Shown here piece by piece: positions 1-64,000 of a stretch of 64,000 nucleotides of DNA. Each line of letters starts with the position of its first letter. The first letter of the stretch is position 1. The notes beneath the pieces were generated by a model. The model was not told the DNA's origin and did not search any database. It saw nothing but the letters and a program-made list of their open reading frames with translations. Source of the DNA: Hyphomicrobiales bacterium. GTDB taxonomy: Bacteria; Pseudomonadota; Alphaproteobacteria; Rhizobiales; Rhizobiaceae. The position numbers and the translations under genes are program-made. The stretch is from the NCBI GenBank assembly GCA_900469965.1, contig UBZP01000014.1:139154-203153 (forward strand). Reading direction: 5' to 3'.

Positions 1-30
1 CGCTTCAACCAACCCGAAGGGCCGGGCATC

Positions 31-109
31 TTTTCGTCAGGGCAGAGGCGAGCGCCTCGAACGTACCTTCCGGTATGCCCTTCGTCGCTCGCCTCCGCCC
101 TGACGAAAA
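31..109. repeat. Large imperfect inverted repeat beyond the racemase gene
   Basis: Two 24-bp arms, 31-54 and 86-109, are reverse complements with one mismatch. Each arm holds TTTTCGTCAGGGC or its complement. The 31-bp spacer contains a smaller hairpin (TACC-TTCC-GGTA, 68-79). The element lies 25 bases beyond the racemase stop codon at 135. No U-tract follows the arms on either strand, so a simple intrinsic terminator is not a good fit. A Rhizobiaceae-type intergenic palindromic element is the alternative I favour. No second copy was noticed in the window. Confidence 0.7.
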
Positions 110-134
110 CCTGCTCCGGCAGAATGGTTCCAAA

Positions 135-896
135 TCACAACAGCACGCTCTGGTGCAGATCGGCGGCTTGTCCCCTGGTCCTGGCCTTTGTCCCCGTCAT
201 CGTGCTCGACAGGGAAAGCTCGACGGCCGCATCCGCATGCAGCAGCGTCGAATCGAAGGTCGGGATGTCGAAGTCGTCCGGGCCGACGAGCAGGCCGATC
301 TCGGTGCATCCGAGGATGACGCTGTCGGCGCCGGCCGCCTTGCCCGCCTCGACGACCTGGATGTAGCGCTCCTTCGAACTCTCCTTGACGATGCCGCAGC
401 ACAGTTCGGAAAAGATGATGTCGTGCACGGCCTGCCGGTCGGCGGCATCCGGAATCAGCGCATCGATGTCGAAGGCCTGCTTCAGGCGCTGGCGATAGAA
501 CGCCTGCTCCATCGTGTAGCGCGTGGCGAGCAGCAGCGGGCGCCGGCAGCCGGCAGCGGCCACCGCCTCGCCGGTCACGTCGGCGATATGGACCAGCGGC
601 ACGCCGACGCTCGCTTGAACTTCGCTCGCGAGCAGATGCATCGTGTTGGTGCAGATCAGGATCATGTCCGCGCCTGCATCCTCCAATTCCCTGGCGACCT
701 GGCCGAGCGCGTCGGCGGCCTCGTTCCACGCCCCGGCCTTCTGGAGCGTCACGATACGGTCGAAGTTGACGGACCGCAAAACCACATCGGCCGAATTCAG
801 GCCGCCGAGCCTGTCGCGTACCTGTTCGTTGACGCGGCGATAGTAGACCGCCGTGCTTTCCCAGCTCATGCCGCCGAGCAGCCCGATCCTTTTCAT
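135..896 (-). CDS. Aspartate/glutamate racemase family protein
   Basis: The product of 253 residues belongs to the PLP-independent Asp/Glu racemase family, which inverts an amino-acid alpha carbon with two cysteines acting as acid and base. Both are present: Cys82 in a CTNT motif and Cys197 in GCTEI. The N-terminus MKRIGLLGGMSWEST is typical of YgeA-type enzymes. The open frame continues upstream, but homology begins at the ATG at 896. About 30 C-terminal residues after the last conserved block look poorly conserved. The gene diverges from an Lrp/AsnC regulator, which suggests that the regulator controls it and that its substrate is an amino acid. YgeA-like members have broad specificity, so the true substrate is unknown. 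Confidence 0.85.
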   Translation of the reverse strand: MKRIGLLGGMSWESTAVYYRRVNEQVRDRLGGLNSADVVLRSVNFDRIVTLQKAGAWNEAADALGQVARELEDAGADMILICTNTMHLLASEVQASVGVPLVHIADVTGEAVAAAGCRRPLLLATRYTMEQAFYRQRLKQAFDIDALIPDAADRQAVHDIIFSELCCGIVKESSKERYIQVVEAGKAAGADSVILGCTEIGLLVGPDDFDIPTFDSTLLHADAAVELSLSSTMTGTKARTRGQAADLHQSVLL

Positions 897-983
897 GCGT
901 TTCTTCCGTCCGTGTGTTGCTGATGGGAGAAAGGATAGGGCAGGGCGGGTGCGGTGAAATTGCGTTTTTCCGCTATAGACCCC

Positions 984-1049
984 GAAATTCGTCAATCTCA
1001 TCCTGGCAATTTGCCGATTTGCTAGGATGAATTTGCAGAAATTCGCCAA
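984..1049. promoter_or_regulatory. AT-rich repeats in the racemase/Lrp divergent promoter (spacer 897-1265)
   Basis: The 369-base spacer between the divergent racemase and Lrp genes contains no convincing gene. It holds two near-identical 12-mers, GAAATTCGTCAA (984-995) and GAAATTCGCCAA (1038-1049), 54 bp apart. Between them is a small palindrome, GGCAA-T-TTGCC (1005-1015). Lrp-family regulators bind several degenerate AT-rich sites spaced along a promoter. These repeats are therefore reasonable operator candidates for the adjacent regulator; this is inference. Confidence 0.4.
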
Positions 1050-1265
1050 CCTGTGAATTCTCACTCTACTGCCTCTTCGTTTGATGCTTTACAGCATGGT
1101 CGTTTTCTTGATCCAATAAGGGAGACGGCCGATCCGGCCTTGCGGTGTTCGGCGCGGAAATTCGCCGAGGATCCGGCGCAAGAGAAGAATGAATTGGGCA
1201 CGAACCGTGCCCGATTGAGAAAACGCTTTGCAGGCCCCGGGTCGGGCGCAATGAACGGAGACTGC

Positions 1266-1727
1266 ATGTTCGACCAGATCGACCGAAAGATCATCGATAT
1301 CCTCCAGCAGGACGCCAACAAGTCCGTCGTCGACATCGCCAACGAGGTCGGCCTGTCGCACACGCCCTGCTGGCGCCGGATCAAGCGCATGGAGGACATG
1401 GGGCTGATCCGCAATCGCGTGGCGCTCGTGGACCGGCGCATGGCGAATGTGGGCATGACGATCTTCATCGCCATCAAGGTGCCCCGCCACAACTCCGTCT
1501 GGCTGGATGCCTTCCGCAAGGAGATCCGCGACATTCCGGAGATCGTGGAGGCCTACAGGCTGACCGGCGAGACCGACTACCTGCTGCGGATCGTTGTTCC
1601 CGACATCGAGGTCTACGATCAGGTCTACCAGAACCTCATCAACAGGCTGGAGTTCTCCGACCTTTCCTCGTCCATCGCCATGGAGGAGATGAAATTCACC
1701 ACCGCGCTGCCGACCAAATACATGTAG
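1266..1727 (+). CDS. Lrp/AsnC family transcriptional regulator
   Basis: This 153-residue protein has the standard Lrp/AsnC layout. An N-terminal helix-turn-helix (about residues 20-42, with VGLSHTPCWRRI as recognition region) is followed by a RAM-type ligand-binding and oligomerisation domain (about 65-150, including the TGETDYLLRIVV strand). The ATG at 1266 has a GGAG five bases upstream. An in-frame ATG at 1251 and a long upstream open frame exist but give no extra homology. Such regulators sense amino acids and usually act on a neighbouring gene, here the divergent racemase. Confidence 0.9.
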   Translation: MFDQIDRKIIDILQQDANKSVVDIANEVGLSHTPCWRRIKRMEDMGLIRNRVALVDRRMANVGMTIFIAIKVPRHNSVWLDAFRKEIRDIPEIVEAYRLTGETDYLLRIVVPDIEVYDQVYQNLINRLEFSDLSSSIAMEEMKFTTALPTKYM

Positions 1728-2117
1728 CGCAGGCAGATCGCTTCACATTAAGAGAAGACAGGAAACATCTGATGCGCATCGGCATTCCGGGATCCGGACT
1801 GGCCGCTTTTGGCATCGCCCTCTGTTCCGGCGCGATGGAACAGGATCTCGCCGCGCGGAATGATATCCTGCCCGATCGGGGCTCGACCGGCCGTCGCCCT
1901 CGGACCGGAAAACCCTGTGCGAGAAGGGCTGCGCCTGAACGCTGCGGCCGGCCCGGCAGGGGCGCGGGCAGAACGGGTTCTCGCCCCCTTGCGGCGGCGA
2001 CGGCCGGCAGGCCGGACGGGGCGCGCCATCGGCGATTGCCCGGCCGCATCATGCCTCCCACATTGCCCCGGCCGCGGTTTCGCGCTAGTTGCAGGGCACT
2101 TGAAACGGAGAGATGGC
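1728..2117. other. 390-base intergenic region, no gene seen
   Basis: Between the Lrp gene and psd the sequence is G+C-rich. Open frames through it give low-complexity, arginine-rich translations with no recognisable family. I see no clear promoter, hairpin or RNA gene. It presumably contains the psd promoter. Confidence 0.4.
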
Positions 2118-2816
2118 ATGAGTCTGGTCGATACGGTGCGCAACACGCTGGTTCCCGTCCACCGCGACGGGTGGAAGTTCGTTGCCATCTTCTTCGTGGT
2201 GTCCGTCATCCTCGGCTACCTGTGGGAGCCGCTGATGTGGCTGGGCTTCGTGCTGACCGCCTGGTGCGCCTATTTCTTCCGCGATCCGGAGCGCGTCACC
2301 CCGCAGGATCCCGACCTCGTCATCAGCCCGGCCGACGGCCGCGTCTCCGCCATCGCCATGGTGACGCCGCCGCTCGAGCTCGAGCTCGGCTCCGAGCCGA
2401 TGCTGCGCATCTCCGTGTTCATGAACGTCTTCAACTGCCATGTGAACCGGTCGCCGATGCGCGGCAGCGTCCGCCGCATCGCCTATCGGGCTGGGCGCTT
2501 CCTCAATGCCGAACTCGACAAGGCGAGCCAGGAGAACGAGCGCAACGGCCTCGTCATCGATACCGCCCATGGCGAGATCGGCGTCGTCCAGATCGCCGGC
2601 CTCGTCGCCCGCCGCATCGTCTGCTGGACCTCGACCTTCGATCACCTCGAGGCCGGCGAGCGCTTCGGCCTGATCCGCTTCGGCTCGCGCCTCGACGTGT
2701 TCCTGCCGGCCGGCGCCGAGGCGCGCGTCGCCGTCGGCCAGACGGCGATCGCCGGCGAAACGGTGCTGGCCGAATTCGGGACGGCGAAGGGACCGGTCCT
2801 GGGACGCCGGGGTTGA
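2118..2816 (+). CDS. psd: Phosphatidylserine decarboxylase proenzyme
   Basis: This 232-residue protein is the short, non-mitochondrial-type phosphatidylserine decarboxylase. It converts phosphatidylserine to phosphatidylethanolamine at the inner membrane. Two hydrophobic segments span about residues 21-52, followed by [10 protein letters not shown] and [13 protein letters not shown], both typical of the family. The self-cleavage site that creates the pyruvoyl cofactor is Gly189-Ser190 in [10 protein letters not shown]. The ATG at 2118 follows GGAG at 2107-2110; a longer upstream frame shows no homology. It is followed 88 bases later by pssA, which supplies its substrate, so the two probably form one operon. 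Confidence 0.95.
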
Positions 2817-2904
2817 AAGAAGACGGGGGGCGCACGATTTCGGGTTCGTTGATCCGTCGAGACGAGATTGCGTGCGCCCTGTCCTGCAAGCAAAGCGAGC
2901 CGAG

Positions 2905-3783
2905 ATGAAGACGCCGTTTCACCCCTACGAGCCGAACGGTCCGAACGACGAAGCGCGCGGGCCGCGCCTGCGGCAGATCCCGCTTCGGGTCATCATTCCG
3001 AACATGATCACGATCCTGGCGATCTGCGCCGGATTGACCGGCATTCGCCTTGCCTTCGAGAACCGCTACGAGCTCGCCGTCGGCATGGTGCTGCTGGCCG
3101 CCTTCCTCGACGGCATCGACGGCCGGGTCGCCCGGCTGCTGAAGGCCACGTCGAAATTCGGCGTGCAGATGGATTCGCTGGCCGACATCGTCAATTTCGG
3201 CGTCGCGCCGGCGCTGGTGCTCTACGTGTTCATCCTCGACCAGGCGCGCTCGGTCGGCTGGATCGCCGCGCTGATCTTCGCCATCGCCGCCGGCCTGCGG
3301 CTCGCCCGCTTCAACGTCATGTCGGAACGCGAGACCAAGGCCTCCTGGCAGTCGGAATATTTCGTCGGCGTGCCGGCGCCGGCCGGCGCCATGCTGGTGC
3401 TGCTGCCCGTCTATGTCGGCTTCCTCGGCCTTGCCCCCAGCCGTCCCTTCGCCCTGGTCGCGTCCGCCTATACGGTGCTGATCGCCTTCCTCCTCGTCAG
3501 CCGCGTGCCGGTCTGGTCGGGCAAGTCGGAAGGTAGCCGCATCCGCCGGGATTTCGTCCTGCCGGTGATGCTGGTCGTCGTCATCTATGTCGCGACCCTG
3601 ATGAGCTTCACCTGGGAAACCATGGTGGTGACGGTCGCCATCTACCTCGCCTCGCTGCCCTTCGGCGCCCGCGCCTGGTACCGCAAGTATGGCGGCTGGC
3701 CGGCGGCCGACACGGCCGTGGAAAACCACTTCCCCGGCGAGGAAGAGGACGAGCCCGAGCCCGAACCGCGCGACGGCCGCTAG
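2905..3783 (+). CDS. pssA: CDP-diacylglycerol-serine O-phosphatidyltransferase
   Basis: The enzyme makes phosphatidylserine from CDP-diacylglycerol and serine, the step before psd. The 292-residue product carries the complete CDP-alcohol phosphotransferase signature: Asp72-Gly73, Ala76-Arg77, Gly86, Asp90 and Asp94 with canonical spacing. About eight hydrophobic segments make it an integral membrane enzyme. The C-terminus is a charged Glu/Pro tail. The ATG at 2905 was chosen; a GTG at 2872 would add eleven residues without homology. Confidence 0.95.
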   Translation: MKTPFHPYEPNGPNDEARGPRLRQIPLRVIIPNMITILAICAGLTGIRLAFENRYELAVGMVLLAAFLDGIDGRVARLLKATSKFGVQMDSLADIVNFGVAPALVLYVFILDQARSVGWIAALIFAIAAGLRLARFNVMSERETKASWQSEYFVGVPAPAGAMLVLLPVYVGFLGLAPSRPFALVASAYTVLIAFLLVSRVPVWSGKSEGSRIRRDFVLPVMLVVVIYVATLMSFTWETMVVTVAIYLASLPFGARAWYRKYGGWPAADTAVENHFPGEEEDEPEPEPRDGR

Positions 3784-3880
3784 TTTCGCATCTCCCAGAC
3801 TGACATCGATATCGACCGCCATTGGCGGGCGCGCATCGGCGCGCCTGCGACAGGTTGACATGCGCTCGCGGCGCCTCAGC

Positions 3881-3896
3881 CTTGCGTAAACGCAAG
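3881..3896. repeat. Small hairpin downstream of pssA
   Basis: CTTGCG-TAAA-CGCAAG is a perfect 6-bp inverted repeat about 100 bases past the pssA stop codon. No T-tract follows. It could be a weak terminator or a protein-binding site. Confidence 0.3.
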
Positions 3897-3948
3897 TATG
3901 GCCGACTTGCGCGCGTCGTCATTCGATGATACTTAACGCGGTAATTAC

Positions 3949-3958
3949 TAGCATGCTA
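3949..3958. promoter_or_regulatory. Palindrome upstream of the MarR gene, candidate operator
   Basis: TAGCATGCTA is a perfect 10-bp palindrome flanked by ATTAC on the left and ATTAT on the right, in a locally AT-rich stretch 20 bases before the MarR-family start codon. MarR proteins bind AT-rich palindromes overlapping their own promoters, so this is the best operator candidate for the marR-emrB-emrA operon. Confidence 0.5.
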
Positions 3959-3977
3959 ATTATAGTTGGGCTAAGAA

Positions 3978-4427
3978 ATGTTACCGACGAACCCGAGAGA
4001 CGTTGTCCTGGAAGAGCTGTCCCGCGCCGGCAGGAAGATGCGGGCGCTCTTCGATGCCCGGGTGCGGGCGAGGGGGGTGACGCTGTCGCGTGCGCGGACG
4101 CTGCTGATCCTGCGCCGGACGCCGCGGCTCAACCAGCGCGAACTCGCCGAAGAACTCGACATCGAGACGCCGACGCTGGTGCGCCTGCTCGACGGCATGG
4201 AGAAGCAGGGCTTCATCGAGCGGCGCCATGTCGAAGGCGACCGCCGTGCCAAGCAGATCGTCCTGACGCCGGAAGGCGAGAAGGCCGCCGATGAGATGGT
4301 GGCGCTGGCCCAGGACCTGCGCCGCGACCTCCTGGCCGAGATCAGCGACAAGGACATCGCCACCGCCGTGCGCGTATTGCAGCAGATCTCCTGCGCCGCC
4401 ACGACCTCGTGCCGGGAAGGCGTGTAG
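3978..4427 (+). CDS. MarR family transcriptional regulator
   Basis: The 149-residue protein is a winged-helix MarR repressor. Its DNA-binding region (about residues 45-100) contains LNQRELAEELDIETPTLVRL and the wing GDRRAKQIVLTPEG, flanked by helices for dimerisation. It is the first gene of a tight operon: its stop codon is two bases before the EmrB start. Regulators in this position usually repress the adjacent efflux genes and are released by a phenolic or lipophilic ligand. A palindrome sits just upstream of the gene. Confidence 0.9.
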   Translation: MLPTNPRDVVLEELSRAGRKMRALFDARVRARGVTLSRARTLLILRRTPRLNQRELAEELDIETPTLVRLLDGMEKQGFIERRHVEGDRRAKQIVLTPEGEKAADEMVALAQDLRRDLLAEISDKDIATAVRVLQQISCAATTSCREGV

Positions 4428-4429
4428 CA

Positions 4430-6169
4430 ATGCGCACCGCCATCATCAGCGACGGGGAAATCCACGCTGTCGGCAAAGCCACCGGCGCCGTTCCGGTCGC
4501 CGCCAACGACGATCCGCCACAGCGTACGGCCGGTCCGGCCGACCGGCCCGGTTTCGCCGCTAGCGCCGGGCCATCGCCTGCGCCGCAAGCAGGCCCCGCG
4601 GCAAGTCCTGCAGCGGGCCTCCCGTCCTACGCCTACTTCGCGACCTCGGCGCTGCTGCTTTTGACGCAGGGCTTCGGGATGAACATGATCGCCGGCAACC
4701 TGCCGCAGTTGCAGGGCGCCTTCAGCGCCACCCAGAACGAGGCCACCTGGCTGATCGCGGCCTATCTGGCGCCGAACGTCAGCCTGTCGATGGCGCTGGT
4801 GAAGGTGCGCAACCAGTACGGCCTGCGCCGATTTGCCGAATGCGGCATCCTGGTCTTCACGCTGGTCTGCATCCTGCACCTGTTCGTCACCGACCTCGGT
4901 GCTGCGATCACCGTGCGCTTCTTCGCCGGCGTCGCCGCGGCACCCCTGTCGAGCCTCGGCTTCCTCTACATGATCGAGAAGCTGCCGCCGGAGCGGAAAC
5001 TGCGCCACGGCATCCCCGCAGCGCTGACGCTGATCGCGCTCATGCCCTCGCTCACCCGCATCATGTTCCCGACCCTGTTCGAGATCGGCGGGGTGCACGG
5101 GCTCTACCTCTTCGAACTCGGCCTCGCCATGGCCAGCCTCTGCGCGATCTACCTGCTGCCGCTGACCTCGCCGCCGCTGATCAGGGCGATCGAGCGGCTG
5201 GACTTCGTCAGCTATCCGCTGATGGCGGTCGGGCTCGGGGCGATGGCGATCGTGCTGTCGACCGGTCGCCTCTACTGGTGGTTCGAGGTCCCCTGGCTCG
5301 GCGAACTGCTGGTGCTGTCCATCGTCTGCCTGACGCTCGCGATCGTGATCGACCTGAACCGCGCGCGCCCCTTCATCGACGTCCGCTGGCTGCTCAGCCC
5401 CGCCATGCTGCATTTCACCGCCGTGCTGCTGCTGTTCAGGCTGCTTCTGACGGAACAGACCGCGTCCGCCACCAATTTCTTCCTCGTCCTCGGCCTGCAG
5501 AGCGACCAACTGACCGGGCTCTACACCGTGATTGCGATTGCCGCCGTGATCGGCGGCACGGTCTGTGCCCTGGTCAATCGCCCGGGCCGCGAGCCCTATA
5601 TCCACTTCGTCTGTCTCATGCTGATCGCTGCCGGCGCCTGGATGGACAGCCATGCCACCAACCTGACCCGCCCGCACGACATCTATGTCAGCCAGGCGTT
5701 GATGGCGCTCGCCTCCGCCATGTTCCTGCCGCCGGCCATGGCCCAGGGGATCGCCGAGGCCTTCAAGCGCGGCCCGAACCACTTCCTGACCTTCATCCTC
5801 GTGTTCCTCGCGACGCAGAACATCGGCGGCCAGCTCGGCTCGGCCGTGTTCGGGACGATGGTCACGCTGCGGGAGAAGTTTCATTCCAACGTTCTGGCGC
5901 AGTCGGTCACGCTGACCGATCCGCTCGTCGCCAACCGCGTGAGCCAGCTGTCCTCGACCTACGGCCATACGCTGACCGACAGAGCGCTCCTCAATGCCGA
6001 GGGCACCAGCCTGCTCGCCCAACGGATCACCCGCGAGGCCAATGTGCTGGCCTACAACGACGTGTTCCTCGCGATCGCCGCGCTTTCGCTCCTCGCCGCG
6101 ATCGGCCTGGCGCTGCACCTCGCCTTCAACGCCATCCGGTTCCGCATGCAGGGCGCCGCTGCGGCCTGA
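4430..6169 (+). CDS. emrB: EmrB/QacA-type MFS multidrug exporter (DHA2 family)
   Basis: This 579-residue inner-membrane protein is a proton-driven drug:H+ antiporter of the 14-helix DHA2 group. The first transmembrane segment begins near residue 68 (SYAYFATSALLLLTQGFGMNM). The following GNLPQLQGAFSATQNEATWL block is the typical substrate-gate region of EmrB-like proteins. The first ~60 residues form an unusual Ala/Pro/Gly-rich cytoplasmic extension. The ATG at 4430 has GGGAAGG upstream. With the adjacent HlyD-type adaptor and an outer-membrane channel encoded elsewhere, it would form a tripartite pump. The drug specificity cannot be read from the sequence. Confidence 0.9.
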   Translation: MRTAIISDGEIHAVGKATGAVPVAANDDPPQRTAGPADRPGFAASAGPSPAPQAGPAASPAAGLPSYAYFATSALLLLTQGFGMNMIAGNLPQLQGAFSATQNEATWLIAAYLAPNVSLSMALVKVRNQYGLRRFAECGILVFTLVCILHLFVTDLGAAITVRFFAGVAAAPLSSLGFLYMIEKLPPERKLRHGIPAALTLIALMPSLTRIMFPTLFEIGGVHGLYLFELGLAMASLCAIYLLPLTSPPLIRAIERLDFVSYPLMAVGLGAMAIVLSTGRLYWWFEVPWLGELLVLSIVCLTLAIVIDLNRARPFIDVRWLLSPAMLHFTAVLLLFRLLLTEQTASATNFFLVLGLQSDQLTGLYTVIAIAAVIGGTVCALVNRPGREPYIHFVCLMLIAAGAWMDSHATNLTRPHDIYVSQALMALASAMFLPPAMAQGIAEAFKRGPNHFLTFILVFLATQNIGGQLGSAVFGTMVTLREKFHSNVLAQSVTLTDPLVANRVSQLSSTYGHTLTDRALLNAEGTSLLAQRITREANVLAYNDVFLAIAALSLLAAIGLALHLAFNAIRFRMQGAAAA

Positions 6170-6211
6170 CGGCCGGCGGCGCGTCTCCGGAACCACACTC
6201 GAGTAACGACC

Positions 6212-7297
6212 ATGAAGAAGATCATCAAAAGCCTCGCCTCCGCCGCCGCCATTGCGATCGGCATCGCCGGCGTCACCCTCGTCCTCTACGCCTGGGACCT
6301 GCCGCCCTTTCAGAGTGCGGTGCAGGTCACCGACAATGCCTATGTCCGCGGCTCCGTCACCCTGATCAGCCCGCAGCTCTCCGGCTATATCGTCGACGTT
6401 CCGGTCAAGGACTTCGAGCACGTCAAGGCAGGCCAGCTGCTGGCCAGGCTCGACGACCGCATCTTCGCCCAGAAGGTGGAACAGGCCAAGGCGACGCTCG
6501 CCGCCCAGGAGGCGGCATTGGCCAATTCGATCCAGCAGGAGAACTCGGCCAAGGCCAAGATCGGCGCCAGCGAGGCGGCCGTCGACAGCGCCAGCTTCGC
6601 GCTGCGTCGCGCCAACGAGAACTGGAGCCGCGTCGAGAACCTCGCCGCAAAGGGCCTCGTGGCGGAGAGCGAGCGGGAGCAGGGCAGGGCCACGCTCGAC
6701 CAGGCGCAGGCCGCCGTCGACCAGGCCAGGGCGGAACTGGAAGTCTCGCGCCAGGACCTGCAGTCGATCGTCGTCAACCGCGACAAGCTGAAGGCGGACG
6801 TCGACGGCGCCGAGGCGGCCGTCCAGCTCGCCGAGATCGACCTCGCCAACACCGCCATCACCGCCCCGCAGGACGGCACCGTCGGCGAGGTCGGCGTCAA
6901 GCTCGGCCAGTACGTGGCGGCCGGGACGCAGCTGATGGCCGTCGTGCCGAACGGCACCTGGATCATCGCCAACTTCAAGGAAACCCAGCTGAGCCGCATC
7001 CGGCCTGGCCAGGCCGTCACCTTCACCGTCGATGCCCTCGACCATGTGCAGCTGCGCGGCCATGTCGAGCGCTTCTCGCCTGCCGCGGGCTCCGAGTTCA
7101 GCGTCATCAAGCCCGACAACGCCACCGGCAACTTCACCAAGGTCGCCCAGCGCGTCCCCGTCCGCATCGCGGTCGATCCGGGGCAGGAGGCGGCCGCGCG
7201 CCTGACGCCCGGCCTGTCGGTGGTGGTCAGCACGGTGGTAGACGGAGGCGGGGCGGCCATGGCGGGCGCCCTGGCGGCAGAGCGGACGGACGATTGA
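6212..7297 (+). CDS. emrA: EmrA-type HlyD family membrane fusion protein
   Basis: The 361-residue periplasmic adaptor has one N-terminal membrane anchor (about residues 7-30), then a lipoyl/barrel-sandwich half (DNAYVRGSVTLISPQLSGYI). A long Ala/Glu/Gln-rich coiled coil spans about 90-205. The second lipoyl half (NTAITAPQDGTVGEVGVKLG) and a beta-barrel domain follow. It links the EmrB pump to an outer-membrane factor. It lies 42 bases after emrB in the same operon. No outer-membrane channel gene follows, so a TolC-like protein must come from elsewhere. Confidence 0.92.
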   Translation: MKKIIKSLASAAAIAIGIAGVTLVLYAWDLPPFQSAVQVTDNAYVRGSVTLISPQLSGYIVDVPVKDFEHVKAGQLLARLDDRIFAQKVEQAKATLAAQEAALANSIQQENSAKAKIGASEAAVDSASFALRRANENWSRVENLAAKGLVAESEREQGRATLDQAQAAVDQARAELEVSRQDLQSIVVNRDKLKADVDGAEAAVQLAEIDLANTAITAPQDGTVGEVGVKLGQYVAAGTQLMAVVPNGTWIIANFKETQLSRIRPGQAVTFTVDALDHVQLRGHVERFSPAAGSEFSVIKPDNATGNFTKVAQRVPVRIAVDPGQEAAARLTPGLSVVVSTVVDGGGAAMAGALAAERTDD

Positions 7298-7408
7298 GCC
7301 CGAAACCCTTTACCACAACCGCAGTACACAGGATCCCAGCTCGGGGGCCGGCATGACGGCGGAGACATGTATGCGCAATCCAGTGACCATTCGCATGGCA
7401 ATCTGTCG

Positions 7409-7864
7409 TCAGGGCGCCCGGTTGCCGCTGAATAGCTCCTCGCAGATCCGGCCGTCTTTCACGTAGAGCGTTCGCCCCGCCTTGCGGTCAAGAATCGACC
7501 AAGCCGGCTGTCCCTCGGACGTCATAAAGGAACACACATAGAGATTGCCGGAAACCGAGATCGCCAGTTCCGGCAAGCGACCACTCAAGCAGACCTCTTC
7601 GAGGTTGCGGCCGACGAGGGACTGGAAGTGTCTCTCCCATTCCCCTTCATCGCTCCAGCTTCCGCATACAATCGCGTTTTCATTCTCGATCCGCCAGCTC
7701 CACTCGATCATGACGGTATATTCGCCGCTGCCGTTGCCGGACGTGCCGTCGCGTCTGGACGCAGGCGACAGCTGACCCAGTTCGAGAAACAGCGCAGAGC
7801 CGTGGCCGCGCCAGACGTGCGAGATCCGCTGCGACACCAGCGCAGTTCGATACCGCTCGAGCAT
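7409..7864 (-). CDS. Conserved hypothetical protein
   Basis: This 151-residue product has no signal peptide or membrane segment. The translation is a plausible globular protein with many Trp and Glu residues (VMIEWSWRIENE, GSWSDEGEWERHF). It resembles uncharacterised proteins widespread in Alphaproteobacteria; I cannot name a function. The ATG at 7864 was chosen; a GTG at 7879 would add five residues. It lies 27 bases downstream of the SDR gene on the same strand and may be co-transcribed with it. It converges with the emr operon. Confidence 0.7.
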   Translation of the reverse strand: MLERYRTALVSQRISHVWRGHGSALFLELGQLSPASRRDGTSGNGSGEYTVMIEWSWRIENENAIVCGSWSDEGEWERHFQSLVGRNLEEVCLSGRLPELAISVSGNLYVCSFMTSEGQPAWSILDRKAGRTLYVKDGRICEELFSGNRAP

Positions 7865-7891
7865 ATCTGCTTCTGCCACGCCCGACCCCGC

Positions 7892-8635
7892 TCACTCCGG
7901 CATGCGATAGTCGACGATCTTCTTTTCGCGGACGACGAACAGTTTGCCGGTTTCGGTCATGCCGGGGCCGAGGAGCGGCATCAGCGTCTCGGCGACGTCG
8001 GAAGGGTGCGGCACGGTCTCGGGATCTTCGCCGGGGACGGCCTGCGCCCGCATCGCCGTGCGGGTGGCACCGGGATCGACGGAGAGGATGCGCAGCGGCG
8101 TGCGCTGCGTCTCGCCCGCCCAGGTGCGCGCCAGCGCCTCGACGGCCGCCTTGGAGGCGGAGTAGGGGCCCCAGAAGGGCTTGCACTTGTGCGCGGCGGA
8201 CGAGGACAGGATCAGCGCCCGGCCGGCGTCGGATTTCAAAAGTAGCGGCTCGACCGAGCGGATCAGCCGCCAGGTGGCGTTGACGTTGATGGTCATCACC
8301 TTCTCGAACACCTTCGCCTCGACGTGGCCGATCGGCGAGATCGTGCCGAGCACGCCGGCATTGGCGACGAGGATGTCGAGCTTGCCCCAGCGCTCGTAGA
8401 TCGAGCCGCCGAGCTTGTCGATCGCCGCCATGTCGGCAAGGTCGAAGGGCACCAGCGTCGCCGTTCCGCCGACCGCGTTGATGGCGTCGTCGAGTTCCTC
8501 CAGACCGCCGACGGTGCGCGCGCAGGCGATCACATGCGCGCCGCGCTTGGCGATCTCGAGCGCGGTGAAATAGCCGATGCCGCGCGAGGCGCCGGTGACC
8601 AGCGCGATCCTGCCCTTCAGGTCGATGTCCATCAT
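7892..8635 (-). CDS. SDR family NAD(P)-dependent oxidoreductase
   Basis: The 247-residue protein is a classical short-chain dehydrogenase. It has the nucleotide-binding TGASRGIG motif (residues 14-21), NAG at 92-94 and the catalytic Tyr158-x3-Lys162 preceded by a serine run at 144-146. The start follows GGGAAGA, with tandem ATGs at 8635 and 8632. In related genomes an SDR gene follows purF, as here. A strong terminator separates it from purF, so it may have its own promoter or depend on read-through. The substrate is unknown. Confidence 0.88.
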   Translation of the reverse strand: MMDIDLKGRIALVTGASRGIGYFTALEIAKRGAHVIACARTVGGLEELDDAINAVGGTATLVPFDLADMAAIDKLGGSIYERWGKLDILVANAGVLGTISPIGHVEAKVFEKVMTINVNATWRLIRSVEPLLLKSDAGRALILSSSAAHKCKPFWGPYSASKAAVEALARTWAGETQRTPLRILSVDPGATRTAMRAQAVPGEDPETVPHPSDVAETLMPLLGPGMTETGKLFVVREKKIVDYRMPE

Positions 8636-8657
8636 TGTCTTCCCATGCCGTGCGGCC

Positions 8658-8688
8658 AAAAAAGAAGGCCGCGTCTCCGCAGCCTTCT
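8658..8688 (-). terminator. Rho-independent terminator after purF
   Basis: Read on the minus strand, AGAAGGC and GCCTTCT pair, with an inner GCG/CGC pairing around a GAGA loop. Six T residues follow directly. It sits 38-68 bases past the purF stop codon and is the clearest intrinsic terminator in the window. Confidence 0.85.
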
Positions 8689-8725
8689 AGAGCGTTTGCC
8701 GGCGAATGGAAACCGTCCGGCGGCC

Positions 8726-10222
8726 TCAGCCGTTGCTGGCGAGCACCGAGACCTTGCGACCCATCGTCTCGCCATCCTTGTCGAGCAGCCGCGTCGGGTA
8801 ATCGCCGGTGAAGTAGTGGTCGGTGAATTGCGGCCGGGCGTCGTTGCGGTCCTCGCCGCCGACGGCGCGGTAGAGGCCGTTGATCGACAGGAACTGCAGC
8901 GAATCGGCGCCGATGTACTTCGCCATCGCCTCGACGTCGGCATACTGGTTGGCGAGCAGCTTGTCCTTGTCCGGCGTGTCGATGCCGTAGAAGTCCGGAT
9001 AGAAGATCATCGGGCTGGCGACGCGGATGTGCACTTCCTTGGCGCCGGCGTCGCGAATCATCTGCACGATCTTCAGCGAGGTCGTGCCGCGCACGATCGA
9101 ATCGTCGACGAGCACGACGCGCTTGCCCTCGATCATCGCCCGGTTGGCCGAATGCTTCAGCTTGACGCCGAAGGCGCGGATCTGCTGGGTCGGCTCGATG
9201 AAGGTGCGGCCGACATAGTGGTTGCGGATGATGCCGTATTCGAACGGGATGCCGCTCTCCTGCGCATATCCGAGGGCTGCCGGCGTGCCGCCGTCCGGGA
9301 CCGGCACGATCACGTCGGCCTCGACCGGGTGCTCCTTGGCGAGGTTGATGCCCATGTTCTTGCGGGCGACATAGACGCTGCGGCCGCCGACGACCGAATC
9401 GGGCCGGGCGAAATAGACGTATTCGAACAGGCAGAGCCGCTCGGGCTGGCCGTTGCCGGCCTTGCGGGCGTCGATCGACATCGAGCCGTCCGGCTGGACC
9501 TCGCAGATGATGACCTCGCCGTTCTCCACGTCGCGGACGTATTTGGCGCCGATGATGTCGAGCGCGCAGGTCTCCGAGCAGAAGATCGGCTTGCCGTCGA
9601 GCTCGCCCATCACCAGCGGACGGATGCCGGTCGGGTCGCGGGCGGCGATCAGCTTGGTCCGCGTCATCGCCACCATCGAATAGCCGCCCTCCATCTGGCG
9701 GATCGCGTCGATGAAGCGGTCGGCGGTCGAGGTGTAGCGCGAGCGGGCGATCAGGTGCAGGACCACCTCGGTGTCCGAGGTCGACTGACAGATGGCGCCG
9801 CCGGCGATCAGCTGCCGGCGCAGCGTCAGGCCGTTGGTGAAGTTGCCGTTGTGGGCGATCGCGATGCCGCCGACTTCGAGTTCGGCAAACAGCGGCTGGA
9901 CGTTGCGCAGCGCCACTTCGCCGGTCGTCGAATAGCGCACGTGGCCGATCGAGATGTTGCCCGGCAGCTTCGAAAGCGTCGCCGGATCGGTATAGTGGTC
10001 GCCGACCAGCCCCATGCGGCGCTCAGAGTGGAAGCGCAGCCCGTCGAAGGAGACGATGCCGGCGGCTTCCTGCCCGCGGTGCTGCAGCGCGTGCAGCCCG
10101 AGCGCCGTCAGCGTCGCCGCATCCGGATGCCCGAGTATGCCGAAGACGCCGCATTCCTCATGAAGGGTATCATCGTCCGCCTCATGATCGGAACGGTGGT
10201 CGGAAACGGAAAGTTCGGTCAT
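8726..10222 (-). CDS. purF: Amidophosphoribosyltransferase
   Basis: PurF catalyses the first committed step of purine synthesis, forming phosphoribosylamine from PRPP and glutamine. The 498-residue product has an N-terminal Ntn glutaminase domain whose nucleophile is Cys24 in EECGVFGI, exposed after propeptide removal. The C-terminal phosphoribosyltransferase domain has the PRPP loop VVLVDDSIVRGTTS. Conserved RDPTGIRPLVMGEL and PVPDGGTPAALGYA blocks are present. The ATG at 10222 was chosen over an in-frame TTG at 10231. It follows cvpA on the same strand, the usual alphaproteobacterial arrangement. Confidence 0.97.
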   Translation of the reverse strand: MTELSVSDHRSDHEADDDTLHEECGVFGILGHPDAATLTALGLHALQHRGQEAAGIVSFDGLRFHSERRMGLVGDHYTDPATLSKLPGNISIGHVRYSTTGEVALRNVQPLFAELEVGGIAIAHNGNFTNGLTLRRQLIAGGAICQSTSDTEVVLHLIARSRYTSTADRFIDAIRQMEGGYSMVAMTRTKLIAARDPTGIRPLVMGELDGKPIFCSETCALDIIGAKYVRDVENGEVIICEVQPDGSMSIDARKAGNGQPERLCLFEYVYFARPDSVVGGRSVYVARKNMGINLAKEHPVEADVIVPVPDGGTPAALGYAQESGIPFEYGIIRNHYVGRTFIEPTQQIRAFGVKLKHSANRAMIEGKRVVLVDDSIVRGTTSLKIVQMIRDAGAKEVHIRVASPMIFYPDFYGIDTPDKDKLLANQYADVEAMAKYIGADSLQFLSINGLYRAVGGEDRNDARPQFTDHYFTGDYPTRLLDKDGETMGRKVSVLASNG

Positions 10223-10368
10223 GTGCTGCAAGCCTTTGATCGACGGTACGGGGTTGCGCGATTTTCGTTTCTTCGGTGGCAGGATCGGGCCATCGGACCG
10301 GGCCTGCCGGGGCGCGGTCCTCTCACTTGCGCGACCGCGACGCCTATATATGGGAGCCTGAACGACTT

Positions 10369-10398
10369 TACCACCGAAGTCCGAAGGCTTCAGTGGTA
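10369..10398. repeat. 11-bp hairpin between cvpA and purF
   Basis: TACCACTGAAG and CTTCGGTGGTA (minus-strand reading) form an 11-bp stem with one G-T pair around an 8-base loop. It lies in the 254-base cvpA-purF spacer. No U-tract follows, so it may be an RNA-processing or attenuation element. A CATATATAGG sequence at about 10343-10352 (minus strand) could be a -10 region for purF, but I see no matching -35. Confidence 0.45.
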
Positions 10399-10476
10399 GC
10401 GAAACGCACTCTACCAGATTTCCACTGCGGCTGCCCTCGCGAAAATGCGGGGCAGCCCTGCATTGTCATCCGCACG

Positions 10477-11103
10477 TCATCCGTTGGTGGCCGGTGCCTC
10501 TTCTGCCGGCTCCTCGCCGGTGGCGGGCGCCTGGCCGGTGGTTCCGTCCGTACCGTCTGCCGGGGCGTCGGTGCCCTCGGCAGGCGCGCGGCGGCCGAGC
10601 AGGCGGTCGCGGATCTCGGTATCGGCGTTTTCGGGCAGGAGCGCGATCAGCTTGGTGCCGAGGTTGTCGAGCAGCGGCTTCGACTTGGCGCTGCCGACCC
10701 AGGACGGCTGCTGCTGCGCCGGCACGAGCCAGTTGAAGAACAGCATGGCGACGACGACGATCAGGATGCCGCGGGCCGCGCCGAACAGGAAGCCGAGCGT
10801 GCGGTCGAGCGCGCCGATGCGGCTGTCGATGATGAAGTCGGCAATCCGCATGGTGATGAAGGAGATGACGATCAGCGCCAGCAGGAACACGACGCCGGCC
10901 GAGCCGATGATCGCCACCGTGTCGCTCGTCGTGTATTCCTTGGCGTAGGGGACCAGCACCGGATAGAGGAAGTAGGCGGCGGCGGCGGCGCCCACCCAGC
11001 TGGCGACTGACAGGACCTCGCGCGAGAAACCGCGCACCATCGCAAGCACCGCCGAGAACAGCGCGACGCCGATGACGATGCCGTCGAGAAGAGTGATGGG
11101 CAT
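10477..11103 (-). CDS. cvpA: CvpA family membrane protein
   Basis: The 208-residue protein begins with four hydrophobic segments (about residues 5-25, 32-50, 63-85, 98-125), typical of the CvpA/colicin V production family. The C-terminal part is soluble and ends in an Ala/Pro/Thr/Glu-rich low-complexity tail. CvpA homologues are linked to envelope homeostasis and to purF by gene order, as here; the biochemical role is unclear. The ATG at 11103 was chosen because upstream in-frame codons encode basic low-complexity sequence. Confidence 0.88.
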   Translation of the reverse strand: MPITLLDGIVIGVALFSAVLAMVRGFSREVLSVASWVGAAAAAYFLYPVLVPYAKEYTTSDTVAIIGSAGVVFLLALIVISFITMRIADFIIDSRIGALDRTLGFLFGAARGILIVVVAMLFFNWLVPAQQQPSWVGSAKSKPLLDNLGTKLIALLPENADTEIRDRLLGRRAPAEGTDAPADGTDGTTGQAPATGEEPAEEAPATNG

Positions 11104-11279
11104 GTTTGTCTTACTCCAGACCAGGAATGTCGTGCGACCCGGACGCGGTTTGTCGCGGCACTCTAGCCGATCGCGTCTGCGGCGTCTCAATTCGGTTCAT
11201 CGGCAACGAACTGTTTCCACAAAGCTTTGCCAATTTCGCGGCAGCCCGCCGAGAGGCGGCCTGCCCAGTCGTCGTTCCC

Positions 11280-12683
11280 TCAATCCCCGTCATCGGCGCG
11301 CATCAGCGCGCCCTTCGCACCGGCGATCCGCGCCACCAGGTCCGGCAGGCTGTCGATCTCCTGCCAGCGCCCGCCGTTGCCCCTGGGCAGTTCGGCCGAG
11401 CCCGCAGGCAGGACCGCTTGCGAAAAGCCGAGCTTTTCCGCCTCCTTGAGGCGCTGGGCGGTGTGCGAGACCGGCCGGACGGCGCCCGAGAGGCTGACTT
11501 CGCCGAAATAGACGCAATCGGCGGGCAGGGCAAGGCCGGCCAGCGACGAAACGAGCGCGGCTGCGACGGCGAGGTCCGCGGCGGGTTCGGAGATGCGAAA
11601 GCCGCCTGCGATGTTGAGATAGACGTCGTGCTGGCCGAGGCGGACGCCGCAATGGGCCTCGAGTACGGCGAGGATCATCGAGAGCCTGGCCGAATCCCAG
11701 CCGACGACGGCACGCCTCGGCGTGCCGAGCGAGGTCGGCGCCACCAGCGCCTGCACCTCGACGAGCACCGGGCGGGTCCCCTCCATGCCGGCGAAGACGG
11801 CCGCACCCGGCGACTTGGCGTTGCGCTCGCCGAGAAACAGCTCGGACGGGTTGGCGACCTCGCGCAGGCCCTTGTCGGACATCTCGAACACGCCGATCTC
11901 GTCGGTCGGTCCGAAGCGGTTCTTGACCGTGCGCAGGATGCGGTAGTGATGGCCGCGGTCGCCCTCGAAATAGAGCACCGCGTCGACCATGTGCTCGACG
12001 ACGCGGGGGCCGGCGATCTGGCCTTCCTTGGTCACGTGGCCGACGAGCACGACGGCGGCACCCGTCTGCTTGGCGAAGCGGATCATCGCCTGCGCGCCGG
12101 TGCGCACCTGCGTGACCGTGCCGGGCGCGGATTCGACGATGTCGCTCCACAGCGTCTGGATCGAATCGATGATGGCGAGATCCGGCCGCTTGCCGTCGGC
12201 AAGCGTGGCCAGGATATCCTCGACATTGGTCTCGGCCGCGAGCAGTACGTCGGTCTCGGCAGCGCCGAGGCGCTGGGCGCGCAGCCGGATCTGCGCCACC
12301 GCCTCCTCGCCGGAGACGTAGATGACGCGCTGGCCCTTGCGTGAAAGTGCTGCGGCCGCCTGCATCAGCACCGTCGACTTGCCGATCCCCGGATCGCCGC
12401 CGACGAGCACGGCCGAGCCGCGCACGAAGCCGCCGCCGGTCACCCGGTCGAGCTCGCCGATGCCGGTCGAAACCCGCGGCGCCTCCTCGATCTCGCCGGA
12501 AAGCGTCGTCAGCGCCACCACGCGGCCCTTCTTCGGCGTCTTGCCCGGGCCGCCGCCGATGCCGCCCATCGGATCTTCCTCGACGACGGTATTCCATTCG
12601 CCGCAGGCGTCGCACTTGCCGACCCAGCGCGCATGGACCGTGCCGCAGTTCTGGCAGACGAATTGGGTCCGGGCCTTGGCCAT
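11280..12683 (-). CDS. radA: DNA repair protein RadA (Sms)
   Basis: RadA is a RecA-like ATPase that promotes branch migration of recombination intermediates. The 467-residue protein has a C4 zinc finger (Cys10, Cys13, Cys24, Cys27), a Walker A motif GGDPGIGKST (95-104), the family-specific KNRFG motif (254-258) and a C-terminal Lon-protease-like domain. The start codon overlaps the toxin stop codon by one base (TGATG), so its translation appears coupled to the upstream parE gene. Confidence 0.96.
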   Translation of the reverse strand: MAKARTQFVCQNCGTVHARWVGKCDACGEWNTVVEEDPMGGIGGGPGKTPKKGRVVALTTLSGEIEEAPRVSTGIGELDRVTGGGFVRGSAVLVGGDPGIGKSTVLMQAAAALSRKGQRVIYVSGEEAVAQIRLRAQRLGAAETDVLLAAETNVEDILATLADGKRPDLAIIDSIQTLWSDIVESAPGTVTQVRTGAQAMIRFAKQTGAAVVLVGHVTKEGQIAGPRVVEHMVDAVLYFEGDRGHHYRILRTVKNRFGPTDEIGVFEMSDKGLREVANPSELFLGERNAKSPGAAVFAGMEGTRPVLVEVQALVAPTSLGTPRRAVVGWDSARLSMILAVLEAHCGVRLGQHDVYLNIAGGFRISEPAADLAVAAALVSSLAGLALPADCVYFGEVSLSGAVRPVSHTAQRLKEAEKLGFSQAVLPAGSAELPRGNGGRWQEIDSLPDLVARIAGAKGALMRADDGD

Positions 12684-12997
12684 CAGGTCTCGCTTTCGGT
12701 GAAATCGTCCGGCGACAGCTGCTGCCGGCCGTGGAGGATGCGGATGACGACGATTCGTGTGTCGTACACCCGCAGATAGATGCATCGGTCGCGGTAGGGA
12801 AGGGCTCTCAAGCCGGGAGCCAGCCAGTCTCGGGCAACGCCAGTATAGCCCGCTGCGGCTGCCGACTTGATCTTGGCTTCGATGGCGCGAACGAAGCGCA
12901 GGGCGGCGTCGGGATTTTCCTGCGCGATGAAGTCGTATATGCCGATCAGATCCTCGATCGCTGCAGGCGACAGGCGGTAAAGTCGGGCCTCGATCAC
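12683..12997 (-). CDS. parE: RelE/ParE family toxin
   Basis: The 104-residue protein has the compact ParE/RelE fold signature. Helices at the N-terminus ([27 protein letters not shown]) are followed by a beta sheet with the conserved [12 protein letters not shown] and [13 protein letters not shown] strands. ParE toxins typically poison DNA gyrase, while other relatives cleave mRNA. The partner antitoxin gene overlaps by four bases (ATGA) directly upstream. The toxin stop codon shares a base with the radA start, placing the module inside a housekeeping operon. Confidence 0.9.
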
Positions 12998-13260
12998 TTC
13001 GCGGACTTCGCCCGGGCGACGATATAGGCGGTCAGGTCGTCATCGGTGGAGAACTCGACATACTCGCCATTTTCGATCTGTCGATCGCCCTCTTCGATCA
13101 GCCGCCGCAACTCCGCCAGCCGCAGTTCGTCGCGCTCGAGCAGGCGCAGGCCCGCCCGCACGACCTCGCTGGCATTGTTGTAGCGGCCCGAGCTGATCTG
13201 CTCGTCGATGAAATGCTCGAAATGGTCGCCGACCACGATGGACTTCTTTGCGTTCGACAT
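12994..13260 (-). CDS. parD: ParD-like antitoxin (CopG/MetJ-Arc type)
   Basis: The 88-residue protein has an N-terminal ribbon-helix-helix region ([20 protein letters not shown] followed by [14 protein letters not shown]), the DNA-binding and dimerisation domain of ParD antitoxins. The C-terminal acidic helix wraps the toxin in known complexes. The start at 13260 has GGAGG seven bases upstream. The gene begins 49 bases after the alr stop codon. A near-palindrome, CCGAAATTTGCGG (13269-13281), in that gap is a weak candidate for an autoregulatory operator. Confidence 0.9.
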
Positions 13261-13309
13261 GCCGCCCTCCGAAATTTGCGGCGATCCTACCACGCGGGAA
13301 GAACAATTC

Positions 13310-14488
13310 CTACCGGCCGGCCTCGATGTAGTCCCGGCGGTAGCGCGGGCCGAGGTTGGTCAGAAGCACGTAGTCGATCGTGCCGCCGGCACGCGAGACG
13401 ACGTCGATCGGCATGTGCGGGCCGAACAGCTCGATGAAGTCGCCGGCATGGACAGCGCCGGGCGGCAGGTCGGTCACGTCGAAATGGGTCAGGTCCATGG
13501 TGACGCGGCCGATCAGGGGCACGTGGTGGCCGTGCAGATAGCCCTTGGCACCGGTGGTGACGGCCTGCCGCAGCGGCACGCCGGCGCTGGACAGGCTGCG
13601 CAGATAGCCGTCCGCATAGCCGATCGCCGCCACCGCGATCCGGCTGTCCCGGGACAGCACGGCGGAGGCGCCGTAGCCGACGCTTTCGCCGATCCGCGCC
13701 TCGCGCACCTGCAGGATCCGCGCCTCGGCCTTGACGACGGGCTTCATCGGGTTCGGCTCGCCGTTGACCGCCGCTCCGCCATAGACGGCGATGCCCGGGC
13801 GGGTCATGTCGAAATGGAAGTCCGCGCCGAGAAAGACGCCGGCGGAGTTCGCCAGACTGGCCTCGACCCCCTCGAAGGCGTTGGCGGCGGCGCGAAAGCG
13901 GTCGAGCTGCATCCGGTTCATCGGGTGCAGGGGCTCGTCGCCGCAGGCGAGATGGCTCATGATCAGAACCGGCGAGAAGCTTGCCGGGCGGGCCGGGTCG
14001 TGGGCCAGCGCGGTCGCCTCGGCGACCGTGAGCCCGAGGCGGTTCATGCCGGTGTCCACCTGCAGCACGCAGGGGTGATCACCGTGTTCCGAGATGGCCG
14101 CCATGAAGACGGCCAGCTGCTCGCTGGACGCGATGACCGGCACCAGGTCGTGGCTGAAGAACAGCCGCTCCGAGCCCGCCCACATGCCGGAGAGGACGTA
14201 GATCCGGCCATCGGGAACCACGGGCCGGAGGGCGGCCCCCTCCTGCGGGGTGGCGACGAAGAAGTCCCGCGCGCCGGCCCCGTAGAGGGTGCGCGCGGCC
14301 GGCTCGAGCCCGGTTCCGTAGGCGTTCGCCTTGAGCACCGCGGCCGTGCGGGCCTTTCCCGACTTGCGGGCCATCAGTCGCCAGTTGTCGGCGAGCGCTC
14401 CGAGGTCGATGGTGACACGTGCCGGTTCCTCGCCGGGAAATTCGTCCGACGAGACCGGGGCGGAGGAGGGAAAACCGTTGTTCGTCAT
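13310..14488 (-). CDS. alr: Alanine racemase
   Basis: Alr interconverts L- and D-alanine to supply peptidoglycan precursors. The 392-residue protein has the PLP lysine Lys53 in [10 protein letters not shown] and the second catalytic base Tyr272 in GYGAS, plus the family motif RPGIAVYGG. About 20 N-terminal residues precede the barrel ([12 protein letters not shown]). An upstream in-frame extension exists, but the ATG at 14488 gives the usual length. In relatives alr normally follows dnaB; here dnaB is 13.6 kb away. Confidence 0.96.
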
Positions 14489-14657
14489 TTTTCTGCAATA
14501 CAGTCTCCGGCTTCTGGCAGCAACAGGATTGCGTCTCAGTGAATTTCCGCTAGAGCTTGGCGCGGAAGGACAATTCTGGGGTGATTTTGTCAGGTATGCC
14601 TCCGCTTTGCGTGTAGGCAATTCTGTAGTTTTGAAGTCGAGAGGTTGAACAGCGAGC

Positions 14658-15263
14658 ATGCCAAGACATATCGCCACCGCCTCGCTGGCGCTGGTTCTCA
14701 CCGCGGCGTCCTTCGTCCGGCCCCTCGGCGCGCAGGAGACGCCGGACCCGTCGCCGGAGCTGCGCGACGCCTATGCGACGCTGCTCGGCCTCGATCTCGA
14801 CGGCGAGCAGCCCGTCCGCGACGGCCGCACCGACATCTATCGCTCGAACCTGGACAATCCCGCGGCGCCGCGCCTCGTGACCCGGCTGGAGGTGAGCGGT
14901 AACGAATGCCGCGTGCGCACCACCTCGGCCCTCCAGTCGCCGGGCGAATGGGCGGTGCTTTCGTTGACGATGATGGATTTGAAGCGCATCCAGAGCGCCG
15001 TCGCCTATGGATCGGTCGACGACCTGATCGCCGGCAGGAACCCGTTGCGCCCCGGCGACGCCGCCGCCCGCCAGCTCGTGCTGAAGGGCGACCACCTCCA
15101 GTGCACGAGCCGGATTTCCCTCGCCGACGAAGCGGAAACGCCGGTCAGCAGCTGTCACGACCGGCTTGATATCTCGATGATGGACGAGGCCCAGGTGGCG
15201 AGGGTCCAGAAGGCCGTCGCGCTGTTGACGGAGAGGTGCGATATCGACGCGCTGCGGCCGTAG
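14658..15263 (+). CDS. Exported hypothetical protein
   Basis: The 201-residue product starts with a Sec-type signal peptide (basic PRH, hydrophobic core, probable cleavage after LGA near residue 25). The mature protein is periplasmic, with four visible cysteines that could form disulfides. No family was recognised. It diverges from alr across 169 bases, which contain two CAATTCTG direct repeats (14571-14578 and 14618-14625). It converges with the NsrR gene 19 bases away. It may mark one edge of the block inserted between alr and dnaB. Confidence 0.65.
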   Translation: MPRHIATASLALVLTAASFVRPLGAQETPDPSPELRDAYATLLGLDLDGEQPVRDGRTDIYRSNLDNPAAPRLVTRLEVSGNECRVRTTSALQSPGEWAVLSLTMMDLKRIQSAVAYGSVDDLIAGRNPLRPGDAAARQLVLKGDHLQCTSRISLADEAETPVSSCHDRLDISMMDEAQVARVQKAVALLTERCDIDALRP

Positions 15264-15282
15264 CGCCAGGTCCTGATCCGGC

Positions 15283-15750
15283 TTAGGAGAGTGACGCCTG
15301 GGGACGCCGGTCGGGCGTGATCCCGAGCATCTGGCGCAGCGGCACCGATGGGCGCAGCAGGTCGGCAAGCGTATAGCCGTCCAGGACGTCGAGAAAGGCC
15401 GCCGCCGCGGACGAGAGGGCGCGCTTCAGCACGCAGGCCGGCTGGATCACGCACACGATCTGCGCGCCGGGCTCCAGACAGGGGACGATGGCGAAGTCGG
15501 GCTCGCAGGCGCGGACGATGTCGCCGATGCTGATCTCGCTCGCCTCGCGGGCAAGCCGCATCCCGCCCTGCCGCCCGCGCACCGTCTCGATGAAGCCCTT
15601 CTGCCCCAGTTCATGGGTGATCTTCATCAGATGGGCGCGCGAGATGTCATAGGCCTCGGAAATCTCCGATATCGTCGCCAGCCTGTGGGTGTTCAGGCCG
15701 AGATACATCATCATCCGCAGGGCGTAGTCTGTGTAGGCCGTCAATCTCAT
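15283..15750 (-). CDS. nsrR: Rrf2 family regulator, NsrR type
   Basis: The 155-residue protein is an Rrf2 winged-helix regulator. The DNA-binding part (about residues 25-65) includes ATISEISEAYDISRAHLMKI and the wing GRQGGMRLA. Three cysteines, Cys91, Cys100 and Cys106 (in CVIQPAC), match the cluster-ligand region of NsrR, which loses repression when nitric oxide attacks its iron-sulfur cluster. The stretch AFLDVLDGYTLADLL is also NsrR-like rather than IscR-like. It diverges from a globin operon, and NsrR-like sites occur upstream of several nearby operons. I am fairly sure of the subfamily; the ligand is inferred. Confidence 0.85.
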   Translation of the reverse strand: MRLTAYTDYALRMMMYLGLNTHRLATISEISEAYDISRAHLMKITHELGQKGFIETVRGRQGGMRLAREASEISIGDIVRACEPDFAIVPCLEPGAQIVCVIQPACVLKRALSSAAAAFLDVLDGYTLADLLRPSVPLRQMLGITPDRRPQASLS

Positions 15751-15909
15751 CGGTATGCCCCGTCTGAAAGCGGATGGGTGGACGATAGCGGCGCCGGTAT
15801 CGAAGGCACGCACACCAGAGGCCTGCCACGGCCCCGACATGCGGCGTGACGTCGCTCCCTCCGGTTTCCGCCGATCCGGTCGACGCCCTGTCTTGCCGGG
15901 CTCGGTTTT

Positions 15910-15932
15910 AAGATATATGTGTAATCCATCAT
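15910..15932. promoter_or_regulatory. NsrR-like site A between nsrR and the globin genes
   Basis: The 23-bp stretch begins AAGATATAT and ends CCATCAT. It matches about 16 of 22 defined positions of the enterobacterial NsrR palindrome (AAGATGCATTT, one base, then its complement) as I remember it. It directly abuts the FNR-type box at 15933, so an NO-sensing repressor and an oxygen-sensing activator could share this promoter. Confidence 0.5.
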
Positions 15933-15946
15933 TTGATTGCGATCAA
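15933..15946. promoter_or_regulatory. FNR/FixK/NnrR-type box
   Basis: TTGAT-TGCG-ATCAA is an exact match to the CRP/FNR-family anaerobox TTGAT-N4-ATCAA. It lies 182 bases before nsrR (minus strand) and 204 bases before the first globin gene. Proteins that could bind it are FnrN/FnrL, FixK or NnrR; none is encoded in the window. Confidence 0.75.
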
Positions 15947-16150
15947 CGTTCGACAACTATTCTTCCCGTCCATGGCTCCGGCCACGTGTTTGCGGGCTGG
16001 CTGGATCATGGAAGTGCCATTCATAGCAACGCCGATCAAGCGCAAGGCTCCGGACCGGTGCAGGGCAGGGGAGCGGCTCGGCGCGGCTGCCTGCGATTTC
16101 GGGCTTCCGCGTCCGCTGCGGCGACGGCTCCTCCACGGGACGTGACCGCC

Positions 16151-16594
16151 ATGCCCTGCCTTCCGCACGATCCGTCCATCTATCTCGACGAAAGCACCGT
16201 CTCGGAGCTGGTCATCGACTTCTCGATGCGGCTTCGTCGCAATGCGGCGCTGCGCGCGGTCCTGAACAGGCTTGTCGGCAACCGCTGGCTGGAGTTCGAG
16301 CAGGGCTTCGGTCGGGTCTGCGAAAGCATTCTTCTCCAGCAGGAAATGGAGGAGGACCTGATCGATGTTTTCTTCGCGCATTTCGATGCGCTCTCTGCCG
16401 ATGATCTCGCCGAGGCCGGCGGCGTGTTTCTCGACGCCTGCCTGGCGAGCCTGCCGCTGCATGCGGCGGCGTCGGTCAACGAGCTGTTCGAAAAGGCTGC
16501 AGAGGTCCTGTTCGCCGCCCTGGCCGAGAACCGCACCGCAGAGGCCGCCCATCGCGCACGGACGATCCTGGCGGCCGGTCACGTCTTTCGATGA
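16151..16594 (+). CDS. Divergent truncated-haemoglobin-like protein
   Basis: The 147-residue protein aligns by eye with the globin half of the next gene. Shared positions include LDE-TV (12-17), R27, R29-R30, the GN/D-x-W motif (Gly43, Trp46) and an LFEKA helix near the C-terminus. The distal Tyr of group III truncated haemoglobins is replaced by Ser25, and the following aromatic is Leu38. His77 could correspond to the proximal haem ligand. It may be a haem protein with an altered pocket, a haem-free paralogue or a partner subunit. The ATG at 16151 has only a weak ribosome-binding site; GTG at 16142 is an alternative. Its stop codon overlaps an ATG at 16591. Confidence 0.65.
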   Translation: MPCLPHDPSIYLDESTVSELVIDFSMRLRRNAALRAVLNRLVGNRWLEFEQGFGRVCESILLQQEMEEDLIDVFFAHFDALSADDLAEAGGVFLDACLASLPLHAAASVNELFEKAAEVLFAALAENRTAEAAHRARTILAAGHVFR

Positions 16595-16623
16595 AATCCT
16601 ACCCGACACCGAAAGGAACTCCC

Positions 16624-17367
16624 ATGGCGTCGAAACCCTACAGGACGACGATGATCTTCAACGAGGAGACACTGCCCGCAGCGCTGCGCCGCACGCACAG
16701 TACGAAGAGCGGCGTCTGGGGCGTTCTGCGGGTGATCGCCGGAAGCTTGCGCTATGTGGTCGAGGATGGCAGCGGCGCGCCGGTTCTACTGACGTCGGGC
16801 GATACCGTCGTCATCCTGCCGCAGCAGCCGCATCACGTCGAAGTCACGGGCAGCATGCAGATGCTGGTGGAATTCTACGATCACCACCCCGTCGTTCGCC
16901 CGGGACACGAGCCGGCCGAGGAGGCCGACCGCACGGAACCATCCGGAACCCGGGCGGCCTATCTGAAGGAACGGCAACTCGACGAGGCCACCGTCGTCAG
17001 GGTCGTCGACACGTTCTACGGCCGCATCCGTCGCGACGCGCTTCTTGGCGAGATCTTCGACCGGATGATCGGCGACCACTGGGACCGGCATCTGCAGACG
17101 ATGTACGATTTCTGGTCGTCGGTGATGCTGATGTCGGGCCGCTACAAGGGAACCCCGATGCAGAAGCACGTCTCGATGACGCAACTGACGGAGGCGCACT
17201 TCGGCCGCTGGCTGGAACTCTTCGAACTGACCGTCACGGAACTGTGCGTCGAGACCGATGCCCGCCTTTTCATGGAGAAGGCGCAGATGATTGCCCGCAG
17301 CTTCCAATATGGCATCCAGGTCGCGAGGGGCGAATTGCCGCCCCGCATCTCTGCCCGCGCCGTGTGA
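16624..17367 (+). CDS. DUF1971-group III truncated haemoglobin fusion
   Basis: The 247-residue protein has two domains. Residues 1 to about 92 are a DUF1971 cupin-like domain (PYRTTMIF, THSTKSGVWGVLRV, QQPHHVEV, VEFYDHHPV). Residues about 118-235 are a group III truncated haemoglobin with distal Tyr132 (DTFYGRIR), FWSSVMLMSGRYKG and proximal His182 (MQKHVSM). Truncated haemoglobins bind O2 and NO, and group III members are associated with NO or low-oxygen metabolism. The DUF1971 role is not known. The ATG at 16624 follows AAAGGA; an earlier ATG at 16591 overlaps the preceding gene. The context (NsrR, FNR box) supports a role in NO defence. Confidence 0.88.
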   Translation: MASKPYRTTMIFNEETLPAALRRTHSTKSGVWGVLRVIAGSLRYVVEDGSGAPVLLTSGDTVVILPQQPHHVEVTGSMQMLVEFYDHHPVVRPGHEPAEEADRTEPSGTRAAYLKERQLDEATVVRVVDTFYGRIRRDALLGEIFDRMIGDHWDRHLQTMYDFWSSVMLMSGRYKGTPMQKHVSMTQLTEAHFGRWLELFELTVTELCVETDARLFMEKAQMIARSFQYGIQVARGELPPRISARAV

Positions 17368-17388
17368 TCGCACCGGCCGCACGGTTGC

Positions 17389-17413
17389 GCCGGCTCCACG
17401 AAACGGAGCCGGC
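17389..17413. terminator. Strong hairpin between converging globin and cco operons
   Basis: GCCGGCTCC and GGAGCCGGC form a perfect 9-bp stem around a 7-base loop, 22 bases past the globin stop codon and 55 bases beyond the ccoS stop codon. No T-tract follows on either strand. It probably separates the two converging operons. Confidence 0.5.
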
Positions 17414-17467
17414 AGGACGATCCCGCCCTGCGAGCCTCGGACCTCCGCAGGACATCTATTTGAAGGG

Positions 17468-17650
17468 TCAGGGTCGATCGGCCGGCGGTCGTGGCCGTCC
17501 GTCCGGATGGTCGCGGTCGTCGTAGAGGACGCGTTCGGCCGCGCCGTCAAGGTCCTCGTACTGGCCGTCCGAGAGGTTCCAGATGAATGCGGCGAGTGCC
17601 GCGGCGCTGAGCAGCACCGCGAGCGGCACGAGGAACATCGCGTCAGCCAT
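17468..17650 (-). CDS. ccoS: cbb3-type cytochrome oxidase assembly protein CcoS
   Basis: This 60-residue protein has one N-terminal membrane helix (about residues 5-25, FLVPLAVLLSAAALAAFIW) followed by the CcoS hallmark NLSDGQYEDLDGAAERVLYD. CcoS is needed for cofactor insertion into the cbb3 oxidase, probably together with the copper ATPase CcoI. It overlaps the end of ccoI by eight bases and is the last gene of the cco operon. Confidence 0.93.
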   Translation of the reverse strand: MADAMFLVPLAVLLSAAALAAFIWNLSDGQYEDLDGAAERVLYDDRDHPDGRPRPPADRP

Positions 17651-19871
17651 GCGGCGTGCCCCTCCCGGTTCTACCGCCGCTGAGCCGCAGCGCATTGGCA
17701 ACGACGATCAGCGAGGAGGACGACATCGCGACGGAGGCGAGAAGCGGGGTCAGCAAGCCGAAGATCGCGATCGGCACGGCGAGCAGGTTGTAGGCGATCG
17801 ACAGCAGGAAGTTCTGGCGGACGAGCGCGGCACTCGTGCGCGCGATCCGGTGGGCGTCGGCGATCGCCATCAGGCTCTCGTGCAGGAAGATCAGGTCGGC
17901 GGCCGTGCGGCCGATATCGGAGGCGGAGGCCGGTGCGAAGGACACGTGCGCGGCTGCGAGCGCCGCCGCGTCGTTCAGCCCGTCGCCGACCATCAGCACC
18001 CGCCGGCCTTCGCGCCTCAGCGTCTCGAGCCGCTGCACCTTTCCGGCCGGCGTGGCTTCGGCGGTAGAGGGGATGCCCAGCCTTCCGGCGACCTCGGCGA
18101 CCGCGTCCTGCCGGTCGCCCGACAGCATCTCCACCCGCAGCCCGCGCGCCTTGAGTTCGGCAATGCAGGCTCCGGCGCCGCCGCGCAGGCGGTCCTCGAA
18201 ACGGAACGTGCGGACAAGGCGGCCGTCGCGGCCGAGCACGACGCTGACGCCATCCGGCACGGTATCGACCGGCGCTGCCCAGTCCGGACGGCCGAGCCGG
18301 TAGACCGCCCCTTCGACCTGCGCCTCGACGCCATGGCCGGCCACTTCGCGGATCTGCCCGACGGGGACTGCGGCCGCATCGGGGCAGGCGGCCGCGATGG
18401 CGCGCGAATAGGGGTGGGTGGAGTGGCGGGCGATCCCGGCCGCAAGCGCCAGCAGTTTTCCGTCTGTCTCGCCGCTCTCGTCCTTCTGGGGCAGCAGTTC
18501 CGGTTCCCCGCGCGTCAGCGTTCCGGTCTTGTCGAACACCACGGTATCGATCTCCGCCAGGCGTTCGAGGGCGCTGCCGTCCTTGATCAGGATGCCGCCG
18601 CGGAACAGCCGGCCGGCGGCGACGACCTGGACCATCGGCACTGCGAGGCCGAGCGCGCAGGGGCAGGTGACGATCAGAACGGCGATCGCCGTGGTCGCCG
18701 CATGATGCAGCCCGGTCCCCGCGGCCTGCCAGCCGAGAAAGGTCAGGAACGCCGCGACGTGGACGACCGGCGCATAGAGCGCGGATGCGCGGTCGGCGAT
18801 CCGCCTGTAGCCGCTGCGGCCGGACTCCGCCGTCTCCATCAGGCGGGTCATCTCGGCCAGGAAGGATTCGTTCGATCCGCGCAGCGCCACGATCTCGAGC
18901 GGGGCGGAGAGGTTCAGCACGCCGGCCTGGAGTTCCCGTCCGACATCGGCGGCCACGGGAATGCTCTCGCCGCTGGTCAGCGAGCAGTCGATCTCCGACC
19001 GCCCCGCCACGATCCGCGCATCGACCGGGACGCGCTGGCCGGCGGCAAGCGCCAGCCGCATGCCGGGCCGCACCTCGGCGAGCGGAACATAGCGGTGCCA
19101 CCCGTCCGGCTCGATGAGATAGGCGCCCCTTGCCGCCAGCCGGGCGATACCCGCCACCGCGCTGCGCGCCCGTGCCCGCATCATGTGATCGAGCGTGCGC
19201 CCGATCAGCAGGAAGAACAGCAGCGAGACGGCGGCATCGAAATAGGCATGCGCGCCGTACATCGCGGTCTCGTAGACGCTGAGGACGAAGGTGAGCGTCA
19301 CGCCGATGGAGATCGGCACGTCCATGTTGGTGCGCCCGTGTTTCAGGGCCGACCAGGCGGAGCGATAGAACACCTGGCCGGAATAGAGGACGGTCGGCAG
19401 GGCGATCAGGCCGGATATCAGGTGGAAGAGCTGCCGGGTCCAGGGGTCGGCGCCGGACCAGACCGCGAAGGACAGAAGCATGATGTTGCTGGAGGCGAAG
19501 GCTGCGACCGCAAGCGCGCGCAGCATGGCCCGCAGGTCGCCGTCGTGCGCCTTGTCGGGGATCTCCGCGACGTGCGCCGGAAAGCCGATCTTCTCCAGGG
19601 TCTCGGTGAGGGCGGGGGGCGTGCCGCGCCGGCTCCATTCCACGACGACCCGCTTCGTCGACAGGTTGGCCCGCGCCTTCGTGACGCCCGGCAGATTTGC
19701 GAGCGACGTCTCGACCTTGCGCATGCATCCGCCGCAATGCATCGAGGGGACGACGAGTTCGGTCCTGAAACTCGATGCCGACTGCCTGCTGAGCAGCAGG
19801 AGTTCGCCGCCGTCCTGCGCTTCGGGGGCGCGATCCGCGCCGGTGGGCGGGGAAAGAGATGCCGTTGCCAT
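17643..19871 (-). CDS. ccoI: Cu+-translocating P-type ATPase CcoI/FixI
   Basis: The 742-residue P1B ATPase delivers copper for assembly of the cbb3 oxidase binuclear centre. It has an N-terminal heavy-metal domain with MHCGGC (Cys46, Cys49), eight predicted membrane segments, the transport motif CPC (403-405), the phosphorylation motif DKTGT (447-451, Asp447) and GDGLND near the C-terminal hinge. The position next to ccoS and the absence of a second metal-binding domain support CcoI rather than a CopA efflux pump. It lies 21 bases after the DUF2189 gene. Confidence 0.95.
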   Translation of the reverse strand: MATASLSPPTGADRAPEAQDGGELLLLSRQSASSFRTELVVPSMHCGGCMRKVETSLANLPGVTKARANLSTKRVVVEWSRRGTPPALTETLEKIGFPAHVAEIPDKAHDGDLRAMLRALAVAAFASSNIMLLSFAVWSGADPWTRQLFHLISGLIALPTVLYSGQVFYRSAWSALKHGRTNMDVPISIGVTLTFVLSVYETAMYGAHAYFDAAVSLLFFLLIGRTLDHMMRARARSAVAGIARLAARGAYLIEPDGWHRYVPLAEVRPGMRLALAAGQRVPVDARIVAGRSEIDCSLTSGESIPVAADVGRELQAGVLNLSAPLEIVALRGSNESFLAEMTRLMETAESGRSGYRRIADRASALYAPVVHVAAFLTFLGWQAAGTGLHHAATTAIAVLIVTCPCALGLAVPMVQVVAAGRLFRGGILIKDGSALERLAEIDTVVFDKTGTLTRGEPELLPQKDESGETDGKLLALAAGIARHSTHPYSRAIAAACPDAAAVPVGQIREVAGHGVEAQVEGAVYRLGRPDWAAPVDTVPDGVSVVLGRDGRLVRTFRFEDRLRGGAGACIAELKARGLRVEMLSGDRQDAVAEVAGRLGIPSTAEATPAGKVQRLETLRREGRRVLMVGDGLNDAAALAAAHVSFAPASASDIGRTAADLIFLHESLMAIADAHRIARTSAALVRQNFLLSIAYNLLAVPIAIFGLLTPLLASVAMSSSSLIVVANALRLSGGRTGRGTPHG

Positions 19872-19892
19872 GTCCGCCTCCTTGCGCCGCCG

Positions 19893-20687
19893 TCAGGCCG
19901 CGGGCCTGAGCGCGCGATAGCAGTGCCAGGTGCCGTGGCCGAGGATCGGGAAGATGACGATCAGGCCGACGAAGCCGGTCGCGACGCTCAGCACGAACAG
20001 GCCCATGACGATGCCGGCCCAGACCAGCATCACATCGAGGTTGTGCCAGACCAGCGCCATGCTGGTGCCCATCGCCGTCAGCGCGTCCGAGCGCTCCCGC
20101 AGAAGCATCGGCAGCGAAATGGCGCCGATCGCGAAGGAAAAGGCGGCGAACAGCCCGCCGACAGCGCTTCCCACCACGAGCATCGCCCAGCCGACGGGGG
20201 TGGTGAAGAGCATGGCTGCGATATGGTCGAGCCCCGGAAACGGCAGCAGTCCGAAGAACAGCGCGTACACGATCACCGCGGCCCGCAGCCACACCATCAT
20301 CAGCAGGCAAAGAAGCGCGCCGGTGAAGACGACCTGATAGCCGGAGGCGGGGCGCACGAAGATCATGTCGGCGAAGGTGACCGGCAACCCGGCCGAAAGG
20401 CGGCGGCTCTTCTCGTAGAGCCCCATGGCGAAGATCGGACCGACGACCATGAAGCCGGCGAGCACCGGCAGCAGGATGTAGTCGGCGCCGTAGGCGAACA
20501 GGACCCAGACGCAGCCGGCCAAGACGAGGCAGACCAGAAGGCCGTAGGCGAGGCCCTGGTGCAGACCGATCGCGAAGTCCCGGGCGCCCGCGCGCAGCCA
20601 GCCGAAAGCGGCGGTCGCCGGCAGGTTCCGCCGCCAGATCTTCTCCCGCGGCTCGGCGGGCACGACATCGGGAAGGGCTTCGTTCAT
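19893..20687 (-). CDS. DUF2189 integral membrane protein
   Basis: The 264-residue protein has about six hydrophobic helices after a 50-residue polar N-terminus. Motifs such as GPIFAMGLYEKSRRL, GWAMLVVGSAVGGLFAAFSF and FPILGHGTWHCYRAL identify the DUF2189 family, whose function is unknown. It lies five bases after the small membrane protein gene and 21 bases before ccoI. Its place inside the operon, where ccoG and ccoH usually sit, suggests a role in assembly or stability of the oxidase. Confidence 0.85.
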   Translation of the reverse strand: MNEALPDVVPAEPREKIWRRNLPATAAFGWLRAGARDFAIGLHQGLAYGLLVCLVLAGCVWVLFAYGADYILLPVLAGFMVVGPIFAMGLYEKSRRLSAGLPVTFADMIFVRPASGYQVVFTGALLCLLMMVWLRAAVIVYALFFGLLPFPGLDHIAAMLFTTPVGWAMLVVGSAVGGLFAAFSFAIGAISLPMLLRERSDALTAMGTSMALVWHNLDVMLVWAGIVMGLFVLSVATGFVGLIVIFPILGHGTWHCYRALRPAA

Positions 20688-20692
20688 GGCCG

Positions 20693-20923
20693 TCACTCGC
20701 TGGCGGTTTTCGGTGGGGTGGATGGGCGGCAGCCGGATTGCGCCGCGGCGTAGGAGGCCCGTTCCCCGGCCTCGCCGAGCCGCCGGTGGGCGATGCATTC
20801 CGGTTGCGACGTCTCCGCGACATAGACGAGGTGGACATTGGCCGCGACGACCAGGGCGGCGCCGAGGACGATGGCCAACAGCAGGCCGGCGCGACCGGCA
20901 AGCCGGTTCCGCCGGATACTCAT
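20693..20923 (-). CDS. Small membrane protein in the cco operon
   Basis: The 76-residue product has a basic start (MSIRRNR), one membrane helix (about residues 12-32) and a short periplasmic tail with cysteines in SQPECIAH and SGC. Its start overlaps the ccoP stop codon as ATGA, and DUF2189 follows after five bases, so it is clearly part of the operon. It occupies the place where ccoG and ccoH usually lie, but it is half the length of CcoH and I cannot show homology. Function unknown. Confidence 0.75.
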   Translation of the reverse strand: MSIRRNRLAGRAGLLLAIVLGAALVVAANVHLVYVAETSQPECIAHRRLGEAGERASYAAAQSGCRPSTPPKTASE

Positions 20924-21795
20924 GGCCGGGCCTTCCGCAGATCGTCGAGGTAGGCGGCGAGGATCTTGATGTTCAGGCTCCCGAGCCGGCCTTCCCAGGT
21001 GGGCATGTGCCCCTGGCGCCCGGCCCAGACGGAGCTGTAGACCGTCTGCAAGCCGCCGCCATAGAGCCATTTGTCGTCCGCGAGGTCCGGCGCGCCGACA
21101 TCCGCATTACCGCGCGCGTCATCGCCGTGGCAGGCGGCGCAGTTCGCCGCGAAGATCTCGGCGCCTTCCGGATGGTCGGCCGCGGCGCCATCCGCGCCGC
21201 TCCTGCCGAGATCGCGGACATAGGCGGCGACGGCCTCGATCTCCGCGCGCTGCAGGATGCCGTCGCGGCCGAAGGCGGGCATCTGCGCGCTCCGCGATTC
21301 CGGATGGGCGGAGTTGATGCCGACGCGGATGGTCTCCTCGATCGCCTCCGGCGTGTCGCCCCAGTTCAGCGCCCCGGTCGAGAGACCCGGAAAGCCCGCA
21401 TTGCCGCTCGCGTCGACGCCATGGCACACGGCGCAATTCTGGCCGAAGAGCGCATGGCCGGCTTCGCGCACGTTGCCCATCACCGTCTCGTCCGCGGCGA
21501 TCGTGGCGAAGTCCGCCTGCGCAACGACGTCGCGCCAGTGCGCCTGGTCTTGCGCAGCGCGCGCGAGGTCGCGGCGGACGACGTTGCGCTCGTCATAGCC
21601 CAGAATACCCTTGGTGTAGGTCGTCCCGAGGGGGAGGGCCGGCATGAACACCCAGTAGACGAGGCCGAAGAGCGTCGTCGTGATCAGGAAGAAATAGACG
21701 ATGCGGGGAACCGGCGTGTTGAGTTCCTTGATGCCGTTCCATTCGTGCCCGGTCGTCCGGTGTCCGGTCAGCGGATCGCGTTCCTCTATTGCCAC
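20920..21795 (-). CDS. ccoP: cbb3 oxidase dihaem subunit CcoP/FixP
   Basis: The 291-residue protein is the membrane-anchored dihaem cytochrome c of the cbb3 oxidase. One helix spans about residues 31-51, and two haem c motifs, CAVCH (121-125) and CAACH (219-223), each have downstream Met ligand candidates (QMPAFG, GHMPTW). It passes electrons from the bc1 complex towards CcoO and CcoN. The start is GTG at 21795 with AAGGAGG upstream. It overlaps the end of ccoQ by ten bases. Confidence 0.96.
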   Translation of the reverse strand: MAIEERDPLTGHRTTGHEWNGIKELNTPVPRIVYFFLITTTLFGLVYWVFMPALPLGTTYTKGILGYDERNVVRRDLARAAQDQAHWRDVVAQADFATIAADETVMGNVREAGHALFGQNCAVCHGVDASGNAGFPGLSTGALNWGDTPEAIEETIRVGINSAHPESRSAQMPAFGRDGILQRAEIEAVAAYVRDLGRSGADGAAADHPEGAEIFAANCAACHGDDARGNADVGAPDLADDKWLYGGGLQTVYSSVWAGRQGHMPTWEGRLGSLNIKILAAYLDDLRKARP

Positions 21796-21962
21796 GGCCG
21801 GTCCTCCTTCTTGAGGATCGAAGCGGAGGCGTCGTCGAATTCCTTCTGCTTGGACGGCCAGAACGCGTAGCAGAGCACGACGACGGACAGGACCACCAGG
21901 TAGATGAGGCCGAAGGTCTTGGCGAACCAGACCAGTGTGTCATGGGCGACGATCGTCATCAT
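21786..21962 (-). CDS. ccoQ: cbb3 oxidase subunit CcoQ/FixQ
   Basis: This 58-residue single-helix protein (helix about residues 12-32, ending YAFWPSKQKEFDDAS) is the small CcoQ subunit, which stabilises the interaction of CcoP with the core. The start codon overlaps the ccoO stop codon (ATGA), with tandem ATGs at 21962 and 21959, and its end overlaps ccoP. Confidence 0.92.
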   Translation of the reverse strand: MMTIVAHDTLVWFAKTFGLIYLVVLSVVVLCYAFWPSKQKEFDDASASILKKEDRPWQ

Positions 21963-22693
21963 TGCGTTTCCACCGCTGCGGTGTCCTGGCTTGCGGCATC
22001 CGTGAGCTTGCCGAGGATCTGGAGATAGGCGACGAGGGCGTCCATCTCGGTGACGCGCTGCGGATCGCCGTCGAAGAGGCGCACGGTCGTGGCCTCGCCG
22101 TAGCGGGAGGTCACACCGGCAGCCGCCGCGCTGTCGGGGTTCGCCTGGCCGTAGACGTCGGCTCCGGCATTGGCGATCATCTCGTCGGTATAGGGCACGC
22201 CGACCGCCCGTTGTGCGGCGAGCTGCCCGGACAGGTCGTCCGTCCGGAGCGCATTGTCCATCAGCCAGCCATAGGCCGGCATGATCGACACCGGCACGAC
22301 GTCGCGCGGGTTGATCAGGTGGCGCACATGCCATTCGTCGGAATACTTGCCGCCGAGGCGGGCGATGTCCGGGCCGGTGCGCTTGGAGCCCCAGAGCATC
22401 GGATGGTCGTATTTCGATTCGACTGCCAGGCTGTAGGGGCCGTAGCGGTCGACCTCGTCGCGCAGCGTGCGGATCATCTGCGAGTGACAGGCATAGCAGC
22501 CCTCGCGCATGTAGATGTTGCGGCCGGCGAGCTCGAGCGGCGTGTAGACGCGCATGTCGGGTGCGGCTTCCACCGTCTGGTCGATGGTGAAGAGCGGCGC
22601 GATCTCGACGATGCCGCCGATGCTGGCCGCAGCGATGATCGCGAGCGTCAGGCCGATGGCGCGCCGTTCGAGCTTGTAGTGGAGCTTGAACAT
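21959..22693 (-). CDS. ccoO: cbb3 oxidase monohaem subunit CcoO/FixO
   Basis: The 244-residue membrane-anchored cytochrome c has one N-terminal helix (about residues 12-33) and a haem c motif CYACH (66-70) followed by SQMIRTL. A Met ligand is likely in VSIMPAYGWL. The EGCYACHSQMIR block is diagnostic for CcoO. It begins four bases after the ccoN stop codon. Confidence 0.96.
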   Translation of the reverse strand: MFKLHYKLERRAIGLTLAIIAAASIGGIVEIAPLFTIDQTVEAAPDMRVYTPLELAGRNIYMREGCYACHSQMIRTLRDEVDRYGPYSLAVESKYDHPMLWGSKRTGPDIARLGGKYSDEWHVRHLINPRDVVPVSIMPAYGWLMDNALRTDDLSGQLAAQRAVGVPYTDEMIANAGADVYGQANPDSAAAAGVTSRYGEATTVRLFDGDPQRVTEMDALVAYLQILGKLTDAASQDTAAVETQ

Positions 22694-22696
22694 GAA

Positions 22697-24358
22697 CTAC
22701 TCCCCGGCCTGCAGTGCTGCGGCAGACGGCCTGCCGTAAGCCGGACCCGATCCCGCGCGTTCGGCTTCGGCTTCTCCTGGCGCCAGGCGGATCGTGAGAA
22801 AGAGATTGAGGCAGCCGGCAAGCGCGCCGAGCAGGAAGAGAAGACCGCCGATCGCCCGGGCGATGTAGTAGGGCTTCATGGCCACCAGCGAGTCGATGAA
22901 GGTATAGGCGAGGTTGCCGTTCTCCGTGTAGGTCCGCCACATCAGGCCCTGGATGATCCCGGAGTTCCACATCGCGAAGACGTAGACGGCGGTGCCGGCG
23001 AGTGCGAGCCAGAAGTGCAGCTCCACCAGCGCCGGCGAATACATGCGCTCGCGCTTCCACAGCCAGGGGATCGAGGCGTAGAGCGCGCCGAAGGTAATCA
23101 TCGCCACCCAGCCGAGCGCGCCGGCATGCACGTGCCCGACGGTCCAGTCGGTATAGTGCGACAGCGAGTTGACCGAGCGGATCGCCATGAACGAGCCTTC
23201 GAAGGTGGTCAGGCCGTAGAACACCGCGGCCACCATCATGAAGCGCAGGGTCGCGTCGTCGCGAACCTTGTGCCAGGCGCCGTTCAGCGTCAGCAGTGCG
23301 TTGGCTGCCGATCCCCAGGACGGCACCAGGAGCACCAGAGAGAAGGTCATGCCCAGCGTCTGCACCCATTGCGGCAGCGCGGTATAGTGCAGGTGGTGCG
23401 AGCCCACCCACATGTACATGAAGGTGATGCCCCAGAAGCTGATGATCGACATCCGGTAGGAGAAGATCGGCCGGCCCGCGCGCACGGGGAGATAGTAGTA
23501 CATCATGCCGAGGAAGCCGGAGGTCAGGAAGAAGGCGACCGCGTTGTGCCCGTACCACCATTCGGTCAGCGCATCCTGCACGCCGGCGAACAGCGAATGG
23601 CTCTTGGCGCCGAAGAGCGAGACGGGGACGGCGAGGTTGTTGACGATGTGCAGCATCGCGACGACGACGATGAAGGCCATGTAGTACCAGTTCGCCACAT
23701 AGATGTGCGGCTCCTGGCGGCGCGACAGCGTGCGCAGATAGAGGACGAAGTAGACGATCCAGACGACGACCAGCCACAGGTCGGCATACCATTCCGGCTC
23801 CGCATATTCCTTCGACTGGGTGATGCCGAGCATGTAGCCGCTGACCGCCAGCAGACAGAACAGGTTGTAGCCGATCAGCACGAACCACGGGCTGAGCTGG
23901 TCGGGCAGGCGCGCCCGGCAGGTGCGCTGCATGACGTAGAAGGAGGTGGCGATCAGGCCGTTGCCGCCGAAGCCGAAGATGACGCCGGTGGTATGCACCG
24001 GGCGGAGGCGCCCGAAGCTCGACCAGGCGCCGGAAAAGGTCAGGTTGGGCTCGACCAGGAGCCACGCCACCCAGTCGCCGACGAACATCGCGAACGCGCC
24101 CCAGGCGAAGGTCAGCACGACGCCGACCTTGCTCGGGTCGTCGTAGTAGCTGTCGAGCCTGTCGCGGGACGGCTCCGGATCGAAGAGATGGCGCATCACC
24201 GGCACGGCGACGGCCATCGAGAACAGCATGATGAGGAAGCCGTGGGCGGAGATTGGATCGCCCCGACCGGCGATCGCGATGACAAGCCCGATCACCGTCA
24301 TGGCGAGCAGGATGATCAGGCCCCCCTCGCGCTCGCCCTTTGTCAGTTTCGACAGCAT
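22697..24358 (-). CDS. ccoN: cbb3 oxidase catalytic subunit I CcoN/FixN
   Basis: The 553-residue protein is the catalytic core that reduces O2 with high affinity. About twelve membrane helices carry the histidine ligands: His122 (VHTTGVIFG) for haem b, His271 (YGHNAVAFF) and His321-His322 (GSHHLHY) for CuB, and His409/His411 (GHVHAGALGW) for the haems. A long C-terminal tail ends the protein. It is the first gene of ccoNOQP-small protein-DUF2189-ccoI-ccoS. The 274-base upstream spacer has no exact FixK/FNR box but has an NsrR-like site. Confidence 0.97.
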   Translation of the reverse strand: MLSKLTKGEREGGLIILLAMTVIGLVIAIAGRGDPISAHGFLIMLFSMAVAVPVMRHLFDPEPSRDRLDSYYDDPSKVGVVLTFAWGAFAMFVGDWVAWLLVEPNLTFSGAWSSFGRLRPVHTTGVIFGFGGNGLIATSFYVMQRTCRARLPDQLSPWFVLIGYNLFCLLAVSGYMLGITQSKEYAEPEWYADLWLVVVWIVYFVLYLRTLSRRQEPHIYVANWYYMAFIVVVAMLHIVNNLAVPVSLFGAKSHSLFAGVQDALTEWWYGHNAVAFFLTSGFLGMMYYYLPVRAGRPIFSYRMSIISFWGITFMYMWVGSHHLHYTALPQWVQTLGMTFSLVLLVPSWGSAANALLTLNGAWHKVRDDATLRFMMVAAVFYGLTTFEGSFMAIRSVNSLSHYTDWTVGHVHAGALGWVAMITFGALYASIPWLWKRERMYSPALVELHFWLALAGTAVYVFAMWNSGIIQGLMWRTYTENGNLAYTFIDSLVAMKPYYIARAIGGLLFLLGALAGCLNLFLTIRLAPGEAEAERAGSGPAYGRPSAAALQAGE

Positions 24359-24469
24359 TGCCCCACTTTCCGATCTGATCGGGCGCCGTGCGCGCCCCCG
24401 CCGACACTGGCCGCCGCCCCGATCCGTCGCCAGTCATACGACGGTATAGGTTGCCAGCCATTTCGCAAT

Positions 24470-24492
24470 AACATCGATTCTATATATATCTT
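24470..24492 (-). promoter_or_regulatory. NsrR-like site B upstream of ccoN
   Basis: Read on the minus strand the 23-bp site begins AAGATATAT and ends AATCGATGTT, 112 bases before the ccoN start. It agrees with about 15 of 22 defined positions of the enterobacterial NsrR palindrome and shares its left half exactly with sites A and C. No FNR/FixK consensus was found in the 24359-24632 spacer. That spacer also holds a 6-bp hairpin (24598-24615) past the end of the hydrolase gene. Confidence 0.5.
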
Positions 24493-24632
24493 TAAAACCC
24501 TTGCGTGCGATCGTCAAAGCGGCAATGCGCCACACCCGGGAGGTGTCGAACGGCGCCGAGGAGCCGAAGAGCGACGGCGCGCAGCGATCCCGGGGCAGGG
24601 CACCTGACCGTGCCCCGCCGCCCTGTCTGCGC

Positions 24633-25442
24633 CTAGGCGGCGCTGAGCTTCTTCAGCGTCTCGTCGGTGGTCCAGAGACCGTTTGCGATGAAGCGGAAAT
24701 TGATCAGCGCCGCCAGGTAACCGTCGCCCTCGGGGAATTTTGCCGCCGCGATCGCGTCCCGCACCACGGCGACTTCGAAGCCCTGTTCCAGAAGATGCCG
24801 CAGATGGGATTCGACGCACAGGTTGGCGGCCATTCCGGCCAGGATGATCTGGTTCACGCCCTGCTTTCCGAGCTGCAGCACGAGGTCGTTCGCCTGCGGC
24901 CCGTAGAGCTTGTGCGGGGAGCACACGATCGTCTTCCCGTCCTCGATGTATTCCTTGAACTCGGGCATCCATTCGGCGCCGGATCCCGCGAAGCCGTCGA
25001 GCGTCAGCGGGCCCTTCCGATCGAACATGCCCAGCCGATGCTGCAGGATCTCGAGCGGACCCTCGACCTTCCAGTGGTGGTCGTGCGGGTAGTAGTAGTG
25101 GGGCGATATCACCACCGGAATCCCGGCCGACTTGGCGGCCTTGAACAGGCGCACGAGGTTGGGGACGGTGTTCAGCTCGGTGACGCTTTCGCCGACGACG
25201 GGCCAGGCGGGGCTCGCCGGGCTCATGAAATCGACCTGCGGGTCGATGACCACCAGCGCCGTCCGCGCGAGATTGAGCTGCATGTTCGTCGGGGGAAGGG
25301 CCGGATTTGCCGGATCGGCATAGGCATCGAGGCCGGCGGCCTCCGCACTGCTCGTGCTCGCGCCAGCAAGGGCGCCCAGCGCGCCGGCACCGGCGAGTGT
25401 GGCCAGAAATGTTCGTCTGCCGGAATCGCAGTCACTGCACAT
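24633..25442 (-). CDS. Tat-exported isochorismatase-fold cysteine hydrolase
   Basis: The 269-residue protein begins with a twin-arginine signal (SGRRTFLATL, Arg9-Arg10, then an Ala/Gly-rich hydrophobic stretch to about residue 36). The mature part is an isochorismatase-like hydrolase with a complete Asp67-Lys178-Cys209 triad (VIDPQVDF, SPHKLYGP, ANLCVES). The superfamily cleaves amides, carbamates or isochorismate; most members are cytoplasmic, so periplasmic export is notable. Substrate unknown. It stands alone between the cco operon and the PAS-reductase operon, with its own NsrR-like upstream site. Confidence 0.88.
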   Translation of the reverse strand: MCSDCDSGRRTFLATLAGAGALGALAGASTSSAEAAGLDAYADPANPALPPTNMQLNLARTALVVIDPQVDFMSPASPAWPVVGESVTELNTVPNLVRLFKAAKSAGIPVVISPHYYYPHDHHWKVEGPLEILQHRLGMFDRKGPLTLDGFAGSGAEWMPEFKEYIEDGKTIVCSPHKLYGPQANDLVLQLGKQGVNQIILAGMAANLCVESHLRHLLEQGFEVAVVRDAIAAAKFPEGDGYLAALINFRFIANGLWTTDETLKKLSAA

Positions 25443-25524
25443 GGATATACTCCTATTCTTACGTGTTGACTTTGAAAAAAGGCCTGAAATGCAGACGAGG
25501 ATGCTCGTTCGGCGATATCGGGAA

Positions 25525-25547
25525 AAGATATATCGAGGTATACATGG
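25525..25547 (+). promoter_or_regulatory. NsrR-like site C upstream of the exported hydrolase
   Basis: The left half AAGATATAT (25525-25533) is identical to sites A and B; the right half GTATACATGG is a weaker match with one extra base of spacing. It lies 83-105 bases before the hydrolase start codon at 25442. This is the least certain of the four sites. Confidence 0.35.
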
Positions 25548-25586
25548 ATCCCCGGCCGGTTCGCCGGGTTAATATTTCGATGTGGA

Positions 25587-25614
25587 GGATTGTCTCCATG
25601 GCTGGAGACAATCC
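25587..25614. terminator. 12-bp perfect hairpin after the diflavin reductase gene
   Basis: GGATTGTCTCCA and TGGAGACAATCC form a perfect 12-bp stem with a 4-base loop, 55 bases beyond the reductase stop codon at 25669. No long T-tract follows, but the stem is strong and separates this operon from the hydrolase promoter. Confidence 0.55.
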
Positions 25615-25668
25615 CGAGCGAGGGTTTCGTGCTGGTGTTCAACCTGCCGGGCCGATACATCTGCCCAT

Positions 25669-27219
25669 TCAGTACAGTTCCTTGTGCAGTCGCTCGTTCA
25701 GCACCAGTTCGTGCACGAAGTGCTCGGCCCGGTCCTCGGGCAGCCCGCCGGCGCGGGCGGCGATATTGCGGATGACGTCGTCGATCGATCGGTCGAGGTT
25801 CGCCTTGTTGCCGCAGACGTAGACGTGAGCACCCTGGTCGAGCAGTTGCCAGATGTGGTCGGCGTTCTCCATCAGGGCATGCTGGACATAGTAGGGCTCG
25901 GCACTGTCGCGCGAGAATGCGGTGATCAGGCTGCCGACGACGTCCGAACGCTCCCAGCTCCGTATCCTGTCCTCGTAGAGGAAGTCGGACGAGCTGCGGC
26001 GGTCGCCGAAGACGAGGCATGTGTGCGCCGAGCGCGCGCTGCGTCCGGCCTGTTCGAGCATCCCCATGAAGGGGCCGATGCCGGTACCGGTGCCGACCAG
26101 GATGAGCGGATGATCCGAGGCGGACGAGAGATGGAACCTCGGATTGGCCCGGACGAAGATCGGCACCTTGCCGGTCGTCCTGTCCAGGTATCCCGTCGCC
26201 GCGCCCGCACGCCTGCGGCCCTTAAGCTCGTAGCTCACGTTGCGGATGCACAGGTCGATATAGTCCGGATTGCCGTGCGAGGCGATCGAGTAGGCGCGCG
26301 GCTGGATCGCCGGCAGGTGGGAGGCCACCTCGGCGGCGGCCACTGCCCCGGGCGTTGCGAAATCCTGCAGGATATCAAGCAGATCACGGCCATAGAGGTA
26401 GTCCTCCAGCGCGATCTTGTTGGCGATCTTCAGGAGCTCCTTGAGGGCGTTGTTCTCCGTAAGCCGCGCCAGTTGCCGCAGGAACGACTTGCCGATGCTC
26501 CTCAGCTCCTTCGCTGAAAACAGCTCGAAGGCGCCGGGCTCGCCAAACCATTCCGCCAGTTGCGACAGCAGCTCGGGATCGTTCTCGGGCACGAGATAGA
26601 GATTGTCTCCGGCCCGATAGTTGATGCCGCTGCCTTCGATGCCGAAGCGATAGTGCCAGGCGAAGGGGGCGGTGCCGTTGAGCGTCTGCCTTTCGATGAT
26701 GGGCGCGTCGAAGGTGTTGTTTTCTCCGTATGATTTCACCTGCAGTGCAAGCGACAGGGCCGCGGCCTCATCGCCCTTCAGCGCCGACAGCACCGCGGCC
26801 CGCCAGGTCTCGAAGAAGCCGTCGAAATCCGTGTCCGCATCGACGCGGTTGGCAAAGGGGACGGCGCCGGCGTCGCGCAGCGCCGCGTCCAGCCCTTTCG
26901 TGAAGCCGCAGAAATGGGGGTAGGCGACGTCGCCGATGCCGAAGATGGCATAGCGGAGGCGCTGGGGCTGGGGCAGGTCCTTCAGCCGCTCCAGGAAGCC
27001 CTCCGCATTTGCGGGGGGCTCGCCGTCGCCGAAGGAGCTGGAAATGATCACCAGCCGATGCCGATGGTCGAAGGCGGCCAGGTCGAACTCCCCCAGCGGC
27101 GTGATCGAAGGCTCAAAGGGGGCGAATGCCGGGTCGAGACCGAGCCGTTCGGCCAGTCTCCGCGCGTTGCCGGTCTCCGATCCGAAGGCGATCGCGAGCC
27201 GATTTCCGTCTGATGTCAT
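25669..27219 (-). CDS. Diflavin reductase (CysJ/P450-reductase-like)
   Basis: The 516-residue protein has three domains: a flavodoxin FMN domain (about 1-150, FGSETGNA at 12-19 and SSSFGDGEPPANA), an FAD-binding domain (about 185-345, with RAYS at 308-311), and an NADPH-binding domain (GTGTGIGPF at 376-384, YVCGNKANLDRSI). It ends in an aromatic residue (KELY), as CysJ does. It would pass electrons from NADPH to a one-electron acceptor. No sulfite-reductase haemoprotein or P450 gene is adjacent. It follows a PAS protein by 14 bases in a probable two-gene operon. The nearby truncated haemoglobin is a possible acceptor; this is inference. Confidence 0.88.
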   Translation of the reverse strand: MTSDGNRLAIAFGSETGNARRLAERLGLDPAFAPFEPSITPLGEFDLAAFDHRHRLVIISSSFGDGEPPANAEGFLERLKDLPQPQRLRYAIFGIGDVAYPHFCGFTKGLDAALRDAGAVPFANRVDADTDFDGFFETWRAAVLSALKGDEAAALSLALQVKSYGENNTFDAPIIERQTLNGTAPFAWHYRFGIEGSGINYRAGDNLYLVPENDPELLSQLAEWFGEPGAFELFSAKELRSIGKSFLRQLARLTENNALKELLKIANKIALEDYLYGRDLLDILQDFATPGAVAAAEVASHLPAIQPRAYSIASHGNPDYIDLCIRNVSYELKGRRRAGAATGYLDRTTGKVPIFVRANPRFHLSSASDHPLILVGTGTGIGPFMGMLEQAGRSARSAHTCLVFGDRRSSSDFLYEDRIRSWERSDVVGSLITAFSRDSAEPYYVQHALMENADHIWQLLDQGAHVYVCGNKANLDRSIDDVIRNIAARAGGLPEDRAEHFVHELVLNERLHKELY

Positions 27220-27233
27220 GATCGAACGCCACT

Positions 27234-27656
27234 TCAGTTGCCGTAGTATTGATCGTAGTATTCCTTGGACGACTCCAGTTGTTCGAAGTCGGCCATGAGA
27301 TCGTTGATCACACGCCGGATACTGATGTACTCGACGATCTTGCCGTCGCGATCGCGCACCGGCTGGATGGTCGTGTCGACGACATAGAGGGCGCCGCCCT
27401 TGCCGACGTTCGGAAAGGCGCCGCTCCAGGTCTTTCCTTCCTTGATGGTCTGCCACAGGTCCTTGTAGACGCTCTTCGGAACGTCCGGGTGGCGAACGAC
27501 GTTGTGCGGCTTGCCGATGAGCTCTTCCCGGCTGTAGCCGGTCAGTTCGCAAAAGAGGTCGTTGACGTAGGTGATGTTGCCCTGCAGGTCCGTGGTCGAG
27601 ATCACCATGACCTTGTCGAGCGCTTCGAGAACTTTCGCGTTGAGTCCGTCTTCCAT
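27234..27656 (-). CDS. Stand-alone Aer-type PAS domain protein
   Basis: The 140-residue protein is essentially one PAS domain. The motifs TDLQGNITYVNDLFCELTGY, REELIGKPHNVVRHPDVP and LWQTIKEGKTWSGA match the FAD-binding PAS of the aerotaxis receptor Aer. No transmembrane, HAMP, kinase or methyl-accepting region follows; the protein ends in a Tyr-rich tail (EYYDQYYGN). It may be a redox or oxygen sensor or a small flavoprotein partner of the diflavin reductase encoded 14 bases downstream. Confidence 0.85.
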   Translation of the reverse strand: MEDGLNAKVLEALDKVMVISTTDLQGNITYVNDLFCELTGYSREELIGKPHNVVRHPDVPKSVYKDLWQTIKEGKTWSGAFPNVGKGGALYVVDTTIQPVRDRDGKIVEYISIRRVINDLMADFEQLESSKEYYDQYYGN

Positions 27657-28095
27657 TGTTCTGCACCTTTCCGAACGGCTGGTTGGTCGCGTGTCCTCCT
27701 CCTCGCCAGCGGTTATAGGGGTGGGGTTTAAACATGTAAATGAAATGTATGTTTATTGCGACCGGATGACGCGGCCGACCGGTCCGGGCCCGTCGCTTGC
27801 CAGGCTTTGGGGGGCCATGACCCAAGGCGCAGCCGGCCCTTCCCGCGGGCAGGGGGAAGGCCGGAGAGATTTGTCGTGGAGAGGTGAGACAGAGCAGGGC
27901 GGGCCGTCATCCGGCCCCGCGGGGACGGGGCCGGAAGCCGGGATGATCTGATGTTTCCCGCGGCCGATCCTCACGACCTGCGGGGCAAATGATGCAGGTC
28001 CAGGGTGCAACGCTGCGGCCGCCGTCAAGCGTCGGCGGCCACCGTCGCGGGTCCGCGGCGCAATCCGGCGCCGCAGCGGCCGGAGCTTTGGCCGG
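27657..28095. other. 439-base spacer between the PAS gene and dnaB
   Basis: The spacer holds NsrR-like site D near the PAS gene. The rest is G+C-rich with no convincing gene. An 8-bp hairpin, GGCCGCCG/CGGCGGCC (28017-28040), lies 56 bases past the dnaB stop codon and may help end dnaB transcription, though no T-tract follows. It may mark the right edge of the block inserted between alr and dnaB. No direct repeats or att-like sequence were recognised. Confidence 0.5.
27731..27753 (-). promoter_or_regulatory. NsrR-like site D upstream of the PAS-reductase operon
   Basis: Read on the minus strand, the half sites AACATACATTT and ATTTACATGTT flank one base. About 17 of 22 defined positions agree with the enterobacterial NsrR palindrome, the best match of the four sites. 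The core sits inside a wider inverted repeat AAACAT...ATGTTT (27730-27754). It lies 75-97 bases before the PAS start codon, a normal operator position. Confidence 0.55.
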
Positions 28096-29598
28096 TCAAT
28101 GTTCTTCGTACTGCGAGAACGACGGGTCGGCCAGGTCGGCGAAGCGGGTGAACTCGGACTGGAAGGCGAGCTTCACCGTCCCGGTCGGGCCGTGACGCTG
28201 CTTGGCGATGATCACGTCGGCCGTGCCCTTCACCTTCTCGAACTGCATCTTCCATTCTTCGTATTTCGGGTCGAACTCGTCGCGCGGCTCGAGGTTCTTG
28301 ACGTAGTATTCCTCGCGGAACACGAACAGCACGACGTCGGCGTCCTGCTCGATCGAGCCCGATTCGCGCAGGTCCGACAGCTGCGGCCGCTTGTCCTCGC
28401 GGCTTTCCACCTGGCGGGAAAGCTGGGAGAGCGCGATGATCGGCACGTTCAGTTCCTTGCCGAGCGCCTTCAGGCCGGTGGTGATCTGGGTGATTTCCTG
28501 AACGCGGTTGTCGCTGGATTTGCCCGAGCCGGTCATCAGCTGGATATAGTCCACCACCAGGCAGTCGAGCCCGCGCTGCCGCTTCAGGCGCCGGGCGCGG
28601 GCGGAGAGCTGGGCGATCGAGATGCCACCGGTCTGGTCGATGAACAGCGGCACCTTCTGCATCATCTGCGAGCAGGCGACGAGCTTTTCGAATTCGGCCT
28701 CCGAAATGTCGCCGCGGCGGATCTTCGACGAGGAGACTTCCGTCTGCTCGGAGATGATGCGGGTGGCGAGCTGTTCGGACGACATTTCCAGCGAGTAGAA
28801 GCCGACGACGCCGCCGTTCTTGGCCTTGAACGAGCCGTCCGCCTGCACCTCCGGCTCGTAGGCGGCGGCGATGTTGTAGGCGATGTTGGTGGCGAGCGAG
28901 GTCTTGCCCATGCCGGGACGGCCGGCGAGCACGATCAGGTCCGAGCGCTGCAGGCCACCCATGCGGGCGTCGAGCGAGTGGATGCCGGTGGAGATGCCCG
29001 ACAGCGAGCCGTCGCGCTCGAAGGCCGCACCCGCCATGTCGATCGCCAGCGCCACGGCATCGTTGAACGACTGGAAGCCGCCGTCGTAGCGGCCGGTCTC
29101 GGCGAGTTCGAACAGCCGGCGCTCCGCATCCTCGATCTGGCTCTGCGGGGGCATGTCCAGCGGTGCGTCATAGGCGATGTTGACCATGTCCTCGCCGATG
29201 GTGATCAGCGAGCGCCGCAGCGCCAGGTCGTAGATGGCGCGGCCGTAGTCCTCGGCGTTGATGATGGTGACGGCCTCGGCGGCGAGGCGGGCGAGGTACT
29301 GCGGGATCGTCAGGTCGCCGACGCGGCCGTCGGCCGGCAGATGCGTCTTCAGCGTGATCGTCGTGGCGATCTTGCCCATGCGGATCGTGTCGCCGGCGAG
29401 TTCGAAGATCTTGCGGTGGAGCGGCTCCTGGAAATGGATCGGCTTGAGGAAATCGGAGACGCGATAGTAGGCGTCGTTGTTGACCAGGATCGCGCCCAGA
29501 AGCGCCTGCTCCGCCTCGATGTTGCTCGGTGCCTCGCGGTGGTGTGCCCCAAGATCGTCCCGGCTCGGATTGGCAAGCTTTCGCACAGCGTCGTTCAT
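28096..29598 (-). CDS. dnaB: Replicative DNA helicase DnaB
   Basis: DnaB is the hexameric 5'-3' fork helicase. The 500-residue protein has the N-terminal helical domain (about 22-125, NIEAEQALLGAIL) and a RecA-like C-terminal domain with Walker A GRPGMGKTS (226-234), Walker B DYIQLM, and the arginine-finger region LSQLSRQVESREDKRPQLSDLRESG. The ATG at 29598 gives the usual rhizobial length; another in-frame ATG lies eight codons upstream. The usual downstream neighbour alr is displaced by about 13 kb. Confidence 0.97.
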   Translation of the reverse strand: MNDAVRKLANPSRDDLGAHHREAPSNIEAEQALLGAILVNNDAYYRVSDFLKPIHFQEPLHRKIFELAGDTIRMGKIATTITLKTHLPADGRVGDLTIPQYLARLAAEAVTIINAEDYGRAIYDLALRRSLITIGEDMVNIAYDAPLDMPPQSQIEDAERRLFELAETGRYDGGFQSFNDAVALAIDMAGAAFERDGSLSGISTGIHSLDARMGGLQRSDLIVLAGRPGMGKTSLATNIAYNIAAAYEPEVQADGSFKAKNGGVVGFYSLEMSSEQLATRIISEQTEVSSSKIRRGDISEAEFEKLVACSQMMQKVPLFIDQTGGISIAQLSARARRLKRQRGLDCLVVDYIQLMTGSGKSSDNRVQEITQITTGLKALGKELNVPIIALSQLSRQVESREDKRPQLSDLRESGSIEQDADVVLFVFREEYYVKNLEPRDEFDPKYEEWKMQFEKVKGTADVIIAKQRHGPTGTVKLAFQSEFTRFADLADPSFSQYEEH

Positions 29599-29978
29599 CT
29601 GGCCCGAATCTCCCGAATCCATTTCTGCATTGAAGAGTCCTGCTTTCACTCCGCGCCGCGCCAGGGTCAAGCGTCGACTGCGTCCCGCTGCCCATCGAAA
29701 TCGGCCGGGTCGCGATTGGACACGCTCTTCGACCTATCCACAGCCACGCCCGTGCGCAAAGCCCACAGCGGCGAAAAATCGGCGCCAGGCGGCGCAGATT
29801 CGATCCGGCGGCCTTGACGCCCATCGGCAGAGAATCGGTCGTATCAGGGGGAGGGCCACCGGGCGGTGGAGGAGGGGCCGGGGCATGCCGGTTCCCGGCC
29901 AAGGGAAGGCGGCCATCGCCCGGTCGGGCGATGGGTTTGCGATCGGGCGCGACGGTTTTCGTGCCGCCAGTGCGCCTT
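29599..29978. other. 380-base spacer between cfa and dnaB
   Basis: G+C-rich non-coding sequence that presumably holds the dnaB promoter. Apart from the hairpin just after cfa (29913-29934, listed separately) I see no gene or RNA here; open frames give Gly/Pro/Arg-rich low-complexity translations. Confidence 0.4.
29913..29934 (-). terminator. Hairpin downstream of cfa
   Basis: CCATCGCCC and GGGCGATGG form a perfect 9-bp stem around a 4-base loop, 45 bases past the cfa stop codon on the minus strand. No T-tract follows in that direction, so it is a terminator or an RNA 3'-end stabiliser. Confidence 0.5.
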
Positions 29979-31265
29979 TCAGATCGTGGCCTCCTGCGGG
30001 AACTTCCGGGCGCCGCCGGCCCGCGCCTTGCCGTCGCCCTCGCGGGCCTTCAGACAGCCTTCGCCCTGCTCGATGTAGTCGCGCGTGACCGGCACCGCGG
30101 TCTGGTCATGGGCGAGCTGCAGCTGGAACACCACCAGGTTCTGCCAGCGGAAGGCGCTTTCGGATGCGGCCAGGTAGAATTCCCAGATCCGGCAGAAACA
30201 TTCGTCGTAGAGCGCCTTCGCCTCGTCGCGGCGCGCCATGAAGCGCTGGCGCCAGTGCCGCAGCGTCTCGGCATAGTGCAGCCGCAGGATCTCGATGTCG
30301 GTGATCGCCAGCCCCGATTTCTCGACCGCCCGCATCACCTCCGACAGTGCCGGGATGTAGCCGCCGGGGAAGATGTACTTCTCGATGAACGGGTTGTTGG
30401 TCGTGGGCGCATCCGTCCTGCCGATCGTGTGCAGCAGCATGACCCCGTCCTGCCGCAGCAGCGAGGCGGCCTTGCGGAAGAACCGCAGGTAGTTCGGCCG
30501 CCCGACATGCTCGAACATGCCCACCGAGACGATGCGGTCGTAGGTGTCGGGCGCGTTTCGATAGTCCTCCAGCAGGAAGCGCACCTCGTTGTCGAGGCCG
30601 GCTTCCCTGGCGCGCTCGCGCGAGACGGCGAACTGTTCGTTCGAGAGCGTGACCCCGGTGACGCGCGCGCCGAGATTGCGGGCGAGATAGAGCGCCATGC
30701 CGCCCCAGCCGCTGCCGATGTCGAGCACGGAAAGGCCGGGCCGCCCCATCGTCAGCTTCGCGGCGATGTGCCTCTTCTTGGCGAGCTGGGCATCGTCCAG
30801 GCTCTGATCCGGTGTTTCGAAATAGGCGCAGGAATACTGCTTGTCCTCGTCGAGAAAGAGATCGTAGAGCGCGCCGGTGAGGTCGTAGTGATGCTGCACG
30901 TTGTCGCGCGAACGGCGGACGCTGTTCTTCTCCCGCAGCCAGCGCAGGGGATAGCGCATCCGCTCCAGGAAGCGGTTCCAGCGGCTGTCGTAGTACTTGA
31001 AATCGGGATTGCCGGTGAAGACGGTCTCCAGCAGGTCGTACATGTCGCCTTCGACGAGATCGATATCGCCGGTGCCGTAGTAGTGACCGAGGTAGAAGCC
31101 GGGATCGAAGACCAGACCCCACTGGGCCCGCTTGCTGTTCAGCCGCACATGGACCGGCTTGCCCGTGCGATCGCCGGCTTCCATGGTTGTGCCGTCTGGA
31201 AATGTCAGTTTCAGGTTGCCGCGTCGTACCAGGCGCGAAATCGTCGAAGAAAGTATGATTTTCAT
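29979..31265 (-). CDS. cfa: Cyclopropane-fatty-acyl-phospholipid synthase family protein
   Basis: The 428-residue enzyme transfers a methylene group from S-adenosylmethionine to unsaturated acyl chains of membrane phospholipids. It has an N-terminal lipid-binding-like region and a C-terminal SAM methyltransferase domain with LDIGSGWGGM (181-190). The conserved QHHYDLTGALYDLFLD and ACYFE-like (CAYFETPDQSLDDAQ) blocks are present, as is the terminal FQLQLAHDQTAVPVTRDYI motif. A bidirectional-looking terminator separates it from rplI, so it is probably transcribed alone. Confidence 0.93.
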   Translation of the reverse strand: MKIILSSTISRLVRRGNLKLTFPDGTTMEAGDRTGKPVHVRLNSKRAQWGLVFDPGFYLGHYYGTGDIDLVEGDMYDLLETVFTGNPDFKYYDSRWNRFLERMRYPLRWLREKNSVRRSRDNVQHHYDLTGALYDLFLDEDKQYSCAYFETPDQSLDDAQLAKKRHIAAKLTMGRPGLSVLDIGSGWGGMALYLARNLGARVTGVTLSNEQFAVSRERAREAGLDNEVRFLLEDYRNAPDTYDRIVSVGMFEHVGRPNYLRFFRKAASLLRQDGVMLLHTIGRTDAPTTNNPFIEKYIFPGGYIPALSEVMRAVEKSGLAITDIEILRLHYAETLRHWRQRFMARRDEAKALYDECFCRIWEFYLAASESAFRWQNLVVFQLQLAHDQTAVPVTRDYIEQGEGCLKAREGDGKARAGGARKFPQEATI

Positions 31266-31367
31266 CAGCGGACTCCATCGCAGGCTGCGGCGGAGCGGGT
31301 CTGGTCGGAAACCGGCCTGGGAGCGGCCCGACCGCCTTTCCAGTCTGATCACACTAACAGATAACAA

Positions 31368-31395
31368 AAAAACCCGGATTTCAACCCGGGTTTTT
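31368..31395. terminator. Bidirectional intrinsic terminator after rplI
   Basis: AAAAACCCGG and CCGGGTTTTT pair as a 10-bp stem around an 8-base loop, so T-runs flank the hairpin on both strands. It lies 52-79 bases past the rplI stop codon and upstream of cfa, and should end the rpsF-rpsR-DUF2232-rplI transcript. Confidence 0.85.
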
Positions 31396-31446
31396 GCACG
31401 TATCGCGGGAGCTGGGAGCGGCGGCGGGCCGCCGCTCGTGGCCGCC

Positions 31447-32025
31447 TCAGGCCTCTTCGGATTCTTCGCGGTCCGCTTCCGGATCGAAGAAGTCTTCCGG
31501 CTTCAGCGCGTCTTCGTCGACGCCGTAGATGGCGTCCGCCGAGGTCAGGGTCTCGCCCTTGGCCTGGCGCTCGGCTTCGTCGGCCGAACGGGCGACGTTG
31601 ATCTGGACCGAGATCTCGACTTCGGCATGCAGGTGCAGGACGACCTTGTGCAGGCCGATCGCCTTGATCGGCGTGTTCAGCTCGACTTGGTTGCGGCCGA
31701 CGTTGAAGCCTTCGCTCGCCAGCGCCTCGATGATGTCGCGGGCAGCGACCGAGCCGTAGAGCTGGCCGGTTTCGCCGGCGGAGCGGACGATGACGAAGGA
31801 CTTGCCGTCGAGCTTGTCGGCGACCTTCTGGGCTTCCGACTTGCGCTCGAGGTTGCGGGCTTCCAGCGTGGCGCGCTCGGCTTCGAAGCGCTTCTTGTTG
31901 GCTTCGTTGGCGCGCAGCGCCTTGCCGAGCGGCAGCAGGTAGTTGCGGGCGAAGCCGTCGCGGACCTTCACCGTCTCGCCCATCTGGCCGAGCTTGGAAA
32001 TACGTTCGAGGAGGATCACTTCCAT
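31447..32025 (-). CDS. rplI: 50S ribosomal protein L9
   Basis: L9 binds 23S rRNA near the L1 stalk base. The 192-residue protein starts [19 protein letters not shown] and has [13 protein letters not shown], both diagnostic, followed by the long connecting helix and a C-terminal domain. An acidic tail of about 40 residues (EESEEA at the end) extends beyond the E. coli length, as is common in Rhizobiales. It lies 20 bases after the DUF2232 gene. Confidence 0.97.
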
Positions 32026-32045
32026 TTTGGTACCTTTCTTTGCAT

Positions 32046-33023
32046 TCAGATGTTGTTGGATTTCGTTTCAGTCTTCGGGCCTGCCGGCGTCAGCGCGATG
32101 GTGCGCCGCGTGTCGGTCAGGCCGAGGATGAGGATGAGCAGCACCGGCAGTGCGAGCAGGATGACCGAGGCGTAGGCGAGCCAGAGGGCTGCCAGCCGCC
32201 AGGGCTTGCCGCGCGTGCGGTAGTGCAGGATGGCGAAGCCGGAAAGCACGAAGCCGGCGCCGAACGTGCCGCAGACCAGCGCGCCGATGATGCCCGGCAG
32301 GCCACCGAGGAAGCACAGGATCAGTCCGCCGAGGAAGACGAACACGGCGTTGCGGTGCATGCGCACCGCCATCGGCATGTCCTCGCGCGGCCGCAGCCCC
32401 TTGCCCGACAGGCGCACGATGGCAGACGCGATGTAGAAGGCGGCAAACAGGAGAAGCACCCACAGCGCACCCTGCACGAGCGGCAGACCGAGGCCGAACA
32501 TCGCCTTCATCTGGGCGACAGTCGCGGCGTCGGGATTGTAGAGCGGCTCCTGCTCCTGCAGCACCGCGATCATCACCTCGACCATCTGGCTTGCGAGCGC
32601 GCTGCTGTAGCCGACGATCCAGCCGACCGCGATCAGGCCGAGCGTCACCATGATCGCCAGATGCGTCAGGATGTTCGACATCGGATACCAGGCCAGCGCG
32701 TCCTTCGGGCCGCCGATCTCGGAAGCCGGGCGGGCGAGGTTGGCGAGGTTGCTGAGCCAGCCGGCCGGGATCAGCGTGATGATGACGATCATGAGCGCGA
32801 AATGCGATGACGCCAGTGCCGCAGCGACGCAGCCGCCGGCGATCACCGCGATCAGCGCGCTGGCATTGCCCCAGCCGAGCCCGGCAATGAGGATCGGCAG
32901 CGCCGAGGCGGCGAAGAGGACAATCGACAGGACAGACTGGACGTTCGCGCTCAGCGAAAGCAGAGCGGCGGTCACACCGGCAACGAGCCCGGTCGCAATC
33001 GAGGTCCAGTCCAGGTTCTTCAC
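32046..33023 (-). CDS. DUF2232 integral membrane protein (YybS-like)
   Basis: The 325-residue protein has about eight hydrophobic segments through its length and a short polar C-terminus. Its position between rpsR and rplI and its motifs ([35 protein letters not shown]) match the DUF2232/YybS family. The function is unknown; related proteins resemble membrane components of ECF-type or sporulation loci. The start is GTG at 33023. Confidence 0.85.
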
Positions 33024-33167
33024 AGCGCTGTCCTGTCGTTTTCGACAGTTAGAGGAGTGTCCCGCCAGATGGCTTCAGGAACGGCTCCCCAACATGGGAT
33101 TTTGGCCGGCAGCCGGTTGGCTTTCCTGCCGATGGTGTTCCGATCCGCGCCCAACGCGGAAGGGAGA

Positions 33168-33190
33168 GGGAAGGCGGCATCCGCCTTCCC
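33168..33190 (-). terminator. Hairpin between rpsR and the DUF2232 gene
   Basis: GGGAAGGCGG and CCGCCTTCCC form a perfect 10-bp stem with a 3-base loop, 50 bases past the rpsR stop codon. Only a C/T-rich stretch follows on the minus strand. It may attenuate transcription into the DUF2232-rplI part of the operon. Confidence 0.5.
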
Positions 33191-33239
33191 GAAAGCTGTC
33201 GGCAGGCCGGCCGGAGCCGGCATGCCGCGTCGGCCTCAA

Positions 33240-33488
33240 TCAGGCGACCACGTAGGGCAGGAGGCCGAGGAAGCGGGCGCGCTTGATCGCCTTGGCGAGT
33301 TCGCGCTGCTTCTTCTGGGAAACGGCCGTGATGCGGGACGGAACGATCTTGCCGCGCTCGGAAATGTAGCGCGAGAGCAGGCGCACGTCCTTGTAGTCGA
33401 TCTTCGGTGCGTTGGCGCCGGAGAACGGGCAGGTCTTGCGACGGCGGTGGAACGGGCGGCGTGCCGGAGCGGAAGAAATATCAGCCAT
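33240..33488 (-). CDS. rpsR: 30S ribosomal protein S18
   Basis: The 82-residue protein contains the S18 core ([26 protein letters not shown], and [19 protein letters not shown]). S18 binds S6 and 16S rRNA in the platform of the small subunit. The gene follows rpsF by 24 bases, the usual order. Confidence 0.98.
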
Positions 33489-33512
33489 TGTCGTTGTCTC
33501 CTTCGGCTTCGG

Positions 33513-33968
33513 TTACGCGCGGTCTTCGCGGGGCGGACGGTCGCCGCGGGGCGGGCGGTCGCCGAAATCGCGGCGCGGGCCGCGGTCGCCGAACTCGCGG
33601 CGCGGGCCGCGGTCGTCGCCGTCACGGCGCGGGCGGTCGTCGCGGTCGCGCTTCTGCATCATCGCGGACGGGCCTTCTTCGTGGGCTTCGACGGCGATGG
33701 TCATGTAGCGCAGGACGTCTTCGTTGATGCGCATCTGGCGTTCCATCTCGTGGATGGCGGCGGCCGGAGCGTCGATGTCCATCAGCGCGTAATGCGCCTT
33801 GCGGTTCTTCTTGATGCGGTAGGTCAGGGACTTGAGGCCCCAGTTCTCAACCCGGCCGACCTTGCCGCCGAAGGATTCGATCACGCCCTTGTACTGTTCG
33901 ACGAGCGCGTCGACCTGCTGGGCGGACACGTCCTGGCGGGCCAGGAATACATGTTCGTAGAGAGCCAT
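33513..33968 (-). CDS. rpsF: 30S ribosomal protein S6
   Basis: The 151-residue product has the S6 domain (about residues 1-100: [34 protein letters not shown]). A 45-residue Arg/Asp/Gly-rich tail with repeated GPRR-FGDR units follows, which is much longer than in E. coli but common in rhizobia. It heads the rpsF-rpsR-DUF2232-rplI operon. Confidence 0.97.
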
Positions 33969-34333
33969 GTGGCTTTGCCTTTCTTGCGTTTGATCCACAC
34001 CCGGAAACCGGCGCCAAGCCTCAACGACTGATCTCAGAGGCCGTGCGGCCGGGCAAGAAAAGCGTTTCATCTATACGGTCGAGAGCGGAGACACGGGAGG
34101 CCGGAACGCTACCGTTCCTGTCGTTCCCTCTTATAGGAAACGGCCCTCCGTACAGCCACCAGCCGAGAAGACCGGGTGTATTGAACAGCGCGCTTATACG
34201 GATTTTTCCGCAGAACGCAAGGGGCGGAGGCCAGACGGCGGGACGGTGCGGCCACGCCCCCGCACTCGATCGGGAACCAGATGCGCAAGCGTGCGTTATC
34301 CATCCCGACGCAACCAAAGAGGAGCGAGGACAA
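33969..34333 (-). promoter_or_regulatory. rpsF promoter and long leader
   Basis: This 365-base spacer separates rpsF (minus) from a small plus-strand gene and holds no convincing gene. On the minus strand a promoter-like pair, TTGCGT (34215-34220) and TATAAG (34193-34198) with 16-bp spacing, would give a leader of more than 200 bases. The leader contains a perfect hairpin, GGAACG-GTAG-CGTTCC (34103-34118). Long structured leaders before rpsF often bind S6:S18 for autoregulation. Whether this one does cannot be decided here. Confidence 0.45.
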
Positions 34334-34654
34334 ATGCAAGATCCTGTAGAGAACCGTCCCCTTCATGAAACCCGACCGCCGGAGGACCGGACCACGGTCG
34401 TCACCTCCAGCACCGGCGGCAGCGGAGCGGGCGGATGGGCCGTGGCGGCGATCGTTGCCGTGCTGGTCGCCGTAGGCGCCTTCTACTTCATGGGCAGCGG
34501 CACCGGCGACGGTGTGGATCCGAACGCCAACACCTCTTCGATCGGCACCCAGGAGCCGGCACCGGCAACGCCGCCGGCCGCAGCCCCGACCGACGGCGCC
34601 GCTGACCCGGCCCCGGTTCAGCCGGCCCAGCCAGCCCCCGCGCCCGCCCAGTAA
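34334..34654 (+). CDS. Small membrane-anchored Pro/Ala-rich protein
   Basis: The 106-residue product has a polar N-terminus, one membrane helix (about residues 33-52, WAVAAIVAVLVAVGAFYFM) and a Pro/Ala-rich outside tail. No family was recognised. The start at 34334 follows GAGGA. A terminator lies about 95 bases past the stop codon. Similar small anchored proteins are common in rhizobia; function unknown. Confidence 0.65.
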   Translation: MQDPVENRPLHETRPPEDRTTVVTSSTGGSGAGGWAVAAIVAVLVAVGAFYFMGSGTGDGVDPNANTSSIGTQEPAPATPPAAAPTDGAADPAPVQPAQPAPAPAQ

Positions 34655-34747
34655 CGCAGGGCGCGCATGACGGATAGAATGGGCGGGAGCCTCTCTTGGC
34701 GCCCGCCGACGGCGGACCATGTTCGAAGTTTGGGTCCGCACTGCGCG

Positions 34748-34770
34748 AAGCCCGCCCCTGTGGCGGGCTT
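34748..34770 (+). terminator. Terminator after the small membrane protein gene
   Basis: AAGCCCGCC and GGCGGGCTT form a 9-bp stem with a 5-base loop, followed by TGT. It sits 94 bases past the stop codon. The remaining spacer up to 34949 holds an AT-rich stretch just before the peroxidase gene (34885-34920), probably its promoter. Confidence 0.6.
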
Positions 34771-34949
34771 TGTCGTGTCCGCGGCACGGTTCCGCTCATC
34801 GCCGGCCTCCGGCGCCCCCTGCCTCCATCCTACGCCTTTTGCCTTATGCCACGGCCGGTTGCCAACCGGCCCATACGGGCACATCATGGTTGTATCTATG
34901 TAAAAAACACCAATAGATAGAAATGGCTTCGAACCGAGGAGGCTTGGAC

Positions 34950-36641
34950 ATGGACCATGGCAGCAAGAATTTTGAAGTCACCGCGCCGCGTTCGCGATCC
35001 TATCAGGGCGGATTCGGCCGCCTCTTTCCCGACCTCGCCCCCTGGTCGCCGCCGGGCGTGCCCGAGCACAAGCTGGAGGAGCACTTCCTGAGGTTCGCTT
35101 CCGAGGCCATGGTGGAATTTCCCGGACAGTCGATCGCCGATCTTCTGAAGGCCGCCGACGCGGACGCCGTCGAACCGTTCGATTCGGACATCCCGTCCGG
35201 CTATGTCTATTTCGGCCAGTTCGTCGACCACGACATGACGCTGGACGTGACGCCGCTGAGTTCCGCCGAGGTCGATCCCAACCGCCTGCACAACTTCCGC
35301 ACGCCCCGCCTCGATCTGGACTGTCTTTACGGCCAGGGGCCGGCCGCCCAGCCGCATCTCTACGCGCACGACGCCCTGGGCGCCTTCACCGGCAAGTTTC
35401 TCGTCGCCCCGTTCAACCCCGGCACGTTCGAGGGGGCGCCGAACGGCTTTGCCAACGTGCCCGACACCTTTCACGATCTGCCGCGCAATTCGGAGAACCG
35501 GGCGCTGATCGGCGATCCCCGCAACGACGAGAACATCATCGTCGCCCATATCCATCTCGCCTTCCTGCTGGCCCACAACCGCCTCTTCGACCGGGCCACG
35601 CGCGCCATGCCGGGCGCCACCGTCAACGAGCGGTTCGAGGCGGCGCGAAAGACGCTGCGCTGGCTCTACCAGTGGATCGTCTGGAGCGACTTCGTCAGGC
35701 GCGTCACCGATTCCGTCGTCCACGCGACGGCGCTGGAGGAAAAAGCCCAGCCGGACGGCCGGATGCTCTGGGAGATGGGCTACAGGGATGACGTCTACGA
35801 CTGGAAGCAGGATCCCTTCATGCCGGTCGAGTTCTCCGTCGCCGCCTATCGCTTCGGCCATTCGATGGTGCGCAACGCCTACCAGACCAATTCCCGCAAA
35901 CCCCCGGCGGGCTTCAACGTCTTCTTCCCGATCTTCGACGATCATGGCCGCTCCAGCCTGAAGGGGGGCGTGCCGTTCGACCTCGTCCGCGTGCCGCAGT
36001 GGGACTGGTTCCTGAAGATGACGACGTCCCGCGGCCCGTTCCCGCAGCGTGCCCGCAGGATCGACACCAGGCTCGCCAATGCCCTTTTGCACCTGCACGA
36101 GGATCCGTCGAACCCCGGCGACCCGAAGAAGCTCCTGAACGTGCTGGCCGCGCGAAACCTGGTCCGTGGCGTTCGGATGAAGCTGCCGGCCGGAGAGGAC
36201 GTCGCCCGCCTGTTCGGGCTCACCCCCGTTCCGCTCGCGGAAGGCGAGCCGAAGACGCTGTGGTACTACGTGCTGAAGGAGGCCGAAACGCGGGCGGACG
36301 GCAAGCTCGGCCCGGTCGGCTCGATCATCGTCGCGGCGACCTTTGCCGGGATCCTGAAGGGCGACCCGCTGTCCTGGCTGAACCAGCAGCCGACCTGGCG
36401 GCCGCATCGCGATCCCCTGTTGACCGGAAAGAAAGAGGACGGCACACCGATCGATTTCGGCGAGGATCCGGCCGAACTGCCGATCGACGCCGACAATGAC
36501 GTGGAAGGCAACAACGAATGGGGCCTGCCTGCGATCATCCGGCTGTCCCGTCTTCCGATCGACGGCACGCCCTTCGGCAAGATCGTCGTGGTTCCGGCGG
36601 CGCAGGCGGGCGCTGCCGCGGCGGTGGCCGCCGCCGGCTAG
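34950..36641 (+). CDS. Peroxidase-cyclooxygenase family haem peroxidase
   Basis: The 563-residue protein belongs to the animal-type haem peroxidase superfamily, which uses H2O2 to oxidise halides or organics. Key residues are present: distal His94 in GQFVDHDMTLD with its Ca-binding neighbourhood, catalytic Arg191 in GDPRNDEN, the LAFLLAHNRL helix, and proximal His304 in YRFGHSMVRNAY. No signal peptide is seen. The ATG at 34950 has GAGGAGG upstream; an earlier in-frame ATG at 34923 lacks this. Bacterial members are sparsely distributed and some are secreted without a Sec signal. It appears to be a single-gene unit in an accessory stretch between rpsF and fabD. Confidence 0.9.
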   Translation: MDHGSKNFEVTAPRSRSYQGGFGRLFPDLAPWSPPGVPEHKLEEHFLRFASEAMVEFPGQSIADLLKAADADAVEPFDSDIPSGYVYFGQFVDHDMTLDVTPLSSAEVDPNRLHNFRTPRLDLDCLYGQGPAAQPHLYAHDALGAFTGKFLVAPFNPGTFEGAPNGFANVPDTFHDLPRNSENRALIGDPRNDENIIVAHIHLAFLLAHNRLFDRATRAMPGATVNERFEAARKTLRWLYQWIVWSDFVRRVTDSVVHATALEEKAQPDGRMLWEMGYRDDVYDWKQDPFMPVEFSVAAYRFGHSMVRNAYQTNSRKPPAGFNVFFPIFDDHGRSSLKGGVPFDLVRVPQWDWFLKMTTSRGPFPQRARRIDTRLANALLHLHEDPSNPGDPKKLLNVLAARNLVRGVRMKLPAGEDVARLFGLTPVPLAEGEPKTLWYYVLKEAETRADGKLGPVGSIIVAATFAGILKGDPLSWLNQQPTWRPHRDPLLTGKKEDGTPIDFGEDPAELPIDADNDVEGNNEWGLPAIIRLSRLPIDGTPFGKIVVVPAAQAGAAAAVAAAG

Positions 36642-36691
36642 CGCGATCCCCGTGGCCCGGGCGGTGCCGCCGGGCCACGGATGGGAGAGGC

Positions 36692-37735
36692 TCAGATCGG
36701 TGCCGGATACTGCCGGTGGATCCGGCCGATGCCGCTGAGCACGTCCTCGGAGAGGGCGACGCCTGCCGCGGCGATGTCGGTCTTCAACTGCTCCATCGTC
36801 GTCGCGCCGATGATGACGGAGGCCATGAAGGGGCGGGTCAGGCAGAAGGCGATCGAAAGCTGCGCGAGGTCGAGGCCGTGTTCGCGCGCCAGCGCGGCAT
36901 AGGCCGCAACGGCCGGCTCCTGCAGCGGCTGGTAGCGGCCGCCGAGGTCGCCGTTGATCGTCAGGCGGGAGCCGTCCGGACGCGCGCCGGCGAGGTACTT
37001 GCCCGTCAGCAGGCCGGCGGCGAGCGGCGAATAGGCCAGGAGCCCGACATCCTCGTGATGCGCAACCTCGGCAAGGTCCAGGTCGAAGCTGCGGTAGAGC
37101 AGGTTGTACTCGTTCTGGATCGAGGCCATGCGCGGCAGGCCGAGCTTTTCCGACAGGGCGAGGAACTGCATCGTTCCCCATGCGGTCTCGTTGGAGAGGC
37201 CGACGGCGCGGATCTTGCCGGCCTTCTGCAATTCCCCGAGCGTCTGCAGGATCTCGGCCAGTTCCTCGGCCACCCGGGCGCGGTCCTGCCGCGAGGGGTC
37301 GTAGGTCCAGGCGTTGCGGAAATGGTAGTGGCCGCGGTTCGGCCAGTGCAACTGGTAGAGGTCGAGGTAGTCGGTGCGCAGCCGCTCCAGGCTGCCCTCG
37401 ATCGCCTCGAGGATCGCCGCCCGCGTCATCGGCCTGCCGCCGCGAATATAGTTGCGGCCGGGGCCGGCCACCTTCGAGGCGAGAACCACCTTGTCGCGGT
37501 TGCCGCGGGCCGAAAGCCAGGAGCCGATGTGGCGCTCGGTCAGGCCGTAGGTCTCGGGCGAGAGCGGCGTGGTCGGATAGAGTTCGGCGGTGTCGATGAA
37601 GTTGACGCCGCGGTCGAGGGCGTAGTCGAGCTGAAGATGCGCCTCGGCCTCGCTGTTCTGCGAGCCCCAGGTCATCGTGCCGAGGCAGATTTCGGAGACC
37701 TTGATGCCGGTCCGGCCGAGAAGATTGTATTTCAT
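36692..37735 (-). CDS. NADP(H)-dependent aldo-keto reductase (Tas-like)
   Basis: The 347-residue TIM-barrel oxidoreductase has the catalytic tetrad Asp48, Tyr53 (FIDTAELYP), Lys88 (LASKVAG) and His130 (YQLHWPNRG). Length, the GTMTWGSQNSEAEAH block and the NEYNLLYRSFD segment match Tas/YghZ-related members of the AKR family. The physiological substrate is unknown. It converges with the haem peroxidase, 50 bases apart. Confidence 0.92.
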   Translation of the reverse strand: MKYNLLGRTGIKVSEICLGTMTWGSQNSEAEAHLQLDYALDRGVNFIDTAELYPTTPLSPETYGLTERHIGSWLSARGNRDKVVLASKVAGPGRNYIRGGRPMTRAAILEAIEGSLERLRTDYLDLYQLHWPNRGHYHFRNAWTYDPSRQDRARVAEELAEILQTLGELQKAGKIRAVGLSNETAWGTMQFLALSEKLGLPRMASIQNEYNLLYRSFDLDLAEVAHHEDVGLLAYSPLAAGLLTGKYLAGARPDGSRLTINGDLGGRYQPLQEPAVAAYAALAREHGLDLAQLSIAFCLTRPFMASVIIGATTMEQLKTDIAAAGVALSEDVLSGIGRIHRQYPAPI

Positions 37736-37965
37736 GAGCGGAGTTTCTGTGCGTGGGCGGCGCGCCCGTAAGGCAGCGCGGCGAAATTGGAAGGATGCGC
37801 GCCCGTGCCGCCGGCGCGGGAAGGCCGGCGGCACGGGGCTGCGCCGCAGCAGAAGTTAATCGTTGGGCGTGCAAATTCAAGACGGCGTGACGACGATCGC
37901 GAGCCACGGCTGGCCGTGCGGCCGCAACGATCCCCGGTTCCCGCCTTCGGCGTGGGCTTTCGTCC

Positions 37966-39477
37966 TCAGGGCTGCGGATGCTGGGGTTGCGGATCCTGCG
38001 GCTGCGGATTTTCCGGCTTCGGCTTGATCAGTTCCTGGAACGCCTCATCGTCCTTGAACACCTCGAGGTCGTTCTCCGTCGGGTTCGAGCCTTCGGCAGC
38101 GGGATTGAAGATCTTGCGCAGGGTGATCCGCACGCGGCTCTCGGGATCGGGCGAAAGCGCGATGACCCGCCTGACGGCCTCGAGGGCGGCCGTCCTCGCC
38201 GTTTGCCGTTCAGGGCCATCCTTCAGATTGGCGAATTTCTGTCCGTTCGCCGCCGCGATCCACAACCGGACCTGCGGATCGTCCATCGATTCCGGAAAAT
38301 TCCGCCGCAACTGGTCGGCCGCGGCCAGCGCCGTCGTGTAACCGGTTGGGGGCGGGACATAGAGCGCCGTTAGCAGCGTGTCCTTGAGGACCGCGGCATT
38401 GTCGGAGAACTTCTCCGTGGCGTCGGTGAGAACCTTGGCCGCCTGCTCGCTCTCGCCCCGTCGCTGCCGCACCGATGCCAGGGCGAGGTAGATCTTCGGG
38501 TTCTCCCCATCCAGGGCGAGTGCGGCCTGAAAGGCCCTTTCCGCCTCGGCGGCGTTGCCGATGCGCTCCTGTGCTGCGCCCCAGGCCGTGAACTCGCCGA
38601 CCGTCCGCAGTTCGCTGAAGGGAACCCTGGCGATCTGCCGGTCCATGTCCGTCGGTGTACCGGCATCCGGCGATTCGCGCGTAATTCTGACCTTGTCGAG
38701 AAGGGCGTCCTTCTCGACGGTGTGGACGGTGTAGGCAAGGGCCTTGTGGGCGGGCGAAAGATTGCGCTCGAAGTGGTCCGCCGAGGCCAGAAGGATGGTG
38801 AGCCGGGTGCGGGTTTCCAGATAGAAGAAGAGAAAGCCTGCGACGAGGCCGCTCAGCACGATGGCCGCGAACATCGCGCTGGCGCCTGCCGTGTCACCCA
38901 TCGCGGAGGTGGCAAACTGCGATTGTGCGTCGACGAAGGCCTTATAGATGTTGTGTGCCTGGGTGAGGCCGAGTCCGACGATGATCTTGGTCAGCCAGTC
39001 GGAGATGTCCTCCAGGTTCGTGTTGCCCGCAAATCTGGAAAGTTGCCCCGTCTCGGACGCAGGTCCGGCCAGCTTCTCGTTGCCGATGGACAAGGGTGAG
39101 GCGGCGACGGGCTCGACCTGCGGCATCCGCTGCAGCAGCCTGGGAATGCCGAACAGAAAGCCGAGAAGGCCGCCTACCGCCACGGCGGCCGTCAGCACCG
39201 CCAGATAGCTTCCCACGCCGAGCAGAAACCCGCGCGCGGTGCCGAAGGCGGGCGCGAACTCCCCGTCGAACTGGACCTGCTGGGCGGCGGGCGGCGCCAC
39301 GAGGGCGACCGAGAACGAATAGAGGATGATCACCGCGGCGCAGAACAGCAGGAAGCGGAAACTGAGGACTTCCACCTGGTGCAGGTTGGCTTTCATGATG
39401 TCTTCATGCGAGGTTCCCGCCGATGCCGCAGCAGAACCGGTAGGCGACGGCACTGCCTTGCGTGGCGGAATGGGCAT
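37966..39477 (-). CDS. Membrane protein with cytoplasmic TPR-like region
   Basis: The 503-residue protein has three membrane segments (about residues 40-60, 82-110 and 200-220). The second runs into GFLFGIPRLL, and NTNLEDISDWLTKIIVGLGL lies before the third. The C-terminal half (about 300-450) is helical with TPR-like spacing (WGAAQERIGNAAEAERAFQA, LALASVRQRRGESEQAAKV). The protein ends in a Pro/Gln repeat (QPQDPQPQHPQP). AGGAGG precedes the ATG at 39477. The FGIPR and N-L-E-ISDWLTK motifs recall uncharacterised membrane proteins I associate with accessory loci; the function is not known. Confidence 0.75.
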   Translation of the reverse strand: MPIPPRKAVPSPTGSAAASAGTSHEDIMKANLHQVEVLSFRFLLFCAAVIILYSFSVALVAPPAAQQVQFDGEFAPAFGTARGFLLGVGSYLAVLTAAVAVGGLLGFLFGIPRLLQRMPQVEPVAASPLSIGNEKLAGPASETGQLSRFAGNTNLEDISDWLTKIIVGLGLTQAHNIYKAFVDAQSQFATSAMGDTAGASAMFAAIVLSGLVAGFLFFYLETRTRLTILLASADHFERNLSPAHKALAYTVHTVEKDALLDKVRITRESPDAGTPTDMDRQIARVPFSELRTVGEFTAWGAAQERIGNAAEAERAFQAALALDGENPKIYLALASVRQRRGESEQAAKVLTDATEKFSDNAAVLKDTLLTALYVPPPTGYTTALAAADQLRRNFPESMDDPQVRLWIAAANGQKFANLKDGPERQTARTAALEAVRRVIALSPDPESRVRITLRKIFNPAAEGSNPTENDLEVFKDDEAFQELIKPKPENPQPQDPQPQHPQP

Positions 39478-39615
39478 GGGTTCCCTCCTGGTTGCAATCT
39501 ATAATTTATCAATTTTCTTATACACGCAATAGGGGAAATTGTTGACGGTCGCGCAAATCTTGACTCGATGCGCCATTCCGTGAATGGAGGGGAAAACAAC
39601 GACGGGAGAACCCCC

Positions 39616-40560
39616 ATGACCATCGCTTTCACCTTTCCGGGCCAGGGCAGCCAGGCTGTCGGCATGGGCAAGGAACTCGTGGAGACCTATGCGGAAGCCG
39701 CCGCCGTCTTCGCCGAGGTCGACGACGCCCTTGGGGAGAAGCTGTCTGCGACCATGTTCGAGGGCCCGGAGGCCGCGCTCACCCTGACGTCGAACGCCCA
39801 GCCGGCGCTGATGGCCGTCTCGATGGCGATCGTGCGCGTGCTCGAGGCCCGCGGCCTGATCCTGCGCGACACGGTCTCCTACGTCGCCGGCCATTCGCTC
39901 GGCGAATATTCCGCCCTCTGTGCCGCCGGCGCCTTCACCATTGCCGACACCGCCAGGCTGCTGCGCATCCGCGGCGACGCCATGCAGGCGGCCGTCCCGG
40001 TCGGCGAGGGCGCGATGGCCGCCATCATCGGTCTGGAGCACGACGAGGTGCAGGCGATCTGCGACGCCTCGCTGGTGCACGGCTCCTGCCAGATCGCCAA
40101 CGACAATGGCGGCGGCCAGCTGGTGATCTCCGGGGCGACGCCCGCCGTCGAGCTCGCGGCGCGGACCGCGACCGAGAAGGGCGCCAAGCGCGCGATCATG
40201 CTGCCGGTCTCCGCCCCCTTCCATTCGGCCCTGATGGCGCCGGCCGCCGAGACGATGCGCGAGGCGCTGGCGGCGGTGACGATCCGCGAGCCGGTCGTGC
40301 CGGTCATCGCCAACGTGTCCGTCCAGCCCGTCACCGATCCGAAAGAAATCGCCCGGCTGCTGGTCGAGCAGGTCACCGGCCAGGTGCGCTGGCGCGAGAC
40401 GGTGGAATGGTTCGCCGGCAACGACGTGACCTCGCTTTATGAGATCGGCTCTGGCAAGGTGCTGACGGGGCTTGCGCGTCGCATCGACAAATCCGTCACC
40501 GGCTACGCCGTCAACACGGCGACCGACATCGAAAACCTGCTGCAGACGCTCTGCGGCTGA
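39616..40560 (+). CDS. fabD: Malonyl-CoA:ACP transacylase
   Basis: FabD moves malonyl groups from CoA to acyl carrier protein, feeding fatty-acid elongation. The 314-residue protein has the GQGSQ loop (10-13), the nucleophile Ser94 in GHSLGEYSA and the catalytic His203 in SAPFHSALM. It begins the fabD-fabG-acpP-fabF cluster. The 138-base spacer to the divergent TPR gene presumably carries its promoter. Confidence 0.97.
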   Translation: MTIAFTFPGQGSQAVGMGKELVETYAEAAAVFAEVDDALGEKLSATMFEGPEAALTLTSNAQPALMAVSMAIVRVLEARGLILRDTVSYVAGHSLGEYSALCAAGAFTIADTARLLRIRGDAMQAAVPVGEGAMAAIIGLEHDEVQAICDASLVHGSCQIANDNGGGQLVISGATPAVELAARTATEKGAKRAIMLPVSAPFHSALMAPAAETMREALAAVTIREPVVPVIANVSVQPVTDPKEIARLLVEQVTGQVRWRETVEWFAGNDVTSLYEIGSGKVLTGLARRIDKSVTGYAVNTATDIENLLQTLCG

Positions 40561-40613
40561 GACCCCAGGATGGCCGGCCGCAAGGGCCGAGCCCAAGGAA
40601 ACGGACAGCAACC

Positions 40614-41351
40614 ATGTTTGATCTCTCTGGCCGCAAGGCACTGGTAACCGGCGCGTCCGGCGGTATCGGCGAGGAAATCGCCAAGTCGCTGCATGCCCAG
40701 GGCGCAATCGTCGGCCTGCACGGCACGCGCGTCGAAAAGCTCGAGGCCCTGGCGAACGCGCTCGGCGAGCGCGTGCACGTCTTCCCCGCCAATCTCGCCG
40801 ACCGCGCCGAAGTCAAGGCGCTCGGCGAGAAGGCCGAGGCCGAGCTCGGCGGCGTCGACATCCTCGTCAACAACGCCGGCATCACCAAGGACGGCCTGTT
40901 CGTGCGCATGAGCGACGAGGACTGGGACGCGGTGCTGGAAGTGAACCTCACCTCCGTCTTCCGCCTGACGCGCGAGCTGACCCATCCGATGATGCGCCGC
41001 CGCTACGGCCGCATCATCAACATCACCTCCGTGGTCGGCGTCACCGGAAATCCCGGCCAGGCGAACTACTGCGCCTCCAAGGCGGGCATGATCGGCTTCA
41101 CCAAGTCGCTGGCCCAGGAGATCGCCACCCGCAACGTCACCGTCAACTGCGTGGCCCCGGGTTTCATCGAAAGCGCGATGACCGGCAAGCTGAACGACAA
41201 GCAGAAGGAAGCGATCATGGGAGCGATCCCGATGAAGCGCATGGGCACCGGCGCGGAGGTCTCCTCGGCGGTCGTCTATCTCGCCTCGTCGGAGGCGGCG
41301 TACATGACCGGCCAGACCCTGCACGTGAACGGCGGCATGGCGATGATCTGA
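40614..41351 (+). CDS. fabG: 3-oxoacyl-ACP reductase
   Basis: FabG performs the NADPH-dependent first reduction in fatty-acid elongation. The 245-residue SDR has TGASGGIG (12-19), NNAG (86-89), Ser139 and the catalytic Tyr152-x3-Lys156. The C-terminal YMTGQTLHVNGGMAMI is typical of FabG. It lies 53 bases after fabD. Confidence 0.97.
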   Translation: MFDLSGRKALVTGASGGIGEEIAKSLHAQGAIVGLHGTRVEKLEALANALGERVHVFPANLADRAEVKALGEKAEAELGGVDILVNNAGITKDGLFVRMSDEDWDAVLEVNLTSVFRLTRELTHPMMRRRYGRIINITSVVGVTGNPGQANYCASKAGMIGFTKSLAQEIATRNVTVNCVAPGFIESAMTGKLNDKQKEAIMGAIPMKRMGTGAEVSSAVVYLASSEAAYMTGQTLHVNGGMAMI

Positions 41352-41632
41352 CAAGGCGGCGAAAAAGACCGGGTTGTCGCGTGAAAATAGCATGTTGACC
41401 GTGCGATGCCCGGCGATTTTCGGACTTTGCGACAGACTTAAACCGTGTTAAGCGGGCCATGACTGTCAGCAGTCGACCGGGGTATGCAGGCTTTTTGCGG
41501 CGCTCATCGAAGGCGCCCGGGGGCATCTACGGTTGAAAAAGAATTGCCCGGGATCACTTTCATTCCGGGCTTGGTTGAGTGCCCCGGTGCCGTGAACGGC
41601 GCCGAAGAAAACAAAGGTCGAGGAATTCCGAC

Positions 41633-41869
41633 ATGAGCGATATCGCAGAACGCGTAAAGAAAATTGTGATCGATCATCTGGGCGTTGACGCCGACAAGGT
41701 CAGCGAAGGCGCGAGCTTCATCGATGATCTCGGCGCGGACTCGCTCGACACCGTCGAACTGGTCATGGCCTTCGAAGAAGAATTCGGCGTCGAGATCCCC
41801 GACGATGCGGCAGACTCGATCCTGACGGTCGGCGACGCCGTCAAGTTCATCGAGAAGGCCCAGGCCTGA
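41633..41869 (+). CDS. acpP: Acyl carrier protein
   Basis: The 78-residue acidic protein carries growing acyl chains on a phosphopantetheine arm attached to Ser37 (GADSLDT). The sequence [20 protein letters not shown] is the rhizobial housekeeping AcpP rather than AcpXL. The 281-base spacer after fabG suggests a separate strong promoter; a TTGACC at 41395-41400 is a possible -35 element. AAAGGTCGAGGA lies upstream as ribosome-binding region. Confidence 0.98.
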
Positions 41870-41966
41870 TCGAAATTTCGGCGGGCCTGCGGGCCCGCCG
41901 CGACCCCGCTTGCGGCCTGGACGCGCCGCCTCGGTCCAAGAAAAGACATAGGGTGGATCACCGACG

Positions 41967-43226
41967 ATGAGACGTGTCGTTATCACAGGTACCGGCATGG
42001 TATCGCCATTGGGCTGTGGTACCGAAGTGACCTGGTCCCGCCTTCTCGCCGGCGAGAGCGGCGCCCGCCAGGTCAGCGGCTTCGAGTTCGAGGATCTTCC
42101 CGCCAAGATCGCCTGCTACATTCCGACCGGCGACGGCACGGAAGGGACCTACAACGCCGACCAGTGGCTGGAGCCGAAGGAACAGCGCAAGGTCGATCCC
42201 TTCATCGTCTACGCCATCGCCGCCGCCGACATGGCGCTTGCGGATGCCGGCTGGCATCCGAAGACCGACGAGGACCAGACCGCCACCGGCGTCCTGATCG
42301 GCTCGGGCATCGGCGGCCTCGAAGGCATCGTGGAGGCCGGCTACGTCCTGCGCGACAAGGGTCCGCGCCGCGTCTCGCCCTTCTTCATTCCCGGCCGCCT
42401 GATCAACCTCGCCTCCGGCCAGGTTTCGATCCGCCACAAGCTGCGCGGCCCCAATCATTCCGTCGTCACCGCCTGTTCGACCGGCGCGCATGCGATCGGT
42501 GACGCCAGCCGCCTGATCGCGCTCGGCGATGCCGACGTCATGGTCGCCGGCGGCACCGAATCACCGATCTCGCGCATGGCGCTCGCCGGCTTCTCCGCCT
42601 GCAAGGCGCTGTCGACGCAGTACAACGACGAGCCGACCCGGGCCTCGCGCCCCTACGATCGCGACCGCGACGGTTTCGTGATGGGCGAGGGCGCCGGCAT
42701 CGTCGTTCTCGAGGAACTCGAGCACGCCAAGGCCCGCGGCGCCAAGATCTATGCCGAGGTCGTCGGCTACGGCCTGTCCGGCGACGCCTATCACATCACC
42801 GCCCCTTCCGAGGACGGCGACGGCGCCTATCGCTGCATGCAGATGGCGCTGAAGCGCGCGGGCCTGACGGCCGCCGACCTCGACTACGTCAATGCCCACG
42901 GCACCTCGACGATGGCCGACACGATCGAGCTCGGCGCCGTCGAGCGGCTGGTCGGAAACCACGCGGCCAGGATGTCGATGTCGTCCACGAAGTCGGCGAT
43001 CGGGCACCTGCTCGGCGCAGCCGGCGCCGTCGAGGCCATCTTCTCGGCGCTCGCGATCCGCGACAACATCGCCCCGCCGACGCTCAACCTCGACAATCCG
43101 GACGTCGAGACCGCCATCGACCTCGTGCCGCACAAGGCGCGCAAGCGCGAGATCAACGTGGCGCTGTCCAATTCCTTCGGCTTCGGCGGCACCAACGCCT
43201 CGCTGGTCCTGCGGCGCTACGCCTGA
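41967..43226 (+). CDS. fabF: 3-oxoacyl-ACP synthase II
   Basis: FabF condenses malonyl-ACP with acyl-ACP. The 419-residue thiolase-fold enzyme has the Cys170 (TACSTGAHA), His311 (NAHGTSTMAD) and His347 (GHLLGAAG) catalytic triad and the C-terminal NSFGFGGTNASLVL motif. It follows acpP by 97 bases. Confidence 0.98.
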   Translation: MRRVVITGTGMVSPLGCGTEVTWSRLLAGESGARQVSGFEFEDLPAKIACYIPTGDGTEGTYNADQWLEPKEQRKVDPFIVYAIAAADMALADAGWHPKTDEDQTATGVLIGSGIGGLEGIVEAGYVLRDKGPRRVSPFFIPGRLINLASGQVSIRHKLRGPNHSVVTACSTGAHAIGDASRLIALGDADVMVAGGTESPISRMALAGFSACKALSTQYNDEPTRASRPYDRDRDGFVMGEGAGIVVLEELEHAKARGAKIYAEVVGYGLSGDAYHITAPSEDGDGAYRCMQMALKRAGLTAADLDYVNAHGTSTMADTIELGAVERLVGNHAARMSMSSTKSAIGHLLGAAGAVEAIFSALAIRDNIAPPTLNLDNPDVETAIDLVPHKARKREINVALSNSFGFGGTNASLVLRRYA

Positions 43227-43542
43227 TCCGTCCGGCGCCCGGCGAATAGGCCGCAGCCCTGGGCCGTTCGGTCAAGGGATGCCGGGCAGATCCGGACGCG
43301 GACGAGGGTTCCTGGTTCGCCCGAAGCACCACCACCGACGACTGCGGATCCCGCCAGCGGGGCGGGTTCCGTACCTGTTTTTGCCGTATTGGTCTGCCCT
43401 AGTGCATCACGCGTTCGTGTGGGGTCACCGGAGCGCAGTTACAATAAAGATCCGCGCATGATTCTTCCCCGCCCGAAGGTCGCGGGGCCGGCGCGGGCAG
43501 GGAGGAACGGACCAACATGGCCAGATCATTCGAGGAGTGTCC
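43227..43542. other. 316-base spacer between fabF and mltG
   Basis: No gene is seen. A hairpin, CCCGCC-AGCGG-GGCGGG (43350-43366), followed by TT and, further on, TGTTTTTGCC, may terminate the fab transcript. The remainder should contain the mltG promoter. Confidence 0.45.
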
Positions 43543-44727
43543 GTGAGCGATAACAACGAAACCAGCGACATGTCGTTCGGTCGCGGCGACAATGCCAACA
43601 AGGGCCCGATCATTCCGAAGTCCGCCAACGAGGCCCTGCGCCCGGAGCAGGTGCCGCACCCGCCGCGCCGTTCGCGCAAGGCGCGCAGCCAGCTGGTCAT
43701 CTTCCTGAATTTCCTCATGACCGTCATCGTCCTGGTGACGGTGGCGGCGGCGGGCATCTTCTACTACGCCCTCGACAGCTACGAGAAGCCGGGTCCCCTG
43801 GCGACCAGCACCAACTTCATCGTTCGCAGCGGCGCCGGCCTGAACGAGATCGCCGCCAGCCTCGAGCGCAACAACATCATCACCGACAGCCGGGTGTTCC
43901 GCGGCATGAGCCGCATCTACCTGCAGGACCAGGTGCTGAAGGCGGGCGAGTACGAGATCCGCGCCAATGCCTCGATGCACGATGTCCTCGAACTCCTGAA
44001 GTCGGGCAAGTCCATCCTCTACAGCGTCTCGGTTCCCGAGGGCCTGACGGTCAAGCAGGTCTTCCAGCGCCTGGCCGACGATCCGGTGCTGGAGGGCGAC
44101 CTGCCGTCCGAGCTGCCGCCGGAAGGTTCGCTGATGCCCGATACCTACAAGTTCTCCCGCGGCGCCAAGCGGGCCGACGTCCTCCAGCAGATGCTGGCCG
44201 CCCAGAAGGCGCTGGTGACGCAGATCTGGGAGCGGCGCGACGACGGCCTGCCGATCGCGACCGAGGCCGAGCTGGTGACGCTCGCCTCGATCGTCGAGAA
44301 GGAGACGGGCCGGGCGGACGAGCGGCCGCGCGTCGCCTCCGTGTTCATCAACCGCCTCGAGAAGAACATGCGCCTGCAGTCCGACCCGACGATCATCTAC
44401 GGGATCTTCGGCGGCGACGGGAAGCCGGCCGACCGGGCGATCCTGCAGTCCGACCTGGAAAAGCAGACGCCCTACAACACCTACATCATCAAGGGCCTGC
44501 CGCCGACGCCGATCGCCAATCCCGGTCGCGCGGCGCTGGAGGCGGTGGCCAACCCGTCCCGGACCAAGGACCTCTACTTCGTCGCCGACGGCACCGGCGG
44601 CCACGCCTTCGCCGAAACGCTCGACGAGCACAATGCCAATGTCCGCCGCTGGCGCAAGCTGGAGGCCGAGAAGGCCGCCGAAGCCGCCAAGGAGGCCGAG
44701 GACGCCGGGCAGCCGACCAGCCAGTGA
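43543..44727 (+). CDS. mltG: Endolytic transglycosylase MltG
   Basis: MltG (YceG) is an inner-membrane endolytic transglycosylase that cuts nascent peptidoglycan strands. The 394-residue protein has a 50-residue cytoplasmic N-terminus, one membrane helix (about 51-75), a LysM-like domain (about 90-160) and the YceG catalytic domain with the expected glutamate Glu252 in LASIVEKETG and LQSDPTIIYG. An Ala/Glu-rich tail ends it. The GTG at 43543 has AGGAG five bases upstream; another GTG lies at 43537. Confidence 0.95.
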   Translation: MSDNNETSDMSFGRGDNANKGPIIPKSANEALRPEQVPHPPRRSRKARSQLVIFLNFLMTVIVLVTVAAAGIFYYALDSYEKPGPLATSTNFIVRSGAGLNEIAASLERNNIITDSRVFRGMSRIYLQDQVLKAGEYEIRANASMHDVLELLKSGKSILYSVSVPEGLTVKQVFQRLADDPVLEGDLPSELPPEGSLMPDTYKFSRGAKRADVLQQMLAAQKALVTQIWERRDDGLPIATEAELVTLASIVEKETGRADERPRVASVFINRLEKNMRLQSDPTIIYGIFGGDGKPADRAILQSDLEKQTPYNTYIIKGLPPTPIANPGRAALEAVANPSRTKDLYFVADGTGGHAFAETLDEHNANVRRWRKLEAEKAAEAAKEAEDAGQPTSQ

Positions 44728-44885
44728 CGGCTTTCGGGGCGCGGCCCGTCCGCGCCCCCGCGCTTTCCGTCGGCTGTGTGTTGTCGTCGCGATCGCGCGC
44801 ATTTCATCCTGGAAAGGGTTATAAGGGAGCATGAGCGCTGCGACTGATTCCGCAGGCGTTGCATCCAGTTCGTGCGGAGATCGCC

Positions 44886-45773
44886 ATGCCTTTGCAATCC
44901 ATGACCGGGTTTGCGCGCAGCGAGGGAACGAGCGGCCGCTGCCGCTGGGCCTGGGAGCTCCGCTCGGTCAACGGCAAGGGGCTGGACCTGCGCATCCGCC
45001 TGCCGCAGGGCTTCGAGCATTTCGAGCCCACCGTGCGGCAGAACGCGGCCGCCGTCTTCACCCGCGGCAACATGCAGATCGGCCTTTCCGTGTCGATCGC
45101 CGAACCCCAGGTGCAGCCGTTGGTCAACCAGGCGGCGCTGTCGGCGATCCTGGCCCTGCGCGAGCAGCTTTCCGACATCATCGACCCTGCGCCGCTGCGG
45201 CTCGACACGCTGCTGTCGGTTCGCGGCGTCGTCGACTTCCGCGAGGCCGAGGAGAGCGAGGACGAGCGGGTGCGGCGCGATGCCGATATCGCCGCGGGGC
45301 TGGATGCCGCCATCGAGCGCCTGCTGGCGATGCGCCAGGGCGAGGGCGGGGCGCTGCAGCAGGTCCTCGCCGGCCATGTCGGCCGGATCGCCGAGCTGGC
45401 GGCCGTCATCGAGGCCGATGAAAGCCGCACCGTCGAGGCGATCGCCGCGCGGCTCGCGCTGCAGGTCCAGATGCTGATGCAGGGCAATGGCGGCCTCGAC
45501 CGCGACCGGCTCTATCAGGAGGCCGTGCTGCTCGCCACGAAGGCGGACCTGCGCGAGGAGATCGACCGGCTGGAGGCGCATGTCCGTGCGGCCAGCGAGC
45601 TTCTGGCCGCCGATCAGCCCGTCGGCAGAAAGCTGGACTTCCTTGCACAGGAATTTAACCGGGAAGTGAATACCATCTGCTCCAAGTCCAACGCCGCCGC
45701 CGTCACGGCGGCCGGCATCGAACTCAAGGTCGTCATCGACCAGTTCCGCGAGCAGATACAGAATTTGGAGTAG
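44886..45773 (+). CDS. yicC: YicC family endoribonuclease-like protein
   Basis: The 295-residue protein has the YicC N-terminal motif MTGFAR and the DUF1732 C-terminal signature (GRKLDFLAQEFNREVNTICSKS). E. coli YicC has been reported as an endoribonuclease affecting a small RNA. The gene precedes gmk by three bases, the conserved pairing. GGAG precedes the ATG at 44886. Confidence 0.93.
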   Translation: MPLQSMTGFARSEGTSGRCRWAWELRSVNGKGLDLRIRLPQGFEHFEPTVRQNAAAVFTRGNMQIGLSVSIAEPQVQPLVNQAALSAILALREQLSDIIDPAPLRLDTLLSVRGVVDFREAEESEDERVRRDADIAAGLDAAIERLLAMRQGEGGALQQVLAGHVGRIAELAAVIEADESRTVEAIAARLALQVQMLMQGNGGLDRDRLYQEAVLLATKADLREEIDRLEAHVRAASELLAADQPVGRKLDFLAQEFNREVNTICSKSNAAAVTAAGIELKVVIDQFREQIQNLE

Positions 45774-45776
45774 ACC

Positions 45777-46442
45777 ATGACCGCGCCGCAGAAGCCGCAA
45801 CCGATCCAGATTGCCCGGCGCGGGCTGATGCTGGTCATTTCCTCGCCCTCCGGCGCCGGCAAGTCGACGATCGCGCGAAACCTCTTGGAAGCGGATTCGG
45901 GCATCAGCCTGTCGATCAGCGTGACCACGCGCCAGCGCCGCCCGAGCGAGATCGCCGGCCGCCACTATCATTTCATCGACCGGGCCGAGTTCGAGATGCT
46001 GCGCGATTCCGATGCGCTGCTGGAATGGGCCGAGGTGCACGGCAACTTCTACGGCACCCCGCGCAAGCCGGTCGAGGAGGCGATGGCCGCCGGCCGCGAC
46101 ATGCTGTTCGACATCGACTGGCAGGGCGCGCAGCAGCTGCAGGAGAAGATGGCCGCCGACGTCGTCTCGATCTTCATCCTGCCGCCGTCGATGACCGAGC
46201 TGCAGTCGCGCCTGCACCGCCGCGCCGAGGACACCGAGGAGGTGATCGCCACGCGCCTCGCCAATTCGCGCGCCGAGATCGAGCACTGGCACGAATACGA
46301 CTACGTCATCCTCAACGACGATCTCGATGCCGCCTTCGACGCGGTGCAGAGCATCGTCAAGGCCGAGCGCCTGCGCCGCGACCGCCGCCACGGCATGTTC
46401 GATTTCGTCACCAGGCTCCTGACCGAGAAACCAGTGCTCTGA
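45777..46442 (+). CDS. gmk: Guanylate kinase
   Basis: Gmk phosphorylates GMP to GDP with ATP. The 221-residue protein has the P-loop [10 protein letters not shown] (22-31), the GMP-binding region ([19 protein letters not shown]) and the [14 protein letters not shown] motif. It is coupled to yicC and ends 24 bases from a converging gene. Confidence 0.97.
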
Positions 46443-46466
46443 CGCCCCGTTCTCTCGCCGCGCGCC

Positions 46467-47081
46467 TCAGAAGAGCGTGGCGACGTGTGGCAGGTGGCCG
46501 CTGGCGCGCAGGTGTTCGATGCCCTCGATGACGGGAAACAGCGCCAGAAGCAGCAGGCTGTCGAGGAAGGTGCTGGTCAGCGCCTTCTGCGAGAAGGTGG
46601 TCGTCCTGGCTTTCCGGTAGAGGCGCGGGTCGGGAATGAAGAGCGGCGTGCGCGCCGCATAGTCGGCATAGGCCTTGCCGAAGGTCGCAAGCAGGAACTC
46701 GGCCTCCCGCCGGACGGTATAGCGGAACACCGCATAGAAGGCGGCGGTCATGGCGACCGCCACGACGAGCGAGCCGAACATCAGCCCGACGCCGAGGATC
46801 CCGAGAAGCGAGGACAGGTAGAGCGGATTGCGCGTCATCGAATAGGGCCCGATCTCGACCAGATGCCTGTTCTTGTGCGCCCCGATATAGAGGATGCTCC
46901 AGAGCCGCCCGAGGATGGCGAAGAAGACGAGGATCAGCCCGGTATCCTCGATCGCCTCGTGCACCGGCCCCTCATGCCAGTAGGGTTTGACCAGCAGAAG
47001 GGCGGCCACGAACAGCGCGGCCAGCAGCCAGAACCAGGCGATCCGTTTCTTCTGGTTGAAGGCGGCGGTCATTTCGCTCAT
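46467..47081 (-). CDS. Isoprenylcysteine carboxyl methyltransferase-like membrane protein
   Basis: The 204-residue protein has about five hydrophobic segments and the motif GPYSMTRNPLYLSSLLGILG followed by REAEFLLATFGKAYADYAARTP. This is the C-terminal signature of the ICMT/phospholipid methyltransferase superfamily, which uses SAM at the membrane. Bacterial members methylate lipids or unknown substrates; true prenylcysteine methylation is unlikely. It sits between gmk and rsmA, 125 bases after the rsmA start-side spacer. Confidence 0.85.
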   Translation of the reverse strand: MSEMTAAFNQKKRIAWFWLLAALFVAALLLVKPYWHEGPVHEAIEDTGLILVFFAILGRLWSILYIGAHKNRHLVEIGPYSMTRNPLYLSSLLGILGVGLMFGSLVVAVAMTAAFYAVFRYTVRREAEFLLATFGKAYADYAARTPLFIPDPRLYRKARTTTFSQKALTSTFLDSLLLLALFPVIEGIEHLRASGHLPHVATLF

Positions 47082-47206
47082 CTGACGCCCCGGTCGATCT
47101 GCAAGAATGGGCGGCCGGATTCTAGAGCGTGCTGCTGTGATTGGGAACCGATTCTGTTGGTCCAGGCAGAGCCGGATGATGCGCCGCCGGCGCGCGTTGC
47201 CGCGCG

Positions 47207-48037
47207 TCAGACGGCATTCGCCAGCGTGACGAATTCCTCCACCGACAGCGTCTCCGCGCGCCGTTGCGGGTCGATGCCGGCCTTTGCCAGCAGCGCCTCG
47301 CCGCCGAGCGGCTTCAGGCTCTGGCGCAGCATCTTGCGGCGCTGGCCGAAGGCGGCCTGGGTGACGCGCTCGAGCGCCTGGGCGGTACAGGGCAGGGGAT
47401 CGGTGATCGGCTCGAGATGGACGACCGAGGAGGTGACCTTCGGCGGCGGCACGAACGCCTGCGGCGGCACGTCGAAGGCAAGCCGCGCCTGCGTCCGCCA
47501 GCCGGCCAGCACGCCGAGGCGGCCGTAATGGTCGTCGTCCTCGCGTGCCACGATGCGAAGGCCCACCTCGCGCTGGAACATCAGCGTCAGCGAGCGGTAG
47601 AACGGCGGCCAGGCTTTCGGCAGCAGCCAGTTGACGAGCAGTTGCGTGCCGACGTTGTAGGGCAGGTTGGCGATGATGCGGACCGGCTCGCCCGCCGGCA
47701 CGAGCGCCTCGAAGTCGACCTTCAGCGCGTCGCCCTCGATCACCGTCAGCCGGCCGGGATAGTGATCGGCGATCTCCTGCAGCGCCGGCAGGGCGCGCGC
47801 ATCGCGCTCGATGGCGATGACGTGCCTGGCCCCGAGCGACAGGATCGCGCGGGTGAGCCCGCCCGGTCCCGGACCGACCTCGATGACGGTGCAGTCCTCC
47901 AGCGGCCCGGCGGTGCGGGCGATCTTCTGCGTCAGGTTGAGGTCGAGCAGGAAGTTCTGGCCGAGCGATTTCTTCGCGTCCAGCCCGTGGCGCTGGATCA
48001 CCTCGCGCAGCGGCGGCAGCCCGTCGATGGCCGCCAT
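47207..48037 (-). CDS. rsmA: 16S rRNA dimethyladenosine methyltransferase
   Basis: RsmA (KsgA) dimethylates A1518 and A1519 of 16S rRNA. The 276-residue protein has the SAM-binding EVGPGPGG (53-60), the IERDARA acidic strand and the catalytic NLPY motif (124-127). [11 protein letters not shown] near the N-terminus is typical. Its start overlaps the pdxA stop codon by one base (TGATG). Confidence 0.97.
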
Positions 48038-49077
48038 CAGGCTTCGCCTCGCGTCGATGCCGCACCCTCGTGCAGGGCGAGCGTGTGCGCGAGCCTGAGC
48101 GCCGCCAGCAGGCTGTCGGGCTTGGCCTTGCCGGTTCCCGCCAGCGCAAACGCCGTGCCGTGGTCCGGCGAGGTGCGGATGAAGGGAAGGCCGAGCGTGG
48201 CGTTGACCGAATCGTCGAAGCCGAGTGCCTTGGCGGGGATCAGCGCCTGGTCGTGGTACATGCAGATCGCCACGTCGTAGGTGGCGCGCGCCGCATCGTG
48301 GAACATCGTGTCGGCCGGCAGCGGCCCGAAGGCGTCGATGCCGTCGGCCTTCAGGCGCGCGATCGCCGGCGCCACCACCGCATCGTCCTCCAGCCCCAGC
48401 GCGCCGCCTTCGCCGGCGTGCGGATTGAGCCCGGCAACGGCGAGCCGCGGCGCGGCGATGCCGAAGCGCCGGGAAAGGTCGCGTGCGGTCACGCGCGCGG
48501 TTTCGTAGACGAGGTCCGCCGTCAGCGCTGCGGGAACATCCTTGAGCGGGATGTGGATCGTCACCGGAACGCTGCGCAGCTTCGGCCCGGCCAGCAGCAT
48601 GACCGGCAGCAACTGCCGCCCGGTTGCGCGTGCGGCAAGCTCGGCCAGATATTCGGTGTGGCCGGGGAAGGGGAACCCGGATTCGTAGAGCACCGCCTTG
48701 GCGATCGGGTTCGTCACCACCGCAGCACATCGCCCAGCCATTGTCAGCGTCACCGCGGTCTCGATCGCGCCGATGATCGCGCCGGCGTTGCGCGACGACG
48801 GGGCGCCGGCAACGGCAGGCTCTGCAAGGCGGACCGGCAGGACCGGAACGGCGTTGTCGAAGACGGCCGCGGCGGTCTCGGGCGTGGCCTCGACGACCGG
48901 CACGTTCATGCCGGCAGCTTCCGCGCGCCCGGCAAGCGCATCCGGATCGCCGATCAACAGGAAGGCCGGCAGATCGAGCGTCCGCCGCGACCGCCACAGC
49001 TCAAGCGTGATGTCGAGGCCGATTCCGGAAGGGTCGCCCATCGTCAGGGCCAGCGGGGGCACGCGCACAGCGGTCAT
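48037..49077 (-). CDS. pdxA: 4-hydroxythreonine-4-phosphate dehydrogenase
   Basis: PdxA acts in pyridoxal-5-phosphate synthesis, oxidising 4-phosphohydroxy-L-threonine. The 346-residue protein begins with [10 protein letters not shown] and has the metal-binding histidine blocks [20 protein letters not shown] and [10 protein letters not shown]. The order SurA-like-pdxA-rsmA is the common one and suggests a shared operon. Confidence 0.96.
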
Positions 49078-49149
49078 GGAAGGCGGCTTCTGTGGAAGAC
49101 GGTTTCGTGTCGGGCACCGGTGCGGCGGAGCGCACCGGCGGCCTTTGGG

Positions 49150-50088
49150 TCAGCGGTTGACGATCTGCGCCTTGCTGCGCAGTTCCTCGAGATACTTCTG
49201 GCTGTTGCTGTCGTCCTTCTCGCCGCCGCTCTTGCCGAGCTCCTCGGCGCGGAAGACCATTTCGGCGGCCATGTCGTCGTTGACCTCGCGCTTCTTGCAG
49301 ATGCCGAGATACTCCACGCCACGCTCGGTCACGCGCGTGCCCGTCGTGTTGCCTTCCGCCTTCTCGATCAGCGGCTTCCAGTCGTCCGGCAGCTGCGGCG
49401 CGAGCACGCGGCCGAGATTCTTCACCGACACGTCGTGCATGGTCGCCGCGAAGATCTTGGCGTCGTCGCAGCCCGGATATTTCGAGCGCGAGGCTTCCGC
49501 CTCGGCCTTGCGCTTGCCGAGAATGGCGTTGCGGCGCTTCTCCGGCACGACGAAGATCACCTGCTGCAGGAAATATTCGGTGGTGGACGGCTTCTGGCCG
49601 CCATGCTCCTGCATGCGCTCCACCAGCGACTTGCCGCCGGGCGCGTTGCCGTAGCGGGCATTGACGACCCGCGGCCAGCTCATCTGCACGGCGATGTACT
49701 GCTTGAAGTGGTCGGGGGTGACGCCGGCCTGGTCGAGGATCTTGTTGAGCTGGTCCGTCGACAATTTGTTGCTGGCGGCAAAGCGTGCATAGGAGGCTTC
49801 GACGTCGGCCGTGCTGACCGACATCCGCAGCCGGGCGATCTCGCTACGCTTCAGCGTCTCGTCGATCAGCTGCTGGCGCGCGATCTCGCGCGTGCTCTTG
49901 GTGCGCTGCAGTTTCAGGAAGGCCGCCCTGCGGGCGACGTCGCCCGAGGTGATGGCCGAGCCGTTCACGACGGCCTCGACGCTGGTGGCCGCGACGGCCG
50001 GCGTCGCAAGGGGCGCTACAGTTGCGGCGGTCGCAAAGATGGCCGTGCCAAGAGCCATTGCCCGCATCATCGACATCATGTTCCTCAT
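49150..50088 (-). CDS. SurA N-terminal domain protein, periplasmic chaperone-like
   Basis: The 312-residue protein has a signal peptide (about residues 1-33, cleavage after AVAA). A SurA-type N-terminal domain follows (SVEAVVNGSAITSGDVARRAAFLKL, RQQLIDETLKRSEIARLRM). I cannot see a clear parvulin active-site motif, so it may act as a chaperone without prolyl isomerase activity. Its place after lptD matches surA in other bacteria and fits a role in outer-membrane protein folding. The ATG at 50088 has better ribosome-binding spacing than the one at 50094. Confidence 0.85.
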   Translation of the reverse strand: MRNMMSMMRAMALGTAIFATAATVAPLATPAVAATSVEAVVNGSAITSGDVARRAAFLKLQRTKSTREIARQQLIDETLKRSEIARLRMSVSTADVEASYARFAASNKLSTDQLNKILDQAGVTPDHFKQYIAVQMSWPRVVNARYGNAPGGKSLVERMQEHGGQKPSTTEYFLQQVIFVVPEKRRNAILGKRKAEAEASRSKYPGCDDAKIFAATMHDVSVKNLGRVLAPQLPDDWKPLIEKAEGNTTGTRVTERGVEYLGICKKREVNDDMAAEMVFRAEELGKSGGEKDDSNSQKYLEELRSKAQIVNR

Positions 50089-50311
50089 GCCCATCCCTTT
50101 CCGTGGCTCGGCTGCCGTCCGCATTCCGCAGGAATGCCGGCCTGCCGGTCCGGAGAGCGCTGCACTGTGCCGTTGCGGCGCCGCTCCCGCATTTTCCCTC
50201 TACGCGAGACTGCGTAAACGACGCGATTCCCGCGCGTCGCACCCTGCTTGCGGCCATTTGCATAATACATGCGGCCAAACGATGACAAGCCGGGCCGTCC
50301 GGCCCGCCCGA

Positions 50312-52654
50312 TCAGTAGTCGTCGAAGCCGTCGAGCGTCGTGTCACCGACGTTGATGTCGCCCAGCGTGCGGAAGCTGAGGCGGGCACCGATCGACCAGT
50401 CGTTCGCGATCGTGGAGCCGGTGTCGCGCGTGTTCTCGTAGACGATCGAGAAGATCGTGTCGCGGTCGTCATAAGTGAGGCCGATGCCGCTGCGCGCCAG
50501 GTTGCTGTTGTTGATGTCGTAGGTCAGCGAACCGAACACCGACCAGTAGTCGCGGAATTTCAGCGCGCCGATGGTCTGGACTTCGTCGTTGTCGTCGGGG
50601 AAGCCGTAGTCCGGCTGGGCTGCGATGCGCGTGTAGGTCATCGCGGCCTGCAGCTGGTAGTTCTGGAAACCTACCCGCGTATCGGTGCGGCGCACCGACA
50701 GGTCCTTGCGGTCCCAGCGGGCGCTGTAGGAGAAGGCCCAGCCGAGCGGCGTATCGAGGCCGGCCATGCCGACATAGTCGGAGCTGTCGGTTTCCAGGCC
50801 GGAATTGGCGCCGGCATGGACGAGATCGTCGGTGGCAAATGAGTTCTGGCCGGCCAGCTGGTAGGACTGCCCGAACAGGCTGCGCATCGTGTAGCCGTTG
50901 TCGAAGCTGCCCGTGTAGCGGAAGCCGACATTGGCGCGGGTGCCGCCCTCGATCCGGTCGAAGCCGGAGAACTTGTCGCGCTCGAATAGGTTGGTCGCGT
51001 CGAAGACGAAGCTCTGCGCGTCCTCGTTCGGCAGCTCGCCGGCCAGCTGCTCGTCGGGGCGGGCATAGACCTGGGCGATCGGCTCGAAGACATGGCTGCT
51101 GCCCGCCGTCGTCATCAGGATCGGGTAGCGCGCCTCCAGGCCCGCCGTCAGCATGCCGCGGGTTGCGCTGTCGTCTGTGTCGAAATTGCCGTCGTAGCGG
51201 AAGCCCGGGTCGGTCATGTCGAGGCGCAGGGCATCGCCGCGGGCGGCGACGAGCGGCGTCACGACGAGGCCGCCGGGGACGACGTACTGCCGCTTCCACT
51301 CCAGCTCCGTCGTCAGACGCGAGGTGCCGCCTTCGAGGCCGGGGAAGCGCCAGGACGTGCCCAGGTGATAGCGGTCGAGGCGGTCCCGCTCGACATTGGT
51401 CAGGTTCACGGTCGCGCTCAGCTGCCCGCCGAGCACCGGCTGCGGGGCGATGTATTCGTAGTCGAGCGTCTGCGGGATCGCCTGCTGGCGTTCGGCCACG
51501 TCGTCCGGATCGGCGTCCTGGACGTCGAAGTAGAAGGCGCGCAGGTCGAGGAAATTCCGCTTGCCGAGGCCCGTCAGGTAGACCTCGTTGCGGATGATGC
51601 GGTCGTCATAGCCCGACAGGTCGTAGGTGCGGGCGAAGTTGTTGTCGGTCTGGGTCATCACGTCCCAGCCGAAGGCCCAGCGCGGATTGATCTGGAACGC
51701 GCCCTCGGAGGCGATCATCGCCCGGCCGTCGACCTCGCGGTCGCTCGTGCCGTCGGTGAAGCGTCCGGGCTGCATCTGGTCGATGCCGGCCGCGCGCAGG
51801 GTCACGAGCCCGCTGTGGAACTGCTTGCGGAACTCGCCCTCGAGCAGGAAGCCCTGGCTCGTATAGACGTTGGGCGTGATCGTCGCGTCCATGTCGGGGG
51901 CGATCGCGATATAGTAGGGGACGCCGACGCCGAGCCCCAGCTTCTGGGTGAAGCTGAACTTCGGAAACAGCACGCCTGTCTTCCGCTTGACCGTGTGGTC
52001 GGGGACCTCGAGCATCGGAAAATAGGCGATCGGCTTGCCGAACATCTCGAAGCGCGCATGCTCGAGGCGAACGGTGTGGGTGCGCCCGTTCTGCACGACG
52101 CGCTCGGCCTTGATCTGCCACAGCGACCGGTGGGTCGGATTGGTCGCGCAGGGCGTGCAGGCGGTATAGACGCCGTGGTTGAGGATCATCTCCTCGCCGT
52201 TGACGCGTTCGCCGCTGGTGGCCGCGATCTTCGTCAGGTCGGTCGTCTCGATTCGCAGCGAATTGGCGAACCCGTTGGCGAAATCGTCCGACAGCGTCAG
52301 TTCCTGCGCATAGACGCGGTTGCCGGTCGGCTCGATGAACTCGATGTCGCCGAGCGCGCGCAGCTGGCCGGTCGTCTGGTCGTAGACCACCTGCTTGGCG
52401 ACGAGCTGGTAGCCGCCGTAGTTGATCTGCACCGCGCCGCGCGCGGTCACCGTATCGGCGTCCCGATTGTAGACAAGTTCGTTGGCCGCCAGGATGAGCT
52501 TGGCATCCGGCGGAATATTCGGTGCGAGCTGGTCGACATTGGGCGACTGCGCGCGCGCCGGCAGCGAAGCCATCGGCGCAAGCGCGCACAGGGCGACACC
52601 GGCCAGAAGCGCCGTCGCGATCCAAGTCTTACGTTCGCGGTTGCCTGCCGCCAC
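50312..52654 (-). CDS. lptD: LPS-assembly outer-membrane protein LptD
   Basis: LptD is the outer-membrane barrel that inserts lipopolysaccharide on the cell surface. The 780-residue protein has a signal peptide (to about residue 36), an OstA-like periplasmic domain (about 45-165, LILAANELVYNRDADTVTARG) and a long beta-barrel region ending in an aromatic residue. In the mature protein I see one cysteine pair (CTPC), fewer than the four cysteines of E. coli LptD. The start is a GTG whose first base is shared with the lptG stop codon (TAGTG). Confidence 0.95.
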   Translation of the reverse strand: MAAGNRERKTWIATALLAGVALCALAPMASLPARAQSPNVDQLAPNIPPDAKLILAANELVYNRDADTVTARGAVQINYGGYQLVAKQVVYDQTTGQLRALGDIEFIEPTGNRVYAQELTLSDDFANGFANSLRIETTDLTKIAATSGERVNGEEMILNHGVYTACTPCATNPTHRSLWQIKAERVVQNGRTHTVRLEHARFEMFGKPIAYFPMLEVPDHTVKRKTGVLFPKFSFTQKLGLGVGVPYYIAIAPDMDATITPNVYTSQGFLLEGEFRKQFHSGLVTLRAAGIDQMQPGRFTDGTSDREVDGRAMIASEGAFQINPRWAFGWDVMTQTDNNFARTYDLSGYDDRIIRNEVYLTGLGKRNFLDLRAFYFDVQDADPDDVAERQQAIPQTLDYEYIAPQPVLGGQLSATVNLTNVERDRLDRYHLGTSWRFPGLEGGTSRLTTELEWKRQYVVPGGLVVTPLVAARGDALRLDMTDPGFRYDGNFDTDDSATRGMLTAGLEARYPILMTTAGSSHVFEPIAQVYARPDEQLAGELPNEDAQSFVFDATNLFERDKFSGFDRIEGGTRANVGFRYTGSFDNGYTMRSLFGQSYQLAGQNSFATDDLVHAGANSGLETDSSDYVGMAGLDTPLGWAFSYSARWDRKDLSVRRTDTRVGFQNYQLQAAMTYTRIAAQPDYGFPDDNDEVQTIGALKFRDYWSVFGSLTYDINNSNLARSGIGLTYDDRDTIFSIVYENTRDTGSTIANDWSIGARLSFRTLGDINVGDTTLDGFDDY

Positions 52655-53733
52655 TAGCCGTCCTCCTGGTGCAGCAGGATCGTTGCACCCAACGACATTG
52701 CTACGACAACTGGGAGCCAGGCCGCAACAAACGGTGGGACTATTCCACTGCTTCCGAATGCTTTCACAAGCACGGTGACGACATAAAGCATGAAGCCGGA
52801 AAGGATACCACCCAGAATCACCGCACGTGATTGATTAAACCTGCTAAATTTTAACGATACGCTGGCGGCGATGAGGGTCATTGCAACCAGGAGGAGCGGC
52901 AGCGAAAGCATCGAGTGGAGCTGCGTTTCGAGCGGCTCGGTGGCGAACCCGAACGATTTCGCCGCTTCGATCTTCCGGGGCAGGCTGAAAAACGAAACGG
53001 AATCAGGTTTTTCGAGGCTTTCCTGCACGAACTCCTGTCTCAAATTGGTTTCGAGTTGTGCCGAAGGGGAACGCCTGGGCAACTCGCCGTTGCGGGTCTC
53101 CAGCACGTTGTTAAGCTCCCAGTAACCATCTTTGAGGATTGCCGAATCGGCGTCCTGCCGGAAACTGATGCGGCCTTCCTTGTCGAAATGGATGATCGAG
53201 ACGTTCAGGAGCCGCGTTCCGTTGTCCTCGACGGCCTTGGCGCCAATGATCGCATCGTCGTCGCCATGGCGCTGGCGAATCCACGGGATGCCGCTGTTCG
53301 ACGACTTTCGGTTCGAGCCCCATTCGGCTTCCAGCACCTGCGCCTGGCGCGTGCCCCAGGCGGCGATCGGGTTCAGCACCGTCACTGCCAGGACGCCGAA
53401 CAGGAAGGCGCCGACGGCGAAGGGGCGCAGGAACTGCCAGACCGAGACGCCGGCCGCGCGCGTCACCACCAGCTCGTAGCGACGGTTCAGCGAGATCAGC
53501 GCCGCCATGCCTGCAAAGAGCGCGACGAAGGGAATGGTCTGCATCAGGATCATCGGGATGCGCAGCCCCGTCATCACCAGCCCGCTGAAGGCGGTGTATT
53601 TCGGCAGGCCGCCCATGCGGCTGGCGGTCTCGCTGAAATCGATGATGAAGACGAGCGCGAAGATCCCGATCAGGAACCAGACCGTCGTCACGATGTAACG
53701 GCGGAAGAAATAGCGGGCGAGGGTCGGGATCAT
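52654..53733 (-). CDS. lptG: LPS export permease LptG
   Basis: LptG is one of two transmembrane subunits of the LptB2FG exporter. The 359-residue protein has three N-terminal helices, a periplasmic beta-jellyroll domain (about 130-265) and three C-terminal helices, the YjgP/YjgQ layout. RRYELVVTRAAGVS is the coupling-helix region that contacts the ATPase. It overlaps lptF by four bases and lptD by one. Confidence 0.95.
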   Translation of the reverse strand: MIPTLARYFFRRYIVTTVWFLIGIFALVFIIDFSETASRMGGLPKYTAFSGLVMTGLRIPMILMQTIPFVALFAGMAALISLNRRYELVVTRAAGVSVWQFLRPFAVGAFLFGVLAVTVLNPIAAWGTRQAQVLEAEWGSNRKSSNSGIPWIRQRHGDDDAIIGAKAVEDNGTRLLNVSIIHFDKEGRISFRQDADSAILKDGYWELNNVLETRNGELPRRSPSAQLETNLRQEFVQESLEKPDSVSFFSLPRKIEAAKSFGFATEPLETQLHSMLSLPLLLVAMTLIAASVSLKFSRFNQSRAVILGGILSGFMLYVVTVLVKAFGSSGIVPPFVAAWLPVVVAMSLGATILLHQEDG

Positions 53734-54917
53734 GGCTGCGGTCCGTTGCTCGTGGGCGCCGCGCCGGACCGGCCGGGCAGGTGAGCCGCCAGCCTGTCGC
53801 GCAGGTCGACCAGCCGGGTCCGCCAGGAGGCGGGAAGTTCCAGGCTCTTGTGGCGCGACAGTTGGCGGATCGCCAGCGCCGCGACGGCGATCGGGATCAG
53901 GTACATGAAGGGGATCGCCAGCCGCGACGATTCGGCGGCACTGCCGGCATAGAAGATCGCCCAGCGGATCGCGAGTGCGACGAGCAGCGCCGAGACCATC
54001 GGATGGACGCGCGCCTCGCGGTGGGAACGGGCATCCACGCTTGCGACCAGCGCCACCAGTCCGAACAGGATCGGCAGCGTCCACTCGGTGAACCGGCGGT
54101 GCAGCTCGGCCGGGAACGCGCCGGGATTGCGCTTGACCTGCTCGTCCTCCGGATCGGGGTTCAGCAGGAACCAGAGGTCGCGGTCCTTGGCGCGGATGGT
54201 CGCCTCGCCGGCGCGCTCGGTCAGGTCGGCGAGGTCGAAGGCGTAGGAATCGAACTTGATGACGGAGACGTCGCCGTTCGGCAGCTTGCGGTGCACCTCG
54301 CCGTCGTTCATCACCAGCGCCGAGGTCTTCTCGTCGATGGCGCCTTCGCGGGCGTAGTAGACGTATTCCACCTTCGGGTCGCGGGTATCGGCCACGAACA
54401 GGCCCTCGAGCACGCCGCCGCCCTTGCGGCGGGTGACCTGGACATAGAGCCCGTCCGTGACCTTGCGGAAGGCGTTTTCCTGGATCACCGAGGAGAGCAT
54501 GTCGGCGTGTGCCGTGGCCACCATGTGGCGCACGGCCACGCGGGAATAGGGCTCGACGAAGTTGTCGACCGCAAACGAGATCAGGCTGAGCGCGATCCCG
54601 AGATACATGACCGGGCGGATGATCATCATCCGCGAGCTGCCGGCCGCGTTCAGCACGGTCAGCTCCGAATCGGAGTTCATCGCCGTCAGCGTCTGCGCCA
54701 CGCCGATGACATAGGCGAACGGCAGGATGATCGGGATCACCGAGGGCAGGATCAGGGTGGCGAGCTTCAGGAACGCCAGCATCGACTGGCCGCTGTCGGT
54801 CACGAGATTGACGTTGGTCAGCGCCTGCGTCGTCCAGACGATGCCGAGCAGCGGCAACAGCGTGCCGAGGAACATCAGCGACGTGCGACGCAGGATGTAG
54901 CGTTCAATCAGCTTCAT
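53730..54917 (-). CDS. lptF: LPS export permease LptF
   Basis: LptF pairs with LptG in extracting LPS from the inner membrane. The 395-residue protein has six helices around a periplasmic domain. LTAMNSDSELTVLNAAGSS is the coupling-helix signature. It heads the lptF-lptG-lptD-SurA-like-pdxA-rsmA series and diverges from pepA. Confidence 0.95.
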   Translation of the reverse strand: MKLIERYILRRTSLMFLGTLLPLLGIVWTTQALTNVNLVTDSGQSMLAFLKLATLILPSVIPIILPFAYVIGVAQTLTAMNSDSELTVLNAAGSSRMMIIRPVMYLGIALSLISFAVDNFVEPYSRVAVRHMVATAHADMLSSVIQENAFRKVTDGLYVQVTRRKGGGVLEGLFVADTRDPKVEYVYYAREGAIDEKTSALVMNDGEVHRKLPNGDVSVIKFDSYAFDLADLTERAGEATIRAKDRDLWFLLNPDPEDEQVKRNPGAFPAELHRRFTEWTLPILFGLVALVASVDARSHREARVHPMVSALLVALAIRWAIFYAGSAAESSRLAIPFMYLIPIAVAALAIRQLSRHKSLELPASWRTRLVDLRDRLAAHLPGRSGAAPTSNGPQP

Positions 54918-55231
54918 GTCTGTTCCGAACCGGGTTCCCGTTCCTGTTGTCTCATGGTCTCCGGTCGCCCGGTTGCGGCCGATCGCGTCTACCGATTCGG
55001 AGAACGCCCGAGCGCATATAAGCTCTCATTCGGCCGACACCAGACCGGTGCGGCCCCTGTGCCATGGAAATTTGCCGCGAACAAACCTGCAGGTGCGGTT
55101 TTAAACCGGCCGCTGCATCTTGCCAAGCGCCGCAAAAGCGACAAGGAATTGCCGACAGTCAGCTTTCGCAACCGGAAAATTCGGGCCGCCGGGCGACCGG
55201 AGCGGCCCCGCGCGTACCCTTGGAGTGGATC
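54918..55231. other. Divergent lptF/pepA promoter region, 314 bases
   Basis: No gene is seen. It contains a small palindrome, CGGTTT-T-AAACCG (55096-55108), and AT-richer segments around 55010-55030 and 55085-55110, which are likely promoter parts. The open frame upstream of pepA through this spacer gives no homology. Confidence 0.45.
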
Positions 55232-56722
55232 ATGTCCCAGAAGTTCGATGTCAATTTTGTGAAGTCGGTGAAGCCGGCGGGCGGGACGGCGGTGGTCCTG
55301 CAGGCGCTGGACGCGATCGGCGCGCCGGCCGATGCCGATCCCGCGGGCGTTGTCGCCCGCGCCGCCGAAGTCGGCCGCTTCAAGGGCAAGGCGCTCAAGA
55401 ACCTCGATATCGTCGCCCCGCATGGTTCGCCGTTCGACCGCATCATCCTGCTCGGGCTCGGCGATCCAGCCAAGATCGCCGCGCATGACTGGCTGAAGGC
55501 GGGCGGAGCGACGGCTGCGAAGATTCGCGACGCCGAATCGGTGACGGTCTACCTCGATGCCACGGGTGTGGAGATCAGCGGCAAGGCCGCGGCCGATTTC
55601 GCCCTCGGCCTGCAGCTGGGCGCCTACCGGTTCGAGACCTACAAGACGAAGAAGGACGACGACGACCAGAAGACCAACAGCAAGAAGGCGACGAAGGTCA
55701 CCATCGTGACGGCGGCTGCCGGCGCTGCGAAGAAGGCCCATGACGAGAGCGAGGCGATCGCCGGCGGCGTCCTTCTGGCCCGCGACCTCGTCAACGAGCC
55801 GGCGAACGTGCTCGGCCCCGTCGAATTCGCCGAGAAGGCGAAGGCGCTGGAGAAGCTCGGCGTCGAGGTCGAGATCCTCACCGAGCGCGAGATGAAGAAG
55901 CTCGGCATGGCGGCCCTTCTCGGCGTCGCCCAGGGCTCGGCCCGCCCGCCGCGGCTTGCGGTCATGCAGTGGAACGGCGGCAAGCCGAAGGACCGTCCGA
56001 TCGCCTTCGTCGGCAAGGGCGTGGTCTTCGACACCGGCGGCATCTCCATCAAGCCGGCCGCCGGCATGGAGGACATGAAGGGCGACATGGGCGGGGCGGC
56101 CGCCGTCATCGGCCTGATGCACACGCTGGCCGCCCGCAAGGCGAAGGTCAACGCCGTTGGCATCCTCGGCCTCGTCGAGAACATGCCGGACGGCAACGCC
56201 CAGCGCCCCGGCGACATCGTCACCTCCATGTCCGGCCAGACGATCGAGGTGATCAACACCGACGCCGAGGGCCGGCTCGTGCTCTGCGACGCGCTCTGGT
56301 ACTGCAACGACCGCTTCAAGCCGCAGTTTATGATCGACCTCGCGACGCTGACCGGCGCCGTCATGGTCGCGCTCGGCAGCCATCACGCGGGCCTGTTCTC
56401 CAACGACGACACGCTGGCGGCGCGGCTGACGGCGGCCGGCCTTGCCACCAACGAGCGGGTCTGGCGCCTGCCGCTCGGCAAGGAATACGACAAGATGATC
56501 GACAGCAAGTTCGCCGACATGAAGAACACCGGCGGCCGCTATGCCGGCTCGATCACTGCCGCCCAGTTCCTGCACCGGTTCGTCAAGGACACCCCCTGGG
56601 CGCATATCGATATCGCCGGCACGGCCATGGGCTCGCCGACCGACGATATCAACCAGTCCTGGGGCTCGGGCTTCGGCGTGCGGCTGCTCGATGAGCTGGT
56701 GCGGGCGCAGTACGAGAGCTGA
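55232..56722 (+). CDS. pepA: Leucyl aminopeptidase (cytosol aminopeptidase)
   Basis: PepA is a hexameric dizinc aminopeptidase. The 496-residue protein has the metal and catalytic residues Lys262 and Asp267 ([15 protein letters not shown]) and Asp344, Glu346 and Arg348 (NTDAEGRL, 342-349). The first ~170 residues are the N-terminal domain. TGGAG precedes the ATG at 55232. It is followed four bases later by holC, the usual pair. Confidence 0.96.
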
Positions 56723-56726
56723 TCGC

Positions 56727-57176
56727 TTGAGCGAAATCCTGTTCTACCACCTGACCGAATCGAAACTGGAGGACGCCCTGCCGCCGCTGCTCGACAAGAG
56801 CCTCGAACGCGGCTGGCGGGTCGTCGTCCAGGCAAGGACGGTGGAGCGGCGCGACGCGCTCGACACGCATCTGTGGACCTACCGGGAGGAGAGCTTCCTC
56901 CCGCACGGCACCGACGAGCAGCCGAACCCCGCCGACCAGCCGGTTCTTTTGACGATCGGCCCCGGCAATGCCAACGACGCGACCGTCCGCTTCCTCGTCG
57001 ACGGCGCCGAGCCGCCGCCGCTCGACGCCTACGAGCGCGTCATCTTCATGTTCGACGGCCACGACCAGGCCGAGCTCGACGCCGCGCGCGGCCACTGGAA
57101 GCGCCTGAAGGGCGAGGGGCACCAGCTGACATACTGGCAGCAGACAGGCGACGGCCGCTGGGCGAAGAAGGCGTGA
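56727..57176 (+). CDS. holC: DNA polymerase III chi subunit
   Basis: Chi links the clamp loader to single-strand binding protein. The 149-residue protein has the HolC features EILFYHLTES near the N-terminus, DTHLWTYREESFLPHG and PVLLTIGP. The start is TTG at 56727, four bases after the pepA stop codon, because no ATG or GTG lies before the conserved N-terminus. Expression is probably coupled to pepA. Confidence 0.93.
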   Translation: MSEILFYHLTESKLEDALPPLLDKSLERGWRVVVQARTVERRDALDTHLWTYREESFLPHGTDEQPNPADQPVLLTIGPGNANDATVRFLVDGAEPPPLDAYERVIFMFDGHDQAELDAARGHWKRLKGEGHQLTYWQQTGDGRWAKKA

Positions 57177-57186
57177 GGCAGGCGCG

Positions 57187-58050
57187 TCAGCGCGCGTAGC
57201 GCCGGGCGCCGGCGACGCACAGGACGACGGCAAGCGTGGTGACGAACATCATCCCGCTGACCCGCTCGCCCAGAAGCCCTGCCGCCAGGAGCAGGCCGAA
57301 GAACGGCTGGAGCAGTTGCAGCTGCCCGACCCCGGCGATGCCGCCGACGGCAAGGCCGCGATACCAGAAGACGAAGCCGAGCAGCATGCTGAACACGGAG
57401 ACGTAGGCGAGGCCGATCCAGGACAGCCCGGCAATGCCCTGCCATGTGTGCGGCAGCGTGGCGAGCGCGATGGCCGCCATCGGCGGCAGCGACAGGATGA
57501 GCGCCCAGGAGATGACCTGCCAGCCGCCCAGGATTCGCGACAGCTTCGCCCCTTCCGCATAGCCCAGCCCGCAGACGACGATCGCGGCGATCATCAAGAG
57601 GTCGCCGGTCAGGGAGACGGCGATGCCGGATGTTGCGGCATAGCCGGCGACCATGGCGCTGCCGATCCCCGAAAACAGCCAGAAGGCCGGCCGCGGGCGC
57701 TCGCCGCCGCGCAGCACGCCGAAGATCGCCGTTGCCAGTGGCAAAAGCCCGACGAAGACGATCGACTGGGCGGCGCTGATGTGCTGCAGCGCCAGCGCCG
57801 TCAGCAGCGGAAAGCCGACGACGACGCCGAGGGCGACGAGCGCAAGCGACAGGAGATGGCCGGCGGCGGGCCGCGGCTGGCGAAGCACGAAGAGCAGGGC
57901 GGCCCCGAGCAGCGCGGCGATGACCGCCCGCGCCGAGGTCAAGAAGAGCGGCGAGAAATCCGACACGGCGACCCGCGTCGCCGGCAGCGACCCGCTGAAG
58001 ATGATGACGCCGATCAGCCCGCTGCCCCAACCTGCCGTGGATGTTCTCAT
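57187..58050 (-). CDS. EamA/DMT family transporter
   Basis: The 287-residue protein has ten predicted membrane helices in two EamA repeats (about 5-135 and 145-280), the drug/metabolite exporter layout. Motifs such as FVGLLPLATAIFGVL and LQPFFGLLLAAGLLGERVSG at the repeat ends are typical. It diverges from a MocR-type regulator, which suggests control by a PLP-responsive protein and export or uptake of an amino acid or vitamin-related compound. Confidence 0.9.
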   Translation of the reverse strand: MRTSTAGWGSGLIGVIIFSGSLPATRVAVSDFSPLFLTSARAVIAALLGAALLFVLRQPRPAAGHLLSLALVALGVVVGFPLLTALALQHISAAQSIVFVGLLPLATAIFGVLRGGERPRPAFWLFSGIGSAMVAGYAATSGIAVSLTGDLLMIAAIVVCGLGYAEGAKLSRILGGWQVISWALILSLPPMAAIALATLPHTWQGIAGLSWIGLAYVSVFSMLLGFVFWYRGLAVGGIAGVGQLQLLQPFFGLLLAAGLLGERVSGMMFVTTLAVVLCVAGARRYAR

Positions 58051-58110
58051 GTCGCCTCGCTTTCCTGCGTCTTTTTAGGCGCGGGGCACTGGCAGGAACA
58101 GGCACAGATC

Positions 58111-58156
58111 AGTACAATTGGCGCAAACTGTATTGGTGCAGTAACCAGCACAATTG
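58111..58156. promoter_or_regulatory. Direct repeats in the DMT/MocR divergent promoter
   Basis: AGTACAATTG (58111-58120) and AGCACAATTG (58147-58156) are 10-bp direct repeats differing at one base, with 36-bp periodicity. The second lies 14 bases before the MocR start codon. MocR/PdxR regulators typically bind spaced direct repeats in the divergent promoter of the regulator and its target, so these are good operator candidates. Confidence 0.55.
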
Positions 58157-58169
58157 ATCGGAGCTAGTC

Positions 58170-59621
58170 ATGTCGCGCCGGGTTGCGGGAAAACGGACGC
58201 TGGATCTCATGGAGGCGATCAGGACGAGGATCGCCACCCGCGCCCTTGCGGCGGGCGACCGCCTGCCATCGGTCCGCAGCTTTGCCGCGACGATGGGCGT
58301 TTCCCCGTCCACGGTGGTCGAGGCCTATGACCGCCTTGCCGCCGAAGGCTTGATCCGCGCCCAAAGGGGTTCGGGCTTCTTCGTGTCCGGCCATGCCCTG
58401 CCGCCGCTCAGGCTCGCCGACACGCAGGCGCCGCGCGTCAGGGCGGTCGATCCGTTCTGGGTGTCGCGGGAATCGCTCGATTCCGACGCGGGGGTGCTGA
58501 AGCCCGGATGCGGCTGGCTTCCCGCCGACTGGATGCCGAACGAGGCGCTCCGCCGCGCCATGCGGACGCTGGCGCGCGGCACGGACGACCTGCTCGCCTA
58601 CTACGGCAGCACGCGCGGGTCCCTGGCGTTGCGCCGCATTCTCCTGAACCGCTTGGCGGACGAGGGGATCGCCGCACAGCCGGCCCACCTGATGCTGGCC
58701 GGCAGCGGCACGCAGGCGCTGGACCTCGTCTGCCGATTCGTGCTGCGTCCCGGCGACACCGTGCTGATCGACGATCCCTGCTACTTCAATTTCCGCGCCC
58801 TGCTCGGCGCGCACCAGGTCAAGCTCGTGGGCGTGCCCTATACGCCGTCAGGACCCGATGTCGAGATGTTCGAGGCCCTGTTGAACGCCGAGCGCCCGCG
58901 CCTCTACATCACCAATTCGGCGCTCCACAACCCGACCGGCGCGACGCTGTCTCCCCAGTGCGCCCATCGCCTGCTGAACCTCGCCGTCCAGCACGATCTG
59001 ATCCTCGTCGAGGACGACATCTTCGCCGATTTCGAACCGGCCCCGTCCACGCGGCTTGCCACGCTCGACGGGCTGGACCGGGTGATCCGGATCGGCAGCT
59101 TCTCCAAGACGCTGTCGGCATCGGTGCGCTGCGGATACATCGCCGCGCGCGCCGACTGGATCGAGGGGCTGGTGGACCTGCAGGTCGCGACGAACTTCGG
59201 AGGGCCGAGCCCGGTCGCAGCCGAGCTGATCGCGCATGTTCTGGCCGGCGGCGGCTATCGCAAGCACATGGACGAGGTGCGGCAGCGGCTGGTGCGGGCA
59301 CGCCGGGAGGTGGCGGAGCGGCTGCACGGGCTCGGAATGGAACCCTGGCTGATGCCGCGCGGCGGTTTCAACCTCTGGTGCCGGCTGCCGGCGGAGCTGG
59401 ATGCGGCGCGGGTCGCCCAGTCGGCGCTCGAGCAGGGCATCGTGCTGGCGCCGGGAAACGTGTTCAGCGTGTCGCACGGTGCTGCGGACTTCATGCGCTT
59501 CAACGTCGCCCACACGCTCGATCCGCGCATTTACCAGGTGCTGGCGGACGTTCTGAGAAACACCCCGCGAATGGAGGCGAGCCGTCCTCCATCCGCCGAG
59601 CCGGGCCGGGCCGCGGGTTGA
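58170..59621 (+). CDS. MocR/PdxR family PLP-dependent regulator
   Basis: The 483-residue protein has an N-terminal GntR-type winged helix (about 10-75, RLPSVRSFAATMGVSPSTVV) and a fold-type I aminotransferase domain. PLP contacts are retained: Asn254 in HNPTG, Lys313 in GSFSKTLSASVR and Arg320. Such proteins use PLP or a PLP adduct as effector, without acting as metabolic transaminases. It is divergent from the DMT transporter. Confidence 0.92.
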   Translation: MSRRVAGKRTLDLMEAIRTRIATRALAAGDRLPSVRSFAATMGVSPSTVVEAYDRLAAEGLIRAQRGSGFFVSGHALPPLRLADTQAPRVRAVDPFWVSRESLDSDAGVLKPGCGWLPADWMPNEALRRAMRTLARGTDDLLAYYGSTRGSLALRRILLNRLADEGIAAQPAHLMLAGSGTQALDLVCRFVLRPGDTVLIDDPCYFNFRALLGAHQVKLVGVPYTPSGPDVEMFEALLNAERPRLYITNSALHNPTGATLSPQCAHRLLNLAVQHDLILVEDDIFADFEPAPSTRLATLDGLDRVIRIGSFSKTLSASVRCGYIAARADWIEGLVDLQVATNFGGPSPVAAELIAHVLAGGGYRKHMDEVRQRLVRARREVAERLHGLGMEPWLMPRGGFNLWCRLPAELDAARVAQSALEQGIVLAPGNVFSVSHGAADFMRFNVAHTLDPRIYQVLADVLRNTPRMEASRPPSAEPGRAAG

Positions 59622-59628
59622 CGCGGTC

Positions 59629-60555
59629 TCAGTCGTAGAACGCGTCCACGAACTTTCGCTTGCCGAGCATGAAGGCGTCGGCGACGTGGCGGAGCGGCGC
59701 GAGGTCGACATCCGACCGTCCGGCCTTGATGATCTCGGCGAAGCGCTTGTAGAGCATCGGGTATTCCTGCTCCGGCTCCTCGTGCTTCAGCACGCCGTCG
59801 ATCGAGAGCTTCGCGCCGCCTTCGGAGAGAACCATCTCGCCGTCGTCCGTGGCCGCCACGATGTCCCAGCTCTGCTTGCCGGTCTGGCGCCAGTCGAATT
59901 CGGCGGTGAGGTCGAGGCCGTGCGCATCGGTGAAGGTGATGCCGGCGGCGATCGGCGCGTCGCGGTTTTCCGGAAATTCCAGCGTTGCCCTGGTGATGAA
60001 CACCGGCCGCGGCAGGATGTGGGTGACGATCGACAGCGCGTTGATGCCGGGATCGAAGACGCCGAGGCCGCCCGCCTGCCAGATCCACTCCTGATTCGGA
60101 TGCCAGTGGCGGACGTCTTCCTTCCAGATCACCCTCATCGAGCGGATGACGGTGGAATCGAGGAACGCCTTGGCCGCCTCCACCGCCGGCGCGTAGCGCG
60201 AATGCCAGCTGGCGAACAGCGACAGCCCCTTGGCGTCGGCCAGCGCCTGCAGGTCGGCAACCTCGCTCAGCGTCGCCCCCGGCGGCTTTTCCATGAAGAC
60301 GTGCTTGCCGGCGACCAGCGCCGCGTGGGCGGCCTCGTAGCGGTTCTGCGGCGGCATGCAGAGCGACACCGCCTCGATCCCGGGGACCTTTGCCAGCATC
60401 TCGTCGATCGACTTGAAATTGTCGATGCCGTCGACGGTGCCGTGGCGGCTGGCTGCGGCGACGAGCTGGAAGTCGGGGTTCCTGGCGATCGAAGGCAGGT
60501 GCTGGTCGCGGGCGATCTTGCCGACGCCGACGATGGCGAGATGGATCGGGGACAT
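59629..60555 (-). CDS. Gfo/Idh/MocA family oxidoreductase, probable D-galactose 1-dehydrogenase
   Basis: The 308-residue protein has the Rossmann start IAIVGVGKIARD-like (LAIVGVGKIARDQHLP), the family EKP motif in HVFMEKPPGATL, and the block WKEDVRHWHPNQEWIWQAGG followed by GVFDPGINALSI. These resemble rhizobial and pseudomonad D-galactose 1-dehydrogenases, which oxidise galactose to the lactone with NAD(P). Other sugars (arabinose, fucose) are possible. It converges with the MocR gene, eight bases apart, and diverges from the TRAP genes. Confidence 0.85.
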   Translation of the reverse strand: MSPIHLAIVGVGKIARDQHLPSIARNPDFQLVAAASRHGTVDGIDNFKSIDEMLAKVPGIEAVSLCMPPQNRYEAAHAALVAGKHVFMEKPPGATLSEVADLQALADAKGLSLFASWHSRYAPAVEAAKAFLDSTVIRSMRVIWKEDVRHWHPNQEWIWQAGGLGVFDPGINALSIVTHILPRPVFITRATLEFPENRDAPIAAGITFTDAHGLDLTAEFDWRQTGKQSWDIVAATDDGEMVLSEGGAKLSIDGVLKHEEPEQEYPMLYKRFAEIIKAGRSDVDLAPLRHVADAFMLGKRKFVDAFYD

Positions 60556-60803
60556 GGTGTTTTGCTCGATTTGTATGATGATTGCGGCGTGTTTTATCAG
60601 AATGGCCGGCCGCGGCAAGAGCGTCTTTTCCCGATCGCTGCCTAACCGTTGTGCAGCGCCGTCGCCGTCGTATTCGCCTTTCGTCTAATGCGGCGGCTCA
60701 AGCCGGGAAAACCGGCCTTTGCCCTTGAAACCGGGCTTGAAATGCGCACTCTGGCTGTGCATGGCACAATAGCAGACAAGCACGCCAAGCGGGGAGGAAC
60801 ACG

Positions 60804-61379
60804 ATGGGAGCGCTGCTCGGCCTCAGCCGAATGATTGATACTATTACCGAAAGGATCGGCAAGGCGGTGTCCTGGCTGATCCTCGTCGCCGTTCTCGTCA
60901 GCGCCGGCAATGCCGTGGTGCGAAAGGCGTTCAACGTCTCGTCGAACGCCTGGCTCGAGGCGCAGTGGTACCTGTTCGGCGGCGCCTTCATGCTCGCCGC
61001 CGCCTATACGCTGAGCCAGAACGAGCACATCCGCATCGACGTGATCTACGGCAAGTTCTCGCGCAGGACGCAGCACTGGATCGATCTGTTCGGGCATTGC
61101 TTCTTCCTGATGCCCTTCGTGCTTCTGATGATCTACTACCTCGTTCCCTACGTGATGATGTCCTACCGCTCGGGCGAGATGTCGTCGAGCGCCGGCGGGC
61201 TCATCCTCTGGCCCGCGAAGGGCATTCTGCTCGCCGGCTTCGTGCTGCTCGCAGCCCAGGGCGTATCGGAAATCATCAAGAAGATCGCCATCATGCGCGG
61301 GGACATGGAGGATCCGACACCCTTCGTTCCGACGCATGCGCCGCTCGACACCGCTATCGCCGAGGAGAAGGGCGCATGA
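60804..61379 (+). CDS. TRAP transporter small permease (DctQ type)
   Basis: The 191-residue protein has four membrane helices (about 18-38, 56-74, 92-115, 135-158) and the DctQ-like NAWLEAQWYLFGGAFMLAAAYTL and NEHIRIDVIYG motifs. The latter is common in the mannitol/chloroaromatic TRAP group. GGAGGA precedes the start. The stop codon overlaps the large-permease start as ATGA. No solute-binding protein gene is seen next to it. Confidence 0.93.
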   Translation: MGALLGLSRMIDTITERIGKAVSWLILVAVLVSAGNAVVRKAFNVSSNAWLEAQWYLFGGAFMLAAAYTLSQNEHIRIDVIYGKFSRRTQHWIDLFGHCFFLMPFVLLMIYYLVPYVMMSYRSGEMSSSAGGLILWPAKGILLAGFVLLAAQGVSEIIKKIAIMRGDMEDPTPFVPTHAPLDTAIAEEKGA

Positions 61380-63187
61380 TCGAACTCATTGCAGACAACC
61401 TCGCGCCGATCATGTTCGCCTCGCTGATCGTGTTCCTGCTGCTCGGCTATCCGGTGGCATTCGCGCTGGCGGCGAACGGCTTGCTCTTCTTCGTCATCGG
61501 CGTCGAACTCGCGCCGTTCTCCGAGACCATCAACCTGTCATGGCCGCTTCTGAACGCCATGCCGGAACGGCTGTGGGGGGTGATGTCGAACGACACGCTC
61601 CTGGCCATCCCCTTCTTCACTTTCATGGGGATCGTGCTTGAGCGGTCCGGCATGGCCGAGGACCTGCTGGACACGATCGGCCAGCTGTTCGGACCGATCC
61701 GCGGCGGTCTCGCCTATGCGGTCATCTTCGTCGGCGCGCTGCTCGCGGCGACGACCGGCGTGGTGGCGGCATCCGTCATCGCCATGGGGCTGATCTCGCT
61801 GCCGATCATGCTGCGCTACGGCTATGACCGCTCCATCGCTTCGGGCGTCATCGCCGCCTCCGGCACGCTCGCCCAGATCATCCCGCCCTCGCTCGTCCTG
61901 ATCGTCCTTGCCGACCAGCTCGGCCGCTCGGTCGGCGACATGTATGCCGGCGCGCTAGTCCCGGGCCTGGTGCTGACCGGGCTCTACATGCTCTACATCC
62001 TGCTGATGACCTTCCTGAAGCGGGATTCCATGCCGGCGCTGCCGCCGGAGGCCCGCTCGCTCGGCTCCGGGGTGACCTCACTCCTGATCGCGCTCCTGGT
62101 CGCGGCCGGCATCGCCTATGCGGCCCATGTCTATCTCTCCCCGACCCAGGGCGAGAACGCCGACATTCTCGGCGCCACCGTCGGCGTCGCCTTCATCTAT
62201 GTCGTGGCCCTGCTCGACCGGAACCTGAAGATCAACGCCATGTCCAGGCTGGCCCAGCAGGTGATCATCGTGCTGATCCCGCCGCTGGCGCTGATCTTCC
62301 TCGTGCTCGGCACCATCTTCCTCGGCATCGCGACGCCGACGGAAGGCGGGGCGATGGGCGCCGTCGGCGCGCTGATCATGGCGGCGGCGAAAGGTCGCCT
62401 CAATCTCGACGTGATCCGTTCGGCGCTGACCTCGACCACCCGGCTGTCGGCCTTCGTGCTGTTCATCCTGATCGGCGCCCGCGTGTTCTCGCTCACGTTC
62501 TACGGCGTGAACGGCCATCTGTGGGTTGAGCACCTGCTGGTTTCCATGCCGGGCGGCGAGACGGGCTTCCTGATCACGGTGAACGTGCTGGTCTTCTTCC
62601 TGGCGTTCTTCCTCGACTTCTTCGAGCTCGCCTTCATCATCGTGCCGCTGCTGGCGCCGGCCGCCGACAAGCTCGGCATCGACCTGATCTGGTTCGGCGT
62701 GCTGCTCGGCATCAACATGCAGACGAGCTTCATGCATCCGCCCTTCGGCTTCGCGCTGTTCTACCTGCGTTCGGTGGCCGCCCGCGTGCCCTATCTCGAC
62801 AAGGTGACGGGCAAGATGACGGCGCCGGTGACCACGGGCCAGATCTACTGGGGTGCGGTGCCCTTCGTCGGCATCCAGATCATCATGGTGGCGCTGACGA
62901 TCATGTTCCCGCAGATGGTCATGCACTACAAGGGCGATGCCGGGGCGGTCGATCCCTCGACGATCAAGATCGAGGTGCCGGGCTTCGGCGGGCAGGGCGG
63001 CGGTCTCGGCCTGCCGGACAACGGCGGCGGCCTCGGCCTGCCCGGCGGCCTGCAGCTTCCGGGCGGCAATCCGCTCGAGCAACCGCCCGCGGCCCCGGAA
63101 GGGGGCCAGCAGAACGGTGGAACCGGCGCCCAGCCGCAGCCCGCGCCGCCGGCCAACGACCTCAGCCAGCCGCCGTCGTTCAACTGA
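61376..63187 (+). CDS. TRAP transporter large permease (DctM type)
   Basis: The 603-residue protein has about 14 hydrophobic helices and the DctM motifs NDTLLAIPFFTFMG, IIPPSLVLIV and LGIATPTEGGAMGA. It drives sodium-coupled uptake of an organic acid or similar solute presented by a periplasmic binding protein. Compared with the ~430-residue DctM it is longer, with extra helices in the middle (about 230-300). After about residue 520 an 83-residue hydrophilic Gly/Pro/Gln-rich tail follows. The substrate cannot be told without the binding protein. Confidence 0.93.
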   Translation: MIELIADNLAPIMFASLIVFLLLGYPVAFALAANGLLFFVIGVELAPFSETINLSWPLLNAMPERLWGVMSNDTLLAIPFFTFMGIVLERSGMAEDLLDTIGQLFGPIRGGLAYAVIFVGALLAATTGVVAASVIAMGLISLPIMLRYGYDRSIASGVIAASGTLAQIIPPSLVLIVLADQLGRSVGDMYAGALVPGLVLTGLYMLYILLMTFLKRDSMPALPPEARSLGSGVTSLLIALLVAAGIAYAAHVYLSPTQGENADILGATVGVAFIYVVALLDRNLKINAMSRLAQQVIIVLIPPLALIFLVLGTIFLGIATPTEGGAMGAVGALIMAAAKGRLNLDVIRSALTSTTRLSAFVLFILIGARVFSLTFYGVNGHLWVEHLLVSMPGGETGFLITVNVLVFFLAFFLDFFELAFIIVPLLAPAADKLGIDLIWFGVLLGINMQTSFMHPPFGFALFYLRSVAARVPYLDKVTGKMTAPVTTGQIYWGAVPFVGIQIIMVALTIMFPQMVMHYKGDAGAVDPSTIKIEVPGFGGQGGGLGLPDNGGGLGLPGGLQLPGGNPLEQPPAAPEGGQQNGGTGAQPQPAPPANDLSQPPSFN

Positions 63188-63212
63188 CGGTGTGTCACGG
63201 AAAACCTGCAGC

Positions 63213-63232
63213 GGGCCGGCGAAAGCCGGCCC
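63213..63232 (+). terminator. Hairpin after the TRAP permease operon
   Basis: GGGCCGGC and GCCGGCCC form a perfect 8-bp stem closed by a GAAA tetraloop, 26 bases past the dctM-type stop codon. The stretch CGTCGCGTTT follows, so the T-tract is short. Confidence 0.6.
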
Positions 63233-63370
63233 GTCGCGTTTGGAGCGCGGCGCAGCCGCCGCCCATCCGGAAAACGGGGCGCCGACCCCGCGTTGCCAAA
63301 CGCTCCCGAATAGCCGAAGCTTGCGGCGATCGACGGCCGCCGGGGACCGTCAGCCGGAACGTTGTGGGAC

Positions 63371-64000
63371 ATGACGACAGCGAGCCCCATGGGGTCTGCC
63401 AGACACGGCCATGCCGGCATCTGCCGGGGCTGCTGGGACCAGATGCACGTGCCGATCCCGATCCGCGGCCCGCTGTCGCTGCCGTTCCGCGCCTTCGGCA
63501 TCACCCGCAGCAAGATGAACCCGAACATCTGCACGATCTGCGAACGCTCGTTCCGCTATGTCAAGAAACAGCGGCATGTCACCGTGCCTGCAACCATCCT
63601 GTTCGCCGACATCAGGGGGGTCACGGCCCTGTCCGAGCGGATCGACGCCATCCGGCTGAGCGCGATCGTCAGCCTGTTCCAGGACCGCTGCGCGCAGGCG
63701 ATCTGGACGCATGACGGCATCGTCAACAAGCAGATGGGCGACGGCCTGATGGCGATCTTCAATTTCCCCATCACCGCCACCGACCATGCTGGCGCCGCGA
63801 TCAACGCGGCGCTCGACCTCCAGCGGCTGTGTGCGGCCGCGTTCGAGGATCTGCGCTCGAGCTTGGATGGGCTGCCGGCACATACGCTGGGCGTCGGCGT
63901 CGGCATCCATACGGGCGACGTCGAGATCGGCGAGTTCTCCAGCTTCCGCAGCGACTTCACCGCGATCGGCGGCGCCGTCAACCTGGCGGCGCGGCTCGAG
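63371..64000 (+). CDS. Class III adenylate/guanylate cyclase, cut by window end
   Basis: The open frame from the ATG at 63371 runs off the window after 210 residues. An N-terminal CRGC (Cys18, Cys21) and CTIC (Cys54, Cys57) arrangement looks like a zinc-binding module with MHVPIPIRGPLSLPFRAFGI between. A class III cyclase catalytic domain begins near residue 73, with metal-binding Asp80 (FADIRGVT) and Asp124 (MGDGLMAIF), then GIHTGDVEIGEF and FTAIGGAVNLAARLE. It would make cAMP or cGMP in the cytoplasm. The C-terminal part is outside the window. Confidence 0.88.
   Translation, partial: MTTASPMGSARHGHAGICRGCWDQMHVPIPIRGPLSLPFRAFGITRSKMNPNICTICERSFRYVKKQRHVTVPATILFADIRGVTALSERIDAIRLSAIVSLFQDRCAQAIWTHDGIVNKQMGDGLMAIFNFPITATDHAGAAINAALDLQRLCAAAFEDLRSSLDGLPAHTLGVGVGIHTGDVEIGEFSSFRSDFTAIGGAVNLAARLE

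Follow-up and report, generated by a model that had tools for sequence, protein, structure and literature searches.

The locus analysed here has its closest described counterparts in the NsrR regulons of gamma- and betaproteobacteria (PMC1274295), which resemble it in that an Rrf2 repressor responsive to nitric oxide (NO) governs hmp, a globin and further NO-defence genes, the usual targets there being hmp, hcp, dnrN and nnrS. Rodionov 2005 (PMC1274295) contains no occurrence of cbb3, ccoNOPQ or fixNOPQ and gives an alphaproteobacterial NsrR in one Rhodobacter capsulatus strain only. Closer in taxonomy, Rhizobium sp. PRF 81 has an nsrR-like gene adjoining the globin NO dioxygenase hmp; a link to cbb3, group III truncated haemoglobin (trHb3) and diflavin reductase, present in our system, is unmentioned in the available part of that article (PMC3557214). 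In the Legionella operon of glbN and a ferredoxin reductase, NsrR likewise controls a truncated globin together with a separate flavin reductase, and NO oxidation has been proposed as their role (PMC1274295, PMC3820574). In our locus, however, an Aer-type PAS protein accompanies the reductase, which is a CysJ-like diflavin protein, and the globin belongs to group III.

As to terminal oxidases, the aox gene of Vibrio fischeri is reportedly under NsrR, going by the title of Dunn 2010, and the same likeness appears in the accessible part of PMC1274295. That enzyme is an alternative oxidase, whereas our locus carries a full cbb3 operon with copper-loading genes. The canonical rhizobial fixNOQP/ccoNOQP operons, controlled by FixK/FNR, share the ccoN-O-P core with it; the operon described here differs by a separate ccoN class, a DUF2189 gene, an NsrR-type operator and the absence of an FNR box. 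In Sphingopyxis granuli, according to the part of the article at hand (PMC6472365), NO represses rather than induces a cco operon, which counts against the regulon proposed below; that operon has ccoGH, which ours lacks. As far as it was searched, the open-licence literature yielded no description of a cbb3 operon under NsrR control.

The block under study spans positions 15283-27753 of the window, that is, the whole 64 kb stretch of DNA analysed, which belongs to a genome of 5.34 Mb. Judging from its sequence, the block is very probably an NO-response regulon in which NsrR keeps the nsrR/globin, ccoNOQP and PAS-diflavin promoters repressed and NO lifts the repression by releasing it; it is a known kind of regulon with new members. 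What the sequences show directly is where the sites lie and that they are conserved, to which class the regulator belongs, and that the gene neighbourhood recurs.

Operator A (15910..15932) lies in the promoter region from which nsrR and the globin operon diverge, operator B (24470..24492) in the ccoN promoter, 112 bp before the start codon, and operator D (27731..27753) 74 bp ahead of the PAS start, in the promoter of the PAS-diflavin pair. For the NsrR of Streptomyces, the documented site likewise spans 23 bp (PMC9338935). The earlier note had described four AT-rich stretches, all of which exist where it placed them, and a shared half, AAGATATAT, which does have three copies in the window when both strands are considered (15910, 25525 and, as the complement, 24484). 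Its hand count of about 15-17 matches out of 22 to the enterobacterial NsrR palindrome for A, B and D agrees with our recount against AAGATGYATTTNAAATRCATCTT, which we take to be that consensus (17, 16 and 17, respectively). At 15/22 or more the window contains four positions, namely A, B, D and 14970, the last within a coding region, while random 64-kb sequences with the dinucleotides of the window contain on average 0.225 (at most 1 in 40 runs). The note had not noticed further copies of the motif, which is correct as far as the non-coding DNA of the window goes. A weight matrix that we trained on eight sites from relatives and on none from the window ranked D (30.4), A (27.7) and B (27.4) as the top three of the 64 kb, the next score being 12.3.

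The scan was extended to the whole genome, where only A (one mismatch), B (none) and D fall within one mismatch of the palindrome AASATNNATNNNNNATNNATSTT, whose S was picked after the sites were known; when the enterobacterial G and C are kept there instead, D comes to have three mismatches, and A and B alone remain at one. Allowing two mismatches to AASATNNATNNNNNATNNATSTT yields 16 genome sites, versus 4 for the reversed control, and the 13 additional ones have matrix scores of 4.4 to 21.3, each below A, B and D. Twelve of them were inspected by reading frames (L112-L122 and a twelfth on C30, at a contig end, with a score of 21.3), the site on C33 being scored only; several fall within reading frames, and no NO gene was apparent by eye near the 12. 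At least four other places in the genome score 18.9 to 21.3 and have no known NO link, which also counts against the regulon. C6 carries a 20.4-point site, and at L157 a 21.3-point site lies about 540 bp past the end of an Hmp-reductase-like frame. The four loci matching NnrS and the Hmp-reductase-like loci L158 and L160 have no site above 8.2, and the genome has no flavohaemoglobin over the family cut-off. Overall, A, B and D look like genuine NsrR binding sites. An FNR/FixK-type box, TTGATTGCGATCAA (15933..15946), the sole TTGA-N6-TCAA match in the 64 kb, directly adjoins operator A, which suggests that the globin promoter may also respond to low oxygen; a sigma-70 scan returned no promoter-like site.

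The note had joined four operons in one NsrR system, including that of an exported isochorismatase (its "exported hydrolase"). This is an improbable reading, although the copy of AAGATATAT at 25525 (site C), 83 bp before the hydrolase gene, is one of just three in the window and another, apparently Tat-exported hydrolase is the neighbour of a glb1 ortholog that is preceded by an NsrR-like site. Site C matches 8/22 positions of the enterobacterial consensus and has a matrix score of -5; it is not a 23-bp site, its second half lying, by our reading, 1 bp too far out. Moreover, no site was found upstream of any of the 11 isochorismatase orthologs examined (of 17 found), the best score within 450 bp being 11.5, with some start codons extrapolated. 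We therefore dropped site C from the regulon and, on the same evidence, rejected the idea that the exported hydrolase is NO-linked; predicted operators at the nsrR/globin, ccoN and PAS-diflavin promoters are supported.

The regulator gene, nsrR (15283..15750, minus strand), encodes a 155-aa protein with the Rrf2 fold and a winged-helix DNA-binding domain (PF02082, 132.5 bits), whose recognition helix is ISRAHLMKITHEL and whose best PDB sequence match is ScNsrR (5n07, E 1.4e-16). The cluster ligands of the ScNsrR structure, three cysteines and Asp8 according to the available part of PMC5411485, are present as Cys91/100/106 and Asp8. That this protein is instead a RirA-like iron or Fe-S sensor, the operons following iron/Fe-S status rather than NO, is very unlikely, even though the NCBIfam models for RirA (141.3 bits, cut-off 193) and NsrR (equivalog, 139.5 bits, cut-off 182) score it equally and both below cut-off; since it stays under the score at which NCBIfam assigns the name NsrR, a convention of the database rather than a biological limit, we use the label "NsrR-type". 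Six RirA proteins have Asn8 in place of Asp8, and the RirA proteins, the one that this genome encodes on C34 among them, form one starred tree branch (100/99), outside which the window regulator lies, itself in no starred set. With a matrix threshold of 20, 8 of 11 further non-RirA Rrf2 loci have a site no more than 420 bp from nsrR or trHb3, versus 0 of 6 RirA loci, and hmp, norB and trHb3 are among the linked genes. RirA identity was thus rejected by residues, tree and operator scan, and the sequence indicates that the adjacent regulator is NsrR-type. The operator type follows the recognition helix and the regulator clade, three operator types plus RirA requiring 3 changes on the tree, the fewest possible. 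Besides the low NsrR model score, two observations on the regulator count against the regulon: its best match in six genus-mates is at 42-45%, and three loci with an nsrR-like gene (L037, L046 and L049, the last with Asn8) have no site within 420 bp.

The cbb3 operon, on the minus strand, begins with ccoN (22697..24358; TIGR00780 633 bits, cut-off 583), of an often nsrR-linked class, followed by ccoO (21959..22693; PF02433, E 5e-87), ccoQ (21786..21962; recognized by its translation and by its position, at which L152 has its third subunit gene annotated) and ccoP (20920..21795; TIGR00782 266 bits, above cut-off). Then come a small membrane ORF of about 76 aa (20693..20923; from translation, no Pfam match, a hypothetical protein being annotated here in L152-L155), a DUF2189 membrane protein (19893..20798; PF09955), the copper P-type ATPase gene ccoI (17643..19871; TIGR01511 508 bits) and ccoS (FixS; 17468..17650; PF03597 and translation). 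The HHLHY and HVH motifs are present. The ccoN product shares 65-75% with its own class versus 53-61% with other family ccoN, and the class has 48 specific columns (34 versus 5 sequences); Ser320 replaces Pro before HHLHY, next to the copper ligands. Of 121 family genomes, 27 contain the class, at 28 places in total, and in each of the other 27 family loci ccoP is followed by a DUF2189 homolog; the genome itself holds a second copy (C9), with no nsrR in the region taken.

The sites recur upstream of related cbb3 operons: over the 28 family loci plus six named plasmid loci, scored with a leave-one-locus-out matrix, an NsrR-type site precedes 17 of 19 nsrR-linked cbb3 operons versus 2 of 15 unlinked ones (Fisher p 1.2e-5), the operator classes and the threshold of 18 having been drawn partly from loci later tested. 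Six loci obtained after the training sites had been chosen gave a site in 4/4 linked and 0/2 unlinked cases, and canonical ccoN loci in 0/5. Since 11 of the 13 family class loci (out of 28) with no nsrR in the region taken also have no site, NO control is not universal in the ccoN class; an FNR-like box upstream of three of the 27 other class loci (L094, L098 and L102) likewise counts against the regulon. The genome's canonical ccoN copy (L106) has such a box, whereas the window ccoN has none and carries the NsrR-type operator instead. On a Sphingobium amiense plasmid the same cbb3 operon adjoins norB-cupin-nsrR-trHb3-DUF1971-hmp.

The PAS-diflavin operon (minus strand) comprises a stand-alone PAS protein of the Aer/MmoS/NifL type (27234..27656; PDB 3ewk, E 1e-33; 8dik, E 8e-30) and a diflavin reductase with flavodoxin, FAD and NAD domains (25669..27219; PF00258, PF00667, PF00175), which scores 322 bits with the CysJ sulphite reductase flavoprotein model TIGR01931, under the cut-off of 668. 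The reductase has relatives at 62 and 75%, two in all, after which the best plasmid match drops to 32%, and at E 1e-110 the pair was found in no other of 394 family and 385 class genomes (samples that may overlap). Its promoter site is found in all three known genomes, 72-76 bp before PAS (76 in L135 and 72 in L136, whose sites, originally found by consensus score, are part of the matrix); because just two relatives are known here, this conservation rests on three genomes. PADLOC gave no match for either protein. In Rhizobium sp. CC-CFT758 the gene order is PAS-diflavin-trHb3-fdxA-nsrR. That A, B and D are mere AT-rich spacers of a GC-rich genome is hardly conceivable since, although they do lie in AT-rich intergenic DNA, their blind-matrix scores were equalled nowhere in random sequence, neither in 2 Mb with the composition of the window nor at 3 million positions with 50% AT, and the sites recur at related promoters with an operator type that tracks the regulator clade.

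The "globins" of the note proved to be of two kinds. The second gene of the globin operon, glb2 (16591..17367, plus strand), encodes a fusion of DUF1971 and a group III truncated haemoglobin (PF09313, PF01152; PDB 2ig3, E 1.3e-17), by sequence a trHb3 fold whose proximal haem ligand, His81, is invariant in 9/9 rows. The first, glb1 (16151..16594, plus strand), encodes a divergent globin-like protein of group III, which matches trHb3 in a pairwise profile comparison (97.4%) and whose next match in the genome is glb2 (E 0.007). It lacks the proximal histidine, absent from that column in 3/3 known members, and has no Pfam match; its AlphaFold model, built with one other row (mean pLDDT 54.4), is too poor for a fold search.

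In the NO-response regulon that we favour, the iron-sulphur NsrR-type repressor would bind the 23-bp palindromes A, B and D and so shut off its own gene and the globin operon as well as the operons ccoNOQP-DUF2189-ccoIS and PAS-diflavin; NO would destroy or nitrosylate the cluster, and NsrR would leave the DNA. The truncated haemoglobin then made would convert NO to nitrate and would probably be re-reduced by the NAD(P)H-fed diflavin reductase; PAS proteins of the Aer/MmoS/NifL type bind FAD. NO blocks haem-copper oxidases, and with the usual ones poisoned the alternative cbb3 might sustain respiration or remove NO. We infer that NsrR binds these sites and is released by NO, as well as the route of the electrons and the benefit of the oxidase. 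More tentatively, and with rather more doubt than confidence, we speculate that the often NsrR-linked ccoN class might be a dedicated NO-stress oxidase (NO-tolerant or NO-reducing), marked by substitutions adjacent to the copper ligands, and that PAS-diflavin and trHb3 might form a three-protein NO dioxygenase replacing Hmp, which would reveal a natural electron donor for a group III truncated haemoglobin.

How bacteria respire under NO is a live question, for which a recurring NsrR-linked alphaproteobacterial cbb3 class provides a named candidate, and a diflavin reductase predicted to be co-regulated with a truncated haemoglobin, and adjacent to it in one genome, provides a directly testable case. 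Finally, the match between recognition-helix residues and operator type may offer a readable code to predict NsrR regulons in alphaproteobacteria, a class in which Rodionov 2005 (PMC1274295) saw almost no NsrR.

The earlier note had joined four operons into one NsrR regulon, a reading of predicted NsrR control that appears mostly right: three of its four operator sites look real, and the exported hydrolase falls out of it. All four sites are present in the window, i.e., A (15910-15932, in the divergent nsrR/globin promoter), B (24470-24492, before ccoN), C (25525-25547, before the exported isochorismatase), and D (27731-27753, before the PAS-diflavin pair). The hand count of about 15-17 of 22 positions for A, B, and D agrees with our recount (17, 16, and 17), made against the enterobacterial NsrR consensus; site C matches this consensus at only 8/22. 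Because sites must not be scored against themselves, a weight matrix was built from eight sites of other genomes (three from locus L082, two from L136, and one each from L085, L103, and L135). In the window, it gave 30.4 for D, 27.7 for A, and 27.4 for B, the next best score being 12.3 and that of C -5; no random sequence equalled the D, A, or B scores in 2 Mb at the window composition or in 3 million positions at 50% AT. Scanning the 5.34-Mb genome with a degenerate palindrome returned only A, B, and D at no more than one mismatch, and 16 sites versus 4 for the control at up to two, the remaining 13 (two mismatches) having matrix scores of 4.4 to 21.3. Hence A, B, and D look like real, if predicted, NsrR-type operators.

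Some lower-scoring sites are worth recording. The stretch 14970-14992 (matrix 12.3, 16/22 of the consensus) lies within the coding region of an exported protein (14658-15263); a site scoring 20.4 at G000:C6:479327 (L107 5328), elsewhere in the genome, has a gene that by eye resembles solute-binding proteins 67 bp downstream; and 21.3 is reached both at G000:C30:90 and at L157 3063.

The exported isochorismatase is encoded between the cbb3 operon and the PAS-diflavin pair. It has 17 orthologs in 297 genomes of the order (its own excluded), and none of the 11 examined carries an NsrR-type site in the 450 bp upstream (best score 11.5); its proposed membership is therefore not supported, and we left it out of the regulon.

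The regulator gene (15283-15750), divergent from glb1-glb2, encodes an Rrf2 protein that the NsrR and RirA models score alike, both under cut-off, so that RirA had to be considered. The six RirA proteins, including that encoded on another contig of this genome, have Asn8 and form a starred clade without the window regulator, which has Asp8 and three cysteines; on these grounds we treat it as NsrR-type. A wider control on 17 further Rrf2 loci (site of at least 20 no farther than 420 bp from nsrR or trHb3, the group III truncated haemoglobin gene) found a site in 8/11 loci outside the RirA group versus 0/6 RirA loci; the misses were L037, L046 (site 2.6 kb off), and L049 (Asn8), and the Fisher p of 0.002 counts L046 as a match (9/11). 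In L032, L036, and L046, the neighbourhood of nsrR and trHb3 includes genes that by eye resemble narG/narH and a transporter. A small membrane protein repeatedly adjoins nsrR or trHb3 (L095 1593-2075, L096, L042, L034); that of L095 is DUF4149-like, just under the Pfam cut-off (24.3 vs. 24.6).

The operator halves fall into three types, all 23 bp overall: AAGATRYAT (the window and E. coli), AAGTGGYAT, and AATAGGTAT. If RirA is added as the fourth label, three changes, the fewest possible, explain their distribution on the NsrR tree (21 of 34 rows labelled), on which the AAGAT type is not a single clade. In the recognition helix, Leu occupies position 42 in 12/13 AAGTGG-type proteins versus 0/14 of the AAGAT type, a count that includes E. 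coli and L046 in the latter and leaves out L156 (mixed site, Ile). The counterpart of position 42 in enterobacterial NsrR is, by alignment, Val43, a residue that controls how the Salmonella protein binds its operators (PMC10783083).

The cbb3 operon reads ccoN-O-Q-P, a small ORF, DUF2189, ccoI, and ccoS. Its class of ccoN, 65-75% identical to the window copy versus 53-61% for further ccoN genes, occurs in 27/121 family genomes at 28 places (two of them in the window's genome, the window copy and one other). The fetched region contains nsrR in 15/28 of these loci (window counted), directly before ccoN in 12 of the 15, with trHb3 before nsrR in seven of the 12. After adding six named plasmid loci and requiring a matrix score of at least 18 no more than 420 bp ahead of nsrR, trHb3, or ccoN, an NsrR-type site was present, leaving one locus out at a time, in 17/19 nsrR-linked loci versus 2/15 unlinked ones (Fisher p 1.2e-5) and 0/5 canonical ones, figures to be read knowing that many of the tested loci had served to define the operator types and that the threshold was chosen later. 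Both linked misses have a site outside the rule, ahead of the gene that opens its run in L042 and 1.2 kb from ccoN in L103. The six loci that were fetched only once the training sites had been chosen gave 4/4 linked and 0/2 unlinked; a site is also present in L039 and L099, which belong to the first set but played no part in training. In Sphingobium amiense, the class operon adjoins norB, a cupin gene, nsrR, trHb3, DUF1971, and hmpA; in Shinella, it lies between an Rrf2 gene (before) and trHb3 (after). For the copies from Bosea and from S. meliloti pSymA, the fetched stretches contain neither nsrR nor a site; the pSymA copy is, in strain 1021, a class ccoN of 69% identity (L151 9001-10653). 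The second class ccoN of the window genome (G000:C9:349187-350800, L093; 72%) likewise has no nearby nsrR and no site. Separately, 48 CcoN columns distinguish 34 class sequences from 5 canonical ones, the window having the class residue at 44; they include residue 320 (window numbering), where Ser replaces the Pro before HHLHY in 32/34 class sequences.

As for oxygen, a perfect FNR/FixK-type box (TTGATTGCGATCAA, 15933-15946), the sole one in the window, touches operator A; therefore, the globin promoter is probably under dual control by low oxygen and NO. An FNR-like box precedes the canonical ccoN of this genome, none is found at the window ccoN, and 3/27 other class loci have one (L094, L098, L102). 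In Sphingopyxis granuli, NO is reported to repress a ccoNOQPGHIS operon in its proximal genes (PMC6472365); NO induction should therefore not be assumed for cbb3 operons generally.

The glb2 gene joins DUF1971 to a group III globin. The glb1 product (16151-16594) matches trHb3 in a pairwise profile comparison (97.4%), but a proximal His is absent from all three members of its family, the others being L132 10005-10454 and L133 10243-10671. Upstream of the L132 member is an NsrR-like site; beside this member lies a hydrolase gene, its product by eye apparently Tat-exported, with a second such site. The window PAS protein most resembles the MmoS, Aer, and NifL PAS domains, which bind FAD. The diflavin protein has a 75% ortholog in Sinorhizobium sp. 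6-70 and a 62% one in Rhizobium sp. CC-CFT758. In both, the PAS gene comes first (86% and 88%, respectively, in tblastn; it lacks an annotation in CC-CFT758), and an NsrR-type site stands 76 bp ahead of PAS in the former and 72 bp in the latter, versus 74 bp in the window. In CC-CFT758, trHb3, fdxA, and nsrR follow the pair, with a further site before nsrR. None of the other 393 family and 384 class genomes sampled contained the pair at E 1e-110.

Judging from sequence, the predicted NsrR regulon gains two new members, the cbb3 class and the PAS-diflavin pair. No flavohaemoglobin exceeds the cut-off in the window's genome (best 121.7 vs. 432 bits, reductase part only), and so a globin and a separate reductase may take the place of Hmp in this organism.
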